Shown here piece by piece: positions 1-64,000 of a stretch of 64,000 nucleotides of DNA. Where the stretch lies: assembly GCF_015351245.1 (NCBI RefSeq), contig NZ_JADKSO010000001.1, forward strand, positions 496,001-560,000, given 5' to 3'. The notes beneath the pieces were generated by a model. That model ran no database searches. It had not been told where the DNA came from and saw nothing but the letters and a program-made list of their open reading frames with translations. The stretch is from Rathayibacter sp. VKM Ac-2879. GTDB lineage: Bacteria; Actinomycetota; Actinomycetes; Actinomycetales; Microbacteriaceae. Made by a program: the position numbers and the translations under genes. Every line of letters begins with the position of its first letter. Positions within the stretch are counted from its first letter, which is position 1.

Positions 1-613
1 AGAAGAGAGTGAGCAGCGTGCCGGCGAACACCTGGGCGAGCTGCGAGCCGACGGCGAGGGCTCCCGAGGCGATCGTGGCGGCCCGCGTGTCCGCCCAGGT
101 GATCGCGCGCTGGGCGTAGTCGCCCAGCTGCACGTCACTCAACGAGAACGGCGGCCCTTGCAGCCACGTCTCGATGTCGCGACTGGCCGAGAGCGCGCGC
201 TCCCCGACTCCGCTGAACCCCGAGCGCGACTGCACGATCACGAGCGCGACGAGACCCGACAGCACGAGCAGCATCGCCAGGATCGACACCAGCACCGCGA
301 GCGGACGGGGCCAGTGCAGACGTTCCAGCGCGTCGCGCAGCGGTGAGAGCAGCGCCGTCAACAGGAGGGCGACGAGCACCGGCACCACGATGACGGGCAG
401 GAGCGAGACGAGTCGCACCACGAGGTACAGCACGGCGGCCACGGCGAGGAACCGCCAGCCCCACGCCGCGGCTATGCGCATCCCGGGAGAGACGTCCGCG
501 GAGCGATCGAGCGTGGAGTCGGCCGGCAGGAGGGCCTGTGCGCCCCGAACCGCAGAGGCGGGAGGCGTCACCGCGTGCCCGTGTCGCCCGGTGCGCCGTG
601 GGCGTTCTCGCAT
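1..613 (-). CDS. AI-2E family transporter, N-terminal part (runs off left edge)
   Basis: Reading leftwards from ATG at 613 gives 204 residues with no stop before the window edge. About 50 hydrophilic residues are followed by membrane segments (FLAVAAVLYLVVRLVSLLPV, then PVLVALLLTALLSPL, then LAVLVSILAMLLVLSGLVAL), the start pattern of AI-2E/PerM permeases. Members of this family are multi-pass inner-membrane exporters with few proven substrates, so the substrate is unknown. The C-terminal half lies outside the window. The family call rests on hydrophobic pattern and on residues around the LLTALLSPL loop. Confidence 0.8.
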   Translation of the reverse strand, partial: MRERPRRTGRHGHAVTPPASAVRGAQALLPADSTLDRSADVSPGMRIAAAWGWRFLAVAAVLYLVVRLVSLLPVIVVPVLVALLLTALLSPLRDALERLHWPRPLAVLVSILAMLLVLSGLVALVIVQSRSGFSGVGERALSASRDIETWLQGPPFSLSDVQLGDYAQRAITWADTRAATIASGALAVGSQLAQVFAGTLLTLF

Positions 614-773
614 GTCCCCTCCGATCTCCTCGCAGTGTACGGCGCGGTGACCTCTCGGAACCCCGAGAGTGGCGGGAGACGCTCCGGCGCTCGACGAGGC
701 GCGGCTCGCGCCGGGCCGCGCCCCGCTCGGAGACGCGGACAGTGGCGAACGCTGCCAGGCTGGGCAGGCGACC

Positions 774-923
774 GAGCTCCTCGTCGTGATGGTGACCGCG
801 CTGGTGGTCATCGCCGCCGCGGCCCTCGTGGGCCTGCGGCTGGGCGTCGCCTCTCCTCTCGTCCTCGTGGCGATCGGCGTGGCCGCCAGTTTCCTGCCGA
901 GGCTCGGCTCCCTGTCGCACGTC
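774..923 (+). pseudogene. CPA1 Na+/H+ antiporter, N-terminal remnant
   Basis: This frame encodes about 50 residues containing VTALVVIAAAALVGLRLGVA followed by SPLVLVAIGVAASFLPRLGS, which is the usual first-helix pattern of actinobacterial CPA1 antiporters (a valine/alanine helix, then GxRLGVAxPLxLVxxGVxxSxLP). Similarity stops abruptly at about 920, and the frame runs on without recognisable transporter sequence. In another frame, 928-985 reads like an antiporter tail (QALIALARRR), so an internal deletion is possible. A matching C-terminal piece lies at 7114-7380 on the same strand. The stretch 614-1022 holds nothing else I can support. Confidence 0.5.
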
Positions 924-1022
924 GCACAAGCAGGCACTGATCGCTCTCGCCCGCCGCCGCATCAACGGCCTGATGAGCGCGGGTCCTTGCGCGGCGGTGA
1001 CAGCATCATCGTTCCGCGATGG

Positions 1023-1538
1023 TCACCGCCCGGATGCGGGAGACGGTGTCGAGCTGTCCTCGGACGTGGACCAGACGGCTTGCGCTCCGGTGTCGCCTAT
1101 CTGGACGACGTTCGCAGTCGCTCCCACGGCGACGACGATCGCGACGGCAGCGAGGATCAACGAGGGGACAGAGCGAGCGCGCCGTGCCCGTGCGACGGCG
1201 GGGTACTTCCCGCGCGCGCGGAACCAGAGCCAGTGCGCGACGCAGAGGACGAAGAGTCCGGCCGCCCAGGGCAGCAGGTGATCGCCGAGCTCTGCGTGGC
1301 GTTCGAGTGCCGCGGAAGGGTCGACCTGGCGTTCGAGCGCTTCGCCGGCCTGGGTAGCGAGGGGGACTCCGAGGAGTGCGACGAGGGCGGTGATCGGAGT
1401 GATCACGCCGAGGCGTCGTCGGGCGGCCGGCCAGATGCTGCCGAAGACGAGCATCAGGGCGGCGAGGGGGAGTAGGACGACGACGAAGTGGACGAGGAGG
1501 GGGTGGAGGGGAAGGCCGTTGATCTGCCAGTCGGTCAT
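1023..1538 (-). CDS. DUF2231-type four-helix membrane protein
   Basis: 171 residues. The start MTDWQINGLPLHPLLVHFVV has the HPLLVHF motif that opens DUF2231 proteins. About four membrane helices follow (residues ~13-35, 42-62, 88-108, 125-147), then a short polar tail. The family is found in many bacteria, often near cytochrome or redox genes, but has no settled function. It lies 57 bp downstream of the COG4705-type gene on the same strand and is probably co-transcribed with it. Both belong to the accessory segment between the two antiporter remnants. Confidence 0.75.
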   Translation of the reverse strand: MTDWQINGLPLHPLLVHFVVVLLPLAALMLVFGSIWPAARRRLGVITPITALVALLGVPLATQAGEALERQVDPSAALERHAELGDHLLPWAAGLFVLCVAHWLWFRARGKYPAVARARRARSVPSLILAAVAIVVAVGATANVVQIGDTGAQAVWSTSEDSSTPSPASGR

Positions 1539-1595
1539 CGTGGTTCACGCTTTCGGTTGGAGGGTCATTGCGGCGTGCTGCGCATCGTCGTCGAG

Positions 1596-2852
1596 TCAGG
1601 GTCCGGTGAGAGTGGTCAGCAGCTCCTGAATGCTCTTCGTCTCGGCGGCCGGGTCGGAGCTGCCGGCGCGGACGGAGGAGAGGACGGGGTCGATCTGCTG
1701 GTCGACGTAGGTCCAGGTCTGGCAGTTCGCTGCGCTCAGCGCGGGCTCGGCGTCGTCCCAGGCCGTCTCGAGGTCGGTGGCGCGGGCTTTCGCGCCGGCC
1801 TGGTCGCCGCTAGTGACGAGGGCGAGGGTGTCGGAGGTGATGGTCTGGAAGTTCTGCACGTCGCCAGTCGGGAAGTCCGCCTGCACTGACTCCTGCGCGT
1901 CGGCTGCGGAGAAGGTCCCTGATGCGTCGCAGGCCGGGGCCGCGCCTTCCGGTGCCGGGGTGGTGTGCGGCTGGCTGTTGGTGAACGCGAGCAGACCGAC
2001 GACAGCGACGGCGAGGACGGCGAACGCGACGAGCGAGCGTCGCTCCCGAGCGACGGGCGGGGTGTGATGTTCCGCGCCCTTGTCGACGTCGGCCTTGCTG
2101 AGGGAGAGGTAGACGACCGTGGCGAGGATCGCGAGCAGGAAGATGATGCTCGTGACGAAGGTGCCCAGCCCGAGGCCCTGCTCGTCGGGGGAGAGGCCGA
2201 GCCAGTCGCCGATGTTCGCGCCGAGGGGCCGGGTCAGGATGTAGGCGATCCAGAACGCGAGGACGGGGTTCGCTCCGTAGCGCCAGAGGCCGGTGGCGAT
2301 CGCGATCAGCGCGAGCGGCAGGAGGATCGAGACGCCGGGGCCCCAGCCGGTGAGCTCGAGGGTCCAGTCGCCGAGGGCGGTGCCGAGCGCGAAGGTGACG
2401 AGGACGGTGAGCCAGTAGAACGCCTCGCGCGGGGTCGTGTCGATGCTGTGGATCGAGAGCGTGCGCTCCTTCGAATGCCAGATGCCGAACACGATCGCGA
2501 GGAGCACCGAGAAGGCGAGGGAGCTGGCCCAGAGGGGCACTCCGAGCTGGTCGGTGAGGATGTCGGTGAGCAGGGTTCCGGTGACGCTCATCACGACGAC
2601 GGTCAGCCAGTACGCGGAGGGGACGTAGCGCCGCAGCCGCATCTGCACGGCGAGCACGATCGCCGTGACCACGATGAAGATCGCGGCGGTGGCGAGGAGG
2701 CCGACTCCGAGGACCATGTTGATCCAGTCGGCGAAGCTCTCGCCGACCGTGGTGCAGAGGATCTTGATGATCCAGAACCAGATCGTGACCTCGGGGACCT
2801 TGCTGAGCAGCCGGTGCGCCGGGAAGCGGGTCGTCATCGTTGCGTTGTCCAT
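1596..2852 (-). CDS. COG4705-type membrane protein with a C-terminal extracytoplasmic domain
   Basis: 418 residues from ATG at 2852 (MDNATMTTRF); a start 15 bp later is also possible. Repeated blocks with FWIIKILCTTVGESFADW, a YWLTV segment, a HSIDTTPREAFYWL loop and RPLGANIGDWL are the hallmarks of the COG4705 membrane family, with about eight helices to residue ~265. After another helix (AFAVLAVAVVGLLAF) comes an alanine-rich, presumably exported domain of about 125 residues with two cysteines (PACDASG and NCQTW) that could form a disulphide. The paralogue at 3852-4667 lacks this domain. No biochemical role is established. The upstream neighbour region is decayed and DUF2231 follows downstream. 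Family fairly sure, function unknown. Confidence 0.75.
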   Translation of the reverse strand: MDNATMTTRFPAHRLLSKVPEVTIWFWIIKILCTTVGESFADWINMVLGVGLLATAAIFIVVTAIVLAVQMRLRRYVPSAYWLTVVVMSVTGTLLTDILTDQLGVPLWASSLAFSVLLAIVFGIWHSKERTLSIHSIDTTPREAFYWLTVLVTFALGTALGDWTLELTGWGPGVSILLPLALIAIATGLWRYGANPVLAFWIAYILTRPLGANIGDWLGLSPDEQGLGLGTFVTSIIFLLAILATVVYLSLSKADVDKGAEHHTPPVARERRSLVAFAVLAVAVVGLLAFTNSQPHTTPAPEGAAPACDASGTFSAADAQESVQADFPTGDVQNFQTITSDTLALVTSGDQAGAKARATDLETAWDDAEPALSAANCQTWTYVDQQIDPVLSSVRAGSSDPAAETKSIQELLTTLTGP

Positions 2853-3035
2853 TCCCGCAGAGTCCCAGTCGGGAAGGAGGCGGCGGCTCGGGATGCACCG
2901 TGCCGCGTTGTGTTTGCTCACAGAATCCTCCGCTGCCTGCGGGCGCACGTTCGTAGCGTGGACACCTTCGCCGTTCTCTGCGCTGAGAGACGAGGGCGCC
3001 ACTGATGCCGAACCGGGAACCCACATCGGACGGCG

Positions 3036-3269
3036 CTGATCTTCTACCGGGAGCAGGACAAGCCGTTCGGGTTCGACACTGCGTGGATGAACGAGGTCAT
3101 CGAGCACCGTTCGATGTTCTGGCTGGTGCCGTCGCTGGTGATGAACAGCCTCGGAGGCGGGATCTTCGGCACGATCGTGATCCCGGTCGCGGTCCGGCTG
3201 CGCACCGAGCGCGTGGCGTCACCGCCGCCTCTGTGGCGCCGGAGTGCCCAGCGCCGCGCCTCTTGCTGA
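3036..3269 (+). pseudogene. Unrecognised membrane-protein remnant
   Basis: An open frame from about 3036 reads LIFYREQDKPFGFDTAW and then MFWLVPSLVMNSLGGGIFGT and IVIPVAVRLR, which looks like one end of a membrane protein. It then turns into arginine/serine-rich sequence with no protein-like character. An ATG at 3087 would give 60 residues, but no ribosome binding site precedes it. I do not recognise the family. The flanking 2853-3035 holds nothing I can identify. Confidence 0.3.
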
Positions 3270-3276
3270 CGACCGG

Positions 3277-3565
3277 TCAGGGCTGAGGCTTCACCACGTC
3301 GCCGCGGAGGATCGTCAGGAGGACGACGGCCACGATCGACTCGGATGTGACGAGGGCCGCGAGCACGATGATCGGGAAGGCGCCTGCGGCGACCGGTGAG
3401 AGGCCGCCGAAGCGGGTCGCAACCACGCCGGGCAGGACGACGAGTTCCGTCGTCCTGGTCTGATCGGTCAACGGCACCAGCCCAGCGGATGTCCGTGATG
3501 ACGCCCGAGAGGACCACGGCGAGGAGCGCGAGCTGAGCCGCGCCACGCAGGATCGCCAGCGCCGG
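3277..3565 (-). pseudogene. UPF0014/FetB-like ABC permease remnant with internal deletion
   Basis: Two minus-strand frames together resemble the ends of a FetB-type permease (metal-export ABC systems). Upstream is LAILRGAAQLALLAVVLSGV, like the first helix. After a frame change near 3480 comes LVPLTDQTRTTELVVLPGVV followed by GGLSPVAAGAFPIIVLAALV, like the conserved DQTRTxGLVTLPG segment and last helices. The middle of the protein, roughly 150 residues, is absent and no intact start exists. This is a dead gene with a deletion and frameshift. The family call is from motif memory, so moderate. Confidence 0.45.
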
Positions 3566-3571
3566 CCGCGA

Positions 3572-3790
3572 TCACGGCGCCCGGGGCCAGCTGGTCGATG
3601 GGCGCTCCTGGATGACCCAGGTGTTGCCATCGAGGTCGGTGACGAGGACGACGGTGTTCCGCACGTCGAGGTCGAGGTGGAACCCGACTCGCTCTGCGGA
3701 GAACGCTTTCGCCCGGTCGACGTCCTCGACACTCACGGGGGCGACTTCACGATTCCACTGCACAGGACGAGGGCGAGGTGCTGTGTGCAT
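3572..3790 (-). pseudogene. VOC/glyoxalase-fold protein remnant
   Basis: The frame contains APVSVEDVDRAKAFSAERVG then FHLDLDVR, a typical first betaalphabeta unit of a VOC protein (the usual Y after KAF is S here). It jumps directly to TDLDGNTWVIQE, the typical last strand (xDPDGNTWxLQE). About 60 residues that normally separate these elements are missing, so the fold cannot form. It ends with a short unrelated tail. It sits next to the FetB-like remnant and, like it, has lost its centre. Confidence 0.5.
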
Positions 3791-3851
3791 CCTCAACGAC
3801 CCCGGTGAATGCCCCAGCGTGTGACACCGAGGGCTCCTCCAGCATGGCGGG

Positions 3852-4667
3852 ATGACGCATCTCTCTGCCCCGCGCCGAGCACCGCTCCCGCGACCTCGCG
3901 GCGGTGTTCTCGCCGGCCGGTACACCGCATCGACGGTGCCCGAGGCGACGGCGCTGTTCTGGATTCTGAAGGTGCTGACCACCGGGATGGGCGAGACCGC
4001 GTCGGATTTCCTCGCGACGGCGTTCGACCCGGTGATCGTGGTCGGCGTGACGGGGCTCGCGTTCCTCGCCGCCCTCGGGCTGCAGTTCGCGGTGCGCCGT
4101 TACATCCCGTGGGTGTACTGGCTGGCGGTGCTGATGGTGAGCATCTTCGGCACCATGGCCGCCGACGTGCTCCATGTCGTCGCCGGCATCCCCTACCTCG
4201 TCTCCACGCTCGTGTTTGCGGTGGCCCTCGCCGCGGTCTTCGCCGGGTGGTGGCGGGTCGAGCGGACGCTGTCGATCCACTCGATCACGACGCCCCGCCG
4301 GGCCCTGTTCTACTGGCTGGCCGTCTCGGGGACCTTCGCGCTCGGCACGGCCGCCGGCGACCTGACCGCGTCGACGCTCGGCTTCGGCTACCTGCCCTCC
4401 GCCGTTGTCTTCGCGGCGATCATCGCTGTCCCTGCTGTCGGGCACCGGTTCGCGGGGATGAACGCGGTCCTCGCGTTCTGGTTCGCGTACGTCGTCACGC
4501 GACCTCTCGGGGCGTCGGTGTGCGACTGGCTCGCGGACCCGGTGAGCCGCAGCGGACTCGGCCTGGGAACCGGCCCGGTCACTCTCGCGGCTCTCGCGCT
4601 GTTCGTGCTGCTGGTCGCTGTGATCGCGTTTGGACGCCGTCCGCACCCGGTCGCCGCGGCGGAGTGA
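3852..4667 (+). CDS. COG4705-type membrane protein
   Basis: 271 residues with about eight helices. It shares the family blocks with the protein at 1596-2852: ALFWILKVLTTGMGETASDF, YIPWVYWLAVLMVSIFGT, RTLSIHSITTPRRALFYWL and TRPLGASVCDWLAD. It is a paralogue that stops after the membrane core (tail RRPHPVAAAE) and lacks the extracytoplasmic domain. The ATG at 3852 follows a CAGCAT hexamer by 6 nt, fitting leaderless expression. It converges on the small-protein/histidine-kinase/response-regulator operon (17 bp gap). A role linked to that signalling operon is plausible from position only; no function is established. Confidence 0.75.
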   Translation: MTHLSAPRRAPLPRPRGGVLAGRYTASTVPEATALFWILKVLTTGMGETASDFLATAFDPVIVVGVTGLAFLAALGLQFAVRRYIPWVYWLAVLMVSIFGTMAADVLHVVAGIPYLVSTLVFAVALAAVFAGWWRVERTLSIHSITTPRRALFYWLAVSGTFALGTAAGDLTASTLGFGYLPSAVVFAAIIAVPAVGHRFAGMNAVLAFWFAYVVTRPLGASVCDWLADPVSRSGLGLGTGPVTLAALALFVLLVAVIAFGRRPHPVAAAE

Positions 4668-4683
4668 CGACGTTCAGGAGCGA

Positions 4684-4818
4684 TCAGGCGTCGCGGCGCG
4701 CGCGACTCTTCTGCCGCCAGTAGGCGAGCGCGATGCCGGCGAGGCTGATGACGATCAGGCAGACCACGGCGATCGCCCAGGGGCCGGCGCCGTCGAGCAG
4801 AGATTCAGGGTCGATCAT
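4684..4818 (-). CDS. Small single-pass membrane protein (44 aa) overlapping the histidine kinase
   Basis: ATG at 4818 overlaps the TGA of the kinase gene (ATGA), so the two are translationally coupled. The product begins MIDPESLLDGAGPW, has one membrane helix (AIAVVCLIVISLAGIALAYW) and ends in a basic tail (RQKSRARRDA). This predicts an outside N-terminus and a positively charged cytoplasmic tail. Small single-pass proteins made with a sensor kinase can act as its modulators (MgrB- and SafA-like cases), but that is inference here. I recognise no family. The coupling and clean topology make it a likely real gene. Confidence 0.65.
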   Translation of the reverse strand: MIDPESLLDGAGPWAIAVVCLIVISLAGIALAYWRQKSRARRDA

Positions 4819-5966
4819 CGGTTCTCCTTGCGAGAGGTCGGGTGGGGCTGCGTCGCAGGGATGCGGACTTCAACACCGAGGCCGTGGGGGACGAGATTGC
4901 GGATCGTGAACTGTCCGCCGGCGGCTCGGCTGAGGCCGGCGACGATCCCGAGCCCGAGGCCGGCGCCGCCCTCGCGGGATCGGGCGGCGTCAGGGCGGGT
5001 GAATCGGTCGGTCGCGACGGCGAGGAAGGACTCGGGGACGCCGGGGCCGTCGTCGTCGACAGAGAGGACGATCTCCTCGGCGCGCTCGACGAGGGTCGCG
5101 GTGATGCTGCCGCCGTCGGAGGTCGCGGCGACGGCGTTCGCGAGCAGGTTGTCCAGAATCCGGCCGAAATCGGTCGGCGAGATCGGGTACCGGGCCGCGA
5201 CGCTGGAGGAGGGCGCGACGAAGTCGATGGCGAGGTCGCGATCACGGGCGAGCATCCGGGCACGGTCGACGCTGTCGGTCACCTCCTCGCGCAGGGCCGC
5301 CGAAGAGGCGTCGCCGGCGACGGTGCCGGCGTCGATCCTCGAGAGGATCAGCAGCCCATCGGTCAGCGATTGCAAGCGGTCGATCGAGCGGCGCGCGTCG
5401 ACGATGTCGGCGTAGAGCGCGGCCGGGTCGTCACGGACCCGCTCGGCGAGCTCGAGGCGGGTGCGCAGGGCCGCGAGCGGGGTGCGCAGCTCGTGACTCG
5501 CGTCGGCGACGAGCTGCCGTTCGCGGTCCGCCGACTCCCGCAGGTCCTCGATCAGCGCGTTCAGGGTCGAGGCGAGATCGGAGAGCTCGTCCCGCGCGGG
5601 CCCGACGGGGAGCAGCTCGGTGGAGCGTCCCTGGCGCAGCCGGTCGGCGATGGCGCGCATCCGGCCGACGGGGCGCAGCGCGAGGCCGACCAGGATCCAG
5701 GAGGTCGCCGCGAACGCGACGAACAGGATCACCAGGGCGATCAGGAGTGTCGTGCTGACCCCGTCGACGACCGCTTCGGCGGTGTCGCGGCTCTCCTCGA
5801 TCAGCGCCTGCGACGCCCCGGAGCGAACCAGGTCGATGGTGGACTCGTCGAGGATGTGATCGAGCTGCTCGCGGACGACGATCGCCACGATCCCGAAAAA
5901 CAGCATCGCGACCAGCAGGCTCGACACCGTGATCCGCACCCGGATCGACAGCGAACGCCACCTCAC
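4815..5966 (-). CDS. Two-component sensor histidine kinase
   Basis: 383 residues from a GTG that overlaps the regulator's stop (GTGA). TM1 is at ~12-32, a short external loop of about 40 residues follows, then TM2 at ~73-97, a HAMP linker, and a HisKA helix with phospho-acceptor His158 in ADASHELRTPLA. A HATPase domain follows with an N-box (LDNLLANAV), a DDGPG G1 box and GLGLGI. The external loop is too small for a separate ligand-binding domain, so the signal is probably sensed in or at the membrane. It is co-translated with the OmpR-type regulator upstream and the 44-aa membrane protein downstream. Confidence 0.9.
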   Translation of the reverse strand: MRWRSLSIRVRITVSSLLVAMLFFGIVAIVVREQLDHILDESTIDLVRSGASQALIEESRDTAEAVVDGVSTTLLIALVILFVAFAATSWILVGLALRPVGRMRAIADRLRQGRSTELLPVGPARDELSDLASTLNALIEDLRESADRERQLVADASHELRTPLAALRTRLELAERVRDDPAALYADIVDARRSIDRLQSLTDGLLILSRIDAGTVAGDASSAALREEVTDSVDRARMLARDRDLAIDFVAPSSSVAARYPISPTDFGRILDNLLANAVAATSDGGSITATLVERAEEIVLSVDDDGPGVPESFLAVATDRFTRPDAARSREGGAGLGLGIVAGLSRAAGGQFTIRNLVPHGLGVEVRIPATQPHPTSRKENR

Positions 5967-6643
5967 GGCGTCACCCCGAGGCGATAGCCGGCGCCCCGTC
6001 GGGTGAGGATCTCGACCGTCGCACCGCCGGCGGCGAGCTTGCGGCGGAGGTAGCTGATGTACTGCTCCGCGATGTTGTGATCCACGAACTCCGCAGACCC
6101 CCACACCTCGAGCAGGATCTCCTCCCGCGGCACGAACTCGCCGGCGCGCACCGCGAGCACGCGCAGCACCCCGAATTCCTTCGGGCTCAACGGCAGCACG
6201 GCGCCCTCGACCGTCGCGGCGTGCGCGTACGGATCCACCCGCAGATTTCCCAGCACGACCGGTGCCCGGTTCGTGAGGTGCTCTCGGCGGATCATCGCGC
6301 GTAAGCGAGCGGAGAGCTCCTCGAAGTGGAATGGCTTGGCGAGGTAGTCGTCGGCGCCCGCGTCGAGGCCGAACACGCGGTCCTGCAGGGCGTCCCGGGC
6401 GGTGAGCATGATCACCGGGAGAGTTGCGCCGGTCGCGCGCAGGTGCCGGCAGATCTCGAAACCGCTCATCCCCGGGAGCATCACGTCCAGGACCGCCGCA
6501 GCGTAGTCCGCGTCGCGAGCTGCGTTCAGCGCGTCGACCCCGTTCGAGAACAGGGCGACGTCGTAGCCGTCACCGGTGAGGCCTCGCTTGATGAGCTCGC
6601 CCATCTCGACGTCGTCTTCGACGACCATCACCGCGTCACGCAT
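5963..6643 (-). CDS. OmpR-family response regulator
   Basis: 226 residues. The receiver domain (1-~120) has the acidic pair at Asp10/Asp11, phospho-acceptor Asp53 (VLDVMLPG) and Lys103 (LAKPF). A winged-helix DNA-binding domain follows (PLSPKEFGVLRVL ... YISYLRRKL ... RRGAGYRLG). AGGAGG precedes the ATG. It is the first gene of the operon regulator-kinase-small protein, all overlapping by 4 bp. Targets are unknown; the nearby COG4705-type and DUF2231 genes are candidates by position. Confidence 0.93.
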   Translation of the reverse strand: MRDAVMVVEDDVEMGELIKRGLTGDGYDVALFSNGVDALNAARDADYAAAVLDVMLPGMSGFEICRHLRATGATLPVIMLTARDALQDRVFGLDAGADDYLAKPFHFEELSARLRAMIRREHLTNRAPVVLGNLRVDPYAHAATVEGAVLPLSPKEFGVLRVLAVRAGEFVPREEILLEVWGSAEFVDHNIAEQYISYLRRKLAAGGATVEILTRRGAGYRLGVTP

Positions 6644-7113
6644 CCACGCCTCCTATGGTCATGCTCGCACCGCTGGCGTGACGGAACCGGCCTACTCCGC
6701 GGAGATATGCGGCTTTTCAGCGGCACGCAATGCATACAGAGGCAGCGCAGGTGCAGTCCCATCGAGCAGCACGTCCGTGGCGCGCGGACGACCTCGAGCA
6801 TGAGTGCTGGCATGGACGCCGACTTCGGTCGGCGCTGCGCTGTGCGCATTGTGCCTGGAAGCCATTCGGCAGCGTACGGGCCTCCGGTGTCCACGCAAGC
6901 CGCTGCGCGGCCGGCTCCTCCGAGGTTCTCGACACGCGGTCGCTGCGCTTCCCCACATCGCGCCGACACTCTCCCCGCCGCCGCCCTCCGGGTTGCGTTC
7001 CCACGTCCGACCCTGCTCGGCACGACGTGCCTTCCAGGCAAAAAAGCGAGGAGAGAGAACGGACGACTGCGCCAGATCACCCCCCTGCTTGACAAATCTG
7101 ATGGAGAATCACC
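6644..7113 (+). other. Region without recognisable gene
   Basis: About 470 bp upstream of the response regulator. I see no frame with protein-like sequence on either strand and no RNA gene. It presumably contains the regulator operon's promoter next to 6643, and otherwise looks like decayed DNA between that operon and the antiporter C-terminal remnant. Confidence 0.5.
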
Positions 7114-7380
7114 GTGGCGATGCTCTCGCTCCTCGTCCAGGGCGTCACGATCGGGCCGCTGGTGCGGAGGACTGCGCCGGTGGTGGACGCGGCGTCGGCG
7201 ACGGCCGCCGCCGACGCCGAACGCGCGCGGGTCTATGCGCTGCTGAAGTCGAGCGTCGAGGCGGAGCAGGAGCGCGAGCCCGCGGGCGAGGAGCGCAGCA
7301 GGGAGGCGTTCGAGGCCTCGCAGATCGCTCTCGAGTTGCGAGCCCGGGCTGCGGGCCGAATCCCGGCCGGTCCGGTCAGC
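7114..7380 (+). pseudogene. CPA1 Na+/H+ antiporter, C-terminal remnant
   Basis: From GTG 7114 the frame reads MAMLSLLVQGVTIGPLVRRT, the last membrane helix of CPA1 antiporters (the SLLVQGxTxGPLVRR pattern). A charged cytoplasmic tail follows (ARVYALLKSSVEAEQERE, then SREAFEASQIALELRARAAG). Past about 7380 the frame degenerates and overlaps the antisense 95-aa gene. All membrane core upstream is missing. It matches the N-terminal piece at 774-923 in strand and order, about 6.2 kb away. A weak GGAGA precedes the GTG, so some translation is possible, but a functional exchanger is not. Confidence 0.5.
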
Positions 7381-7663
7381 TCTGCTCGAACTCCGCGGCG
7401 AAGGAGCCGTGCAGGGGGTGAGCAGGGTCGTCGCCGACGGCGCTCGCGGGGTCGTCCGTCTCCACTGCGCGCGCGGAGGCGGCTCCCGGGCCGCCGTCGT
7501 CCACGGCCAGGTCGTCGAGGATCTCGTGGGCGATGCGGCTCGAGAGACCGCTCCGCTCTCCGGGCGCCGGATCCGATCGGGGGTCGGCGGGAGCCGCGAG
7601 CGCCTGCTCGAGCCCCGTCGCCCCCGGCATGCCCGCGGATCCTCCGGCGTGTGTGTCGTCCAT
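7376..7663 (-). CDS. Small acidic hypothetical protein
   Basis: 95 residues, rich in Asp, Ala, Gly and Pro, with no membrane helix or known motif. The ATG follows a strong ribosome binding site (AAGGAGAGGCG). Its central part SGLSSRIAHEILDDLAVDDG looks helical; the rest is probably disordered. It lies about 100 bp downstream of the GH13 gene on the same strand and may be co-transcribed. Function unknown. Confidence 0.6.
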   Translation of the reverse strand: MDDTHAGGSAGMPGATGLEQALAAPADPRSDPAPGERSGLSSRIAHEILDDLAVDDGGPGAASARAVETDDPASAVGDDPAHPLHGSFAAEFEQS

Positions 7664-7766
7664 CGCCTCTCCTTGCTGCTCGAGTGCACATCGGACAGCG
7701 CCGACCGCGTGAGCCTGAGCGTAGAGGACGACGGGGATCGCCGGGTGCTGCGTCGGGCCGCCGCCG

Positions 7767-9038
7767 TCAGTCGACGAGAACCCAGGCGTGCGCGTCGACC
7801 TGGGCGCCGCCGAGCGAGACCGGGCTGTCGTCGAGATTGAGCGCGAGTCGTGCGCTCTGTCCGTCCGGCCCTTCGGCGACGAGGAGTACTGCCGTGTTCG
7901 AGAGATCGACCGCGCGCGTCGCCGCGGAGACCAGCCAGGGGTGCCGACGCCGGAACGCGAGGACCTCCTGGTGCGCGCGGTAGGCCTCTCCGCCCGCCCA
8001 CTCGCTGGGGTCGGCCGGGAATGCGGGGCGTACCGCGTCGTCTCCGCCCGCCCGCTCCTCCTTCACCCCGAGTAGGCCGCGCTCGTCGCCAGAGTAGATG
8101 CTCGGTACGCCTCCGACGAAGCCGAGAACGGCCACCGCATGCCCGTGATGGCGCGGATCGCTGATGGCGCTCGCCACCCGTGTGACGTCGTGGTTGCCGA
8201 GGAACGTGAGCGGCAGGAACTCGTCGAGGAAGCCGTTGTGGCGCTGCAGCGACCATGCGAGCTCGAAAAGGTTCGCCTCCTCGATCGAGTTGCGCACCGC
8301 CTTCCAGAGCTCGTACTGGGTGACGGAGTCGAGCCCGGACTCGCGCACGTACCCCGCGTAGTCGCCGTGGATGACCTCGCCGACGAACCAGGCGTCGGGA
8401 AACCGCTCGCGCACCGGGTCGATCGCCGCATGCCACGCGGCGGGCGCCAGGGCGTAGGCGGCGTCGAGCCGCCAGCCGTCGATGCCCCGCTCGAGCCAGT
8501 GCGCGAGCACCGACGACACGAATGCCGCCACCTCGGGGTTGCCGTTGTCGAGCTCGACCAATGCCTCGTGGCCCTCGAAGACGTCGACGAGAAGTCCGTC
8601 CACGTCGCGCGAGCGCTCGCTCCGCGAGAAGCGCGCGGCGGCTGTCGAGCTGGCTCCTGCGGCGACGGCCTCGCGCCACCAGGGATGCTCGCGCCCGACG
8701 TGATTGAAGACTCCGTCGAGCAGCACGCGGATGCCGCGCGCCCGGCAGGCGGCGATCAGCGCATCGAGGTCCGCCTCGTCGCCGAGGCGCGGGTCGACGC
8801 GAAAGTGATCGATCGTGTCGTAGCCGTGCGTGCTCGACGCGAACACCGGGCCGAGCAGCAGCCCGTTGCAGCCGAGCGCGAGCAGGTCGTCGAGCCAGGG
8901 CAGCAGTGCTCGGAGGCGGTGCTGCGGCGGATCCGCGTCGCGCGGCCCCTCGAGCGCGCTCGCCTCGGCTCCCGTGAAGCCGAGTGGGTAGACATGCCAC
9001 CAGATCGCCGTCGAGATCCATCCGTTCGTCGGTGCCAC
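7767..9038 (-). CDS. GH13 alpha-amylase family glycosidase
   Basis: 423 residues from GTG 9038, chosen for the GGAGAGGCGG upstream. The four GH13 signatures are present in order: VLLDGVFNHVG (region I), GIDGWRLDAAY with the nucleophile Asp (II), WFVGEVIHGDY with the acid Glu (III), and FLGNHDVTR with the transition-state Asp (IV). The N-terminus WISTAIWWHVYPLGFTGAE and the absence of a signal peptide point to a cytoplasmic enzyme acting on imported maltodextrins or similar alpha-glucans. It is shorter than neopullulanases, having the barrel and a short C-terminal beta domain only. The exact substrate cannot be read from sequence. Confidence 0.9.
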   Translation of the reverse strand: MAPTNGWISTAIWWHVYPLGFTGAEASALEGPRDADPPQHRLRALLPWLDDLLALGCNGLLLGPVFASSTHGYDTIDHFRVDPRLGDEADLDALIAACRARGIRVLLDGVFNHVGREHPWWREAVAAGASSTAAARFSRSERSRDVDGLLVDVFEGHEALVELDNGNPEVAAFVSSVLAHWLERGIDGWRLDAAYALAPAAWHAAIDPVRERFPDAWFVGEVIHGDYAGYVRESGLDSVTQYELWKAVRNSIEEANLFELAWSLQRHNGFLDEFLPLTFLGNHDVTRVASAISDPRHHGHAVAVLGFVGGVPSIYSGDERGLLGVKEERAGGDDAVRPAFPADPSEWAGGEAYRAHQEVLAFRRRHPWLVSAATRAVDLSNTAVLLVAEGPDGQSARLALNLDDSPVSLGGAQVDAHAWVLVD

Positions 9039-9166
9039 GATGACCGCCTCTCCGGCGGCCCGAGGCGCGCCGTCGACACTGTAGCGAGCGCAGCTCGCGT
9101 GCCTCCGTGACCGTGGCCCCTGGGCGCAGGGCTCGTACCGCGGGCTCAGCCGGCGTGTCCCCCCGC

Positions 9167-9520
9167 TCACGGCCCGGGCCGGAGCTCGGCGGCCCAGCCC
9201 ACGACCCCTAGCATCGCCGCGAGCACGGCCGGCACGGTGACGGAGGCGAGGGCGAGCGCGAGGAGGGCGGCGGCCAGCCCCAGCGCCCCGTGCCGTCGCT
9301 GGTCGACGTGAGCCACCGCCCGCAGGCCCGGCACGAGCGCCACGATGGCGAGCCCGACGGCCGCGATCGCCCACACGGGGTGCACGGAGCACGTCAGTGC
9401 GAGCAGCCCGAGGGCGAATGCAGCGAGCCCGGTGTCGGGGGAACGAGTGATGGGAGGCTCCCGGGGCGGCGCCGGGTCGGGGAGCGAGGGACGGCGGGAG
9501 AGGAAGGAAACGATCGACAT
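9167..9520 (-). CDS. Small hypothetical membrane protein
   Basis: 117 residues from ATG 9520, which follows GAGGGTGGAG. A proline-rich N-terminus (SRRPSLPDPAPPREPP) precedes about three to four hydrophobic helices (FALGLLALTCSV, WAIAAVGLAIVALVPGL, GLAAALLALALASVTVPAVL). It resembles small DUF4190-like membrane proteins in layout, but I do not recognise the family. It is transcribed away from the HU gene. Confidence 0.6.
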   Translation of the reverse strand: MSIVSFLSRRPSLPDPAPPREPPITRSPDTGLAAFALGLLALTCSVHPVWAIAAVGLAIVALVPGLRAVAHVDQRRHGALGLAAALLALALASVTVPAVLAAMLGVVGWAAELRPGP

Positions 9521-9799
9521 GACTCCACCCTCGTGAGGGTCGACCGGCGGGAGGAGCGCCTCCCGAGATCGGTGGAGAGATCGCATGATCGCCGTCTGTG
9601 GAGGGAGCCTTCGTGCGCTCCGAGAGGCGCGGATCGGCGTCCTGGCGGGCGGCAGAGGCCGGGAATCGCGGGAAATTCGTGATCAGGCTGGTAGGTTACC
9701 GACGGTCCGACCGGTTTTGGGGGCGTCCGTCCCCGGCCGAGGACGATCCACTACAACCAGCTGTTCTCAACAGCGCGAACGTCCTGGGAGGACACTCCA

Positions 9800-10087
9800 A
9801 TGGCTGACAAGTCGCTCAACCGCACCGAGCTCGTCGCGAAGATCGCCGCGGACTCCGGCCAGAGCCAGGCCGCCGTCAACGGCGTCCTCGACTCGCTCTT
9901 CGCCACCCTGGCCGACTCCGTCTCGAACGACGTGAAGGTCACCATCCCCGGCTGGATCGCCGTCGAGCGCACCTCCCGCGCCGCGCGCACCGGCCGCAAC
10001 CCGCAGACCGGCGAGACCATCCAGATCGCCGCCGGCCACTCGGTCAAGGTCTCGGCGGGCACCAAGCTCAAGGCCGCGGCCAAGTAG
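9800..10087 (+). CDS. hupB: HU-family nucleoid DNA-binding protein
   Basis: 95 residues. The N-terminal helices (LNRTELVAKIAADSGQSQAA) are followed by the DNA-binding beta arm with ARTGRNPQTGETIQIAA and the tail SVKVSAGTKLKAAAK, all canonical HU. It acts as a dimer that bends and compacts DNA. This is the short form, without the long lysine-rich tail of mycobacterial HupB. GGGAGGA lies before the ATG. A strong hairpin at 10098 ends the transcript, so it is monocistronic. Confidence 0.95.
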   Translation: MADKSLNRTELVAKIAADSGQSQAAVNGVLDSLFATLADSVSNDVKVTIPGWIAVERTSRAARTGRNPQTGETIQIAAGHSVKVSAGTKLKAAAK

Positions 10088-10097
10088 TCGCAGCACT

Positions 10098-10136
10098 ACG
10101 ACGAAGGCCCCGGCTCGACGCCGGGGCCATCGTCGT
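10098..10136 (+). terminator. Hairpin terminator after hupB
   Basis: The stem acgacga-a-ggccccggc pairs with gccggggcc-a-tcgtcgt around a 5-nt loop (tcgac), 16 bp with one A-A mismatch. No long T run follows, as is common in high-GC actinobacteria. It starts 11 bp after the hupB stop. Confidence 0.8.
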
Positions 10137-10179
10137 TCGGCGGCGGCCGTCGTCCGGCGCGGGAACGTAGGCTGTGCGG

Positions 10180-12192
10180 GTGAATCGCACCGCTCGGATC
10201 GTCGGCCCGGCACTCGTCCTCGTCGTTGCGTCCCTCGCCGCCCTCCTCGCGGCCCTCGTCTTCGGCGGCGGTGCTCGCGCCCTCCTGCTGACCGATCCCG
10301 GGCCCGTGGTGCGCTGGGGGCTGCCGATCGCGAAGCTCGCCGTGAATCTCGGAGCAGCCGGCATGATCGGCTCGCTCGTGCTGACCCTCTTCGCCCTCAG
10401 CCCCCGTACGCCCCGCGCTGCTGGCTCCCGCATCGACACGTCCGAGCCGCGCACCGAGTTCTCGGTGGCGCTCGACGTCGCCGCCGCGAGTGCGGCCTTC
10501 TTCGCCGCCGCGAGCGCCGTGACGGGCTTCCTCACGTTCCTCAGCGTCACGCAGACCCCGCTCAGCCTCGATCGCGACTTCGGCACCAAGCTCAGCTACT
10601 TCCTGGGGAGCATCCCGGTCGGGCAGGCCTGGCTCGTCACGGCGCTCCTCGGTGCGGTCGTGACCGTGCTGTGCTTCGCCGTCCGCAACCACACGGCTCT
10701 CGTGTTCGTCACAGCGGCGGCGCTGCTCTCCCTGGTGCCGATGACGCAGCAGGGCCACACTGCGGAATCCAGCGGTCACGACGCCGCCGTCACGGCGCTC
10801 GGCCTGCACCTCGTGTTCGCGGCGATCTGGCTCGGCGGCCTGATGACGATCGTGGTCCTGCGTCCGCTCCTGGCGGGCACACGCCTCCTGGCGGTCGTCG
10901 AGCGCTACTCGAGCCTGGCGCTCGTCAGCTTCGTCGTCGTGGCGGCCTCGGGCTACGTCAGTGCCGAGCTGCGTCTGGCGACCCTCGCCAACCTCCTGAC
11001 CGGCTACGGCGTGCTCGTGCTCGTGAAGGTCGCTGTTCTCCTCGTGCTCGGGCTCCTCGGTGCCGTGCAGCGGCGTGTGCTCATCGAGCGGATGCGGGCG
11101 GCCGGCGGTGCGGGCGGCCGCAGCTTCTGGTGGTTGGTCGGCGCCGAGCTCGCGTTCATGGGCATCGCCTCGGGAGTCGCGGCTGCGCTCGCACGCACCG
11201 CCCCGCCGGTCGAGCAGCTCGCCGCCGATCAGCTCACGAATCCGACTCCCGCGCAGCTGCTCACGGGCGAGGCGCTTCCGCCTCCCGCGAGCGCCCTCAA
11301 CTTCCTCACGCTGTGGAACGTCGACCTCGTCTGGCTCCTCGTCTGCGCGTTCGCTGTCGCGTTCTACATAGCGGGAGTCGTGCGGCTGCGCCGCCGCGGC
11401 GATCGCTGGCCGGTGTACCGGACGGTGCTCTGGGTCGCAGGCATGCTCCTGCTCGCTTACATCACCAACGGCGGCGTCAATGCCTACGAGAAGTACCTGT
11501 TCAGCGCGCACATGCTCGCGCACATGGTCCTCACGATGGCCGTTCCGCTTCTGCTGGTCCCGGCCGCCCCCGTGACCCTGCTGGCGCGGGCCGCCCGGCG
11601 CCGCACCGACGGCTCGCGGGGCCCCCGCGAGTGGGTGCTGCTGGCGGTGCACTCGCGCTTCGCGACGGCGATCTCGCATCCGATCGTCGCGGCGTTGCTG
11701 TTCGTCGGCTCGCTCTGGGGCTTCTACTACTCGCCCCTGTTCCGCTGGGCGACGACTGACCACATCGGCCACGAGTGGATGATCGTGCACTTCCTCATCA
11801 CGGGGTACCTCTTCGTGAGCGTGCTCATCGGAGTCGATCCCAGCCCGCACCGAGTGCCGTACCCGATGCGGCTGCTCCTGCTGCTCGGCACGATGGCGTT
11901 CCACGCCTTCTTCGGCCTTGCCCTGATGACCGGGGAGGGGCTCCTCCTCGCCGACTGGTACGGCGCCATGGGCTGGGGGACCTCCGCTCTCGTCGATCAG
12001 CAGGCAGCGGGGGGCATCGCGTGGAGCGTGGGCGAGATCCCGACCGTCGCGCTCGCGATCGTCGTCGCGATGATGTGGAGTCGCTCCGACGACCGCGAGA
12101 CCCGTCGCCGGGATCGCCAGGCCGATCGGTCGGGAGAGGCCGAGCTCTCGGCCTACAACGATCGGCTCGCCGCGCTCGAGAGACGCGGCTGA
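10180..12192 (+). CDS. CopD/CtaG-type membrane protein (copper transport, cytochrome oxidase assembly)
   Basis: 670 residues. The N-terminal half has about nine helices and resembles CopD (copper-resistance D; region around HLVFAAIWLGGLMTIVVLRP). The C-terminal half has Caa3_CtaG features: a conserved AHMLAHMVLTMAVPLLLVPA helix, HEWMIVHFLITGYLFVSVLI and MAFHAFFGLAL, with histidines that could handle copper. Such fused proteins are typical of actinobacteria and are linked to supplying copper for cytochrome c oxidase, though direct proof is limited. GTG 10180 is chosen over GTG 10174 because TAGGCT lies 6 nt before it (leaderless pattern). Confidence 0.85.
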   Translation: MNRTARIVGPALVLVVASLAALLAALVFGGGARALLLTDPGPVVRWGLPIAKLAVNLGAAGMIGSLVLTLFALSPRTPRAAGSRIDTSEPRTEFSVALDVAAASAAFFAAASAVTGFLTFLSVTQTPLSLDRDFGTKLSYFLGSIPVGQAWLVTALLGAVVTVLCFAVRNHTALVFVTAAALLSLVPMTQQGHTAESSGHDAAVTALGLHLVFAAIWLGGLMTIVVLRPLLAGTRLLAVVERYSSLALVSFVVVAASGYVSAELRLATLANLLTGYGVLVLVKVAVLLVLGLLGAVQRRVLIERMRAAGGAGGRSFWWLVGAELAFMGIASGVAAALARTAPPVEQLAADQLTNPTPAQLLTGEALPPPASALNFLTLWNVDLVWLLVCAFAVAFYIAGVVRLRRRGDRWPVYRTVLWVAGMLLLAYITNGGVNAYEKYLFSAHMLAHMVLTMAVPLLLVPAAPVTLLARAARRRTDGSRGPREWVLLAVHSRFATAISHPIVAALLFVGSLWGFYYSPLFRWATTDHIGHEWMIVHFLITGYLFVSVLIGVDPSPHRVPYPMRLLLLLGTMAFHAFFGLALMTGEGLLLADWYGAMGWGTSALVDQQAAGGIAWSVGEIPTVALAIVVAMMWSRSDDRETRRRDRQADRSGEAELSAYNDRLAALERRG

Positions 12193-12291
12193 GCTGCACG
12201 GGACGCTCCGAAGCCTCCTCCACAGCGCGCGAAAGCGGGGGAGTCATCGGGAGGCGCCAGGGCGCCGCGACCGGCTGGGTACAGTGGAGCG

Positions 12292-13605
12292 GTGACCCAG
12301 CCGACCCTCTCCGACGAGCAACAGCGGGTGTTCGACCTCATCGAGAACACCCGCGAGCACCTGTTCGTCACCGGGCGCGCGGGCACCGGCAAGTCCACCC
12401 TGCTCAACCACCTGAGCTGGAACACCGACAAGCAGATCGTCATCTGCGCGCCGACCGGGGTCGCCGCTCTGAACGTCGGCGGACAGACCATCCACTCCCT
12501 CTTCCGCCTTCCGATCGGCGTGATCGCCGACTCCGACCTCGAGCAGCCTCCTGAGCTGCGCAAGCTCCTCAACACGATCGACACGCTCGTGATCGACGAG
12601 ATCTCGATGGTCAACGCCGATCTGCTCGACGGGATCGACCGCAGCCTCCGCCAGGCGCGCCAGCGTCGGTCCGAGCCGTTCGGAGGCGTCCAGGTCGTCC
12701 TCTTCGGCGACCCGTTCCAGCTCGCTCCCGTGCCCGGCGACCCGGAGGAGCGCGCCTATTTCGCCGACCGCTACCGCTCGCTCTGGTTCTTCGACGCGAT
12801 GGTCTGGCAAGAGGCGCCGCTGCGGATCGTCGAGCTCGGACGCATCCATCGGCAGAGCGACGAGCGCTTCAAGTGGATGCTCAACGCCGTGCGCTTCGGC
12901 ATGGTCACGAAGGAGATCGCCGACGTCCTCAACGCGGCCGGTGCCCGCACGCCTCCGGCGAACGACGCGATCACGCTCGCGACGCGCAACGATACGGTCA
13001 ATCGGATCAATCAGACCGCCCTCGCACGGCTGAAGGGGCCGCTGAAGACCGCCGCCGCAGAGATCAGCGGCGACTTCGGCGGTCGGGCCTATCCGGCCGA
13101 TCAGAACCTCGAGCTCAAGATCGGTGCGCACGTGATGTTCTTGCGCAACGATGCCGACCAGCGCTGGGTGAACGGCACGATCGGTCGGGTGACGAAGGTC
13201 GCGGGCACCGTCTGGGTCGACGTCGACGGCGAGGTGCACGAGGTCGAGCCGGCCACGTGGGAGCGCTATCGCTACTCCTATTCGGCCGCGACCAAGAAGC
13301 TCACGCGCGAGATCGTCGCGGAGTTTGCGCAGTTCCCGTTGCGGCTCGCGTGGGCGGTCACCATTCACAAGTCGCAGGGCAAGACGTACGACTCGGCGGT
13401 GGTCGACCTCGGACAGCGTGCCTTCGCCCCGGGGCAGACCTACGTCGCCCTGAGTCGCATCACGAGTCTCGAGGGGCTCTACCTCACCCGGCCGTTGCGG
13501 CCGAGCGACATCATCGTCGACAAGGACGTCCTGCGCTTCATGTCCGAGCGGCGGGCAGAGCCGGCGGCCGTCGCGGCCGATGAGGCGGCGAGCGCGCCGA
13601 GCTGA
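12292..13605 (+). CDS. Pif1/RecD-like superfamily 1 DNA helicase
   Basis: 437 residues. Walker A is at ~28-35 (GRAGTGKS), motif Ia is CAPTGVAALN, Walker B is TLVIDEISMVN, motif III is VVLFGDPFQLAPV, and the C-terminal helicase motifs are AVTIHKSQGKT and YVALSRITSLEGLYL. This set fits Pif1-type 5'-3' helicases acting on stalled forks or G-quadruplexes; the bacterial substrate is not known here. It is a compact single-core enzyme with no nuclease or extra domain. TACAGT lies 6 nt before the GTG, supporting a leaderless transcript. Confidence 0.9.
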   Translation: MTQPTLSDEQQRVFDLIENTREHLFVTGRAGTGKSTLLNHLSWNTDKQIVICAPTGVAALNVGGQTIHSLFRLPIGVIADSDLEQPPELRKLLNTIDTLVIDEISMVNADLLDGIDRSLRQARQRRSEPFGGVQVVLFGDPFQLAPVPGDPEERAYFADRYRSLWFFDAMVWQEAPLRIVELGRIHRQSDERFKWMLNAVRFGMVTKEIADVLNAAGARTPPANDAITLATRNDTVNRINQTALARLKGPLKTAAAEISGDFGGRAYPADQNLELKIGAHVMFLRNDADQRWVNGTIGRVTKVAGTVWVDVDGEVHEVEPATWERYRYSYSAATKKLTREIVAEFAQFPLRLAWAVTIHKSQGKTYDSAVVDLGQRAFAPGQTYVALSRITSLEGLYLTRPLRPSDIIVDKDVLRFMSERRAEPAAVAADEAASAPS

Positions 13606-13662
13606 GCGGTGTCCGAGCCGAGTGGCGGGGGGCCGCAGGCGTTCGTGAGCGTCGCGGAGGCG

Positions 13663-14307
13663 TCAGGCCGCGATGCGGGAGCGCGCGAGCTCGCGGAAGA
13701 CCTCGGTCGTCAGCCGGTAGGCCTCGGCCACTTCGGCGATGACCCTTTCTCGTTCGGCGTCGTCCCATCCCGCGGCATCGAGCTGCTCGCGATAGGTGGC
13801 GCGGAACGCGGAGGGTGCGGCGATCTCGCCGTAGAGGAAGAATCCGACGCCGTTGGTCTCGAAGCCGAACCGCCGCTGGAGCAGTGCGCGCACGATCGAG
13901 CAGCCCGAGAGGTCGCCGAGGTATCGGGTGTAGTGGTGCGCGACGAAGCCGCCGCTCCAGGTCGCCGCGACCGTGCGGATCCGCTCGACGTAGGCCCGAG
14001 TGGATCGAAGCGGGACGATGCGCTCGCGCCAGTCCTCGCCGACCAAGAACCGCAGGTCTTCGGCGATGGCCGGGAGGCGCGTGAGCTTGGTCGAGAGGAA
14101 GGGGGCGGCCACCGGGTCGTGGGCCATGGTGGCTCCGACCGTTTCGAGGGCCTCGTAGACGAAGTAGTGCTGCGAGATCAGGGCGACATAGTCATCGCGG
14201 CTGCCCGATCCCGTCATCAATGCCGTCATGAACGCCGCGCCCTCGTCGTCGGCGCTCGACTGGCCGATGCGCTGCCGCAGGGCCTCGGAGAACGGGATCA
14301 CGGTCAC
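13663..14307 (-). CDS. Haem oxygenase-like protein lacking the usual proximal histidine
   Basis: 214 residues from GTG 14307, chosen for GGGAGG 5 bp upstream. The fold signature is clear: FMTALMTGSGSRDDYVALIS then QHYFVYEALE, DLRFLVGEDWRERI, and HHYTRYLGDLSG on the distal helix. The family cleaves haem to biliverdin, CO and iron. Two positions are odd. The residue aligned with the proximal haem ligand His is Ser18 (QSSADDEGAAFM, where relatives have His ten residues before that Met), and SGGQ is SGCS. An iron-box-like site lies 21 bp upstream, consistent with expression under iron starvation. Activity is therefore uncertain. Confidence 0.85.
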   Translation of the reverse strand: MTVIPFSEALRQRIGQSSADDEGAAFMTALMTGSGSRDDYVALISQHYFVYEALETVGATMAHDPVAAPFLSTKLTRLPAIAEDLRFLVGEDWRERIVPLRSTRAYVERIRTVAATWSGGFVAHHYTRYLGDLSGCSIVRALLQRRFGFETNGVGFFLYGEIAAPSAFRATYREQLDAAGWDDAERERVIAEVAEAYRLTTEVFRELARSRIAA

Positions 14308-14328
14308 GGTCGCCTCCCTCACAGCTTC

Positions 14329-14347
14329 TTAGGTTGGCCTTACCTTA
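14329..14347 (-). promoter_or_regulatory. DtxR/IdeR-type iron box
   Basis: The 19-bp site TTAGGTTGGCCTTACCTTA matches the DtxR/IdeR consensus (TTAGGTTAGSCTAACCTAA) at 16 of 19 positions and is nearly palindromic. It lies just upstream of the haem oxygenase-like gene, where a bound Fe(II)-DtxR would block transcription in iron-replete cells. The binding protein is not in this window. Confidence 0.8.
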
Positions 14348-14406
14348 GCTGAGGGGCATCGGGGGTGCCAGAGGAAGGCGCCCAGCGCGCGGGGTTCTCG
14401 AGACGG

Positions 14407-14895
14407 TCAATGGCGATGGCTCGGGAGCTCGCTCGACATCATCCCGCCCATGTCGCCCGGGCCTCCAGAGGAGGAGGCGAGGGCGGGGGTCGCGACCGCC
14501 GACACGGCGAGTGCCCCGGCCAGCAGACCCACGAGGGCGCGCGACGCCGAGACCGGCCGTTCCGTCGTCTCCGGTCGACGGAGCGCGGCGATCACCACGG
14601 CCGCAGCGACGAGCTGGAGGAGCCCTGCCGCGAGCGGAGGCAGCGGATCGCGGAGGAGACCGGCGGGGACCGCGAGCACGAATCCTCCGAAGGCGACGGC
14701 CGTCACCGAGAGAGCGACGAGAGGGACCAGGATCCGAGCCCGGGCGAGGACGAGCACCGCCCACAGGATCTCCGCCGCCCCGAGCATGCCGAGAGCGAGG
14801 GAGGCGGCATCGGCGCGGGCCGCCGCCATCGAGATGTGGATCAGCCCGGCGCCGAGAGCGGCGAAGGAAGCGTTGCAGCGGGCGACGGTCGACAT
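14407..14895 (-). CDS. Hypothetical four-helix membrane protein with Met/His-rich tail
   Basis: 162 residues from ATG 14895 (GGAG upstream). Four hydrophobic segments are at ~10-35, 40-58, 62-85 and 92-110. A fifth (ALVGLLAGALAVSAVATPAL) is followed by a short external tail GGPGDMGGMMSSELPSHRH. The methionine and histidine residues at the very end could bind copper or another metal, but this is inference. I do not recognise the family. Downstream lies the iron-boxed haem oxygenase locus; upstream is DUF4383, separated by two strong hairpins. Confidence 0.65.
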   Translation of the reverse strand: MSTVARCNASFAALGAGLIHISMAAARADAASLALGMLGAAEILWAVLVLARARILVPLVALSVTAVAFGGFVLAVPAGLLRDPLPPLAAGLLQLVAAAVVIAALRRPETTERPVSASRALVGLLAGALAVSAVATPALASSSGGPGDMGGMMSSELPSHRH

Positions 14896-14941
14896 GGCGA
14901 CTCCGATCGGGGGGCTCCAGAAGGTTCCCGGAGAGAGAGGA

Positions 14942-14980
14942 GGCCCCGGATCGACACACCGCATCGTGTCGTCCGGGGCC
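14942..14980 (-). terminator. Hairpin, second of a tandem pair downstream of the DUF4383 gene
   Basis: ggccccgga pairs with tccggggcc, and inside that cgacac pairs with gtgtcg after a one-base bulge; the loop is 8 nt. With the hairpin at 14988-15027 it forms a double transcription stop between two minus-strand genes. Confidence 0.6.
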
Positions 14981-14987
14981 GTAGGGG

Positions 14988-15027
14988 TCCGTCCGCCGCG
15001 GAAAACGGCGGGCCCGCGGCGGACGGA
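14988..15027 (-). terminator. Perfect 14-bp hairpin, first of the tandem pair
   Basis: tccgtccgccgcgg pairs perfectly with ccgcggcggacgga around a 12-nt loop. It begins 30 bp after the DUF4383 gene's stop in the direction of transcription. Confidence 0.7.
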
Positions 15028-15056
15028 GTAGAGGGGAGCGGGAGCGCCCGCCCGGG

Positions 15057-15470
15057 TCAGGCAGTCGCCCGGCTCGTCCTGAGCGACTTCTCGGTGCCGA
15101 GGCCGACTCCCAGGAGCACGAGTGCACTGGCCAGGTGGAGGAAGTGGTCGGCGGTGTTGAGCGCGAGCACGTTCAGCGCTGTGTTCACCAGGAAGAAGCC
15201 CACGATGCCGAGGAGAAGGTAGACCGCCCCAACCGTCACGTTGACCGAGCGGGCGGCCGAGACCGTCGAGAGCCCGGCGATGAGCAGGGCGCCGCCGATC
15301 AGCAGGTGGGCGATGTTGTGCAGAGGGTTCACCTCGAAGATGCCGAGCAGGAGCCCGCCCTGCGTCGAGAGGAACTGCACTCCACCGGTGACGACGAAGC
15401 CGAGAAGGCCGACAACGACGTACACGGCACCGAAGACCGTGGCCAGGAGTCGGTTGGGGGATCTGTTCAT
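15057..15470 (-). CDS. DUF4383 membrane protein
   Basis: 137 residues, four helices. The start MNRSPNRLLATVFGAVYVVV, the central NPLHNIAHLLIGGALL motif and LNTADHFLHLASALVLL are the marks of DUF4383, a common actinobacterial membrane family of unknown function. The histidines in HNIAHL and DHFLHL lie in or near helices. GGAAGG precedes the ATG. Its transcript is closed by two hairpins. Confidence 0.85.
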   Translation of the reverse strand: MNRSPNRLLATVFGAVYVVVGLLGFVVTGGVQFLSTQGGLLLGIFEVNPLHNIAHLLIGGALLIAGLSTVSAARSVNVTVGAVYLLLGIVGFFLVNTALNVLALNTADHFLHLASALVLLGVGLGTEKSLRTSRATA

Positions 15471-15620
15471 GGTCTTTTACCTTCCTCGAGCAACGCGTCG
15501 GCGGTGTACTTCTCTCTTCGTCGCCCGGGCGCTGTCGGTTTGGGAAAGGGGTGGACCAATCGGCGCGTGGACCGATGACGCCCGCCCACCGGCGCCGCAT
15601 CCAGGTCCTACCCTGGTGCG

Positions 15621-16139
15621 ATGACGATCACTCCCGATACCAAGGACTGGACCTGGGTGCTCGAGCGCCCGTGCCTCGAGTGCGGCTACGACGCCTCCCT
15701 GGTCGAGCCGAGCGAGGTGCCCGCGCGTGCGCGGAGGAACGCCGCCGCCTGGCCGTTCGTGCTCGAACGCGACGGCGCGGCGGGCCGCCCGGACGGCGAG
15801 ACGTGGTCGCCGCTCGAGTATGCGGCGCACGTGCGTGACGTGCACCGCATCAACCGCGAGCGTCTCGCCCTGATGCTCGAGAACGACGACCCGCTCTTCC
15901 CGAACTGGGATCAGGACGTCACCGCCGTGGAGGAGCGCTACGACCAGCAGGACCCTGCGACGGTCGGCCGCGAGCTCGTCGACGCGGCGGAGCACATCGC
16001 GAGCCTTCTCGAGGGTGTCTCGGACGAGCAGTGGCGGCGGTCGGGTCGCCGCAGCGACGGCGCCTCCTTCACGGTCGGCACCCTCGCGGTGTACTACCTG
16101 CACGACGTCGTGCATCATCTGCACGACGTCGACGGCTGA
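15621..16139 (+). CDS. DinB-family protein
   Basis: 172 residues. An N-terminal LECGYDASLVEPSEVP segment is followed by WSPLEYAAHVRDVHRINRER and the C-terminal LAVYYLHDVVHHLHDVDG. The three spaced histidine positions (AAHVRDVH, LHDVVHH) match the metal-binding four-helix DinB/MSMEG-type fold. These proteins are often thiol-dependent transferases (mycothiol or bacillithiol in related groups); the substrate here is unknown. TACCCT lies 6 nt before the ATG (leaderless). It converges on the dienelactone-hydrolase-like gene with a 17-bp gap. Confidence 0.85.
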   Translation: MTITPDTKDWTWVLERPCLECGYDASLVEPSEVPARARRNAAAWPFVLERDGAAGRPDGETWSPLEYAAHVRDVHRINRERLALMLENDDPLFPNWDQDVTAVEERYDQQDPATVGRELVDAAEHIASLLEGVSDEQWRRSGRRSDGASFTVGTLAVYYLHDVVHHLHDVDG

Positions 16140-16156
16140 GCGTCAGGCCCCGACGC

Positions 16157-16807
16157 TCAGGTGTCGATGAGTTGCGGGTTGAGGAACGACAGCGTCCGGG
16201 CGTAGGCGAGGGCGGCGGAGGCGGGGCTCACTGCCTCCCGCAGGTTGCCGTTGGCGAAGTGGCGCTGCGTGTCGGCATAGGTGTGCGCCGTCACCGGAGT
16301 GCCCGACTCCTTGAGTCGACCGACGAATGACTCGGGGTCGCCGCCCGGGCCCCAGTCGTCGTGCTGGGCGAAGTGCACGAGCACAGGGCAGGGGATGAGC
16401 ACGTGCTCCTCGGCGTCGAGTGTCGCGTAGTAGGCGACCACCGCATCGACGAGACCGGTGCCGGCGGTGAGCAGACCGAGTCTCCCTCCGAAACCGAAGC
16501 CGACGATCGCGCTTCGCGTGGCACCGGCCGCGAGACCCGTGCGCACCGCGTCGGCGACGGAGGCGAGGGTGCGGTCCTCCGCGGCCATCGCCGCGAGATC
16601 GCGCGCGTCCTCGGGGGCGAGGGTGGCCCAGCCGTCGTAGAGGTCGGGTACGAGCACGTGGTAGCCGTGCTTGGCGACCGCCTCCGCGAAGGGTTCGAGC
16701 CAGGGGAGGCGCCCGAACACGTCGTGCAGCACGACGACGACCGGCCGGCCGGGCTGCCCGAACTCGAGGGCGACTCCCGGTGACGGGATCTGGACGAGCT
16801 CGCTCAT
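16157..16807 (-). CDS. Dienelactone hydrolase-family protein without the nucleophile
   Basis: 216 residues with an alpha/beta hydrolase fold: VVVVLHDVFGRLPW at the oxyanion strand, YHVLVPDLYDGWA, an acid Asp near 150 (HFAQHDDW) and His183 (DTQRHFAN). The nucleophile elbow, normally GxCxGG in this family, reads GFGFGG (103-108), so Gly105 replaces the catalytic Cys. The codon GGT differs from TGT by one base. All other family features are kept, so the gene is probably either a recent loss of function or has a non-hydrolytic role. ATG 16807 follows a CACTCT hexamer by 6 nt. Confidence 0.8.
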   Translation of the reverse strand: MSELVQIPSPGVALEFGQPGRPVVVVLHDVFGRLPWLEPFAEAVAKHGYHVLVPDLYDGWATLAPEDARDLAAMAAEDRTLASVADAVRTGLAAGATRSAIVGFGFGGRLGLLTAGTGLVDAVVAYYATLDAEEHVLIPCPVLVHFAQHDDWGPGGDPESFVGRLKESGTPVTAHTYADTQRHFANGNLREAVSPASAALAYARTLSFLNPQLIDT

Positions 16808-16947
16808 GCTTCCAGAGTGCCCTGCGCGGACGCCGTTGCCGCCCGCCGGGGCGGTTCGTCTCGGCGTGTCGCCGCCGAACGCCTTATGGCGTGGGCGAAA
16901 GAGGCGAGTTCTGCCGGCCTTGCGTGGCGCTACGACTCTTCAGAGGG

Positions 16948-17018
16948 AGCGAGTGACGGGAATCGAACCCGCGCCATCTGCTTGGGAAGCAGAAGTTCTA
17001 CCATTGAACTACACTCGC
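16948..17018 (-). tRNA. tRNA-Gly (anticodon CCC)
   Basis: The minus strand folds as a complete 71-nt tRNA. The acceptor stem is GCGAGTG/CACTCGC, the D stem GTTC/GAAC, the anticodon stem TCTGC/GCAGA with loop TTCCCAA, and the T stem closes on loop TTCGATT. The discriminator is T and CCA is not encoded. Glycyl-tRNA synthetase is encoded at 32878 in the same window. Confidence 0.97.
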
Positions 17019-17088
17019 GCGGCGCCCCGAAGGCGCACCGTGACATCGTAGCAAGCCCTGTGACACGCCCACGCCCTAGGATCGCCTG

Positions 17089-17673
17089 GTGCTGCTCTCC
17101 GATCGTGACATCAAGCTCGAGCTCTCCTCCGGACGGGTCGGGCTCGCCCCGCACGATCCCTCGATGATCCAGCCCTCGTCCGTCGATGTGCGACTCGATC
17201 GCTTCTTCCGACTGTTCGACAACCACCGCTACCCCTATATCGATCCGGCCGAGGATCAGCCCGAGTTGACGCGGCTCGTCGAGACGCCCGCGGGCGAGCC
17301 GTTCATCCTGCACCCGGGCGAGTTCGTGCTGGGCTCCACCTACGAGGAGGTGTCGCTGCCGGACGACGTCGCCGCGCGCCTCGAGGGCAAGAGCTCGCTC
17401 GGGAGGCTGGGCCTGCTCACCCACTCGACCGCCGGCTTCATCGATCCCGGCTTCACGGGGCACGTGACGCTCGAGCTCAGCAACGTGGCGACCCTCCCGA
17501 TCACGCTGTGGCCCGGGATGAAGATCGGCCAGATGTGCTTCTTCCGCCTCAGCTCGCCCGCCGAGAAGCCCTACGGCTCGGCCGAGTACAGCTCGCGCTA
17601 CCAGGGCCAGCGTGGCCCCACAGCCTCCCGCTCGTCGCTCCGCTTCCACCGTACGGATGTCTACGCCGACTGA
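17089..17673 (+). CDS. dcd: dCTP deaminase
   Basis: 194 residues, the family's usual length. Motifs: [11 protein letters not shown] at the start, [34 protein letters not shown] and [15 protein letters not shown], where the catalytic Glu sits. The C-terminus has [16 protein letters not shown], which closes over the nucleotide. It deaminates dCTP toward dUTP for dTMP synthesis; some actinobacterial members also hydrolyse dUTP to dUMP, which cannot be judged here. TAGGAT lies 6 nt before the GTG. It is followed by a long palindrome and converges with idi. Confidence 0.95.
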
Positions 17674-17682
17674 CGCCCCCTC

Positions 17683-17745
17683 CCGCGAGATGCCACTTAT
17701 GAGCGCGACACGCCGATGGGCGAGCTCATATGTGGCATCTCGCGG
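17683..17745. repeat. Long inverted repeat between dcd and idi
   Basis: The 22-bp arms 17683-17704 and 17724-17745 are complementary at 21 of 22 positions (core GCGAGATGCCAC ... GTGGCATCTCGC) around a 19-nt loop. It sits between two convergent genes, so it can act as a two-way terminator. Its arm sequence differs from the palindromes at 44070, 45083 and 50288, but its size and placement are alike. Confidence 0.75.
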
Positions 17746-17754
17746 CGGTGAGCC

Positions 17755-18285
17755 TCAGCCGAGGAGGCGCGGCAGCTGCAGCACCAGCCACGGCGAGAAC
17801 GCCCACGGCGTCGCGCGCACCGCCGCGAGCGTCGCCTCGGGGTCGACCCACTCATAGTCCATGACCTCGTCCGCGCGCGGGTCGAGCGCCTCCCGGCTCG
17901 AGAGCGTCGCGGTGTAGACCGGGCAGATCTCGTTCTCGACGACCCCGGAGGCATCGACCGCGCGGTAGCGGAAGTCGGGGAGCGCCAGCTCCAGCGACTC
18001 GAGCCGCGCCCCGAGCTCGCGGTCGGCGCGGCGCGTCACCGCGTCCTCGATCCTCTCGCCGGGGGAGGGGTGGCCGCAGAACGAATTCGTCCACACTCCC
18101 GGCCAGGTGCGCTTCGCGAGCGCGCGTCGGGTGACGAGCAGTGCTCCGTCGGGAGCGAACACGTGGCAGGAGAAGGCGAGGTGCAGCGCGGTCGCGCCGT
18201 CGTGGACCGTCGCCTTGTCGGCTACTCCGATGGCGTCACCGGTCTCGTCGAGCAGCACGACCTGTTCGATCTCATCGATGCGCAC
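17755..18285 (-). CDS. idi: Isopentenyl-diphosphate delta-isomerase, type 1
   Basis: 176 residues from GTG 18285 (GGGAGGA six bases upstream); an ATG 21 bp earlier is less likely. It interconverts IPP and DMAPP for isoprenoid synthesis. The NUDIX-like fold shows LHLAFSCHVF, the catalytic Cys70 in TNSFCGHP, the NUDIX-like helix GERIEDAVTRRADRELG, and the catalytic Glu in ENEICPVY. It is divergent from crtE and supplies precursor to the carotenoid genes. Confidence 0.93.
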   Translation of the reverse strand: MRIDEIEQVVLLDETGDAIGVADKATVHDGATALHLAFSCHVFAPDGALLVTRRALAKRTWPGVWTNSFCGHPSPGERIEDAVTRRADRELGARLESLELALPDFRYRAVDASGVVENEICPVYTATLSSREALDPRADEVMDYEWVDPEATLAAVRATPWAFSPWLVLQLPRLLG

Positions 18286-18380
18286 GGCCGTTCCTCCCGG
18301 AGTCATACCCTCAAGTCAAGCATGCCGCAACACATCAGCCGGCTTATCGTTCGAGAAGTCCCCTTTGTTAGCCTTCCCCC

Positions 18381-19451
18381 GTGGATACGCGCGACTCCGT
18401 GGTTCTGTCCCGGCTGAGGCAGGAGCACGTCGATGCCGTCCTCGACCGCTTCTTCTCGCTGGCGCGGTCCCGGGCCGGTCGATATGGCGAGCGATACCAC
18501 ACGCTGTGGCGCACCCTCGAGGCGAACACGCGAGGCGGCAAGCGCTTTCGTCCCCTCATGGTGATGTCGGCGTACGACGCGCACGGCGGTCACGATGCGG
18601 AGGCGGCGGCGCATCTGGGCGCGGCGTTCGAGCTCCTCCACACCGCGCTCATCGTGCACGACGACGTGATCGACCGCGACTTCGTCCGCCGCGGCAGCCC
18701 GAACGTCTCGGGCAGCTACCGCGACGAGGCCACGACCGCGGGGCTCTCGATCCCCATCGCCGAGCACCGGGGCACCTCGGTCGCGGTGATCGCCGGCGAT
18801 CTCGCGCTCACCGGCGCGCACCGCCTCGTCGAGGGCGTCGGCGCCTCCGACGGCGTGCGCGCCCGGCTGTTGACGCTGCTCGACGAAGCGGTGTTCGCCT
18901 CCGCGGCGGGCGAGCTCGCCGACGTCGACTTCTCGCTCATGCCCGGCATGCCCTCGGTCGAGGAGGTGCTGGAGATGGAGCGGCTGAAGACCGCGGTCTA
19001 CTCGTTCGAGGCGCCGTTGCAGGCGGGGGCGATCCTCGCGGGCGCCGACGATGCGGCGGTCGCGGCGCTCGGCGAATTCGGGCGCTGCATCGGCATCGCC
19101 TATCAGATCGTCGACGACCTCCTCGGCGTCTTCGGCGCGGAGGGGCAGACCGGCAAGTCCACCCTCGGCGACCTGCGCGAGGGCAAGCGCACCGTGCTCA
19201 TCGCACACGCCGCCCAGACCGAGTGCTGGCCCGAGATCGAGGCTCTGATCGGCGACGAGCACCTCGCCGCCGAGACCGCCGAGCGGGTGCGTCGCGTGCT
19301 CGAGGAGTGCGGCGCCCGTCGCTTCGCCGAGCAGCTCGCGAACGACTTCGCCGACCGCGCCTGGGCCGCTCTCGAGACTCCCGCGGTGACGGAGGCGTTC
19401 CGCACCGAAGCACGCCCGCTCGTCGCGAGCGTCGTCGGGCGCACGCGATGA
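18381..19451 (+). CDS. crtE: Geranylgeranyl diphosphate synthase (polyprenyl synthetase)
   Basis: 356 residues. The first Asp-rich motif is DDVID (94-98, HDDVIDRDFVRRG); the second is DDLLG (245-249) in IVDDLLGVFG, with a TGKSTLGDLREGK loop, as in actinobacterial IdsA/CrtE enzymes. It elongates DMAPP with IPP, most likely to GGPP, the substrate of phytoene synthase. It is the first gene of the carotenoid operon. TAGCCT lies 6 nt before the GTG, so the transcript is probably leaderless. Chain length is inferred from context. Confidence 0.93.
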   Translation: MDTRDSVVLSRLRQEHVDAVLDRFFSLARSRAGRYGERYHTLWRTLEANTRGGKRFRPLMVMSAYDAHGGHDAEAAAHLGAAFELLHTALIVHDDVIDRDFVRRGSPNVSGSYRDEATTAGLSIPIAEHRGTSVAVIAGDLALTGAHRLVEGVGASDGVRARLLTLLDEAVFASAAGELADVDFSLMPGMPSVEEVLEMERLKTAVYSFEAPLQAGAILAGADDAAVAALGEFGRCIGIAYQIVDDLLGVFGAEGQTGKSTLGDLREGKRTVLIAHAAQTECWPEIEALIGDEHLAAETAERVRRVLEECGARRFAEQLANDFADRAWAALETPAVTEAFRTEARPLVASVVGRTR

Positions 19452-19521
19452 GCATCGCCCGCCACGCGCGGAGGGGCGCCCCGATGTCGTTCGCTGGGGC
19501 GCGCGCCCGTACGGTGGCACG

Positions 19522-22056
19522 ATGAGCCGGCAGAGCGAGCTGTACGACCGTGTCGCCCATGAGTCGTCCGCGCGGGTGATCCGGCGCTACTCCACCTCCT
19601 TCGGGTTGGCGACCCGGCTGCTGGCCGCCGGAGTCCGGGAGCGCGTCGAGGACGTCTACGCCCTGGTCCGCGTCGCCGATGAGATCGTCGACGGGGTCGC
19701 CGAGGAGGCGCGGCTCGACCGCGAGGCGGTCGAGGAGGCACTCGACGCCTTCGAGGCGGAGACCGAGCGGGCCCTCGCCACCGGTTACAGCTCCAATCTC
19801 GTGATCCACGCTTTCGCGAAAACCGCCAGGGCGACGGGCATCGACGCCGAGCTGACCCGGCCGTTCTTCGCCTCCATGCGCGCTGATCTGCGCGAGACAG
19901 TGCACACGCCCGAGTCGTTCGAGGCCTACGTCTACGGCTCGGCCGAGGTGGTCGGGCTGATGTGCCTCCGGGTGTTCCTCGCGGCCGACGACGCCGGGCT
20001 CGTCTCGGGCTCGTCCCGCGCGCGCCTCGTCGCGGGCGCTCGCCGTCTGGGGGCGGCGTTCCAGAAGGTCAATTTCCTCCGCGACCTCGCCGCCGACGTC
20101 GACGGGCTCGGCCGCAGCTACTTCCCGGGAGTCGATCCGCGCGCCTTCTCGGAGCGCGACAAGGCAGCGCTGCTGGCCGACCTCGACGACGACCTCGAGG
20201 CCGCAGGTGCGATCGTCGCCGAACTGCCCCGATCGAGTCGCCGTGCCGTGCTGCTGGCCCACTCGCTGTTCGCCGCGCTCGCCGAGCGGATCCGCGCGAC
20301 CCCGGCCGAGCGGCTCCTCCGTGCCCGCGTGAGCGTGCCCACGGCGACGAAGGCAGCGCTCGCCGCGAAGGCCGCCGTCTCGACGCTCGGGCCGCGCCTG
20401 GGCCCCGGCCCGGCGAGGGCCGCCCGATCGGCGAACGGGCCGCACCGAGCGGTCGTGATCGGAGGCGGGATCGGCGGTCTCGCCTCCGCGGCGCTCCTCG
20501 CCCGCGATGGCTGGGACGTCACTCTGCTCGAGGCCCGCGACGCTCTCGGAGGCCGCGCCGGCTCGTGGGAGAAGGACGGGTTCCGATTCGACACCGGCCC
20601 CTCCTGGTACCTGATGCCCGAGGTCTTCGATCACTTCTTCCGTCTCATGGGCACGAGCGCCGACGAGCGCCTGGACCTCGTGAAGCTCGACCCCGGTTAC
20701 CGCGTCTACAGCGAGGGCATCGACGAGCCCCTCGACGTGCGCGCCGACCTCGAGGCGAACCTCGCGCTGTTCGAGAGGGTCGAGCCCGGGTCGGGCGAGC
20801 GGATGCGGCGCTACCTCGACTCGGCGCGCGACACCTACGAGGTGGCCAAGCGCCGCTTCCTCTATTCGAGCTTCGCGTCCTTCCTCCCGTTGATGCGCCG
20901 CGATGTACTCCGCCGCACGGGAAAGCTGGGGAAGCTGCTCCTCACGCCGCTCGACACGTTCGCCGCGACCGCGGTGAGCGAGAACCGGCTCCGTCAGATC
21001 CTCGGCTACCCCGCCGTGTTCTTGGGCTCGTCGCCCTTCACCGCGCCGAGCATGTACCACCTGATGAGCCACCTCGACCTGGCCGATGGCGTGCTGTATC
21101 CGAGGGGCGGCTTCACGACCCTGATCGAGGCCGTCGCCGACGTCGCCAAGGAGGCGGGGGTGCGCCTCCGCACCTCCTCGCCCGCCACACGCATCCTCAC
21201 CGCGCGCGCCCCCCGCGGCAGCCGTCGAGGCGCCGAGGTCGTCGGAGTCGAGTTCGCCGGGGCGGACGGCCTCGAGCGTCTCCCCGCGGAACTCGTGGTC
21301 AACGCCTCCGATCTCTTCACGACCGAGCAGTCGCTACTACCGAAGGAGCTGCGCAGTTACCCGCCCGAGTACTGGGAGTCGCGCGAGCCCGGCCCGAGCG
21401 CGGTCCTCGTCTTGCTGGGGGTGCGAGGCGAACTGCCGCAGCTCCAGCACCACACGCTCCTCTTCACGCGGGACTGGCGGGACAACTTCGGCCGGATCTT
21501 CGGCGAGAACCCGAGCGTGCCCGATCCCGCGTCGATCTATGTCTGCCGGCCGAGCGCCACCGACTCGAGCGTGGCTCCCGAAGGGTACGAGAACCTGTTC
21601 GTGCTCGTGCCGATCCCGGCCGACACCTCGATCGGACGCGGAGGGGTGGATGGCGCGGGCGACGCGCGCGTGGAGGCGATCGCTGATTCCGCCATCGAGC
21701 AGATCGCGAGCTGGACGGGTGCCTCCGACCTCGCCGAGCGGATCGTGGTGCGCCGCACCATCGGCCCGGCCGATTTCGAGAGCGACCTCGGCGCCTGGCG
21801 CGGCTCGATGCTCGGCCCGTCGCACGTGCTCTCCCAGAGCGCCTTCTTCCGCGCCGGCAACGTCAGCGCGACGGTCGGCGGGCTGCTCTTCGCCGGGAGC
21901 TCGACCATCCCGGGGATCGGGTTGCCGATGTGCGTGATCAGCGCCGAGGTGATGCTCAAGCGTGTGCGCGGCGACGTGTCGACCGAGCCGTTGCCGGTGC
22001 GCGGAGTGCCCACGCCTCCCGTCGCCCCGCAGGTCGGCGCGCCGGTGGGGGAGTAG
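19522..22056 (+). CDS. crtBI: Phytoene synthase-phytoene desaturase fusion (CrtB-CrtI)
   Basis: A single 844-residue frame with no internal stop. Residues 1-~300 are phytoene synthase: RRYSTSFGLATRLL, first Asp motif DEIVD (53-57), and second DLAAD (188-192) in NFLRDLAADVDGLGRSYFP. A short Ala/Arg/Pro-rich linker (~296-308) leads to residues 309-844, a phytoene desaturase with an FAD site VVIGGGIGGLASAALLARDG, RFDTGPSWYLMPEVFDHFF and the C-terminal GSSTIPGIGLPMCVISAE. It would make phytoene from two GGPP and desaturate it to lycopene. Relatives carry separate, usually overlapping, crtB and crtI. TACGGT lies 6 nt before the ATG. A sequencing indel at the junction cannot be excluded from sequence alone. 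Confidence 0.88.
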   Translation: MSRQSELYDRVAHESSARVIRRYSTSFGLATRLLAAGVRERVEDVYALVRVADEIVDGVAEEARLDREAVEEALDAFEAETERALATGYSSNLVIHAFAKTARATGIDAELTRPFFASMRADLRETVHTPESFEAYVYGSAEVVGLMCLRVFLAADDAGLVSGSSRARLVAGARRLGAAFQKVNFLRDLAADVDGLGRSYFPGVDPRAFSERDKAALLADLDDDLEAAGAIVAELPRSSRRAVLLAHSLFAALAERIRATPAERLLRARVSVPTATKAALAAKAAVSTLGPRLGPGPARAARSANGPHRAVVIGGGIGGLASAALLARDGWDVTLLEARDALGGRAGSWEKDGFRFDTGPSWYLMPEVFDHFFRLMGTSADERLDLVKLDPGYRVYSEGIDEPLDVRADLEANLALFERVEPGSGERMRRYLDSARDTYEVAKRRFLYSSFASFLPLMRRDVLRRTGKLGKLLLTPLDTFAATAVSENRLRQILGYPAVFLGSSPFTAPSMYHLMSHLDLADGVLYPRGGFTTLIEAVADVAKEAGVRLRTSSPATRILTARAPRGSRRGAEVVGVEFAGADGLERLPAELVVNASDLFTTEQSLLPKELRSYPPEYWESREPGPSAVLVLLGVRGELPQLQHHTLLFTRDWRDNFGRIFGENPSVPDPASIYVCRPSATDSSVAPEGYENLFVLVPIPADTSIGRGGVDGAGDARVEAIADSAIEQIASWTGASDLAERIVVRRTIGPADFESDLGAWRGSMLGPSHVLSQSAFFRAGNVSATVGGLLFAGSSTIPGIGLPMCVISAEVMLKRVRGDVSTEPLPVRGVPTPPVAPQVGAPVGE

Positions 22057-22059
22057 CCG

Positions 22060-22401
22060 GTGGGAGTCCTCTACCTGCTCGCGCTCCTCGTCTCGATCAC
22101 GGGGATGGTGGTGCTCGACCGTCGCTTCGGCCTCTTCTTCTGGGCGGACGCACGGCGCGCGGCGATCGTGCTGCCGGTGGGGGTCGCCTTCTTCCTCCTC
22201 TGGGACCTCGTCGGTATCGGCCTCGGCGTCTTCTTCCGCGGCGAGACCTCCTATATGACCGGCCTGCAGCTCGCCCCCGAGCTCCCGATCGAGGAGGTCT
22301 TCTTCCTCACGCTGCTGTGCTACCTGACGATGGACGTGCACGGCTTCCTCGCGACGCGCTCGTCTCGGCGCTCCGGCGCGCGGAGGGAGGCGCGCCGATG
22401 A
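22060..22401 (+). CDS. crtYe: C50 carotenoid cyclase subunit (CrtYe-like, lycopene cyclase domain)
   Basis: 113 residues, three helices, starting at GTG 4 bp after the crtBI stop with GGGGGAG upstream. The motif LPIEEVFFLTLLCYLTM is the PxEExxF core of the CarR/CrtYc-type lycopene cyclase domain. In decaprenoxanthin-type clusters two such small subunits form a heterodimer that cyclises C50 carotenoid ends. It overlaps the next gene by 4 bp (ATGA). Which ring type is made cannot be read from this subunit alone. Confidence 0.85.
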   Translation: MGVLYLLALLVSITGMVVLDRRFGLFFWADARRAAIVLPVGVAFFLLWDLVGIGLGVFFRGETSYMTGLQLAPELPIEEVFFLTLLCYLTMDVHGFLATRSSRRSGARREARR

Positions 22402-22703
22402 CCTATGCGCTGCTCAACGCCGCGTTCCTCGCGGTGGTCCTCGTGCTCCTCCTGGTTGCGCTCCGCCGTCGCACCCTGCTGGCCTCCGCCCTGTTCGGCA
22501 CACTCGCCGTGCTGCTCGTGATGACCGCGATCTTCGACAACGTGATGATCGGTGTCGGCCTGCTCGTCGCCTACGACGACACGCTCATCTCGGGCATTCG
22601 GATCGGCGTCGCGCCGATCGAGGACTTCGCCTACGCGGTGGCCGCCGCTCTGGCCCTCCCGGCGCTGTGGAGCCTCCTGCCCGCGCGACGGAGCGAGCCG
22701 TGA
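22398..22703 (+). CDS. crtYf: C50 carotenoid cyclase subunit (CrtYf-like)
   Basis: 101 residues, three helices, starting at the overlapping ATG (ATGA). The key segment IRIGVAPIEDFAYAVAAALA carries the second-subunit PxEDFxY version of the cyclase motif, and IFDNVMIGVGLLVAYDD is the conserved middle helix. It pairs with CrtYe. It overlaps crtEb by 4 bp (GTGA), so all three are translated together. Confidence 0.85.
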   Translation: MTYALLNAAFLAVVLVLLLVALRRRTLLASALFGTLAVLLVMTAIFDNVMIGVGLLVAYDDTLISGIRIGVAPIEDFAYAVAAALALPALWSLLPARRSEP

Positions 22704-23563
22704 GCCGGCTGCGCGCGCTGTTCGTCTCGAGCCGGCCGCTGAGCTGGGTGAACACGGCGTATCCGTTCGCGGCCGCCTACCTGCTGACCACGCGCGAGGT
22801 CGACCTCGCCTTCGTGCTCGGCACGCTCTACTTTCTCATTCCCTACAACCTCGCGATGTACGGGATCAACGACGTCTTCGACTACGAGTCCGACCTCCGC
22901 AACCCGCGCAAGGGAGGCGTCGAGGGAGCGGTCCTCGACCGGAGCGAGCACCGTGCCACCCTGCTCGCGGCGGTCGTCACGAACGTGCCGTTCCTCGCCG
23001 CGCTCGTGCTGCTGGGCTCGCCCGTCTCGTGGCTCGTCCTCGCGATCAGCGTCTTCGCCGTGATCGCCTACAGCGCGCCGGGCCTGCGCTTCAAGGAGCG
23101 CCCGTTCGTCGACTCGCTGACCTCGGCGACACACTTCGTCAGCCCCGCCGTCTACGGCATCGCCCTCGCCGGCACGACTCTCACCCCCGGCCTCGTCGCG
23201 CTGCTCGTGTCCTTCTTCCTCTGGGGCATCGCGAGCCACGCCTTCGGTGCGGTGCAGGACATTCTGGCCGATCGGGCCGGAGGCATCGGCTCGATCGCCA
23301 CGGTCATCGGCGCGACGGCGACGACGCGATTCGCGATCTGCGCCTACCTCGCGAGCGGAGTGCTCCTCCTCCTGTTGCCGTGGCCGGGGACTCTCGCTGC
23401 GGTGCTCGCCCTGCCCTACGCGGCGAGCATCTGGCCGTACCGCTCACTCGGCGACGCGGAGGCGGAGCGCGCGAACGCCGGCTGGCGGCGTTTTCTCGTG
23501 CTCAACTTCGTGACGGGTTTCTTGGTGACGCTGCTGCTGATCGCCTTCTGGCTCGCGAGCTGA
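22700..23563 (+). CDS. crtEb: Lycopene elongase (CrtEb-like UbiA prenyltransferase)
   Basis: 287 residues, about eight helices. The first UbiA motif is YGINDVFDYESDLRNPRKGG (NDxxDxxxD) and the second is AVQDILADRAGGIGSIATV. In C50 pathways CrtEb adds two prenyl units to lycopene to give flavuxanthin-type products, which CrtYe/CrtYf then cyclise. A GTG overlaps the crtYf stop. It is the last carotenoid gene in the run. Confidence 0.9.
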   Translation: MSRLRALFVSSRPLSWVNTAYPFAAAYLLTTREVDLAFVLGTLYFLIPYNLAMYGINDVFDYESDLRNPRKGGVEGAVLDRSEHRATLLAAVVTNVPFLAALVLLGSPVSWLVLAISVFAVIAYSAPGLRFKERPFVDSLTSATHFVSPAVYGIALAGTTLTPGLVALLVSFFLWGIASHAFGAVQDILADRAGGIGSIATVIGATATTRFAICAYLASGVLLLLLPWPGTLAAVLALPYAASIWPYRSLGDAEAERANAGWRRFLVLNFVTGFLVTLLLIAFWLAS

Positions 23564-23588
23564 GCGGCAAGGAGGCCCCTGTGCGCGC

Positions 23589-23915
23589 CTAGAAGAGGTG
23601 GTGCGGGGCGACGATCAGCACGACGACGAGAGCGAGGCTCGCGAGCAGGGCGACGACGAGGGCCGTATAGCCGAGGCGCTTCGCAAGCTTCTTCGCCCGT
23701 GCGCTACGCGAGCTCGAGCGCTTCTTTCTGACGCGGATCGAGGCGGGGTGCTCGTCGGACGGCCGCGGTGTGGCTGGCATGCCTCCGCTCGCATCGGCCG
23801 TCGGCCACGACGAGGCGGGGCTGGTGACGGGGGCATCGACGGCCGACTCGGAAACGGAGGTGTGCCGCTCCGGTCCTCGGGGCGGGGGGCCTCCTGCGGG
23901 CGGGCGTCGCGCCAT
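23589..23915 (-). CDS. Small tail-anchored hypothetical protein
   Basis: 108 residues from ATG 23915 (GGAGGA upstream). A long, probably disordered Pro/Ser/Thr-rich region is followed by a very basic stretch (IRVRKKRSSSRSARAKKLAK) and one C-terminal helix (YTALVVALLASLALVVVLIV) ending APHHLF. It probably sits in the membrane with the bulk in the cytoplasm. I recognise no family. It converges with crtEb (25-bp gap). Confidence 0.5.
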   Translation of the reverse strand: MARRPPAGGPPPRGPERHTSVSESAVDAPVTSPASSWPTADASGGMPATPRPSDEHPASIRVRKKRSSSRSARAKKLAKRLGYTALVVALLASLALVVVLIVAPHHLF

Positions 23916-23979
23916 GAGGGTCCTCCGTCTCGGATCGGTGTCGCCGACCGGCCATGCTGCTTGCCGCCGCTTGGTCACT

Positions 23980-25329
23980 CTAAGGGAGCGGTGGCTCCGG
24001 CGTCTCGGCTGGCACAGAAGGACGGGTGCTCGGCGGACGAGGCACCGGCAGAAGCAGCACGAGCCCGACGGCGAGGACGAGGAGCAGGCCGAGAATGCCC
24101 CAGTACTGCACGTTCGCGTCGCTGCCTCCCGAGACGGCGGCGGCGATCGAGACGGCCGTCGCGAAGGCGGCAGGCGCGAGGAAGGAGGCGGCCCGCCCCG
24201 TGGTGGCGTAGAGCCCGAAGATCTCGCCCTCCCGTCCCTCCGGGATGAGCCGGGCGAGGTAGCTGCGGCTCGCGGACTGCGCCGGCCCGACGAAGAGGCA
24301 CAGCAGCAGGCCGAAGATCTAGAAGACGGTCGTGCCGCCGTCGTGCAGGGCGAAGACCGCGGTGCCGCAGAGCACCAGTCCGATCAGGGAGGAGACGATC
24401 ACGGCCTTCGGTCCGATGCGGTCGTCGAGGGCGCCGACCGCAATGGTGGCGGCTCCCGCGACGACGTTCGCCGCGATCGCGAAGAGGATGACCTGGCCCG
24501 CGCTGAATCCGAAGGTGCCCTGGGCCAAGACGCCGCCGAAGGTGAAGATCCCGACCAGCCCATCGCGGAAGACGGCGCTCGCCAGGAGGAACAGCACGGT
24601 GGTGCGGCTCTCGCGCCAGAGCCCTGCGATGTGGGCGAACAGGGCGCGATAGGAGGCGATCAGGCCGGTCCGCGTCTCGCGCCCGGCTCGCGCAGGCATC
24701 TCGGGCACGGCGAACAGGACCGGCAGGGCGAACACCGCGAACCAGACCCCTGCGAGCAGGATCGACACCCGCACGTCGAGCCCGTCGGCGCCCGTGACGC
24801 CGAAGAGCCCCACCTCCGGCTGGATGAAGCCGAGGTAGACGATCAGCAGCAGCACGATTCCGCCGACGTACCCCATGCCCCAGCCGAAGCCGGAGACGCG
24901 GCCGATGGTCGCGCGGGTCGAGACTTGCGCGAGCATCGCGTTGTAGTTGACGCTCGCGAACTCGAAGAACACGGTGCCGACGGCCAGCAGCCCGAGGCCG
25001 AGCCAGAGGAACGCCGGGTCGGGGCGGACGAAGAACATCAGCAGGATGCACAGCACGACGACGGCGGTGTGCACGCCGAGCCAGAAGCGCCTCCGGCCGC
25101 CCAGATCCGCGCGCCGCCCGGTGATCGGGGCGATGAACGCGACGACGAGACCGGCGACGGCGAGCGACCAGCCGAGCGCGGCGGAGACTCCACTGGGCGT
25201 GCCGAACAGTCCGTCGGTGGTGAGGTAGACGGTGAAGACGAAGGTGGTCACGACGGCGTTGAACGCCGAGCCGCCCCAGTCCCAGAGACCCCAGGCGAGG
25301 ACGGGCCAGCGGGAGGTGCGCGTCGTCAT
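23980..25329 (-). pseudogene. MFS transporter (UMF1/Atg22-like) interrupted by an in-frame TAG
   Basis: The full frame would be 449 residues and twelve helices. Codons 1-336 read as a normal transporter (WGLWDWGGSAFNAVVTTFVF at the start, the Atg22/UMF1 signature). Codon 337 is TAG, and the same frame resumes with IFGLLLCLFVGPAQSASRSY then LARLIPEGREGEIFGLYATT, the expected helix, to a true stop at 23980. Relatives have Trp at this position (TTVFWIFGL), so one base change TGG to TAG explains it. The protein would lack roughly its last three helices. TACGGT lies 6 nt before the ATG. Confidence 0.8.
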
Positions 25330-25388
25330 GGGCTCACCGTAGGGCGAGGAGGTGAACGGTCGGAAGTGGGGACCGCACGAGACTGAGA

Positions 25389-25409
25389 GTTGAGCCGAGA
25401 AGACTCAAG
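25389..25409 (+). promoter_or_regulatory. HAIR operator 1 (HspR binding)
   Basis: GTTGAGC, 7 nt, ACTCAAG. It matches the HspR-associated inverted repeat CTTGAGT-N7-ACTCAAG at 12 of 14 positions. It lies upstream of the dnaK promoter -35. Confidence 0.85.
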
Positions 25410-25424
25410 TTCTGCCGTCTCGAC

Positions 25425-25452
25425 TTGACGGCGGTCGCCCGATGCGTAAACT
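25425..25452 (+). promoter_or_regulatory. dnaK operon promoter
   Basis: TTGACG at 25425-25430 and TAAACT at 25447-25452, 16 bp apart, match housekeeping -35 and -10 boxes. HAIR 2 overlaps the last two bases of the -10, so bound HspR would block RNA polymerase directly. Confidence 0.7.
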
Positions 25453-25471
25453 TGAGCGTGCGGGGCTCAAC
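25451..25471 (+). promoter_or_regulatory. HAIR operator 2 (HspR binding)
   Basis: CTTGAGC, 7 nt, GCTCAAC. It is a second HspR-type inverted repeat, 62 bp downstream of the first (start to start), overlapping the -10 box and covering the likely transcription start. Confidence 0.85.
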
Positions 25472-25541
25472 TCCCGCAGAGGATTCCGTTCCACAGTCAT
25501 AGGTCCGGCCACGAGGCCGTTCGCGAAGGAGAAACACGCAT

Positions 25542-27404
25542 ATGTCCCGTGCCGTAGGCATCGATCTGGGAACCACCAACTCGGTCGTGGCCGTCCTCGA
25601 GGGTGGCGAGCCCACCGTCATCGCCAATGCCGAGGGCTTCCGCACCACCCCCTCCGTCGTCGCGTTCACCAAGGATGGCGAGGTGCTCGTCGGCGAGACC
25701 GCGAAGCGCCAGGCCGTCACCAACGTCGATCGCACCATCGCCTCGGTCAAGCGCCACATGGGCACCGACTGGACCTTCGGCGTCGAGGACAAGAAGTACA
25801 CGCCTCAGGAGATCTCGGCGCGCATCCTGGGCAAGCTCAAGCGCGACGCCGAGCAGTACCTCGGTGACAAGGTGACCGACGCGGTCATCACCGTCCCCGC
25901 CTACTTCAACGACGCCGAGCGTCAAGCCACGAAGGACGCGGGCGAGATCGCCGGCCTCAACGTGCTGCGCATCATCAACGAGCCCACGGCGGCGGCGCTC
26001 GCCTACGGCCTCGACAAGGGCAAGGAAGACGAGCTCATCCTGGTCTTCGACCTCGGTGGTGGAACCTTCGACGTCTCCCTCCTCGAGGTGGGCAAGGACG
26101 ACGACTTCTCGACCATCCAGGTCCGCGCGACCTCGGGCGACAACCGCCTCGGCGGCGACGACTGGGACCAGCGCGTCGTCGACTACCTGGTCAAGCGTTT
26201 CAAGGACTCGACGGGTGTCGACGTCTCGAAGGACAAGATTGCACGCCAGCGCCTCAAGGAGGCGGCGGAGCAGGCCAAGAAGGAGCTCTCGTCGAGCACC
26301 TCGACCAGCATCCAGCTGCCTTACCTCTCGCTCACCGAGAACGGCCCTGCGAACCTCGACGAGACGCTCACTCGCGCCAAGTTCGAGGAGCTGACGAGCG
26401 ATCTGATCGAGCGCACGCGCAAGCCCTTCACCGACGTCATCGCCGAGGCCGGGGTGAGCGTCGACGACATCGCGCACGTGGTCCTCGTCGGCGGCTCGAC
26501 CCGCATGCCGGCCGTGGCCGAGCTCGTCAAGAAGCTCACGGGTGGCAAGGAGCCGAACAAGGGTGTCAACCCGGACGAGGTCGTGGCCGTCGGCGCTGCG
26601 CTTCAGGCCGGTGTCCTCAAGGGCGAGCGCAAGGACGTCCTCCTGATCGACGTGACCCCGCTCTCGCTCGGCATCGAGACCAAGGGAGGGATCATGACCA
26701 AGCTCATCGAGCGCAACACCGCGATCCCGACCAAGCGCTCCGAGACCTTCACGACGGCCGACGACAACCAGCCGTCCGTCGCGATCCAGGTGTTCCAGGG
26801 CGAGCGCGAGTTCACCCGCGACAACAAGAACCTCGGAACCTTCGAGCTCACGGGCATCGCGCCCGCGCCGCGAGGCATCCCGCAGGTCGAGGTGACCTTC
26901 GACATCGACGCCAACGGCATCGTGCACGTCTCGGCCAAGGACAAGGGCACCGGCAAGGAGCAATCGATGACGATCACCGGCGGCTCCTCGCTGCCGAAGG
27001 ACGACATCGACCGCATGGTGCGCGAGGCCGAGGAGCACGCCGCCGAGGACAAGGCTCGCCGCGAGGCCGCCGAGGTCCGCAACAACGCCGAGACCCTCGC
27101 CTACTCGGTCGACAAGCTCATCAAGGACAACGAGGACAAGCTGCCGGACGACGTCAAGACCGAGGTCCAGGGCGACGTCGATGCGCTGAAGACCGCGCTC
27201 GCCGGCGCCGACGACGCGGCCGTCAAGACCGCATTCGACGCGCTGAACGCCTCGCAGACCAAGATCGGCCAGGCCATCTACTCGCAGGACCAGGCCGCTC
27301 AGAGCGCCCCGCAGGACGCTCCCGCCGACGGTGAGAAGAAGGACGACGAGGACATCGTCGACGCCGAGGTCATCGACGAGGACGAGCCGAAGGACAAGAA
27401 GTAG
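25542..27404 (+). CDS. dnaK: Chaperone DnaK (Hsp70)
   Basis: 620 residues. The ATPase domain (1-~360) shows [36 protein letters not shown] and [13 protein letters not shown]. The linker is [13 protein letters not shown], followed by the peptide-binding and lid domains and the acidic tail EDEPKDKK. It folds and rescues proteins with GrpE and DnaJ. GGAG precedes the ATG. It is the first gene of dnaK-grpE-dnaJ-hspR, under two HAIR operators and so repressed by HspR with DnaK as co-repressor, as in Streptomyces. Confidence 0.98.
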
Positions 27405-27406
27405 CC

Positions 27407-28009
27407 ATGGGGAAGCACAACCAGCCCCACGGCGAGGGTGCTCCCGAGGAGGAGCCCGTCGATGCCGCCTCCGAGGCGGCCGAGGCCGCTCAGGACTCCG
27501 AAGGTCTGATCGAGGCCGAGGGCCCCGACGTCGAGACCACCCTCTCGGACGCCGACCTCTCGTTCCTTTCGGGCCAGTCCGACGCCGAGACGCTCGCGGC
27601 CGAGCACCTCGCCGACCTCCAGCGGGTCACCGCCGAGTACGCGAACTACCGCAAGCGCACCGAGTCGAACCGCCAGCTCGAGAAGGAGCGCGCGATCGGC
27701 GATGCCGTGAAGGTGATCCTCCCGGTTCTCGACGATCTCGACCGCGCCGAGAAGCACGGCGATCTGCCCGAGGGTGGCCCCGTGACGGCTATCGCGCAGA
27801 AGCTGCGCGGCGGAGTGGAGAAGCTCGGTCTCGTGAAGACGGGCGCGGTCGGGGACCTCTTCGACCCGAACATCCACGAGGCGATCTTCCAGCAGCCGAC
27901 ACCGGGGGTCGAGACATCCACGGTCGCCGACGTCGTCGAGTCGGGCTACTACCTCGGAGGCTCGCTCTTGCGCGCCGCCAAGGTGGTCGTCGCGGTCCCG
28001 GCCGACTGA
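27407..28009 (+). CDS. grpE: Nucleotide exchange factor GrpE
   Basis: 200 residues starting 2 bp after the dnaK stop. An acidic disordered N-terminus (to ~60) is followed by a coiled-coil (LADLQRVTAEYANYRKRTES) and the beta domain with FDPNIHEAIFQ and GYYLGGSLLRAAKVVVA. It drives ADP release from DnaK. Confidence 0.95.
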   Translation: MGKHNQPHGEGAPEEEPVDAASEAAEAAQDSEGLIEAEGPDVETTLSDADLSFLSGQSDAETLAAEHLADLQRVTAEYANYRKRTESNRQLEKERAIGDAVKVILPVLDDLDRAEKHGDLPEGGPVTAIAQKLRGGVEKLGLVKTGAVGDLFDPNIHEAIFQQPTPGVETSTVADVVESGYYLGGSLLRAAKVVVAVPAD

Positions 28010-28015
28010 CCGTCC

Positions 28016-28052
28016 AGCACGACAGCACGACAGCACGACAGCACGACAGCAC
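28016..28052 (+). repeat. 8-bp tandem repeat between grpE and dnaJ
   Basis: AGCACGAC is repeated four times without error plus a further AGCAC. It begins 7 bp after the grpE stop, in the 117-bp gap before dnaJ. Each unit is 8 bp, so copy number changes would alter spacing in the operon leader of dnaJ. Confidence 0.9.
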
Positions 28053-28126
28053 TGCGGAGTGCCCCGCCTCACCCCCTGCCCGGGTGGGGCGGGCCCGTCC
28101 GCCGCATTCGACATAGGAAGAGGCAC

Positions 28127-29125
28127 ATGGCCAGCCAGGATTGGTTCGACAAGGACTTCTACAAGGTCCTCGGCGTGTCCAAGGACGTCTCCGCGGCGGA
28201 CCTCAAGAAGACCTACCGCAAGCTCGCGCGCCAGTTCCACCCCGACTCGAACCCCGGCGACGCGAAGTCGGAGGCGCGGTTCAAGGAGATCAGCGAGGCC
28301 TACACGGTCCTGTCCGACCCGGACCAGCGCAAAGAGTACGACCAGATCCGCGCGATGGGCTCGGGGGCCCGCTTCACCGCGGGCGGCCAGCCCGGCGGCT
28401 TCGACGATGTGTTCGGCAACGTCTTCGGGCAGGGAGGCGGTGGCCGTGCCTCGTACAGCACCCAGCAGGGGCCGCCCGCCGGCTTCGAGGACATCCTCGG
28501 GGGCATGTTCGGCGCAGGAGGCGGCGGCCGCTTCGGCCAGGCCAGCGGCGGATTCCGCGGCTTCGGCGGGCCTCAGCGCGGCGCGGACGTCACGGCCAGC
28601 ACCTCCATCGACTTCCGTACCGCGACGGTCGGTGACACGGTCCAACTCCAGACGGGAGAGGGACGCACTCTGTCGGTGCGCATCCCCGCCGGAGTCGCCG
28701 ACGACCAGAAGATCCGCGTGCGCGGCAAGGGGCGACCGAGCCCCGATGGTGGTGAGCCGGGCGATCTCGTCCTCACGGTGTCGGTGCGCAAGCACCCCGT
28801 CTTCGAGCGTGACGGTCTCGCTCTGCGCGTCACCGTCCCCGTGACCTTCGTCGAGGCGGTCTTCGGTGCGACGATCGAGGTGCCGACCCTGAGCGGCGAG
28901 CCCGTCAAGCTCCGCGTCGCTCCCGGCACGCCGAGCGGACGGGTGCTCCGCGTGAAGGGCCGAGGCGTCACGACCGCGAAGGGCACGGGCGACCTGCTCG
29001 CCGTCCTCCAGGTCGCGGTCCCCTCTCATCTCTCGGGAGCCGCTCGCGATGCCCTCGAGGCCTTCGCGGCGGCCCAGCCCGCCGAGAACCCGCGCGAAGA
29101 CATCCTGGAGAAGGCCCGCTACTAG
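28127..29125 (+). CDS. dnaJ: DnaJ-family co-chaperone (type without zinc fingers)
   Basis: 332 residues. The J domain (~9-75) has the HPD motif in ARQFHPDSNPGD. A Gly/Phe-rich region (~85-155) contains GGFDDVFGNVFGQGGGG. Two C-terminal substrate-binding domains follow (VRIPAGVADDQKIRVRGKG, HPVFERDGLALRVTVPVTF). The CxxCxGxG zinc repeats of classical DnaJ are absent, making it the DnaJ1/CbpA-like type usual in the actinobacterial hspR operon. It stimulates DnaK ATPase and delivers clients. Confidence 0.93.
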   Translation: MASQDWFDKDFYKVLGVSKDVSAADLKKTYRKLARQFHPDSNPGDAKSEARFKEISEAYTVLSDPDQRKEYDQIRAMGSGARFTAGGQPGGFDDVFGNVFGQGGGGRASYSTQQGPPAGFEDILGGMFGAGGGGRFGQASGGFRGFGGPQRGADVTASTSIDFRTATVGDTVQLQTGEGRTLSVRIPAGVADDQKIRVRGKGRPSPDGGEPGDLVLTVSVRKHPVFERDGLALRVTVPVTFVEAVFGATIEVPTLSGEPVKLRVAPGTPSGRVLRVKGRGVTTAKGTGDLLAVLQVAVPSHLSGAARDALEAFAAAQPAENPREDILEKARY

Positions 29126-29164
29126 CGAGCGCGGATCGGCTCGGTCGACCGCAGAGGAGGGGAC

Positions 29165-29605
29165 GTGGACGAGAACACGCCGGTCTTCGCGATCGCGGTC
29201 GCGGCCGAGCTCGCGGGCATGCATCCGCAGACCCTCCGGCAGTACGACCGCCTGGGGCTCGTAAGCCCCACGCGCACGGCAGGTAAGTCGCGCCGCTACT
29301 CGATGCGCGACGTTGTGCAGCTCCGCGAGGTCGCGCGGCTCTCATCCGAGGGGGTGTCCCTCGAGGGCATCGGTCGCATCCTCCAGCTCGAGAATCAGGT
29401 CCAGGCCCTCTCGCGGCGCGTTCGCGAGCTGGAGGGGGCGCTCGCCGACGAGCTGCTCAACCGACCCGGTCGGCGCGTCTTCGCCGCGGGCCTCGAGGGC
29501 GATGTGGTGACACTCCGCCACGGCACGCGTGCCCAGCGCCGTACCGAGCTCGTCGTGTGGCGCCCCCTTGCGCCGTCTCGCGCCAACGACACCGATGCCC
29601 CCTGA
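29165..29605 (+). CDS. hspR: Heat-shock repressor HspR (MerR family)
   Basis: 146 residues from GTG after GAGGAGGGGAC. The MerR winged helix is at ~9-75: VAAELAGMHPQTLRQYDRLG, LVSPTRTAGKSRRYSMRDV, then a coiled-coil dimerisation helix. It binds HAIR repeats such as 25389 and 25451 and represses its own operon. A short hairpin that includes its stop codon ends the transcript. Confidence 0.95.
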   Translation: MDENTPVFAIAVAAELAGMHPQTLRQYDRLGLVSPTRTAGKSRRYSMRDVVQLREVARLSSEGVSLEGIGRILQLENQVQALSRRVRELEGALADELLNRPGRRVFAAGLEGDVVTLRHGTRAQRRTELVVWRPLAPSRANDTDAP

Positions 29606-29623
29606 TTCGGGGGTAGGTTTTTT
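29598..29623 (+). terminator. Intrinsic terminator of the dnaK operon
   Basis: ccccc pairs with ggggg around tgattc (which holds the hspR stop codon) and is followed by taggtttttt. The T run makes this a classical rho-independent terminator. An outer pairing gacaccga/tcggtgtc (29588-29637) encloses it. Confidence 0.8.
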
Positions 29624-29700
29624 GGGCGCTCGGTGTCACTGCCGCGGCGTCCGTCCCGTCCACCTCGTCTGCGGCGGCGCGGCGAACGGAGGAGGACCCG

Positions 29701-30057
29701 GTGGGCGACGACAGCAACGAGCAGAACGGCGTCCTCGCTGGCCAGCCGGATCAGAGCGGAGCACGCGGCGCCCCGTCCCCCTCCGCCTCGGCACGTACCT
29801 CTGACGAGGGCAGTGCGCCTGCCGAGGGGCGCGCTCCCGTCGTCCCCGACAACCGATACAGCCGTGAGTCCTACGCGATCCACGCGACGCGGAGCGAGCT
29901 GCCGCTCTTCTCCGACGCCCTCACCGGCCGTCGTGACGACGCCGGCTGGCTCTCGTCGCTCTCGAGCGTGCTCGGCGGCGAGAAGGCCTCGGGCGAGGCC
30001 GAGACGACCGCCGCCGCGGCGCAGGCCGCGATCGAGCGTCGCCGCCGCCGAGAGTGA
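29701..30057 (+). CDS. Hypothetical low-complexity protein
   Basis: 118 residues from GTG with GGAGGAGG upstream. The N-terminal half is Ser/Gly/Ala/Pro-rich and probably disordered. The conserved-looking core is DNRYSRESYAIHATRSELPL then GRRDDAGWLSSLSSVLGGEK, with an Ala/Arg-rich end. No membrane helix or known domain. It follows the dnaK operon terminator, so it is probably separate from it. Confidence 0.55.
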   Translation: MGDDSNEQNGVLAGQPDQSGARGAPSPSASARTSDEGSAPAEGRAPVVPDNRYSRESYAIHATRSELPLFSDALTGRRDDAGWLSSLSSVLGGEKASGEAETTAAAAQAAIERRRRRE

Positions 30058-30186
30058 CACTGCGCCGCTGATCCCGGCGTCCCTCGGCGAGGACGAGCGT
30101 CGTCGCCGCTCCAAGCTCCCGCAGACCTCCTCCGTCACCCGCATCATCGTGCAGAGGTGCTGAAGGGGATCCCCTCCCGCGCGCCG

Positions 30187-31797
30187 TTAGTCGCGGAAGC
30201 CCGAGTGCACGAAGCCGCGCTCGACGACCCGGCCGCCGCTCATCCGCCGGAGTACCTCTGAGCCGAACGGCACCGCATGGATGAGGCGGCCGAAGTCGAC
30301 CCGCTCCTCGTCGGTGTACCCGAGCACGACGTACAGCCCGATGACCGCGATCGCCGCGATCGTCGCAACACGAGCCGGAATCTGGTCGAGGGTGCCGCCT
30401 CCGCCATCGACGGGCTCGGCAAGCGTCACGGCCATGAGGAAGATCGAGGCGTAGACGGCGAGATGCACATGCGCGCTCTTCCAGCGGCGCGAGAGGGCCG
30501 CGATCGGCAGGATCCACAGCGCGTACCAGGGGTGGATCGCCGTGGACGCCGTGACGAAGGCGAGCAGTGCGCCCGAGAGACGGGCGAACGGATCGATCGC
30601 CCGTCGCGAGAGCATGAGGGCTGCGGCAATCAAACCGGCGAGGGCCAGCGCGAGCATCTTCACGAGCGCGATCGCGCCGGCGGGGTCGTGCCCCGTCGCC
30701 TCGACCGCCGTCGAGGTGAGCACCGACACGAACGACATCGGCGCATACCAGTGCAGGATCGCACCAGGCACGACCATCGCCGCGACCCAGCCGACCCCCA
30801 CCCCCGCCAGGAGGCCGACCGCGACGACGAGACCGAGGGCTCCGGCCCCGCTCCACGCCCAGACGCGGACGCGTTCCCGCCAGCTCGCGTCGTGGCGCAG
30901 CCACAGCAGCGCGAGGATGGGCAGGGCGAGGATCGCGATCGGCTTGACTGCGATCGCCGCGCCCATGAGCACGACCGCCGCGATCCTCCGATCGGTCTGC
31001 GCGTAGTAGAGCGAGGCGAGGATCGCCGCGAGCATCACGGAGTCGTTGTGCCCCGCGACGATGAAGAGCACGAGGGTGAGCGGGTTGGCGATGACCGTCC
31101 ACGCCGTGAGCGAGGTCGACAGGCCGCGCAGCCGCGCGAGACGGATGGTGTACACCGCGGCCACGACGACTCCCGCCACCGAGACGGCGCGGAGCATCGC
31201 GATCGAGAGCTCGGGGAAGTTCCAGCCCGCGAACTGCACGGCCGTGCGCTCGATCACGAGATAAAGGGGTCCGTAGGGCGTGGGCGTGTTGGCCCACAGC
31301 GGGTCGACGCCGAGCGCGAACCAGCCGGGGAGCGTCGCGACGCCGTTCGTGTAGGGATCGATGCCCTGCACCATCAAGCGCCCCTGGGCCACGTACGAGA
31401 ACATGTCGTGGCTGAACAGCGGCACGCTCACGAGCAGCGGTGCCGACCAGGCGAGGGCGGCGACGAGGATCGTGCGGAGCGCACCCGGCCCGTCGGCGAG
31501 GGCGACCGTTCGCAGCCGCAGCCAGGCGACGAGCAGGAGCAGGCCGCCTCCGATGACCAGGACGGCGCTCGCCTCCGAGAGCCAGCCCGTCGCGCGGATG
31601 GTCGCGACGAGCGGCCAATCGCGGATGCCCGAGTTATGGGGCAGATAGCCGACGCCGAGCGACCCGGCGAGGATCGCGAGCGAGCCCACCGTTCCCGCGG
31701 CCAGCGGAGCGACGCTCCCCAGGCGGAGTCGGGGGCGTCGGACGCTCGCTGAAGTGCTGGTCGCTGTCGACCCTTCGATCGTCCCCGGTGAAGCCAT
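30187..31797 (-). CDS. Polyprenol-phosphomannose-dependent mannosyltransferase (MptA/MptB-like)
   Basis: 536 residues, about 13 helices. The conserved first loop SHDMFSYVAQGRLMVQGIDP YTNG and NTPTPYGPLYLVIERTAVQF match the MptA/MptB (GT87-like/GT-C) alpha-1,6-mannosyltransferases, which use polyprenyl-phosphomannose outside the membrane to build lipoglycans. Further family sites are GHNDSVMLAAILASLYYA and AVKPIAILALPILALLW. The C-terminal ~50 residues are soluble. TAGCGT lies 7 nt before the ATG. The exact glycan made in this organism is unknown. Confidence 0.85.
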   Translation of the reverse strand: MASPGTIEGSTATSTSASVRRPRLRLGSVAPLAAGTVGSLAILAGSLGVGYLPHNSGIRDWPLVATIRATGWLSEASAVLVIGGGLLLLVAWLRLRTVALADGPGALRTILVAALAWSAPLLVSVPLFSHDMFSYVAQGRLMVQGIDPYTNGVATLPGWFALGVDPLWANTPTPYGPLYLVIERTAVQFAGWNFPELSIAMLRAVSVAGVVVAAVYTIRLARLRGLSTSLTAWTVIANPLTLVLFIVAGHNDSVMLAAILASLYYAQTDRRIAAVVLMGAAIAVKPIAILALPILALLWLRHDASWRERVRVWAWSGAGALGLVVAVGLLAGVGVGWVAAMVVPGAILHWYAPMSFVSVLTSTAVEATGHDPAGAIALVKMLALALAGLIAAALMLSRRAIDPFARLSGALLAFVTASTAIHPWYALWILPIAALSRRWKSAHVHLAVYASIFLMAVTLAEPVDGGGGTLDQIPARVATIAAIAVIGLYVVLGYTDEERVDFGRLIHAVPFGSEVLRRMSGGRVVERGFVHSGFRD

Positions 31798-31887
31798 TTA
31801 CTCAACGCTAGGCGATCGGCGTCCGAACTGCATCCACGTGCGGTGAACGCTTGGTCAGGCTCTTCTCAGGAACAGGAGGGCCCGCGC

Positions 31888-32328
31888 TTAGCGGCCGGCC
31901 GCCTCCGGAGCCGGTTCGGCGAAGCGCAGCTGATTGCCGAACGGGTCGATCACGTCCAGCGCGAAGCCGAACGGCGTGCGGGTGATCCTCGGATTGAGGT
32001 AGGGATAGGCCTTCGCGTCGAGTTCGGCGTGCAGCTCGTGGACTCCGCGGAGGGCCACGTGCACCGCGACCCCGGGACTCCCGTCGCGGTGGTGCTCGCT
32101 GAGGTGCAGACGCAGGCCCGACCGCGACACCTGGAGGTAGAGCGGCGCGTCGCGGGTCGCGCGATGCTCCCAGTCGACCGCGAAGCCGAGATAGTCGACG
32201 TAGAACTCGCCCGCCTTCGCGACCGAGAAGATGCGCAGGATCGGCACCGCCGCCTCTAGCCGCACGGGCTCGAGGACCCCCGCGTGCTCGCTCGTCGACC
32301 GGTCGCGCGCTCGCCGTCTCGTCTCCAC
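31888..32328 (-). CDS. VOC-family protein (bleomycin-resistance/glyoxalase-like)
   Basis: 146 residues. AAVPILRIFSVAKAGEFYVD YLGF opens the first betaalphabeta unit, and DVIDPFGNQLRFAEP closes the last. The glyoxalase superfamily members with this PILRIFxxxKAxEFYVDYLGF start are usually annotated as antibiotic-binding or unknown VOC proteins. The start is GTG 32328, supported by TAGCCT 6 nt upstream. The ligand is unknown. Confidence 0.8.
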   Translation of the reverse strand: METRRRARDRSTSEHAGVLEPVRLEAAVPILRIFSVAKAGEFYVDYLGFAVDWEHRATRDAPLYLQVSRSGLRLHLSEHHRDGSPGVAVHVALRGVHELHAELDAKAYPYLNPRITRTPFGFALDVIDPFGNQLRFAEPAPEAAGR

Positions 32329-32371
32329 GCCACGAGGCTAGTCGCCGACGGGGCCCCGCTCCGACGCGCCC

Positions 32372-32773
32372 TCAGTCGACCAGCCCGAGGGCATGGAGAC
32401 GCTCCAGCGTCTCGACGCCGGCGGGCGGGCACCGGTGGGCGTCGACGGAGGCGACCCAGTGCAGGGAGTCGATCTCGCCGCTCGGGCGCGGCGCGGCGTC
32501 GAGCTCGGCGGCGAAGACGCGCATGTGCACCTCGCGGCCCTCCGGCTCGCCGTGCGCCTGAGCGCGCACCGTGAACAGTTCGTCGAGGCTCGTGGGGGAG
32601 GCGCCCAGCTCCTCCCTGGCCTCGCGCGCCGCCGCCTCCGCTCCCGTCTCGCCGGGGTCGACCTTGCCGCCCGGGAGGTAGAGCACGTCGCGACCGCGCG
32701 CGGTCACCATCAGCACCCGGCGCTCGCGCAGGACGGCGACGGCGGAGACGACGAGGGGAGGCAGGGCGGTCAT
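32372..32773 (-). CDS. NUDIX hydrolase
   Basis: 133 residues from ATG 32773. The NUDIX box reads [20 protein letters not shown] then ELGA, matching Gx5Ex7REUxEExGU. Upstream are [20 protein letters not shown] and LYLPGG. These enzymes hydrolyse nucleoside diphosphates linked to another group; the substrate cannot be told. GATGAT lies 6 nt before the ATG. It is divergent from glyS. Confidence 0.9.
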
Positions 32774-32877
32774 CCTCCCATCATCGGCCCCGCGGCTACC
32801 ATGGGGGCACACCAGAAGGACGCGCGCAGCCGGCGTGCGCCAGGGCCCCGTGCGCCCGAACAGCTGAGGAGCTCCCC

Positions 32878-34269
<1,392 letters not shown>

Positions 34270-34288
34270 CCCGAGGTCGTGCCTCGGG
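34270..34288 (+). terminator. Hairpin after glyS
   Basis: cccgagg pairs with cctcggg around tcgtg, directly after the glyS stop, between glyS and the convergent GNAT gene. No T run. Confidence 0.55.
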
Positions 34289-34339
34289 ACCGCGCCTTCG
34301 CGGGACCCGAGGCTCCCGCTGCTCCTCGGAGGAGGCTGC

Positions 34340-34939
34340 TCAGCGTGCGCGGTACTCCCGGGCGAGGAGGGCGTAGACGAGGGTCGAGGTCCACTCGCCC
34401 TTGCAGAACTCGTCGTCGAGGTGGTGCGCCTCGAGCCGCATGCCGAGCCGCTCGCAGAGGCGGGCGGAGGCGGCATTGCGCGCGTCGAGCTGAGCGACCA
34501 CACGGTGCGCGCCGAGCTCGTCGAAGGCGAGGGCAATCAGGGCGCGAGCCGCCTCGCTCGCGAGGCCGCGCCCCTGCGCCTCCGGGTGCACGACCCAGCC
34601 GACCTCGACGCTCGCGTGCGCGAGGGAGGAGGCGATCAGGGTCAGGTCCCCGATGACGCGGCCGGCCAGCGCGCCCTCGCGCGCGACGATCGCGAGCACG
34701 ACGACGTCGCCGTCGGCGGCGAGCCTCGTCGACGGGAGACGGACGCGCAGATGTGCCCGCGACTCCTCGGGGGTGCGGACGGGCCAACGGAGGTAGCGCA
34801 CCGCCTCCGCGTCACCCTGGTAGCGGGCGTGGTCGTCGGCGTCCGCGAACGAGAGCGGGCGCAGCAGGAGGCGTTCGGTCTCGAGCGGCTCACGGCGGAG
34901 CGGCTCGGCGTCGAACGGGAGCCGGAGGGGCGTGCTCAC
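34340..34939 (-). CDS. GNAT-family N-acetyltransferase
   Basis: 199 residues from a GTG overlapping the hemA stop (GTGA). The RimJ/RimL-type start [20 protein letters not shown] is followed by the acetyl-CoA site [20 protein letters not shown] (Q/RxxGxG/A loop) and [20 protein letters not shown]. The acceptor is unknown. Tight overlap with hemA means co-expression, though no link to haem synthesis is known. Confidence 0.9.
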
Positions 34940-36240
34940 GCGGTCTCGGCGGTGTCCTCGGCGAGGGCGGGGCGGGCGGCGACCGGTTCGGCGGGGACCG
35001 TGATGCCGAAGAGCGCCTCGAGCCCGGTGAGGTACGCCTCTTGCTCGCCGGCGCGGGCGTACTCGCGGGCCCGCACGCTGGGAGTGTGCAGGAGAACGCC
35101 CGCGAGGTGACGGAGCGCCTGCTCGGTGCGGCCGTCGTCGCCCCGTGAGCGAGCGCGCTCGATCTCGGCGTCGAGGGCGTCGAAGACGTGAGAGCGCAAC
35201 GCGACCACCGCCGGGGTGAGGCTCTTCTCGTCGGCGACGTCCGAGAATTTCCGGGCGGCCTTGCCGACGAGCGCTCGGGCCTGCTCGGACGCATCGAGGA
35301 CGTCGAGCGGCGCGTGCAGGCCGATCGTCTCGAGGTCGAGCAGCTCGACTCCCGTGACGCTCGTCACATCGGGAGCGACGTTGCGGGGAAGGCCGAGATC
35401 GATCACGAGCTGACGTTCGCGCGAAAAGCCCCGGAGGCGACCCTGGGCGAGCAGGGAGGCGTCGAGCACCGGCCCGGCCGTCGTGGTGCACGTGATGACG
35501 ACATCGGCAGCGACCGCCTCGACGGCGAGGTCGTTGCCCTCGATCGGGCGCAGGGCCCGCCGCGTCGCGAAACCCTCTGCACGGCCGGAGGGGGAGTGCA
35601 CGGCGATGTCGACGACTCCCCGATCGCGCAACGCCGCCACCGTGGCTCGGGCATAGCTGCCCGTGCCGATGAGCAGCACGCGCGCGGCACGCCAGTCGGT
35701 AACTCGACTGGAGGCGAGGTCGAGCGCGAGACGCACGAGCGAGCGCCCCGCACTGCCGAGCCCGGTGCGGTTCTTGATGCCGCGGGAGGTCTGTGAGGCG
35801 CGCTGGAAGAGACGCTCGAGCTCGGAGGAGGTGGTCCCCAGGCGCCGCGCCTCCTCGAGCGAGCGGCGAACCTGGCCCGCGATCTCTCCCTCGCCGACGA
35901 CGACGGACTCGAGTCCGCTCGACACCGCGAAGAGGTGCTCGGCCACCCGATCACCCGACACGATCTCGACGCTGCCGCGCAGCTCGTCCTGCTCGACGCC
36001 CGTCGCGGCGCTGACGGCGGCGGTCGCGGCCTCGACGGCCACGGCCCGCGCGGCGGTCAACGGCTCGTCGATGTCGAGGTAGGCCTCGAAGCGGTTGCAG
36101 GTCGCGACGACCACCGCTCCCGAAACGAAGTCGATGCCGTCCGCGAGGGCCGAGGCGACGACGGAGGAGTCGACGGAGAGCTTCTCGAGGAGATCGAAGC
36201 TGGCGTTCTTGTGCGACGCCGTCAGACACAGAAGCACCAC
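34936..36240 (-). CDS. hemA: Glutamyl-tRNA reductase
   Basis: 434 residues. It reduces glutamyl-tRNA(Glu) to glutamate-1-semialdehyde with NADPH, the first committed step of C5-pathway tetrapyrrole synthesis. The nucleophile is Cys48 in [33 protein letters not shown] and [17 protein letters not shown] follow, then the NADPH domain with [17 protein letters not shown] and a C-terminal dimerisation helix region. It is divergent from hemE across 130 bp. Confidence 0.96.
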
Positions 36241-36370
36241 ATCAGTCTACGCGCGGTCGAGGAGGGTCGGCTCGGCGTGGGCGAGGAATGGACGGACGCG
36301 CGTCGGTCCGGGTGACGCCCCGCGGTCGGACGGGCCGGGCGATCTCGGGTAGGCCTGGAATAATGCCGCG

Positions 36371-37489
36371 GTGACCTCCCCCACCGACGGCCTGCTCGAT
36401 CCGCCGCACCCCCTCTCCGACGGGCGCACCGCCGACTCCGCCCTCCTGCGGGCCTACCGCTCGGACCGGCCCGAGCGGACGCCCGTCTGGTTCATGCGCC
36501 AGGCCGGTCGCAGCCTCCCCGAATACCGCGCCCTGCGTACCGACACCGCGATGCTGGACGCCTGCCTCGACCCGGCGCTGGCGAGCGAGATCACGCTGCA
36601 GCCGGTCCGCCGTCACGGCGTCGATGCAGGCATCTTCTTCAGCGACATTGTGATCCCGCTGCGCCTCGCGGGCGTGGGAGTCGACATCGTGCCCGGACGT
36701 GGACCGGTGCTCGAGAAGCCGGTGCGCACCGCCGCCGACGTGGCCGAACTCGCCGCCATCGATCCCGCCGTGCTCGACGAGACGCTCGAGCCGATCCGCG
36801 AGGGCGTGCGGCGCACGGTCGAGGGCCTCGCCGACACTCCACTGATCGGCTTCGCCGGAGCGCCGTTCACCCTCGCCGCATACCTCGTCGAGGGCGGCCC
36901 CTCGAAGGACCATCTGCGTGCCCGCACGATGATGCACGCCGACCCCAGCGCGTGGGCCCAGCTGATGGAGTGGACCGCCGAGGTCACCGGTCGCTTCCTC
37001 CGCGCGCAGGTGCTCGCCGGGGCGAGTGCCGCACAGCTGTTCGACTCGTGGGCGGGCGCTCTCTCGCTCGCCGACTACACGGAGCACGTCGCCCCCGCCT
37101 CCGCCCGCGCCCTCGCGCACGTGCGCGACCTGGCCTTCGAGCACGGGGGGGTGCGCCGCAACGTGCCCATCGTGCACTTCGGTGTCGGCACGGGCGAGCT
37201 GCTGGCGGCCATGCACGCCATCGGCGCCGACGTGGTCGGGGTCGACTACCGCATCCCTCTCGACGAGGCCAACCATCGACTGGGCGGTTTCGCGCCGGTG
37301 CAGGGCAACGTCGACCCCGCTCTGCTCAGCGCTCCGTGGGAGGTGCTCTCGGCCCACGTCGACGACGTCCTCCGCCGGGGCCTCAGCGCTCCCGCGCACG
37401 TGCTCAACCTCGGGCACGGTGTGCCTCCCGATACCGACCCCGACGTGCTGACGCGCCTCGTCGCGTTCGTGCACGACTGGCGCCCGTGA
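36371..37489 (+). CDS. hemE: Uroporphyrinogen decarboxylase
   Basis: 372 residues. Signatures: TPVWFMRQAGRSLPEYRALR at the N-terminus, IFFSDIVIPLRLAGVGVDIV, and PLIGFAGAPFTLAAYLVEGG. It removes four carboxyls from uroporphyrinogen III to give coproporphyrinogen III. AATAAT lies 6 nt before the GTG. Its stop overlaps the hemY start (GTGA). Confidence 0.96.
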   Translation: MTSPTDGLLDPPHPLSDGRTADSALLRAYRSDRPERTPVWFMRQAGRSLPEYRALRTDTAMLDACLDPALASEITLQPVRRHGVDAGIFFSDIVIPLRLAGVGVDIVPGRGPVLEKPVRTAADVAELAAIDPAVLDETLEPIREGVRRTVEGLADTPLIGFAGAPFTLAAYLVEGGPSKDHLRARTMMHADPSAWAQLMEWTAEVTGRFLRAQVLAGASAAQLFDSWAGALSLADYTEHVAPASARALAHVRDLAFEHGGVRRNVPIVHFGVGTGELLAAMHAIGADVVGVDYRIPLDEANHRLGGFAPVQGNVDPALLSAPWEVLSAHVDDVLRRGLSAPAHVLNLGHGVPPDTDPDVLTRLVAFVHDWRP

Positions 37490-38979
37490 CCGGCTCCGCC
37501 GCGCAGCAGTACGACGTCGCGGTCGTCGGCGGGGGAGTCGCGGGCCTCGCCGCCGCGGCCGAGTGCCTCCGCATCGGCCTGCGGGTCGTGGTGCTCGAGG
37601 CCGGCGAGCAGCTGGGCGGCTCGGTCGCCGAGCTCGAGATCGCCGGCATGGTGCTCGACGCGGGAGCCGAGAGCTTCGCCACTCGTGGCGGTCACGTCGC
37701 CGCGGCGCTCGCCGGGCTCACGCTCGAGGGGCGTCCGCTCGCCGAGTCGATCGTCGAGCCCCGCGCCGGCGGGTCGTGGCTGCACCTCTCGGGCGGACGC
37801 TCCGTCCCGTCGCCGCGAGCGGGCATCCTCGGGATCCCCGGAACGCCGCTCGCGCCCGACGTGATGCACGCGATCGGCCGACGAGGCGCCTGGCGCGCCT
37901 GGCTGGACACGCTGATGCCGGTGCTCCGCATCGGGCGCGCCCACTCGCTGGCCGAGCTCGTGCGCACCAGGATGGGCGAGCGAGTGCTCGAGGACCTGGT
38001 CGCCCCGGTCGTCTCCGGCGTCTATTCGAGCCGACCGCAGGACATCGACGTGGATGCCGCGGCGCCCGGGCTGAACGGTGCGATCACGCGAGCCGGCTCG
38101 CTCGCCGGCGCTGTCTCGGCCCTTCGCGCCAATCTGCCGGCCGGTGCCGCCGTCCGCGGGCTCGAAGGCGGGATGCACCGCCTCGTCGCCGCGCTCGTCG
38201 AGCGGATCGACTACCTCTCGGGCGAGATCCGCACCGCCGCTCCCGTCGCCGCGATCGAGAGCGCCGAGGGCGGCTTCGTGCTCCGTCTCGCCGAGGAGGA
38301 GGCGCTGGCCGCGCGCGCAGTCATCGTCGCCACGTCCGAACGCGATGCCCGCGCCCTGCTCGCCGAGCTCGCGCCGGGAGCACGCGGCGAGGAGACGCCG
38401 GAGGACTCGGTCGAGCTGGTGACCCTCGTCGTCGACGACCCCCGACTCGATGCCGCGCCGCGCGGCTCCGGTGTTCTCGTCGCCCCGACGGCGCGCGACG
38501 TGACCGCGAAAGCGCTCACCCACGCGACCGCGAAGTGGGAGTGGCTCGCCGCCGCCCTGCCCCCCGGGCGACACGTGCTGCGCCTCTCGTACGGGCGCCC
38601 CGGCGAACGCCCGCCACTGGAGGGGCTGGGCGAGCAGGAGGTGGCCGCGATCGCCCGGCGCGACGCCTCCGTCCTCCTCGGCGTCGATCTCGCCCCCGCG
38701 AGCCTCGTCGACTCCGCCCGCGTGCGCTGGGCAAATGTCCGCCCTGCGGCGGCTCTCGGGCGTCGCGCCCATCTGGAGGCGTTCCGCGACGCCCTCGCAC
38801 CCGTCGAGGGGATCGCGGTCACCGGCACTTGGATCGCGGGGACGGGTCTCGCGTCGGTGTTGCCGCACGCCGCAGCGGCGGCCGCCCTTATCCGGCGCCG
38901 AGTGGTGCGTCAAGGCGTCGAGGCGCCCGGCGAACAGTCCGAGCGCGGCGACTACTCTGGGGGACAGGCCTCCGCGTGA
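37486..38979 (+). CDS. hemY: Coproporphyrinogen III oxidase, oxygen-dependent flavoprotein (HemY/CgoX)
   Basis: 497 residues. The FAD-binding start is YDVAVVGGGVAGLAAAAECL, followed by LDAGAESFATRGG and LVAPVVSGVYSSRPQDIDVD, with a C-terminal GIAVTGTWIAGTGLASVLPH flavin loop. With HemQ and the actinobacterial ferrochelatase nearby, this belongs to the coproporphyrin-dependent pathway, where it oxidises coproporphyrinogen III to coproporphyrin III. It is translationally coupled to hemE. Confidence 0.92.
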   Translation: MTGSAAQQYDVAVVGGGVAGLAAAAECLRIGLRVVVLEAGEQLGGSVAELEIAGMVLDAGAESFATRGGHVAAALAGLTLEGRPLAESIVEPRAGGSWLHLSGGRSVPSPRAGILGIPGTPLAPDVMHAIGRRGAWRAWLDTLMPVLRIGRAHSLAELVRTRMGERVLEDLVAPVVSGVYSSRPQDIDVDAAAPGLNGAITRAGSLAGAVSALRANLPAGAAVRGLEGGMHRLVAALVERIDYLSGEIRTAAPVAAIESAEGGFVLRLAEEEALAARAVIVATSERDARALLAELAPGARGEETPEDSVELVTLVVDDPRLDAAPRGSGVLVAPTARDVTAKALTHATAKWEWLAAALPPGRHVLRLSYGRPGERPPLEGLGEQEVAAIARRDASVLLGVDLAPASLVDSARVRWANVRPAAALGRRAHLEAFRDALAPVEGIAVTGTWIAGTGLASVLPHAAAAAALIRRRVVRQGVEAPGEQSERGDYSGGQASA

Positions 38980-39055
38980 GCGCGGTGCGCCCCGCCACGA
39001 GTGGTCACCGACCGTGTGGACGATCCGCGAGAGCGATCCAGAACGAGGAGTAGGC

Positions 39056-39424
39056 GTGAAGGGCAAGATTCTTTTCGTGGCAGGAGCTGCAACCGGATAC
39101 GTGCTGGGAGCACGCGCAGGGCGCAAGCGGTACGAGCAGATCGCCTCCGCGGCGAGCAGGCTCTGGAAGACCCAGCCCGTGCAGGACGTCGCGGGTGCCG
39201 TCGGCGGCGCGGCGAAGACGCAGCTGAGCGCGGTCTCCGACAAGGCGTACGAGGTCGTGCGCTCCGTCGTCGTCAAGGCGGTGTCCGGGGGCAGGAAGGC
39301 CCAGGGCGCGAGCGATGCGGAGGCCACGGCCGCCGCCCGCCAGGCCGCCGCCAAGGTCGACGAGGCGGCCGCCGCGGCCGGTTCCGGAGGCTCGGCGTCG
39401 TCCACCTCCACCAGCAAGGCGTAG
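39056..39424 (+). CDS. YtxH-like small membrane-associated protein
   Basis: 122 residues from GTG, with GAGGAG upstream. MKGKILFVAGAATGYVLGAR AGRKRYEQI is a glycine-zipper helix followed by a basic amphipathic region, as in YtxH-like proteins. The rest is Ala/Val-rich and probably helical, ending in a Ser/Ala/Gly tail. It is the first of three small genes lying between hemY and hemQ. Function unknown. Confidence 0.75.
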   Translation: MKGKILFVAGAATGYVLGARAGRKRYEQIASAASRLWKTQPVQDVAGAVGGAAKTQLSAVSDKAYEVVRSVVVKAVSGGRKAQGASDAEATAAARQAAAKVDEAAAAAGSGGSASSTSTSKA

Positions 39425-39491
39425 TGCCCGTCCTCTCGGCCCCTCCGCATCAGACGGGGCCCGCACGTCCCACCCTCGAGGAGCTTCCGTG

Positions 39492-39902
39492 GTGAACGAA
39501 CGCAATCCGAAGAACGCCCGATCGCTGGGCGAACTCGTCAGCGACCTCCCCGGGCTCGTGATCGAACTGGTCAAGGCCGAGATCGCCTCCCTCAAGAACG
39601 AGGTCGCGGGCAAGGCCAAGAGCGCGGGGCTGGCGGTGGGCCTCTTCGCGGTCGCCGTCTTCTTCCTCCTCACCGCCTGGGCGACGCTGGTGGCCTTCGC
39701 GATCATCGGCATCGCCTCCTGGCTGCCGGCCTGGCTGTCGGCGCTCATCGTGACGGTGTTCTTCCTGCTGCTCGCGGTGGTCCTTGCACTCATCGGCGTC
39801 AGGACGATCAAGAAGGCGGTCCCGCCGGTACCGCAGGAGTCGATCGAGAGCATCAAGAAGGACGTGCAGGCGTTCAAGGGAGTGGGCAGCTATGACAACT
39901 GA
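39492..39902 (+). CDS. Phage_holin_3_6/YqjE-like (DUF1469) membrane protein
   Basis: 136 residues. An amphipathic N-terminus (LGELVSDLPGLVIELVKAEI) precedes two strong helices (VGLFAVAVFFLLTAWATLVA, then LIVTVFFLLLAVVLALIGVR) and a charged end. This is the usual layout of DUF1469 proteins, which are named after holins but are ordinary cell proteins of unclear role. GAGGAG precedes; GTG 39489 is an alternative start. It overlaps the next gene by 11 bp. Confidence 0.82.
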   Translation: MNERNPKNARSLGELVSDLPGLVIELVKAEIASLKNEVAGKAKSAGLAVGLFAVAVFFLLTAWATLVAFAIIGIASWLPAWLSALIVTVFFLLLAVVLALIGVRTIKKAVPPVPQESIESIKKDVQAFKGVGSYDN

Positions 39903-40194
39903 GCGCGCAATCAGCAGCGGCTCCCCTCGCTTCGTGGATCCGGCGGAGCTCAAGCCCGGCCAGCTCAAGGCCGACATCGAGCGCGCCCGCAGCGAGCTCG
40001 CAGCCACCCTCGACGCGATCGAGTACAAGGTCAACGTCCCGCGCAAGCTCCGCGCCGCCCAGCGCACCCTCGAGCACAAGCTCCAGGTGGTGCGACGCGA
40101 GAACCCCTCCGCCCTCGTGGCGGGAGCGGCCGGAGCGGCCGCTGCGGTCGGGCTCGTCGTCTGGGGTGTCGTCCGTGGCCTTATCGAGGACTGA
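39892..40194 (+). CDS. DUF3618 protein
   Basis: 100 residues. LKADIERARSELAATLDAIE YKVNVPRKL is the DUF3618 signature, and a C-terminal helix ALVAGAAGAAAAVGLVVWGV anchors it in the membrane. It is commonly found beside DUF1469 and YtxH-like genes in actinobacteria. Function unknown, perhaps envelope-related. The start overlaps the DUF1469 gene. Confidence 0.85.
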   Translation: MTTERAISSGSPRFVDPAELKPGQLKADIERARSELAATLDAIEYKVNVPRKLRAAQRTLEHKLQVVRRENPSALVAGAAGAAAAVGLVVWGVVRGLIED

Positions 40195-40272
40195 GCACTA
40201 GCGCGCCCACCGCCGCGGCGCCAGACCCCGCCCGCTTTTGTGCATCCGCGCGAGCGGAGGGATGATGGGTCA

Positions 40273-41052
40273 ATGACCGATCAGACCGCCGGTACGGCGG
40301 GTCCCGTTCAGTCCGCCCCCGACACGAGCGCCGCCGCTCCGGCGCCGCAGCCCCCCGCCGATCAGGATCACTCCGATCAGGCCCTGGGATACACGCTCTG
40401 GGCGGTTCTCCGCAGGGATTCCGCACGTCCGTTCACCCTCCCGAGCGATGCCATCGAGCCTGCCGTCACGCAGTACGAGAATCTCGTCGCCCAGCTGGCC
40501 GACGAGGGCGTGACCGTCCGAGGTACCTACGACGTCTCTGCCCTGCGTGCCGACGCCGACATCATGCTCTGGCTCACCGGCCCGGCACCCGAAGAACTGC
40601 AGCGCGCCTACCGAGAGCTGCGCCGCACCGAGTTGCTCCTGAAGCTCCTCCCCACGTGGAACGCGATGGGGGTGCACCGCGACGCGGAGTTCAGCGCCAA
40701 CCACCTGCCCGCCTACATGCGCGGCAAGGCTCCCGCCCGATGGCTGACCGTCTACCCGTTCGTTCGCTCCTATGAGTGGTACATCCTCCCCGAGGGCGAG
40801 CGTCGGGACATGCTGGCGCAGCACGGTCGTCAAGGCTCGCGGTTCCGCTCCGTACTGACCAACACCGTCGCCTCGTTCTCGCTCGGCGATTACGAGTGGA
40901 TCCTCGCGCTCGAGGACGACGAGCTCGTCACCCTGGTCGACCTCATGCGCGACCTGCGGGCGACGGAGGCGCGCCGGCACGTGCGCGAAGAAGTGCCGTT
41001 CTACACGGGCCGGCGCATCGAGGCCGAGCAGATCGCCGAGGTGCTCCGATGA
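40273..41052 (+). CDS. hemQ: Coproheme decarboxylase HemQ
   Basis: 259 residues. A disordered Ala/Pro/Gln-rich N-terminus (~1-38) precedes the chlorite-dismutase-like fold: YTLWAVLRRDS, RGTYDVSALRADADIMLWLT, VYPFVRSYEWYILPEGERRD and the proximal-His region MLAQHGRQG. It decarboxylates Fe-coproporphyrin to haem b, the last step of the coproporphyrin-dependent route. GATGAT lies 6 nt before ATG 40273. It overlaps hemH (ATGA). Confidence 0.94.
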   Translation: MTDQTAGTAGPVQSAPDTSAAAPAPQPPADQDHSDQALGYTLWAVLRRDSARPFTLPSDAIEPAVTQYENLVAQLADEGVTVRGTYDVSALRADADIMLWLTGPAPEELQRAYRELRRTELLLKLLPTWNAMGVHRDAEFSANHLPAYMRGKAPARWLTVYPFVRSYEWYILPEGERRDMLAQHGRQGSRFRSVLTNTVASFSLGDYEWILALEDDELVTLVDLMRDLRATEARRHVREEVPFYTGRRIEAEQIAEVLR

Positions 41053-42251
41053 GCGACGAGATGCTGGTGCGCGGAGCCACGCCCGCCGCGGCCTCCGGAC
41101 CCGAACATGTGGAGGTGCCCGTCGCCTACGACGCGATCCTCCTCGCGGGCTTCGGCGGCCCAGAGGGACAGGACGACGTCATCCCGTTCCTCCGCAACGT
41201 CACCCGCGGGCGCGGGATCCCCGAGGAGCGTCTCGAGGAGGTTGCCCACCACTACCGGCACTTCGGCGGCATCAGCCCCATCAACGCGCAAAATCGCGCG
41301 CTGAAGGCGGCGCTCGAGGCCGAGCTCTCCCGCCGCGGCATCACCCTCCCGGTGCTCTGGGGCAACCGCAACTGGGCGCCGTACCTGAGCGAGGCGGTGG
41401 CGGAGGCGCAGGAGCGCGGCTTCTCGAACCTCATCGCCATCGCGACGAGCGCCTACTCCTCCTTCTCCTCCTGCCGGCAGTATCGCGAGGACTTCGCGGC
41501 GGCGCTGGACGCCACCGGCCTCGAGGGGCAGCTCCGCATCGACAAGGTGCGCCAGTTCTTCGACCACCCCGGTTTCGTGATGCCGTTCGTGAAGGCCGTG
41601 CACGACGGCCTCGACGAGCTGCGCGAACGCCTCCCGGATCTCGACCCCGCGAGCGAGGTCGAAGTGCTGTTCGCGACGCACTCGATCCCCACCTCCGACG
41701 CCGAGCGCAGCGGGCCGCACGAGCGCCACGACGACGGCACCGTCATCGATGTGCACGGGTTCGGGGCGGGAGGCGCCTACGAGGCCCAGCACCTCGCCGT
41801 CGCCGAGGTCGTCATGGCGGCGGCCACCGACATCGACGTGCCGTGGCAACTCGTCTACCAGTCGCGCTCCGGCCCGCCCTCGCAGCCGTGGCTCGAGCCC
41901 GACATCAACGACGCCATCGCCGAGCTGCCCGCCCGAGGCCGCCGCGCGCTGCTGATCGTGCCGCTGGGCTTCGTGTCCGACCACATGGAGGTCATGTGGG
42001 ACCTCGACAACGAGGCGATGGAGACCTCCGAGGAGCACGGGCTCGTCGCGCTCCGGGTCGCGACGCCCGGCACCGACCCGGTGTACGTCTCCGGGCTCGT
42101 CGACCTCGTCCTCGAACGGGTCCACGGCACGCCGACCGAGGACCGACCGTCGATGACGGCGCTCGGCCCCTGGTACGACGTCTGCCGCCCCGGCTGCTGC
42201 GAGAACGTACGCGCCGGGTTCAAGCCCGCGCTGGCGGGAGTCGCCCCGTGA
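41049..42251 (+). CDS. hemH: Coproporphyrin III ferrochelatase ([2Fe-2S] type)
   Basis: 400 residues. YDAILLAGFGGPEGQDDVIP opens the fold. IAIATSAYSSFSSCRQYRED carries the first cluster Cys, and LFATHSIPTSD has the metal-site His. The end DVCRPGCCENVRAGFKPALA supplies three more Cys, giving the four ligands for the actinobacterial [2Fe-2S] cluster. It inserts Fe(II) into coproporphyrin III ahead of HemQ. It is coupled to hemQ by ATGA. Confidence 0.95.
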   Translation: MSDEMLVRGATPAAASGPEHVEVPVAYDAILLAGFGGPEGQDDVIPFLRNVTRGRGIPEERLEEVAHHYRHFGGISPINAQNRALKAALEAELSRRGITLPVLWGNRNWAPYLSEAVAEAQERGFSNLIAIATSAYSSFSSCRQYREDFAAALDATGLEGQLRIDKVRQFFDHPGFVMPFVKAVHDGLDELRERLPDLDPASEVEVLFATHSIPTSDAERSGPHERHDDGTVIDVHGFGAGGAYEAQHLAVAEVVMAAATDIDVPWQLVYQSRSGPPSQPWLEPDINDAIAELPARGRRALLIVPLGFVSDHMEVMWDLDNEAMETSEEHGLVALRVATPGTDPVYVSGLVDLVLERVHGTPTEDRPSMTALGPWYDVCRPGCCENVRAGFKPALAGVAP

Positions 42252-42267
42252 GCGGGAGCCCCCTGTC

Positions 42268-43269
42268 GTGAGCATCCGAGTCGGCACCCGCGCGAGCGCG
42301 CTCGCGGTGGCGCAGACCCGGATGACGGCCGAGCTGATGGCGGCCGCGGCGGGAGTACCGGTGGAGCTCGTGCGCATCGAGTCCGACGGTGACCGCATGC
42401 GCGGCTCCCTCGCCTCCCTCGGAGGCACGGGAGTCTTCGTCAGTGCGCTTCGCGATGCTCTGCTCGCCGGGCAGTGCGACGCGATCGTGCACTCCTTGAA
42501 AGACCTGCCCACGGCCCCGGTCGACGGTCTCGTGTTGGGCGCCGTGCCCGAGCGGGAGGACCCGCGCGACGCGCTCTGCGCCCGCGAGGGCGCGACCCTC
42601 GCGACCCTCCCACCCGGCGCGCGCGTGGGCACGGGCTCGCCCCGCCGGCGCGCCGCACTGCTCGCGGCGCGCCCCGACCTCGACGTCGTGGATATCCGCG
42701 GCAACGTGGATACCCGGCTCGGCCGCGTGCTTCCCGGGAGCGGAGCCCCGCTGGACGCGGTCGTTCTCGCGGTCTCGGGGCTGCGCCGCCTCGGGCGCAC
42801 GGCGGCGATCACCGAGCTGCTCGACTTCGCCGTGTCGCCGCACGCACCCGGCCAGGGCGCGCTGGCGATCGAGGTGCGCGACGAGGAGCCGTCGGAGGAG
42901 CTGCGCGCGGCGCTCGCGGCCGTCGAGCACCTGCCCACGCGAGCCGCGATCACGGCCGAGCGCTCGCTGCTCGCAGCGCTCGAGGCCGGCTGTGCCGCCC
43001 CCATCGGAGCCTCGGGCCTCCTCGAAGGCGAACGGATCCTCCTGCGCGGCGTGGTCTTCGCGACCGACGGTCGAGCCTCCCTCGCTCGAGAGGTCACGGA
43101 GCTCATCGACCCCCGATCGGCCATCGGGGATCGACAGACGTCGGATTCGCAGTATGGTGGTCGCGAACTGCCCGTCGTCGAAGCCGCGTTCCGATGCGGC
43201 TCCCTGCTCGCTGACGCACTTCTCAGTTCGGGTGCCGCTGAACTCGCACCCCTGGGAGCCCCTTCGTGA
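42268..43269 (+). CDS. hemC: Hydroxymethylbilane synthase (porphobilinogen deaminase)
   Basis: 333 residues. Motifs: IRVGTRASALAVAQTRMTAE, DAIVHSLKDLPTAPVDGL, VGTGSPRRRAALLAARPDLD, and EAGCAAPIGA, whose Cys carries the dipyrromethane cofactor. It polymerises four porphobilinogens. GTG start, GGGAG upstream; its stop overlaps the hemD start (GTGA). Confidence 0.96.
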   Translation: MSIRVGTRASALAVAQTRMTAELMAAAAGVPVELVRIESDGDRMRGSLASLGGTGVFVSALRDALLAGQCDAIVHSLKDLPTAPVDGLVLGAVPEREDPRDALCAREGATLATLPPGARVGTGSPRRRAALLAARPDLDVVDIRGNVDTRLGRVLPGSGAPLDAVVLAVSGLRRLGRTAAITELLDFAVSPHAPGQGALAIEVRDEEPSEELRAALAAVEHLPTRAAITAERSLLAALEAGCAAPIGASGLLEGERILLRGVVFATDGRASLAREVTELIDPRSAIGDRQTSDSQYGGRELPVVEAAFRCGSLLADALLSSGAAELAPLGAPS

Positions 43270-44063
43270 TCGTCCCCGCCGCCTACTCCCAATGGGAGAA
43301 GCCGTTGCAGGGCTGGCGCATCCTCGTCCCCCGCGGAGGACCGTGGGGAGACGGCGTCGCCGCCGCTCTGCGCGCCAAGGGCGCCTCCCCCGTCGTCGCC
43401 CCCATGATCAACTTCGCGCCCACCGATGACTTCCCGGCGCTCGAGCAGGCTTTGGCCGACCTCGAGGCCGGTGCCTTCGACTGGATGACGGTCACGAGCG
43501 CCACGACCGTCGACGTCCTCTCGCTCCTGCGCACGACCGTCCCCGCGACGACGAAGGTCGCCGCGGTCGGCGAAACCACGGCCGCCGCTCTCGTCGCGGC
43601 GGGCTACACCGTCGATCTCGTCCCGTCCGAGGACAACTCGGCGCGCGGCCTGCTCGCCGAGTGGGAACAGGCGACGGGCGGCAAGCGGCCTCTGCGCGTG
43701 CTGACTCTGCGGTCGGAGATCGCGAAGCCGCTACTGACCGAGGGTCTCACCCGCATCGGCCACGACGTGCGCTCGGTCGTGGCGTACCGCACCGTGGGAG
43801 TACCGGTCGAGGATCGCGTCGTCGCCGATGTCGCGAGCGGTGCCGTCCACGCCATCCTCGTCACCTCGGGGAGCGTGGCCGAGCAAGTGCAGAAGCAGCT
43901 CGGCCCCGTGCCGGAGTCGACGCTCGTCGCCGCGATCGGGCCGCAGACCGCCAAGGATGCCCGCGCGTTCGGGCTTCGGGTCGACGTCATCGCCGACGAG
44001 CGCTCTGCCTCCTCCCTGATCGCCGCGGTCGCCGCGGTTGCCTCGGAGCGCGCCGGGCGCTGA
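43266..44063 (+). CDS. hemD: Uroporphyrinogen-III synthase
   Basis: 265 residues. The two-lobed fold shows WRILVPRGGPWGDGVAAALR at the start, DWMTVTSATTVDVL, KVAAVGETTAAALVAAGYTV, and the second lobe with AILVTSGSVAEQVQKQLG and VAAIGPQTAKDARAFGLRVD. It cyclises hydroxymethylbilane with D-ring inversion. It is translationally coupled to hemC. A palindromic repeat starts 7 bp after its stop. Confidence 0.92.
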   Translation: MIVPAAYSQWEKPLQGWRILVPRGGPWGDGVAAALRAKGASPVVAPMINFAPTDDFPALEQALADLEAGAFDWMTVTSATTVDVLSLLRTTVPATTKVAAVGETTAAALVAAGYTVDLVPSEDNSARGLLAEWEQATGGKRPLRVLTLRSEIAKPLLTEGLTRIGHDVRSVVAYRTVGVPVEDRVVADVASGAVHAILVTSGSVAEQVQKQLGPVPESTLVAAIGPQTAKDARAFGLRVDVIADERSASSLIAAVAAVASERAGR

Positions 44064-44069
44064 TCGTTC

Positions 44070-44139
44070 GCACAACGTCAGCCCAGACGGCTCCTCGCGC
44101 ACGATGGTGCGCGAGAGCGCCTCTCAGCCGAGGTTGTGC
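44070..44139. repeat. Palindromic repeat, copy A
   Basis: About 70 bp: outer arms GCACAAC/GTTGTGC, then imperfect TCAGCC.. pairing, and a strong inner stem CTCGCGCAC/GTGCGCGAG. It lies between convergent hemD and the DUF559-like gene and supplies the last codons and stop of the latter. Same family as 45083 and 50288. Confidence 0.8.
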
Positions 44140-44996
44140 CGTCGGCATTGCGCCGGAGTCCACCGGTGCTCCCTCCGACGGATCAGCGCGCGGAGCACCT
44201 CCTCCGTGCGGGGCCAGTCCTCCATGATCTGGTGGTTGTCGAGCCGGAGGCAGAGGTACTCCTGGCGGGCGAGCTCGAGATCGCGGCGCCGATCCTCGCG
44301 GAACTGCTCGACGCTCGAGTGGTAGCGGAAGCCGTCGCTCTCGAGCACGAGTCGCTCGCCGATGATCTCATCGACGAACCCGACTCCCGGGATGAGCACC
44401 TGCGTGCGGACACGGACGCGCAGTCGCGCCGTGCCGAGTCGTGTCTTCGTTTCGAGCCCTGACTGGCTGCTGCCGTCGACCCGGTCGAACAGTGCGCGCT
44501 TGGCGGCGGGCGCCAGTTCGCGCAGCTCGGCGAGCAACTCGGGGGAGAGCCGGCCGGAGTTCATCGCCGAGTCGATCGTGACGATGGCGTCGTCCTCGCG
44601 GAGGCAGGTCACGAGATGCAGGATCGCGGCGCCGATCCCGTCTTGCGAGGGTGAGCGGCGACCCTGGCCGGGCCACTGGCGCCAGTGCCCGACGGCGCCG
44701 GCGCGGAGGTCGCGGACCGACGATCCGCCGAGGGCGACGTGCAGACCTGGTCGGTCGGTCGTGAAGAGCCCGAGGTGGTGCAGGAGGGACACACACGTCA
44801 GCACGCCGCCCGCGCGGACGGCGGCGATCTCGAGGGGCGGGGCGGTCGCGAGGGCGAACCAGCCCCGTCGGACCCGCAGGACGATGCCTCTCGCGAGGGC
44901 GCGCTCGAGGGTTGGCCGTCGGATGCCGCCTCGGGCGAGGACTCGTGCAGACGCGAAGCCGCCGGCGGCGCTGAGGAGGGTGAGAAGGTCGTCCAC
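44124..44996 (-). CDS. AbiEi-like HTH plus DUF559 (Vsr/restriction-endonuclease-like fold) protein
   Basis: 290 residues from GTG 44996. The N-terminal ~60 residues look like an AbiEi-type winged helix ([26 protein letters not shown]). A middle region follows, and the C-terminal ~90 residues have the DUF559 pattern: [40 protein letters not shown], with the D/E-x(n)-E/D-x-D nuclease-like core, then [20 protein letters not shown]. Proteins of this kind are common in actinobacteria and are often called type IV toxin-antitoxin AbiEi-family without proof. It interrupts the haem cluster on the opposite strand, flanked by two palindromic repeats. Confidence 0.75.
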
Positions 44997-45082
44997 GCCT
45001 GTCAGCCTCGATCCAGTGCAGAGACCGTGGAGCGCCGAACGGCGGATCTGTGGAGACGGAGGGCACCTGCCGGGGTGGGGAG

Positions 45083-45158
45083 GGAGCACAACGTCAGCTG
45101 AGACGCGCTGTCGCGCACCCTCATGCGCGACGCGCCGTCTCAGCTGAGGTTGTGCTCC
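45083..45158. repeat. Palindromic repeat, copy B
   Basis: About 76 bp: outer arms GGAGCACAACGTCAGCTGAG and CTCAGCTGAGGTTGTGCTCC, with inner GTCGCGCA/TGCGCGAC. The most perfect copy. It lies between the divergent DUF559-like gene and hemB, 39 bp before the hemB start. Confidence 0.85.
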
Positions 45159-45196
45159 CGGCCGACGCGCACTCGCCCCGGATTAGTCTGGAAGGC

Positions 45197-46168
45197 ATGA
45201 CTGCCCACCGTCCGCGGCGCCTCCGCACGACCCCGGCCCTCCGCCGCCTCGTGCAGGAGACGCGCATCCATCCCGCCCAGCTCGTCCTGCCGCTCTTCGT
45301 CGCGGAGGGGATCACCGAGCCGCGCGCGATCGGCTCGATGCCCGGCGTGGTGCATCACTCCCTCGACAGTGTCCGCCGCGCAGTGACGGAGGCCGCGGAT
45401 GCGGGGCTCGGCGGCGTGATGCTGTTCGGCGTCCCGACGACGCGCGACGCGGTGGGCTCCGGCGCGACCGATCCGAACGGTGTGCTCAACGCCGCGACCC
45501 GCGTCGTCGTCGAGGAGGTCGGTGACGCCCTGGTCGTGCAGACCGACCTGTGCCTGGACGAGTTCACCGACCACGGGCACTGCGGGGTCCTCGACTCCAG
45601 GGGCCACGTGGACAACGACGCGACGCTCCTCCGGTACGAAGAGATGGCGCTCGCGCAAGCCGAGGCGGGCTCGCACCTGCTGGGCCTGTCGGGGATGATG
45701 GACGGCCAGGTCGGTGCGATCCGGGCGGCGCTCGACGGCGCGGGCCATCTCGACACGGCGATCCTCGCGTACTCGGCGAAGTACGCGTCGAGCTTCTACG
45801 GTCCGTTCCGGGAGGCCGTGCAGTCGACGCTCGAGGGCGACCGGCGGACCTATCAGCAGGATCCGGCGAACCGCCGCGAGGGGCTGCGGGAGGCGACGCT
45901 CGACCTGGCTGAGGGCGCCGACATCGTGATGGTCAAGCCGGCGATGAGCTACCTCGACGTCCTCGCCGACGTCGCAGCGGTCTCGGACGTGCCGGTGTGG
46001 GCGTACCAAGTGTCGGGCGAGTACGCGATGATCGAGGCCGCCGCCGCGAACGGCTGGATCTCGCGGGAGCCGGCGATCCTCGAGTCCGTGACGGGGATCC
46101 TCCGCGCCGGCGCCGACGCCGTGCTCACCTACTGGGCCGTCGAGATCGCCCGCGACCTCCTCCGATAG
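45197..46168 (+). CDS. hemB: Delta-aminolevulinic acid dehydratase (porphobilinogen synthase)
   Basis: 323 residues. [20 protein letters not shown] at the N-terminus, metal site [17 protein letters not shown] (two Cys and an Asp, the form I recall for actinobacteria), and active-site lysines in [13 protein letters not shown] and [11 protein letters not shown]. It condenses two 5-aminolevulinate molecules. TAGTCT lies 7 nt before the ATG, giving it its own likely promoter downstream of repeat B. Confidence 0.96.
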
Positions 46169-46269
46169 CCGCCCGTCGTCAGATTCCCCCGAGCGAACGC
46201 CGGACCGAGGCTCTCGTCCGGAACGAGGCCTCCCGGGAGGGGCCCGCGTCCAGCGCGTACCCTGGAGGA

Positions 46270-47604
46270 GTGACCACCTCCGCGAACGACACCCTGTACG
46301 AGCGTGCCCGTCACGCGATCCCCGGAGGCGTCAACTCGCCTGTCCGAGCCTTCCGCTCGGTGGGGGGGACCCCGCGCTTCATGGTGTCGGCCAGCGGCTC
46401 GTCCATCACCGACGCCGACGGCCGCGAGTACGTCGACCTCGTCTGCTCGTGGGGTCCCGCCGTGCTCGGTCACGCGCACCCCGAGGTCGTCTCCGCCGTG
46501 CAGGAGGCGGCGGCCCGTGGCCTCTCCTTCGGCGCGTCGACCCCCGCCGAGACCGAGCTCGCCGAACTCGTCGAGGCGCGGATCACGGCAGGCGGCGTCT
46601 CACCCATCGAGAAGCTCCGGCTCGTCTCGACGGGCACGGAGGCGACCATGACCGCGATCCGCCTCGCCCGCGGAGTCACCGGTCGCGAGTTGCTGATCAA
46701 GTTCTCCGGCCACTACCACGGCCACTCCGACGGGCTGCTCGCCGAGGCCGGCTCGGGCCTTGCGACCCTGTCGCTGCCCGCCTCCGCCGGGGTGACCGCC
46801 GCGACCGCCGCCCAGACGCTCGTCCTGCCGTACAACGACCTCGACGCGGTGCGCTCCGTGTTCGCCGAGCGTGGCCCCGAGATCGCCGCCGTGATCACGG
46901 AGGCTGCTGCCGCGAACATGGGCGTCGTCGCGCCGGCTCCGGGCTTCAACGCCGCGCTCGCGGAGCTGGTGCACGCCAACGGATCCCTGCTCATCCTCGA
47001 TGAGGTGCTGACCGGGTTCCGCGTCAGCGCCGGCGGGTGGTGGGCGCTCGAGAACCGCGACGCAGAGACGCCCTATCGGGCCGACCTTTACACCTTCGGC
47101 AAGGTCATCGGCGGGGGGATGCCCGTCGCCGCCCTCGGCGGTCGCGCCGAGGTGATGGACCACTTGGCCCCGCTCGGCCCCGTCTACCAGGCGGGCACCC
47201 TCTCGGGAAACCCGGTCGCGGTGGCCGCGGGGATCCGCACGCTGCAGCTCGCGGACGACGCCGTCTACGCCGCCCTCGACCGCACGGCGGCGACGCTGCA
47301 GCGCGAGGTCTCGGCCGCTCTCTCGAGAGAGGGAGTCGCCCACACGGTGCAGACGGCGGGCAGCCTCTTCAGCTTCATGTTCACGGATCTCGGACGACCC
47401 GTGCGCGACTACGCGGAGGTGCAGGCGCAGGAGGCGTTCCGCTACCCCGCGTTCTTCCACGCGATGCTGGAGGCCGGCGTCTCGCTACCGCCGTCCGTGT
47501 TCGAGGCGTGGTTCGTCTCGGCCGCGCACGACGACACCGCCATCGGGCGCATCGTCAACGCGCTGCCTGCCGCCGCGAAGGCCGCGGCGGCGGCTCGGCC
47601 CTAG
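46270..47604 (+). CDS. hemL: Glutamate-1-semialdehyde 2,1-aminomutase
   Basis: 444 residues. Class III aminotransferase fold: [49 protein letters not shown] with the PLP-binding Asp, and the Schiff-base Lys in [19 protein letters not shown]. It converts glutamate-1-semialdehyde to 5-aminolevulinate. TACCCT lies 6 nt before the GTG, so it likely has its own leaderless promoter. Confidence 0.97.
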
Positions 47605-47623
47605 CGGGCGGCTCCTGACGGAC

Positions 47624-47641
47624 GAGGCCCGCCGGGGCCTC
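47624..47641. terminator. Hairpin between hemL and the MFS gene
   Basis: gaggccc pairs with gggcctc around gccg, between convergent genes; it overlaps the MFS stop codon by two bases. Confidence 0.5.
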
Positions 47642-49118
47642 AGCCGTGCCGCGAGACCGAGCGCGGAAGGACGAAGACCAGGGCGAACGCCGCAACGGCC
47701 ATGACCGTGCTGAGGAGCATCGCCGGCGCGGCGGCGTCCAGGAAGCCCGAGGCGACCGTGTCCGGGCCGGTGATGACGAGCCCTCCGAAGAGCACGCTGC
47801 CGATCACCGCGATGCCGACGGCCGAGCCGATCCGCTGGATGGCCGAGATCACCCCGCTCGCCGCTCCCGCGTCCTGCGGGTCGACGGTCGCCACGATGAA
47901 CTGCACGTTCGGCGCGATGAAGAAGCCGTTGCCCACGCCCGCGATCAGCAGCGGCGGCAGGAGCTGCCAGTTGTTGATCGAGTCGGGCGTGGCGGTGAGC
48001 AGCACCAGCCACACCCACGCCAGGCCGATCGCGAGCAGCCCGCTGCCCAGCACGAGCACGGTGCGCCCGAGACGCGCGGTGAGCTTGTTGCTCTGCGAGG
48101 AGCTGATGATGCTGCCGATGGCGAAGGGGATCGAGACGAGTCCCGACTCCAGGGCGGTGTGGCCCAGGCCCGACTGCCAGAGGAGGGAGATGGTGAAGAA
48201 GATGCTCGTGAATGCGGCGAAGTAGACGAGCGCGAGTACCACGCCTCCGGTGAAGGCGGGGTGGCGGAAGAGCGTCGGTGGCACGAGCGGCGTCCGGCCG
48301 CGGCGGACGTAGAGGACCTCCCAGGCGCCGAACGCCGCGAGGAGGACGACTCCGCCGACGATCGAGAGGATCGTCCACAGCGGCCAGCCCTCCTCCTCGC
48401 CCTGGATGAGCGGCACGAGCAGGGCGACGAGGCCGCCCGAGACGAGCACGAGGCCGAGCCAGTCGACGCCTCCGCTCGGCCGACGGTCGCCGGTCTCGAG
48501 GTCGCGGCGCGCCGGGAGGAGGATCCCCGCGGCGACCAGGGTCGCGATGCCGATGGGAAGGTTGACCCAGAAGACCAGCCGCCAGCCGTTCTCGTCGCCG
48601 AAGGCTTGGATGATCAGGCCGCCGATGATGGGGCCGAGCGCCGACGAGACCCCGAGCACGGCGCCCATGACGGCGAAGGCCTTGCCGCGGGCCGGCCCGC
48701 GGAACAGCAGCTGGATGTAGGCGTTGACCGCGGGGACGAACATGCCTCCCGCAAGGCCCTGCACGACGCGCGCGATCACCAGCTGCACGTCGTCGGCCGC
48801 GAGACCGCAGGCGAAACTCGCGACCGTGAACAGCGCGACTCCGCTGACGAACACCCACTTGTGCCCGAAACGATCGCCGACGCGGCCGGAGGGGATGAGC
48901 GCGAGGCCGAACGCCAGCGCGTACCCCGAGATGATCCACGAGAGCGTCGACTCCGAGGCGTCCAGCGTGGTGCGGATGGTCGGGAGCGCGACGTTGACGA
49001 TCGTGGTGTCGAGAAGGGCGATGAACATGCCCGCGAGCAGAACGACGAGCGAGCGCCAAGCGCGCTTGTCGGGGGCGGGAGGGGCGCCGGTCGAGCGGTC
49101 GGTCGACGTCTCGGTCAT
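47640..49118 (-). CDS. DHA2-family MFS drug-efflux transporter (EmrB/QacA type)
   Basis: 492 residues, 14 helices. Motif LLDTTIVNVALPTIRTTLDA in TM1, motif A GRVGDRFGHKWVFVSGVALF, motif B VIARVVQGLAGGMFVPAVNA, and motif C GAVLGVSSALGPIIGGLIIQ. These proton-driven pumps export hydrophobic drugs. The ATG at 49118 is preceded by AAAGG. Substrates are not predictable. The 138 bp upstream show no gene and no regulator is adjacent. Confidence 0.93.
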   Translation of the reverse strand: MTETSTDRSTGAPPAPDKRAWRSLVVLLAGMFIALLDTTIVNVALPTIRTTLDASESTLSWIISGYALAFGLALIPSGRVGDRFGHKWVFVSGVALFTVASFACGLAADDVQLVIARVVQGLAGGMFVPAVNAYIQLLFRGPARGKAFAVMGAVLGVSSALGPIIGGLIIQAFGDENGWRLVFWVNLPIGIATLVAAGILLPARRDLETGDRRPSGGVDWLGLVLVSGGLVALLVPLIQGEEEGWPLWTILSIVGGVVLLAAFGAWEVLYVRRGRTPLVPPTLFRHPAFTGGVVLALVYFAAFTSIFFTISLLWQSGLGHTALESGLVSIPFAIGSIISSSQSNKLTARLGRTVLVLGSGLLAIGLAWVWLVLLTATPDSINNWQLLPPLLIAGVGNGFFIAPNVQFIVATVDPQDAGAASGVISAIQRIGSAVGIAVIGSVLFGGLVITGPDTVASGFLDAAAPAMLLSTVMAVAAFALVFVLPRSVSRHG

Positions 49119-49255
49119 GGGTGTGCCTTTCGAGCGGAGGGCGGGGCGGCGCGAGAGACCCTCCTCGTGGGGACGGCATTCGAGGGAGAACCCTCTCAGG
49201 AGAACTCGGATTTTCGCGCGTCGGAGGCTGTGGGAGCTTTCAGGAGATACCCGGG

Positions 49256-49630
49256 TCAGCGACGTGCCTCGGCTTGCCGGGCACAGTCGATGCAGAGCTC
49301 CGCGGTCGGCCGGGCGGCCAGCCGGGCGCCGCCGATCGGGCGGCCGCAGAGATCGCAGTCGCCGTAGGCTCCGGCGGCGAGGCGCTCGCGGGCTGAGGAG
49401 AGCTCGCGGGTCCTCCTGCCGAGCGCCGCGCGGACTCCGGTAAGCCTCGACCACTCGGCCGAGAGCGGGGTCCCCTCCGGATCGTGCTCGTCGTCGGCCG
49501 TGCCGTCGGCTCGATCGCGGAGCAGCTCGGCGAGCGACTCGTCGAGTCGGGCGACCTCGAGTCGGGTCTCGCTCTGCCGATCGGCGAGCACTGTGTCGAG
49601 GAGGCGGGCCTCCTCCGGGTCCAGAGGCAT
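49256..49630 (-). CDS. TraR/DksA-type zinc finger protein
   Basis: 124 residues. An N-terminal coiled-coil (EARLLDTVLADRQSETRLEV, then ARLDESLAELL) leads to the four-Cys zinc finger CDLCGRPIGGARLAARP..CIDC typical of DksA/TraR proteins. It is shorter than E. coli DksA and lacks a clear DxxDxA coiled-coil tip, so a role on RNA polymerase is not assured. CAGCAT lies 6 nt before the ATG. Confidence 0.85.
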   Translation of the reverse strand: MPLDPEEARLLDTVLADRQSETRLEVARLDESLAELLRDRADGTADDEHDPEGTPLSAEWSRLTGVRAALGRRTRELSSARERLAAGAYGDCDLCGRPIGGARLAARPTAELCIDCARQAEARR

Positions 49631-49716
49631 CCCCCCATGCTGCCACCCACGTCCGGTGCGAGATCGTTGTGCGATCCGACGCTCACCCGGCGCAGGCTGC
49701 GGGGCAGACTAGGGGC

Positions 49717-50277
49717 ATGCCCGTCGTGACCGTGCTCCCCGACCGCCTCGAACTCCGTCTGTCGGCGGCCGAACGTGTGCTCGCGTTCCACCGCAGCGAT
49801 GTCGTGATCGACCGCGCAAGCATCCGCTCGGCGACCGTGACAGAGGATCCCTGGATCTGGGTACGCGGCATTCGAGCCCCCGGCACCGCGGTTCCGCTCA
49901 CGATCGCGGCCGGCACCTGGAAGTTCCACGGCGGCAAGGACTTCCTGCTGATCAAGCGCACGGCGGCTGCCGTCGTGATCGACCTCGTCGGAGAGGAGTA
50001 CTCGCGCCTGATCGTGAGCACCAGGCACGCCCCCGAGCTGATCGCGGCACTCCAGCTGGGGACGACGACCGCCGCCATCCCGGTGATCGAGACCGACGAC
50101 CTCGTGGTGGTGCCGGAAGCCGCGCAGCAGGCGGCTCCCGCGGTGGCGGACGACGCCCAGGGCGAGTCGGAGCAGCCCCGGCGTCCGGTCAGGAAGAAGC
50201 GCGTCGCGAAGCCCCGTGCCGACACCTCCGAACACGCTTCCGCCGAGCCGAGCGGCGCCACAGAGGCCGCCGAGTAG
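49717..50277 (+). CDS. Hypothetical PH-like protein with basic Ala-rich tail
   Basis: 186 residues. The first ~115 residues look all-beta (DRLELRLSAAERVLAFHRSD, then PWIWVRGIRAPGTAVPLTIA and KFHGGKDFLLIKRTAAAVVI DL), reminiscent of small bacterial PH-like domain proteins. The tail (~135-186) is disordered with a basic patch RRPVRKKRVAKPRAD. No signal peptide or helix. CAGACT lies 6 nt before the ATG. Function unknown. A palindromic repeat lies 11 bp after its stop. Confidence 0.65.
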   Translation: MPVVTVLPDRLELRLSAAERVLAFHRSDVVIDRASIRSATVTEDPWIWVRGIRAPGTAVPLTIAAGTWKFHGGKDFLLIKRTAAAVVIDLVGEEYSRLIVSTRHAPELIAALQLGTTTAAIPVIETDDLVVVPEAAQQAAPAVADDAQGESEQPRRPVRKKRVAKPRADTSEHASAEPSGATEAAE

Positions 50278-50287
50278 CGGCCCGATA

Positions 50288-50357
50288 GCGCAACGTCAGC
50301 TGAGGCGCCGGCTCGCGCACCATCGTGCGCGAGCCGCGCTCTCAGCTGACGTTGCGC
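50288..50357. repeat. Palindromic repeat, copy C
   Basis: About 70 bp: GCGCAACGTCAGCTGAG at the left pairs with CTCAGCTGACGTTGCGC at the right after an interior loop, and inner CTCGCGCAC pairs with GTGCGCGAG around a 4-nt loop. It lies between convergent genes. Same family as 44070 and 45083. Confidence 0.85.
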
Positions 50358-50361
50358 ACGT

Positions 50362-51366
50362 TCAGGCCCGTACGTCGACGAGGATCCGCCCGTGGCTGCG
50401 GCCCGCGAGCAGCGAGTCGGCCGCGCCGAACGCCTCGGCGAGCGGCACCGTCGTCGTCAGCTCGTCGAGCAGCGCCAGATCGAGGTCGTGGGCGAGCCGC
50501 CGCCACGCCTCCTCGCGGAGCTTGCGCGGCGCCTCCACCGAGTTGATGCCCGCGAGAGTGACCCCCCGCAGGATGAACGGCATGACGCTGGCGGGCAAAT
50601 CCGGCCCCTGGGCGAGTCCACACGCGGCGACGGTGCCTCCCCACCGAGTCTGCGCGAGCGCGTTCGCGAGCGTGTGCGAGCCGGCCGAGTCGACGACACC
50701 GGCCCACCGCTCCGTCTGCAGCGGCTTCCCGCCCCCGTGGAGTTCTGCGCGGTCGATCACCGCAGCGGCACCCATCTGGCGGAGGAGCGTCCCGTGCTCG
50801 TCGACGCGCCCGGTCGACGCGACGACCTCATGCCCGAGGCGGGTGAGCAGCGCGACGGCCAGCGAGCCCACGCCTCCTGAGGCGCCGGTCACCAGCACCG
50901 GGCCCTCGCCCGCACGAAGTCCGTGCCGCTCGAGCGCGAGGACCGCGAGCATCGCGGTGAAGCCCGCTGTGCCGATTGCGCCCGCGCGGTCCGCCGAGAT
51001 CGCTCCGGGCAGGCGGAGCAGCGATGCGGAGTCGACACGGGCACGCTCGGCCAGCCCGCCGTCGTGCCTCTCGCCGAGCCCGGCCCCGTTGAGCACGACG
51101 CGGTCGCCGGAGTCGAAACGCTCAGCGGCTGCGCCGTCGGCGTATTCGACGGTGCCGACGAGGTCGATCCCGGCGATGAGCGGCGTGCGGCGCACGACCC
51201 CCGGACGACCGGTCAGTGCGAGCGCATCCTTGTAGTTGACGCTGGAGTACTCGACCGCGATCGACACGTCGCCGTGTGCGCGGTCGGGTTCGTCGCGGTC
51301 GACCAGCCGGGCGCGGTTCGGGGTGTCGGAGTCGGAGTGGCGTTCGACGACGATGGCTCGGTACAT
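50362..51366 (-). CDS. MDR-family NADPH oxidoreductase (YhdH/AcuI, acrylyl-CoA reductase-like)
   Basis: 334 residues. The fold and the landmarks AVEYSSVNYKDALALTGRPG, PLIAGIDLVGTVEYADG, VLVTGASGGVGSLAVALLTR and SVMPFILRGVTLAGINSVEA are those of the YhdH/YhfP group, which reduces acrylyl-CoA or similar enoyl substrates with NADPH. No structural zinc Cys loop is present. TAGCGT lies 6 nt before the ATG. Confidence 0.9.
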   Translation of the reverse strand: MYRAIVVERHSDSDTPNRARLVDRDEPDRAHGDVSIAVEYSSVNYKDALALTGRPGVVRRTPLIAGIDLVGTVEYADGAAAERFDSGDRVVLNGAGLGERHDGGLAERARVDSASLLRLPGAISADRAGAIGTAGFTAMLAVLALERHGLRAGEGPVLVTGASGGVGSLAVALLTRLGHEVVASTGRVDEHGTLLRQMGAAAVIDRAELHGGGKPLQTERWAGVVDSAGSHTLANALAQTRWGGTVAACGLAQGPDLPASVMPFILRGVTLAGINSVEAPRKLREEAWRRLAHDLDLALLDELTTTVPLAEAFGAADSLLAGRSHGRILVDVRA

Positions 51367-51403
51367 GGGCCCACGCTACGCCCGCCGAGCGAGGGGTGGG
51401 CCG

Positions 51404-51558
51404 TCAGTTGAGCGGCCGGGTTCCTTCGGGCAGTGAACCGCCGGCGTGGAGGGCCGAGGCGCTGTCCTGCAGCGCGGTCAGGGCCACGCGCTGGGTCCAC
51501 GGCCCGTACGAGACGCGGGCGATGCCGAGCTGCTCGAGCCGCCCGCGCGCGTCGATGC
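51404..51558 (-). pseudogene. Isocitrate lyase/PEP mutase-family C-terminal remnant
   Basis: The frame ends RLEQLGIARVSYGPWTQRVA LTALQDSASALHAGGSLPEG TRPLN-stop, which matches the C-terminus of PEP-phosphonomutase/isocitrate-lyase family proteins (LxxLGVxRVSxGPxxxRxALxAL). Everything upstream is gone: the trhO coding region begins at the break. Only about 50 residues survive, with no start. Confidence 0.6.
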
Positions 51559-52458
51559 TCATCCGACGAGCGTGGGGCCGGCGTGCGAGGCGCACGCGGC
51601 GGTGTCACAGGACTCACAGACGACCAGCTGCGCGCGACACGAGACGTCGGTGCAGTTGCGCATACGGCTGCTGGGCTCGGAGCAGCTCGTGCACCGGCCG
51701 ATCACCTCGGTGTCTGGAGAGAAGGTGATCGAGCCGCGGCCGTCGAACACGTAGAGCGCGCCGTGCCAGAGTCCGCGGTCGCGACGGGCCTCGGCGTAGC
51801 GGACGACGCCTCCGTCGAGCTGGTACACCTCGCCGAAGCCGCGCGCCCGCATCAGGCTCGAGAGCACCTCGCAGCGGATGCCTCCCGTGCAATAGGTGAC
51901 GACCGGCCGGCCCTTGAGGTGGTCGTAGGCGCCGGAGTCGAGCTGCTCGACGAACTCCCGCGTGCTCGCCACCCCGGGTACGATCGCGCCCTCGAAGCGG
52001 CCGATCTCCGCCTCGAACGAGTTGCGCCCGTCGAAGAACACGACGTCTTCGCGGTCCGCGACAAGGGCGTCCACCTCGTCGGGGGTGAGCCGAGGAGCGG
52101 TTCCGACGACTCCCTCCGCGTCGACCCTGAGCTCGCCTGGTGCGCCGAACGACACGATCTCGTCGCGGACTTTCACCGACAGCCCGGGGAAGTCGACGCT
52201 GCGACCGGACTGGTCCAGGCCAGTTCCTTCGCTCCACTTCACCTCCAGCCCGCGGAAGGCCGAGTGCTCGCGGGTCCGCCGCACGTAGCGCTTGAGCGCC
52301 TCCATCTCGCCTCCCAGCGTGCCGTTGATGCCGTCGGGCGACAGCAGGAGGCGGCCTCGCAGTCCCAGCGCCTCGCACAGCTCCCGCTGCCACAGGCGGA
52401 TCGCCTCGGGGTCGGCGAGGGGCACGAAGCGGTAGAACAGCAGGATCTTGGGCAGCAC
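51559..52458 (-). CDS. trhO: tRNA uridine-34 hydroxylase TrhO (rhodanese-related)
   Basis: 299 residues from GTG 52458; TAGGAT lies exactly 6 nt before it, favouring it over the GTG 6 bp upstream. The N-terminal domain has [20 protein letters not shown] and [20 protein letters not shown]. The rhodanese domain has the active Cys in [18 protein letters not shown], and the C-terminal zinc-like region has [20 protein letters not shown]. TrhO hydroxylates U34 of tRNAs in an oxygen-dependent way. Confidence 0.93.
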
Positions 52459-52529
52459 CGGCACATCCTACGAGCCGAGGCGCTTCCGGCGTCACGCCCG
52501 CGAAACGCTCGTATGGCAGCATCGCCGGA

Positions 52530-53141
52530 GTGACCGACGCCTCCGCCACCGTGCCGCACTCCCGCCTCGAGGACGTCTTCGGACTCGTCACCGGTGCGTT
52601 CGTGGTCTCGCTCGGCCTGTACCTGCTGCGCGCCAGCCAGGCAGTCACGGGAGGCACCGCCGGTCTGGCCCTGCTGCTCGGCTATCCACTGCACGTGCCC
52701 TTCGGCGTGATCCTGGTGGCGGTGAACCTCCCGTTCCTCGCGCTCTCGCTGTGGAAGAAGGGCTGGCGGTTCACGCTTCGCACCATGTTCTCGATCGCGC
52801 TGGTGTCGCTGCTGACTGGCGTGCATCCTCTGGCTTTTGGCGCTCTGAGCATCGAGCCGGTCTACGGGGTGCTGACCGGCGACGTTCTCGCGGGGATCGG
52901 GCTGTTGATCCTCTTCCGGCACGGCTCGAGCCTGGGCGGTTTCAGCATCGTCGCGCTCATCGCGCAGGAGCGCCTCGGCTGGCGGGCCGGCTATGTGATG
53001 ATGGCGCTCGACGCGTGCGTGGTCGTCGCCGCGCTGTTCGTCGTGCCTCCCGTGAACGTGGTGATCTCGGCGCTCGGAGTCGTCGTGCTCAACCTCGTGC
53101 TGGCCTTCAACCACAGGCCGGGCCGCTACCTCGGGTCGTGA
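52530..53141 (+). CDS. YitT-family membrane protein
   Basis: 203 residues, five helices. GLYLLRASQAVTGGTAGLAL LLGY (the VTGGxxGLALLL segment) and FRHGSSLGGFSIVALIAQER match the YitT/DUF161 membrane core. It lacks the C-terminal DUF2179 domain of long family members. Function not established, possibly transport. Divergent from trhO. Confidence 0.88.
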   Translation: MTDASATVPHSRLEDVFGLVTGAFVVSLGLYLLRASQAVTGGTAGLALLLGYPLHVPFGVILVAVNLPFLALSLWKKGWRFTLRTMFSIALVSLLTGVHPLAFGALSIEPVYGVLTGDVLAGIGLLILFRHGSSLGGFSIVALIAQERLGWRAGYVMMALDACVVVAALFVVPPVNVVISALGVVVLNLVLAFNHRPGRYLGS

Positions 53142-53239
53142 TCGCGGTGCCTCCGCAAGCCCTTCGGGTGGGGGCTCGCGGTTCCTACGCTGGGAGGAGG
53201 CGCGCGCCGTGCGTTGCCCCGTTCGAACGGAGAAACCGG

Positions 53240-53779
53240 ATGTCCGACTGGACCTACGATCCCTACACGCGCCTCGGCGAGGTGCCGATCTTCACGCTCG
53301 AGAGCGACGACATCGCTGACGGGCAGCCCCTGGCGGCACGCCACTATGGGGAGGACGCCGGCGGCGAGGATGTTTCGCCCCACGTGCGCTGGTCGGGGGC
53401 TCCCGCCGGGACGAAGAGCTTCGCGGTGACCGTGTTCGACCCGGACGCGCCCACCGGCTCGGGCTTCTGGCACTGGGCCGTCTACAACCTGCCCGCCGAC
53501 ACCAGCGAGCTGCCGACGGGTGCCGGTGCGGCCGGATTCGAGCTGCTTCCTGCCGGCGCGCAGACGCTGCCCAACGAGATGCGGCTGCGCCAGTTCATCG
53601 GAGCCGCCCCGCCGGACCGCGAGCACCGCTACTTCTTCGTCGTGCACGCCCTCGACGTCGCCTCGTTCGACCTCGACCCCGAGTCGACCCCGGCGATCCT
53701 CGGCTTCAACGCGCACTTCCATACGCTCGCGCGGGCAGTGCTCGTCGCGACGGCAACGCCCGACGGCGCTCGGCAGTAG
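53240..53779 (+). CDS. YbhB/YbcL-type Raf kinase inhibitor-like (PEBP) protein
   Basis: 179 residues from ATG 53240 (GGAG upstream). The PEBP pocket motifs are present: EDVSPHVRWSGAPAGTKSFA, VTVFDPDAPTGSGFWHWAVYN and PPDREHRYFFVVHALDV. Bacterial members are soluble ligand-binding proteins of unclear role. No signal peptide, so cytoplasmic. Confidence 0.92.
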   Translation: MSDWTYDPYTRLGEVPIFTLESDDIADGQPLAARHYGEDAGGEDVSPHVRWSGAPAGTKSFAVTVFDPDAPTGSGFWHWAVYNLPADTSELPTGAGAAGFELLPAGAQTLPNEMRLRQFIGAAPPDREHRYFFVVHALDVASFDLDPESTPAILGFNAHFHTLARAVLVATATPDGARQ

Positions 53780-53864
53780 CACGTGGAGGAGGCGGGCACG
53801 CGCCAGGGCTGCGCGCCTCCTCCTCGCGGGGGCTGGCCGCGCGCCGAGCGAGGAACCGTGGGCG

Positions 53865-54893
53865 CTAGCCGAAGAGGATGCGCGCCTCCTCGTAGCGGGC
53901 GTCGGGCACCGTCTTCAGGGTGCCCAGTGCTTCGGCGAAGTCGACGTGGTAGATGTCGGTGCCGCGCAGGGCGACCATGCGGCCCCAGTGCTCGGCGACC
54001 ACCGAGTCGATCGCGGCCATGCCCAGGCGGGTCGCGAGGACACGATCGAAGGCGGTCGGGGTGCCTCCGCGCTGGATGTGGCCCAGGGTGGTCGCGCGGG
54101 TCTCGATGCCCGTCCGCTCCTCGATCATCGGGGCGAGCATCTCGCCGATGCCACCCAGGCGAGGACGGCCGAAGGCATCGAGGCCGCGCTCGGAGTGCGC
54201 GTCGTCCATGGAGTCGAGCGAGAAGCCCTCGGCGACGACCACGAGAGGGGCCCGCCCGCGGTCTTGTGCGCTCTGCACCCACTCCACGATCTGCTCGATC
54301 GAGGTGCGCCTCTCGGGGATGAGGATGACGTGCGCCCCGGCGGCCATGCCCGAGTGCAGCGCAATCCACCCCACGTGGCGGCCCATGACCTCGGCGACCA
54401 TGCAGCGTCTGTGCGAGTCGCCGGTCGTGCGGAGGCGATCCATCGCGTCGGTCGCGATGCCCACGGCCGTGTCGAAGCCGAAGGTGTAGTCGGTGGCGCT
54501 GAGGTCGTTGTCGATGGTCTTGGGGACGCCGACGATCTTGAGGCCCGCGTCGGTGAGGCGCTTGGCTGCGGCGAGGGTGCCTTCTCCTCCGATCGCGATG
54601 ATGGAGTCGATGCCGTTGCGGTCCATCATCTCGGCGATGCGCTCCGGGCCGCCGTTCGGGCCCTCGAAGGGATTGGTGCGGCTCGTGCCGAGGATCGTGC
54701 CGCCCTGCTTGGCGATGCCCTGGATGTCGCTGCGCTCGAGCGGGCGGACGTCGCCGTCGACCACTCCACGCCAGCCGTCGCGGAAGCCCACGAACTCCTG
54801 GTCGTACACCTTGATGCCCTTGTACACGGCGCCGCGGATGACGGCGTTCAGCCCCGGGCAGTCGCCGCCGGAGGTCAGGATCCCGATCTTCAC
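53865..54893 (-). CDS. pfkA: 6-phosphofructokinase
   Basis: 342 residues. It phosphorylates fructose-6-phosphate in glycolysis. Motifs: KIGILTSGGDCPGLNAVIRG, GTSRTNPFEG, AIGGEGTLAAAKRL, VGVPKTIDNDLSATDYTFGF with the catalytic Asp, and MGRHVGWIALHSGMAAGAHV. The Gly-containing GGEGT together with PKTIDND is the actinobacterial group III pattern, which is ATP-dependent in Streptomyces. TACTCT lies 6 nt before the GTG start. Confidence 0.95.
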   Translation of the reverse strand: MKIGILTSGGDCPGLNAVIRGAVYKGIKVYDQEFVGFRDGWRGVVDGDVRPLERSDIQGIAKQGGTILGTSRTNPFEGPNGGPERIAEMMDRNGIDSIIAIGGEGTLAAAKRLTDAGLKIVGVPKTIDNDLSATDYTFGFDTAVGIATDAMDRLRTTGDSHRRCMVAEVMGRHVGWIALHSGMAAGAHVILIPERRTSIEQIVEWVQSAQDRGRAPLVVVAEGFSLDSMDDAHSERGLDAFGRPRLGGIGEMLAPMIEERTGIETRATTLGHIQRGGTPTAFDRVLATRLGMAAIDSVVAEHWGRMVALRGTDIYHVDFAEALGTLKTVPDARYEEARILFG

Positions 54894-54997
54894 CCGCTCA
54901 GAGTAGAGGACGGCGGGACGGCTCGCGCACGCAGGGGAGCGAGATGGCGACCGGCCCCTCCTCGCCGCCTCGAGGAAGGGCCCGTCGCCATTCGGTA

Positions 54998-55924
54998 CTA
55001 GTTGGCCTGGCTGGTGGTGATGTCGCCGTGGACGCCCTGGGGGAAGAAGCCGCCGGAGGTGACGGCCTTCGAGTTCAGGTACACGACGTTGAGCACCTGG
55101 CCGGGGCTGCGGCTGAAGGCGATGCCGTTGGCGTCGGTGGGCTGGATGTTCGCCTGCCCGTTGACCTTGATGCCCTGGTCGTCGTCGGAGGGGCCGTCGA
55201 GGCTGTCGCGAGCGTCCGACAGCTTGCCGGCCTGTACGTCGAGTCCCGCGGCGTAGAGCGCCGAACGGATCGTGCCCGCGTGGTACGCCTCGACCGCGAG
55301 GATGCCCGCGGCGGCCTCGAGGTACGTCTTGTTCTGGATGAACGGGGCGGCCCCCTTGTATGCCGTGACTCCGACGTCCTCGAAGACGAAGGCGCCGAGG
55401 AGGAAGTTCTGCTCGTTCAGGAACGGATCGAAGCTCTGTCCGGCCTGGATCAGGCCGGCCGCGGTGGCCGCAGCGGTGAAGCTGGCCGAGAGGTTGATCG
55501 CGGGACGCGCGACGGCCGTGCCTCCGAGCTGGCTGCGGAGGAACTTCACGTGGGCCTTCTCGTCGTTGGCCACCTCGGCGGCGAACGACTTGAGCCACGG
55601 GGTCTTGAACGGCACGGCCTTGCCGCCGACGACGCCTCCCGTGCTGCCGACGCCGTTGATGTCGCCGCTGGACAGGCCGGCACCCGTGACGGCGCGGAGG
55701 TAGAACTCGGCCTCGAGGTACTCGAGGTTGAGCGCGAAGTTGAGGATCGAACCGTCGGAGGGACCGTCGGCGGCGACCTCTTCGGCCGAGGCCGAGGGGG
55801 CGGCGAGTGCTGCGGCTCCGATGCCCAGGCCGGCGATACCGGTGGCCTCGAAGAAGCGGCGACGGTCGAGAGCGGTTTCCGAGCTCCTGACGATCGCATT
55901 GCGGATGAAAGACGTGTCGAACAT
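54998..55924 (-). CDS. Tat-exported ferritin-like domain protein
   Basis: 308 residues. The N-terminus has a twin-arginine signal ([20 protein letters not shown], cleavage after ASA ~residue 47). The mature part is a ferritin-like helical domain of the Ferritin_2/PCC13-62 group: [38 protein letters not shown] and [20 protein letters not shown], with Glu/His positions that could hold a di-metal site. Such proteins are linked to desiccation or oxidative stress in some organisms; the role here is unknown. The 287 bp upstream to 56211 show no gene. Confidence 0.88.
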
Positions 55925-56211
55925 GTGCGCATCTCCAGTGATAGGCGGTGACGAGCGGCTGGACGCCGCCGCGACAGCGCGACGCTACGCCCGACCTGTG
56001 CCCGCTGACCAGGGAAAACAGCGGATCGGATGTGCGCATGTGTTCTCGGCGTCTGAACCAATCCGGTGCGCGTGTCGCTCCGAACACAAGAGTGATGGCG
56101 GTTCTGTGAGCAGAGGTCTCGGCGCGTCTTCTCTCTCGTCTTTCCCCCGGGTCGGCGTCGGCGCCCAGGTCGGCCGCCTCGGGTGTCGGTGGCCGCGGTT
56201 AGCGTCGCTGC

Positions 56212-57144
56212 GTGTCGATCGCCGCCTCCGTGCCCGCTTCGGTCACGGTCTACGCGCCGGCCGTTCCGGTGAGCCTTCCGCTCACCCTCCGCACGCTGCT
56301 GCGCGGCTCCGGCGACCCGACGATGCTCATCGACGCCTCCGGCTACTGGCGCGCCTTCCGTACACCGCTCGGACCGGGCACGCTCCATCTGCGACAGGCT
56401 GCCGACGGCGCCGTGCATGCTCGCGCCTGGGGAGCGGGGGCGGAGTGGCTCATCGCTCACGTTCCCGAGCTGCTGGGCCACGGCGACGACTGGAGCGGGC
56501 TTGATCTCTCGGAGCACCGCCCGCTCGCGGAGGTGCTGCGCCGTTCGACGGGCCTGCGGCTCACCCGTACGAACCTGGTGTTCGAGATGCTCGCCCCGTC
56601 GATCCTCGAGCAGAAGGTCACGAGCACGGAGGCGTGGCGCGCCTACCGTGCGCTGGTTCGCCTGCACGGCGAGCCGGCCCCCGGTCCGATCGCCCTGCAT
56701 GTGGCGCCGTCGGCCGAGCAGTGGCGTCGGGTGCCGTCGTGGGACTGGCACCGGGCGGGTGTGGATCCGCGGCGCTCGCGCACGCTCGTGACCGCGGCGC
56801 TCGTCGCCCCCGGCCTCGAGCGCACGCTGGTGCTCGGTCGCGGCGGGGCGGAGGCGGAGCGCCGACTGCGCTCGGTGCCCGGGATCGGGCCGTGGACCGC
56901 CTCCGAGGTGATGATGCGCGCGCACGGGGATCCCGATGCGGTGAGTGTGGGCGACTACCATCTCGCCTCCGCGGTGGGTTTTGCGCTGACGGGGCGTCTC
57001 GGGGTCGACGACGACGGCATGCTCGAGCTGCTCGACCCGTGGCGCGGTCACCGGCAGCGCGTCATCCGACTGATCGAGTGCAGTGGTGCCCACCGACCGC
57101 GGCGCGGCCCGCGGCTGACCATTCAGGACCACCGGTGGCACTGA
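56212..57144 (+). CDS. AlkA-like DNA-3-methyladenine glycosylase (HhH-GPD)
   Basis: 310 residues. The helix-hairpin-helix and GPD-like region reads RLRSVPGIGPWTASEVMMRA HGDPDAVSVGDYHLASAVGF, where the Asp of VGDYHL is the catalytic residue. LAPSILEQKVTSTEAWRAYR is the conserved first helical pair. It excises alkylated bases in base-excision repair. TAGCGT lies 6 nt before the GTG. Confidence 0.9.
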   Translation: MSIAASVPASVTVYAPAVPVSLPLTLRTLLRGSGDPTMLIDASGYWRAFRTPLGPGTLHLRQAADGAVHARAWGAGAEWLIAHVPELLGHGDDWSGLDLSEHRPLAEVLRRSTGLRLTRTNLVFEMLAPSILEQKVTSTEAWRAYRALVRLHGEPAPGPIALHVAPSAEQWRRVPSWDWHRAGVDPRRSRTLVTAALVAPGLERTLVLGRGGAEAERRLRSVPGIGPWTASEVMMRAHGDPDAVSVGDYHLASAVGFALTGRLGVDDDGMLELLDPWRGHRQRVIRLIECSGAHRPRRGPRLTIQDHRWH

Positions 57145-57336
57145 GCGCCTACTCGGAGCGCCGTGACACGCTCGGGGTAGATGCTCACGGGGCCTGCAAC
57201 ACGGTGACGTGTTCACCAGTGGCGGAGAACGAGTCCTGTCTGGGCGGGTGGTGGTGACCGCAGAATCTCCTCCCTGTCGTCCGCGAAGGAGCATGCCGCG
57301 TAGCCCGTGATGCCCGCTCGGGCATAGCCTCGTGGG

Positions 57337-60300
57337 ATGGAGCGCCCGACGACCTCAGCCGTGCCCGGGAACGAGCCGGAACGCGAGCCCGACAGGGCGC
57401 CCGACGCCGTCGCCGAGCCAGACGAGGCCGCCGAGACCGACTCCGAGACCGTCGACGCCGAGACGGCCGAGCCCGCCGACTCCTCCGCGCCGAAGGCCGA
57501 CCGCGGAGCCCTGAGCGACACCGGCAGCTACCACACGGGCATGCCCCTGCGCCTGCCTCGCAACAAGCCCGAGTTCGACGCCGAGCAGCCCCTCCTCGGG
57601 CGTATCGAGGCGCTCGTGCGGCGCTGGCTCGTGCGCAGCCGTGCCTTCGACGTCGATCCGGCGGCTCGGCGTCTCGCGGGTGTGCTCCGGGACGAGAACG
57701 GCCTCGACTTCACGGTCGGCTTCGTCGATGGCGTCGCCCGCCCCGAGGACCTCACGGTCGCGGCCGAGAACCTGGCCGCGCTGACCGGCAGGACGCCCGC
57801 TTTCCTCCCCTCCTCCCTCCGCGCCGCGATCGCCACAGGAGGGGCGGTCGGCCCGGTGCTGCCGTGGATCGTCGTCCCGGCGGCGAGGCAGGTACTGCGC
57901 CGGATGGTCGGCCACCTCGTCGTCGACGCCTCCGACGCCCGCTTGGGTGCGGCAATCGCGCGGCTGCGCGGTAACGGCGACCGGCTGAACCTCAACCTCC
58001 TCGGCGAGGCCGTCCTCGGCGAACGCGAGGCGCAGCGACGGCTCGAGGGAACGCGTCGGCTGCTCGAGCGAGCCGATGTCGACTACGTCAGCATCAAGGT
58101 CTCGAGTGTCGTCAGCCAGGTGTCCCTCTGGGCATTCGAGGAGGAGGTGGCGCGCGTCGTCGAGAGGCTCACCCCGCTCTACCAGGCCGCGGCCTCGAGC
58201 CCGGTGCCCACCTTCATCAACCTCGACATGGAGGAGTACCGCGATCTCGACCTCACTGTCGCGGTGTTCCGACGCCTCCTGGACGCCCCGGGCATGCACG
58301 AACTGGAGGCGGGGATCGTGCTTCAGGCCTACCTCCCCGACTCTCTCGCCGTGCTGGAGGAGCTCACCGAGTGGGCGAAGGAGCGTCGCTTGCGCGGAGG
58401 CGCGCCGATCAAGGTGCGCCTCGTGAAGGGCGCGAACCTCGCGATGGAGCGGGTCGACGCGGCGATGCATGACTGGCCGCTCGCGACCTTCGGCAGCAAG
58501 GTCGAGACCGACACGCACTACAAGCGCTTACTCGACGCGGCACTGACGCCCGAGCGCACCGACGCCGTACGGATCGGTGTGGCCGGCCACAATCTCTTCG
58601 ACATCGCGTTCGCCTGGATCCTCGCGAACGAGCGCGGAGTCGAGTCGGCGGTCGAGTTCGAGATGCTGCTGGGCATGGCGACCGGTCAGGCGCGTGCCAT
58701 CCGGGAGGACGTCGGTCGGCTCCTCCTCTACACGCCCGTCGTGCATCCGCACGAGTTCGATGTGGCGATCTCGTACCTCGTTCGGCGCCTCGAAGAGAAC
58801 GCGAGCGACGAGAACTTCATGTCGGCACTCTTCGAACTCGACGACGAGAGCATGTTCCAGCGTGAGCTCGAGCGTTTCCGCGCGCCGCTGGAGGCACTGG
58901 GCGGAGCCGCGCCGACTCCGAACCGCACCCAGGACCGCCTCCGCGAGTGGTCGTCGGGCTCAGGAGTCCGGCTCGTGCAGGAGCACGCGCGGGCGGGCGA
59001 GCACGCGCAGGATCCGGCCGCCGACGGACTGACCGAGGCGGTCCTCGGCCTCCGCCGCGGCTCGGGAGTCGCTGCCGCGACCGCAGGCTTCCGCAACGAG
59101 CCCGACACCGACCCCTCGCTGCCCGGCAACAGACGATGGGCGCGCCTGATCGCCGAGCGCATCGCCTCCTCGACCGTCGGCGAGCGCACCGCGGCGTCGG
59201 CCCGCGTCTCGACCACGGAGCAGCTCCAGGAGGTGCTGCGGGCTGTCGCCCAGCGCGCCGAACGCTGGGGGGATCGGCTGGGCTACGACCGTGCGGCGAT
59301 CCTCGATCGCGCGGGGCTCGCCCTGGCCGCCAACCGCGACCGTCTGATCGAGGTGATGGCGTCCGAGACCGGAAAGACCATCGCCGAGGCCGACCCCGAG
59401 GTGTCGGAGGCGATCGACTTCGCCCACTACTACGCCACGCGCGCCCGCGAACTCGACGCCGTGGGAGGCGCGACCTTCGTGCCCGCGCGCGTCACCGTGG
59501 TGGCGCCTCCGTGGAACTTCCCTGTGGCGATCCCCGCCGGGTCGATCCTGGCGGCGCTCGCCGCCGGCTCAGGAGTGGTCGTGAAGCCGGCCCCGCAGGC
59601 GCGTCGCTCGGCCGCGGTGCTCGTCGAGGCGCTGTGGGATGCGGGGATCCCGCAGGACCTGCTCGCCCTCGTCGACCTCGACGAGGAGACCCTCGGCCGC
59701 GAGCTGATCACCGATCCGCTCGTCGACCGCGTCTTGCTCACGGGCTCCTACGAGACGGCACGGCTCTTCCGCTCGTGGAGGCCGGACCTCGCGCTCCAGG
59801 CGGAGACCAGCGGTAAGAACGCGATCGTCGTGACTCCGCACGCCGACTACGACCTCGCCGTCGCCGACATCGTGAAGAGCGCCTTCGGTCACGCCGGCCA
59901 GAAGTGCTCGGCAGCCTCGCTCGTGATCCTCGTCGGCTCGGTCGCCCGGTCGAAGCGGTTCCGCGCGCAACTGGTCGACGCGGTCACGTCGCTGCGAGTC
60001 GGCGTGCCCGAGGACCCGAGCACCGCCATGGGTCCGCTCATCGAGGCGCCGACGGGCAAGCTCGCGCACGCGTTGACGACGCTGGGTGCGGGGGAGTCGT
60101 GGCTCGTCGAGCCGCGTCGCCTCGACGAGTCGGGGAGGCTGTGGTCGCCGGGCATCCGCGAGGGCGTGAGCGAGGGGAGCTACGTCCACCTCACCGAGTT
60201 CTTCGGGCCGGTGCTCGGGATCCTGCACGCGGCGACCCTCGAGGACGCGATCCGGATGCAGAACGCCACCGACTACGGACTCACCGCCGGGCTGCACTCG

Positions 60301-61332
60301 CTGCACGCCGACGAGCTCGCGCTGTGGATCGACTCGGTCGAGGCCGGCAACCTCTACGTCAATCGGGGCATCACGGGGGCGATCGTGCGGCGTCAACCTT
60401 TCGGAGGGTGGAAGCGCTCCTCCGTGGGAGGCGGCGCGAAGGCGGGCGGACCGAATCACCTGATCGGTCTGGGCTCGTGGAAGCCCTCGCCTGCCCGCCC
60501 GTCGACCACCCTGCACTTGCGCGGGCTCGACGACCGGGCGCGGCAGTTCATCGAGGCGGCGCAGTCGTCGTTGCAGTTCGAGCAGTTCGACCTCCTGCGC
60601 CGCTCCGCCCTCTCCGACCAGCTGGCCTGGGCGACCGAGTTCGGGGTCGTCACCGACATCTCCAAGGTCGGGGTCGAGCGCAACCTGTTCCGCTACCTCC
60701 GGGTGCCGATCGCCCTGCGCCTGGCCGATGGCGGCGACCTCGGCGAGCTGTTGCGGGTGATCGCCGCGGGCCTGCTCACGCGCTCGCGGATGGACATCTC
60801 GACGTCGCTCCCGCTGCCTCCTCGGGTGCAGGAGATGCTCGCGGGCGACGAGTTGCTCGAGATGGCCGGGCTCGCTCCGCGTGTCGTCGTCGAGTCGGAC
60901 GCCCAGTGGCTGGAGCGCGCGGCTGCCGGTCGGATCACCGCCTCCCGAGTGAGGATCATCGGGGATGTCGTGTCGGAGCGGGTCGACGGGTTCGGGTCGA
61001 GGACTGCGGCGTCCACAGCCTCGCCCGCCGAGGGCGCGGTGCGCGCCTCGCGGACGCCCGACTCCACTCGCTCGTTCACCGATGTCGTGGCAGGGATGTC
61101 ACGCGGTAGCACCGGCACGCGCATCCCGCTGCTCCGCGCCGACGGCTCGCGGGTGCCCCTCGCTTCGGCGCTGGCGGAGGCGCTCGGAGGCTCGCCGGAT
61201 GTGGCGATCTACGCCGACCCGGTCACTCCCGCCGGTCGTGTCGAGCTGCTTCCCTTCCTCCGCGAGCAGGCGATCTCGATCACGAACCACCGCTTCGGCG
61301 CGCCGATCTCGCTGAGCGACGACGTGGTGTGA
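57337..61332 (+). CDS. putA: Bifunctional proline dehydrogenase / glutamate-semialdehyde dehydrogenase
   Basis: 1331 residues. After an acidic disordered N-terminus (~1-60) comes the FAD proline dehydrogenase barrel (~80-500) with KVRLVKGANLAMERVDAAMH DW and the Rx(Y/H) region. The aldehyde dehydrogenase domain (~600-1060) follows, with VVAPPWNFPVAIPAGSILAA, general base Glu823 (QAETSGKNA) and catalytic Cys857 (GQKCSAAS). A ~250-residue C-terminal domain closes the substrate tunnel as in long PutA forms. It oxidises proline to glutamate. No DNA-binding domain. TAGCCT lies 6 nt before the ATG. A MarR gene follows 74 bp downstream. Confidence 0.95.
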   Translation: MERPTTSAVPGNEPEREPDRAPDAVAEPDEAAETDSETVDAETAEPADSSAPKADRGALSDTGSYHTGMPLRLPRNKPEFDAEQPLLGRIEALVRRWLVRSRAFDVDPAARRLAGVLRDENGLDFTVGFVDGVARPEDLTVAAENLAALTGRTPAFLPSSLRAAIATGGAVGPVLPWIVVPAARQVLRRMVGHLVVDASDARLGAAIARLRGNGDRLNLNLLGEAVLGEREAQRRLEGTRRLLERADVDYVSIKVSSVVSQVSLWAFEEEVARVVERLTPLYQAAASSPVPTFINLDMEEYRDLDLTVAVFRRLLDAPGMHELEAGIVLQAYLPDSLAVLEELTEWAKERRLRGGAPIKVRLVKGANLAMERVDAAMHDWPLATFGSKVETDTHYKRLLDAALTPERTDAVRIGVAGHNLFDIAFAWILANERGVESAVEFEMLLGMATGQARAIREDVGRLLLYTPVVHPHEFDVAISYLVRRLEENASDENFMSALFELDDESMFQRELERFRAPLEALGGAAPTPNRTQDRLREWSSGSGVRLVQEHARAGEHAQDPAADGLTEAVLGLRRGSGVAAATAGFRNEPDTDPSLPGNRRWARLIAERIASSTVGERTAASARVSTTEQLQEVLRAVAQRAERWGDRLGYDRAAILDRAGLALAANRDRLIEVMASETGKTIAEADPEVSEAIDFAHYYATRARELDAVGGATFVPARVTVVAPPWNFPVAIPAGSILAALAAGSGVVVKPAPQARRSAAVLVEALWDAGIPQDLLALVDLDEETLGRELITDPLVDRVLLTGSYETARLFRSWRPDLALQAETSGKNAIVVTPHADYDLAVADIVKSAFGHAGQKCSAASLVILVGSVARSKRFRAQLVDAVTSLRVGVPEDPSTAMGPLIEAPTGKLAHALTTLGAGESWLVEPRRLDESGRLWSPGIREGVSEGSYVHLTEFFGPVLGILHAATLEDAIRMQNATDYGLTAGLHSLHADELALWIDSVEAGNLYVNRGITGAIVRRQPFGGWKRSSVGGGAKAGGPNHLIGLGSWKPSPARPSTTLHLRGLDDRARQFIEAAQSSLQFEQFDLLRRSALSDQLAWATEFGVVTDISKVGVERNLFRYLRVPIALRLADGGDLGELLRVIAAGLLTRSRMDISTSLPLPPRVQEMLAGDELLEMAGLAPRVVVESDAQWLERAAAGRITASRVRIIGDVVSERVDGFGSRTAASTASPAEGAVRASRTPDSTRSFTDVVAGMSRGSTGTRIPLLRADGSRVPLASALAEALGGSPDVAIYADPVTPAGRVELLPFLREQAISITNHRFGAPISLSDDVV

Positions 61333-61406
61333 CCCCGGCCGCTGGTCTGACGAGGCCCGACCCCCTGCTCTTACTTGTCGCGGCAACCTCTCGCTAGACT
61401 CCCGGA

Positions 61407-61922
61407 ATGACGACTCCGGAGCCGCGCTGGCTCACGCCCGAGCAGCTCGACGCGTGGCTGAGGCTCATCGCTGTCGTCGAGCTGCTGCCGGGCTCCCTCG
61501 ACTCGCAGCTCCAGCGGGACGCGGGGCTCACCCATTTCGAGTACATGACGCTCGCGATGCTCTCGGAGGCGCCGGGCCACTCCCTACGGATGACCACGCT
61601 CGCGGCGCGCACGAACGCGACCCTCCCGCGCCTCTCGCACGTCGTCACCCGCCTGGTCCGCCGGAACTACCTGGAGCGACGCCCCTGCCCGAGCGACGGG
61701 CGCGCGACCAACGCCGTGCTCACCGAAGAGGGGCTGCGGAAGGTCATCGAGACGGCGCCGGGACACGTCGCGACAGTGCTCGCCGACGTGATCGACCCGC
61801 TCGACGCCGAGCAGATCACCCAGCTCGCCGACATCATGGCGCGCATGCTGACGCGACTCGATCCTGAGGGTCGGATGACCGTCGAGGCTGTCCGCTCGGC
61901 CCTGCGCGAGCCGGAGTCCTGA
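61407..61922 (+). CDS. MarR-family transcriptional regulator
   Basis: 171 residues. The winged helix spans ~45-115: LTHFEYMTLAMLSEAPGHSL RMTTLAARTNATLPRLSHVV TRLVRRNYLERRPCPSDGRA (recognition helix NATLPRLSHVVTRL). Helices at both ends form the dimer. The ligand and targets are unknown; the divergent or adjacent genes are candidates. TAGACT lies 6 nt before the ATG. Confidence 0.93.
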   Translation: MTTPEPRWLTPEQLDAWLRLIAVVELLPGSLDSQLQRDAGLTHFEYMTLAMLSEAPGHSLRMTTLAARTNATLPRLSHVVTRLVRRNYLERRPCPSDGRATNAVLTEEGLRKVIETAPGHVATVLADVIDPLDAEQITQLADIMARMLTRLDPEGRMTVEAVRSALREPES

Positions 61923-61933
61923 GCCTCCGACGA

Positions 61934-61950
61934 CGCCCGAGCGTCGGGCG
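61934..61950. terminator. Hairpin between marR and the VOC gene
   Basis: cgcccga pairs with tcgggcg around gcg, between convergent genes. Confidence 0.5.
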
Positions 61951-61965
61951 CAGGGCTCGGGAGCC

Positions 61966-62388
61966 TCAGGCCGCGGGCGGGCCGGCCTCGGCTGCCGCCG
62001 GGTCCATCCAGAGGATCTCCCAGATGTGTCCGTCCGGGTCCTCGAGATCGCGAGAGTACATGAAGCCGAGATCCTGCGCGGCAACGGGCTCCGCGCCTCC
62101 CGCGGCCAGCCCCTTGGCGAGCAGATCGTCGACCTCGTCGCGGCTCTCGGCGCCGAGCGCGAAGAGGCCCTGCACCTGGGTCTTCGCGTCGATGATCTCC
62201 TTCGACGTGAAGGTCGAGAAGAAGGGGTGGACGAGGAGCATCGCGTAGATGGTGTCCGAGATGACGATGCAGGCGGCGTTCTCGTCGCTGAAAAGCGGAT
62301 TCACGCTCCAGCCGAGGGAGGTGTAGAACGCCTTCGAGCGTTCGAGATCGGTGACGGGCAGATTCACGAAGACGGTCGAGACACTCAT
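61966..62388 (-). CDS. VOC-family protein
   Basis: 140 residues. TVFVNLPVTDLERSKAFYTS LGWSVNPLFSDENAACIVIS and YSRDLEDPDGHIWEILWMDP are the opening and closing units of a typical two-repeat VOC fold of the lactoylglutathione-lyase-like group common in actinobacteria. The metal-binding Glu in WEILWMD is present. Substrate unknown. Confidence 0.9.
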   Translation of the reverse strand: MSVSTVFVNLPVTDLERSKAFYTSLGWSVNPLFSDENAACIVISDTIYAMLLVHPFFSTFTSKEIIDAKTQVQGLFALGAESRDEVDDLLAKGLAAGGAEPVAAQDLGFMYSRDLEDPDGHIWEILWMDPAAAEAGPPAA

Positions 62389-62446
62389 GCGGGTCAGTAT
62401 GACGATCCGCAGCCCGCGGCGCGAGAGGCCATGGCATCCTCGACCC

Positions 62447-62878
62447 ATGCAGTTCACGACGACGCTGTTCCAGATGGGTCGCAACACGGGCATCGAGGTG
62501 CCCCCGGAGGTGCTCGAAGCGCTCGGCGGAGGCAAGCGGCCCGCGGTCATCGTCGAGGTGAACGGCTACCGCTACGAAAGCACGGTCGGGGCGATGGGCG
62601 GCCGCGCGCTGATCCCGTTCTCGGCCGAGCGACGCGCGACCACGGGGCTGAACGGCGGCGAGACGATCGACGTGGTGCTCGAGCTCGACGCGGCGCCCCG
62701 CGAGGTGGCGGTGCCCGAGGATCTCGCCCGCGCGCTCGCGGACGCGGGGCGCACCTCCGCTTTCGCCGCTCTCGCGCCGAGCGTGCGCAAGGCCCGGGTG
62801 GCCTCGGTGGAGGGCGCGAAGGCCGAGGCGACGCGCGCGCGACGGATCGCCTCCGTGCTCGCCGAGCTGGCCGATTGA
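62447..62878 (+). CDS. YdeI/OmpD-associated-like protein (DUF1905 domain)
   Basis: 143 residues. The DUF1905 beta domain (~1-85) includes TGIEVPPEVLEALGGGKRPA VIVEVNGYRYESTVGAMGGR, then the AREVAVPEDLARALADAGRT helix and a C-terminal helical OmdA-like part with SVRKARVASVEGAKAEATRA. Found widely in soil bacteria; no known biochemical function. Divergent from the VOC gene across 58 bp. Confidence 0.85.
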   Translation: MQFTTTLFQMGRNTGIEVPPEVLEALGGGKRPAVIVEVNGYRYESTVGAMGGRALIPFSAERRATTGLNGGETIDVVLELDAAPREVAVPEDLARALADAGRTSAFAALAPSVRKARVASVEGAKAEATRARRIASVLAELAD

Positions 62879-62975
62879 CCCCTAACCGGGGAGAGCGGTC
62901 CGGTGGTGGCGACGGCTAGGCTGCCGTCGGCGCACCACGGGGGAGCGTTGCTGACGCGGAGCCGGGGTACAGGGT

Positions 62976-64000
62976 ATGGGTGCTTTTCGACGATGGGTGT
63001 TTCCGATCGTCTGGATGGTGATCATCGGTGCGGCGAGCATCGCGCTGGTCAAGATCGCCTTCTTCCCCGACCGCGCCACGGAGGCCGATCCGGCGTTCCC
63101 CACCGGCGAGATCACCGAGCCGACGATCGTCGTCGGCCGCGGCACGGTGACCAACGACCTCACCCTCCAGGGCACCGTCGCGGCCGACCCGGCCGTTCCG
63201 GTGAAGGCGACGGCGGCGGGAACGGTCGACGACGTCTACGCCGAGCAGGGCGCCGCCGTCGCCACGGGCGACCTCCTCTACGACATCCGCGTCGAGACGC
63301 AACGCGACCCCGTCGCGACCACGGGCGCCGACGGAGTCGTCACCACGGCCCAGCCCGAACCCACCGTGCGCTTCGAGCGGGTCTACGCGCCCAGCGCGGG
63401 CATCCTCAGCGCTCTCGGCGTCATCCACGACCAGGCCGTGACGGTGGGAGAGGTCACCGGCCAGGTCGCTCCTCCGACATTCGCGGTGACGGGCTCGATC
63501 GAGGCCGACAAGCTCTATCGCATCCAGAACCGGCCGACGGAGGCACAGGTCGCCATCACGGGCGGCCCCGCGCCCTTCACCTGCACCGGCCTGACCATCT
63601 CGACGCCGCTCGCCGGCGAGGGCTCGTCGGGAGGCACGAGCACCGGCTCCGACGCCTCAGGCGGTGTCTCGGGCGGCTCGAGCGGCTCGAACACGACCTT
63701 CCGCTGCCAGGTGCCGGACGGCGTGACGGTGTTCCCCGGGCTGGCCTCCACGGTGACCCTCGCGGGAGGCAGGGCCGAGAACGTCCTCGTCGTGCCGACG
63801 ACGGCGGTCGAGGGCGCGGCCCAATCGGGAGTCGTCTACCGCCGCGGTGCCGACGGCGCCGACGAAGAGGTGCCTGTCACCCTCGGCCTCACCGATGGCA
63901 CGAACGTGGAAGTCACCGGAGGCCTGGATGAGGGCGCAGAGCTGCTTCAGTTCGTCCCCGGAGCCAGCGCCACCCCGGCGGACGGCCAGGGGGAAGGCTG
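62976..64000 (+). CDS. HlyD/MacA-like membrane-fusion (adaptor) protein, partial
   Basis: At least 341 residues, running off the right edge. An N-terminal signal-anchor (RWVFPIVWMVIIGAASIALV) is followed by an exported region with lipoyl-like halves: VPVKATAAGTVDDVYAEQGA AVATGDLLYDIRV and RVYAPSAGILSALGVIHDQA VTVGEV, then beta-barrel and a Ser/Gly-rich insert (~215-240), then NVLVVPTTAVEGAAQSGVVY. Two cysteines (TCTGL, FRCQV) may pair. Such adaptors usually act with a MacB-type ABC transporter, expected just beyond the window. The start ATG at 62976 has only weak AGGG upstream. Confidence 0.8.
   Translation, partial: MGAFRRWVFPIVWMVIIGAASIALVKIAFFPDRATEADPAFPTGEITEPTIVVGRGTVTNDLTLQGTVAADPAVPVKATAAGTVDDVYAEQGAAVATGDLLYDIRVETQRDPVATTGADGVVTTAQPEPTVRFERVYAPSAGILSALGVIHDQAVTVGEVTGQVAPPTFAVTGSIEADKLYRIQNRPTEAQVAITGGPAPFTCTGLTISTPLAGEGSSGGTSTGSDASGGVSGGSSGSNTTFRCQVPDGVTVFPGLASTVTLAGGRAENVLVVPTTAVEGAAQSGVVYRRGADGADEEVPVTLGLTDGTNVEVTGGLDEGAELLQFVPGASATPADGQGEG

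Follow-up and report, generated by a model that had tools for sequence, protein, structure and literature searches.

A conserved fused phytoene synthase and phytoene desaturase gene in an actinobacterial C50-type carotenoid cluster and its probable descent from overlapping genes

In this study, we asked whether a long reading frame in the window, by which we mean the whole 64,000-nucleotide stretch of DNA analysed here, encodes phytoene synthase (CrtB) and phytoene desaturase (CrtI) as a single protein, and how such a fusion could have come about. It is very probable that the frame is a true fused crtBI belonging to a C50-type carotenoid cluster, which would have arisen from an operon of overlapping genes when the linker changed frame and would afterwards have lost the internal crtI start. 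We infer the bifunctional activities, the single translated product and the order of events from the frame itself, its domains, its conservation, the gene overlap seen in relatives and the frame flip seen in Clavibacter.

In the list of open reading frames of the window, the frame runs from ATG to TAG with no stop inside it (Table 1). Residues 20–274 of its product match the Pfam profile SQS_PSY (PF00494) with 125.6 bits against a cut-off of 26, covering profile positions 1–261 of 263, and residues 310–826 match the NCBIfam profile crtI_fam (TIGR02734) with 549.7 bits against a cut-off of 238.1, covering positions 1–499 of 504. A sequence-only reading of this DNA had proposed that a complete CrtB and a complete CrtI share one frame, and both are indeed present. 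The motifs also lie where they had been placed, with the Asp-rich DxxxD motifs DEIVD and DLAAD at residues 53–57 and 188–192, GIGLPM at 798–803 and the FAD-site G-x-G-x-x-G starting at residue 314 (given earlier as about 312). The aspartates D53, D57, D188 and D192 are unchanged across 26 fused proteins. By sequence, the CrtI half matches the carotenoid desaturases PDB 4rep and 4dgk, the match to the phytoene dehydrogenase 4dgk spanning residues 311–810, and the CrtB half matches CrtM (8is6). The NCBIfam cut-offs for CrtB equivalogs were not reached (NF045686, 57.0 bits against 550; NF042419, 42.8 against 480; NF045921, 27.7 against 500), and because these scores lie so far below the cut-offs, the naming of phytoene as the exact product of the synthase rests on Pfam, the motifs and the gene context. 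An AlphaFold2 model based on 26 fused sequences has a mean pLDDT of 71.8 and a pTM of 0.55, which is too weak for reading the packing between domains; its N-terminal half is all-helical, its C-terminal half is alpha/beta, and pLDDT drops below 50 at residues 289–305. This model suggests two domains joined by a flexible linker. In such a protein, the CrtB half would convert GGPP to phytoene and, beyond a linker of about 24 residues, the CrtI half would convert phytoene to lycopene, on which CrtEb and CrtYe/CrtYf would then act. Such a protein would be a single product of about 90 kDa and, as had been proposed, might channel phytoene from one half to the other. The gene crtBI is real and conserved, and its enzyme is probably bifunctional.

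Table 1. Predicted genes and protein parts of the carotenoid cluster in the window
Feature	Position	Strand	Basis
idi, isopentenyl-diphosphate isomerase, divergent from crtE	17755..18306	-	NF002995 253.4 bits, cut-off 127; TIGR02150
crtE, prenyl diphosphate synthase, directly upstream of crtBI	18381..19451	+	PF00348 169.6 bits
crtBI, phytoene synthase fused to phytoene desaturase, 844 aa	19522..22056	+	Open frame; PF00494 and TIGR02734 above cut-off; frame in 13/15 genus genomes
CrtB part, residues 1-284	19522..20373	+	PF00494; Asp motifs 53-57, 188-192
Linker, residues 285-308, Ala/Arg/Gly/Pro-rich, without in-frame ATG	20374..20445	+	pN/pS 0.32; pLDDT <50 at 289-305
CrtI part, residues 309-844	20446..22053	+	TIGR02734; FAD site 314; GIGLPM 798-803; PDB 4dgk match
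crtYe-like lycopene cyclase subunit	22060..22401	+	TIGR03462 59.1 bits, cut-off 39.4
crtYf-like lycopene cyclase subunit	22398..22703	+	PF18916; TIGR03462 51.1 bits
crtEb-like prenyltransferase, lycopene elongase type	22700..23563	+	NF009608 471.2 bits, cut-off 217; PF01040

A draw of 398 genomes from the family contained 338 with a match. The eight best matches each form a single frame and share 86–88% identity along their full extent; the ninth-best, with 77% identity, extends past its own final stop. The genus of one of these top matches, that of the nearest relative, is referred to here as the window's genus and is represented by 15 genomes, 13 of which carry an uninterrupted crtBI frame with 77–89% protein identity. 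In the other two genomes, G434 (L159, L162) and G439 (L160, L161), the two halves are found on separate contigs, each of which stops at the junction. The frame stays open as far as the contig end in the two G434 pieces and in the CrtB piece of G439, and the CrtI piece of G439 has a frame break near its contig end. That these assemblies stop exactly at the crtBI junction is perhaps due to poor assembly of the G+C-rich linker. An indel error near position 20430, which the sequence-only reading had named as a refuting observation, is countered by the same fusion in those 13 genomes. Among 12 close sequences, pN/pS is 0.15 for CrtB residues 1–262, 0.21 for 263–284, 0.32 for the linker, 0.20 for CrtI residues 309–826 and 0.51 for the tail (827–844), and the 24 linker codons have 8, 7 and 20 variable sites at the first, second and third position, respectively. 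A ratio of this size, together with third positions that are the most variable, indicates that the linker is read as protein and is under purifying selection. Two more distant members of the genus also keep the frame, L158 with an aligned linker that is 12 residues shorter and L133 with a linker of similarly short make-up.

To place this fusion among its relatives, we considered both named genomes and sample surveys. The named-genome scan gave at least 589 related stretches; among the best 80, ranked in a way that favours single-frame matches, three are fused, namely L001 from Clavibacter tessellarius and L002 and L003 from Kocuria. At the 77 separate loci within this best 80, the two genes overlap by four bases in 68, as ATGA in 46 and as GTGA in 22, and are arranged otherwise in nine; the earlier proposal that relatives with separate genes use a start/stop overlap of the ATG/TGA kind is thus borne out. 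The genus Clavibacter, to which L001 belongs, has the fused gene in 16 of 18 genomes and separate genes in two (G011 = L088 and G016 = L097), both of which keep the ATGA overlap. Kocuria, the genus of L002, is represented by 27 genomes, 26 of them with a match, of which eight are fused and 18 separate. Surveys made with the CrtB half, each a sample of a larger group, gave five fused among 133 matching genomes of Microbacteriaceae, solely from the window's genus and Clavibacter, one among 106 of Micrococcaceae (Kocuria) and one among 52 of the class (Clavibacter). Frames of at least 780 aa were seen in 6/133, 1/106 and 11/52 of these genomes, respectively; considered as further fusions, those of G120 and of ten class-draw genomes outside the three fused lineages proved to be separate genes, and so on inspection did the shorter frames of G682, G505, G200 and G096. 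In the Microbacteriaceae survey, the CrtB matches of G114, G179 and G187 were all broken or partial, too incomplete there to tell fused from separate genes. At one further locus, L166 (G060), the crtI frame shifts soon after the FAD motif, at about 3280–3420, which reflects either a broken crtI or a draft error.

The Clavibacter frames (L001, L081–L098) resemble that of the window in their CrtB–CrtI order and, in the 16 fused genomes, in forming a single frame; however, their linker is a long Pro/Ala/Thr-rich one, with 129–177 nt up to the crtI ATG, and they have kept the internal crtI start that is missing from the window's genus. The AGGAG and the ATG are the same in every genome: all 18 share, without a single difference, the 24 bases 5' of the crtI ATG (AGCAGGAGAGCGCC immediately before the ATG) and the ATGACC itself. 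This includes the two with separate genes, where the same ATGA forms the overlap with the crtB stop. Linker length is 0 modulo 3 in the 16 fused genomes and 2 modulo 3 in the two separate ones, and hence a net change in linker length suffices to fuse or to part crtB and crtI. This contrast of 16 in frame with 2 out of frame is in agreement with the origin proposed in the sequence-only reading, a frame change in the linker. Since the AGGAG and ATG are kept, the fused species could in principle also start CrtI alone, and to judge by these signals they may make both forms, CrtBI and free CrtI. The Kocuria frames (L002, L003, L099–L106) likewise have the CrtB–CrtI order in one frame, in eight genomes, and no in-frame ATG is listed at their junction, as in the window. 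They differ from the window in a very short basic linker and in their family, Micrococcaceae, as well as in their place in the trees.

Trees of fused and separate sequences were built from 153 rows, leaving out the linker, and from 50 rows. Five changes between the fused and separate states are needed on each, of which well supported (starred) branches force at least three with 153 rows and four with 50. In approximately unbiased (AU) tests, a single clade was rejected for both pairings that include Kocuria, at p 1.5e-63 with the window's genus and at p 5e-55 with Clavibacter. The tests did not reject a clade joining Clavibacter to the window's genus (p 0.18) or one made up of just the five fused rows from Clavibacter (p 0.108). 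As the tests reject the groupings with Kocuria and not that of the window's genus with Clavibacter, two origins of the fusion are firm and three are likely. The p value of 0.18 would allow a single old fusion common to the window's genus and Clavibacter, with two Clavibacter species having reverted to separate genes. However, the best trees put separate-gene lineages in between (97* for three separate rows beside Clavibacter), the starred branches force the changes counted above, and the ancestral-type ATGA start is kept in Clavibacter and gone in the window's genus, and we therefore regard a shared fusion as rather unlikely. We favour instead an origin by frame change within the window's own lineage. 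The starting point would have been an operon of the common kind, with a four-base overlap between the end of crtB and the beginning of crtI; a frame change within the poorly constrained linker would next have joined crtB and crtI, and the internal crtI start would have been lost last, in the window's genus. A broader proposal, quite possible in our view but held tentatively, is that CrtB–CrtI fusions have at least three actinobacterial origins (the window's genus, Clavibacter and a subgroup of Kocuria), each from a four-base overlap through a frame change of the fast-changing linker. Clavibacter would then stand half way, with the ribosome-binding site and ATG intact, making both CrtBI and free CrtI as a control on the desaturase-to-synthase ratio, and the window's genus would since have become an obligate fusion.

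The codons around the junction in the window's genus bear on a possible separate start of CrtI. No in-frame ATG occurs between residues 256 and 330 in any of 13 genus sequences. The junction, which had been claimed to be devoid of a start/stop overlap, does have a GTGA at 20455–20458. Its GTG is codon 312, which falls within the strand that opens the FAD fold and is GTG in only 10 of the 13 genus sequences; on both counts CrtI is unlikely to start there. All 14 genus sequences have GTG at codon 272 (20335–20337), the sole all-GTG column among 45 all-Val columns, which is a small and weak hint that it may serve as an internal start; no AGGAG-like site precedes it in the window, and among separate genes GTG is likewise the most frequent codon of this column (62 of 105). 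It could be argued that the frame is fused yet CrtI is mostly supplied as a separate protein, through a start at GTG 272 or GTG 312 or through cleavage of the linker, and that the fusion matters little. The constancy of GTG 272 (13 of 13 genus sequences), a linker predicted to be unstructured from its low pLDDT and the retention of the old crtI start with its AGGAG throughout the Clavibacter genus would all fit such a scheme. Yet in the window's genus neither codon is an ATG or has an AGGAG-like site, GTG 312 falls within the FAD strand and varies across the genus, and the linker holds its frame and evolves as protein, so that we consider a mostly separate CrtI quite improbable and a single CrtBI product the better reading.

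The surroundings of crtBI indicate the pathway in which it would act. The arrangement idi / crtE-crtBI-crtYe-crtYf-crtEb is of the C50-carotenoid type, with NF009608 and TIGR03462 above their cut-offs beside crtE, crtB and crtI. The crtE product itself reached none of the NCBIfam equivalog cut-offs. The downstream genes are joined by four-base overlaps, ATGA at 22398–22401 between crtYe and crtYf and GTGA at 22700–22703 between crtYf and crtEb, the start codons of the crtYf-like and crtEb-like genes being our own choice. A promoter scan of 17700–23800 found no sigma-70-like sites. Nearby, at 16946–17018 on the minus strand, lies a tRNA-Gly (ccc), the sole tRNA of the window. On the other side of the cluster, a minus-strand frame at 23972–25329, presumably a membrane transporter of the MFS type, has at codon 337 an in-frame TAG (24319–24321) that breaks it, and five of five genus relatives (L185–L189) are open across this point; the frame may be a pseudogene or contain a base error. 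This stop, absent from all five relatives, makes a base error or recent mutation in the window conceivable, but that a sequencing or assembly error fused crtB and crtI has next to no chance of being true, as 13 of the 15 genus genomes, assembled separately, share the fusion and the linker substitutions are protein-like.

A bacterial gene of this kind has been annotated before. According to the 2017 Rathayibacter toxicus genome paper, this species has a crtBI annotated as 'bifunctional phytoene synthase/oxidoreductase' (AYW78_09710), within a six-gene cluster of crtEb, crtYf, crtYe, crtBI, crtE and the IPP isomerase gene (PMC5552033), and the sequence-only reading, which named no bacterial CrtB–CrtI, had thus missed a published case. 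That paper gives a cluster identical to that of the window in its six genes and their order; the likeness of the two crtBI genes is one of name and gene order, from which homology of the junction is inferred. R. toxicus has a G+C content of 61.5% (PMC5552033) as against 67–73% in the window (2-kb steps), which makes the window another species; judging by the cluster, it would be a further Rathayibacter. Fusions of phytoene synthase to another carotenoid enzyme are also known as the thraustochytrid CrtIBY and the fungal CrtYB, though these are eukaryotic and have the order CrtI-CrtB-CrtY or cyclase-synthase (PMC10016063). A tridomain CrtB/CrtI/CrtY enzyme engineered in yeast, listed in a table of PMC7322351 with a value of 2.2 that we take as the fold improvement of beta-carotene, has CrtB and CrtI in one polypeptide like the window, but it is artificial and built from fungal enzymes. 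The Clavibacter fusion may already have been noted in Table S2 of PMC2889829, a table of carotenoid fusion proteins. In the main text of open-licence papers, no account was found of the Clavibacter or Kocuria fusions or of tests of any bacterial CrtBI. The crtBI of the window is accordingly a further member of a kind already annotated in print. Of most interest are the recurrence of the fusion and the intermediate stage at which Clavibacter appears to stand.

The three stages seen here, genes with a four-base overlap, a fused frame that keeps the old start and a fused frame without it, show a path from translational coupling to protein fusion. The crtBI genes lend natural support to the idea that phytoene synthase and phytoene desaturase gain from acting next to each other and, if their predicted activities hold, would offer ready-made single-gene parts leading from GGPP to lycopene.
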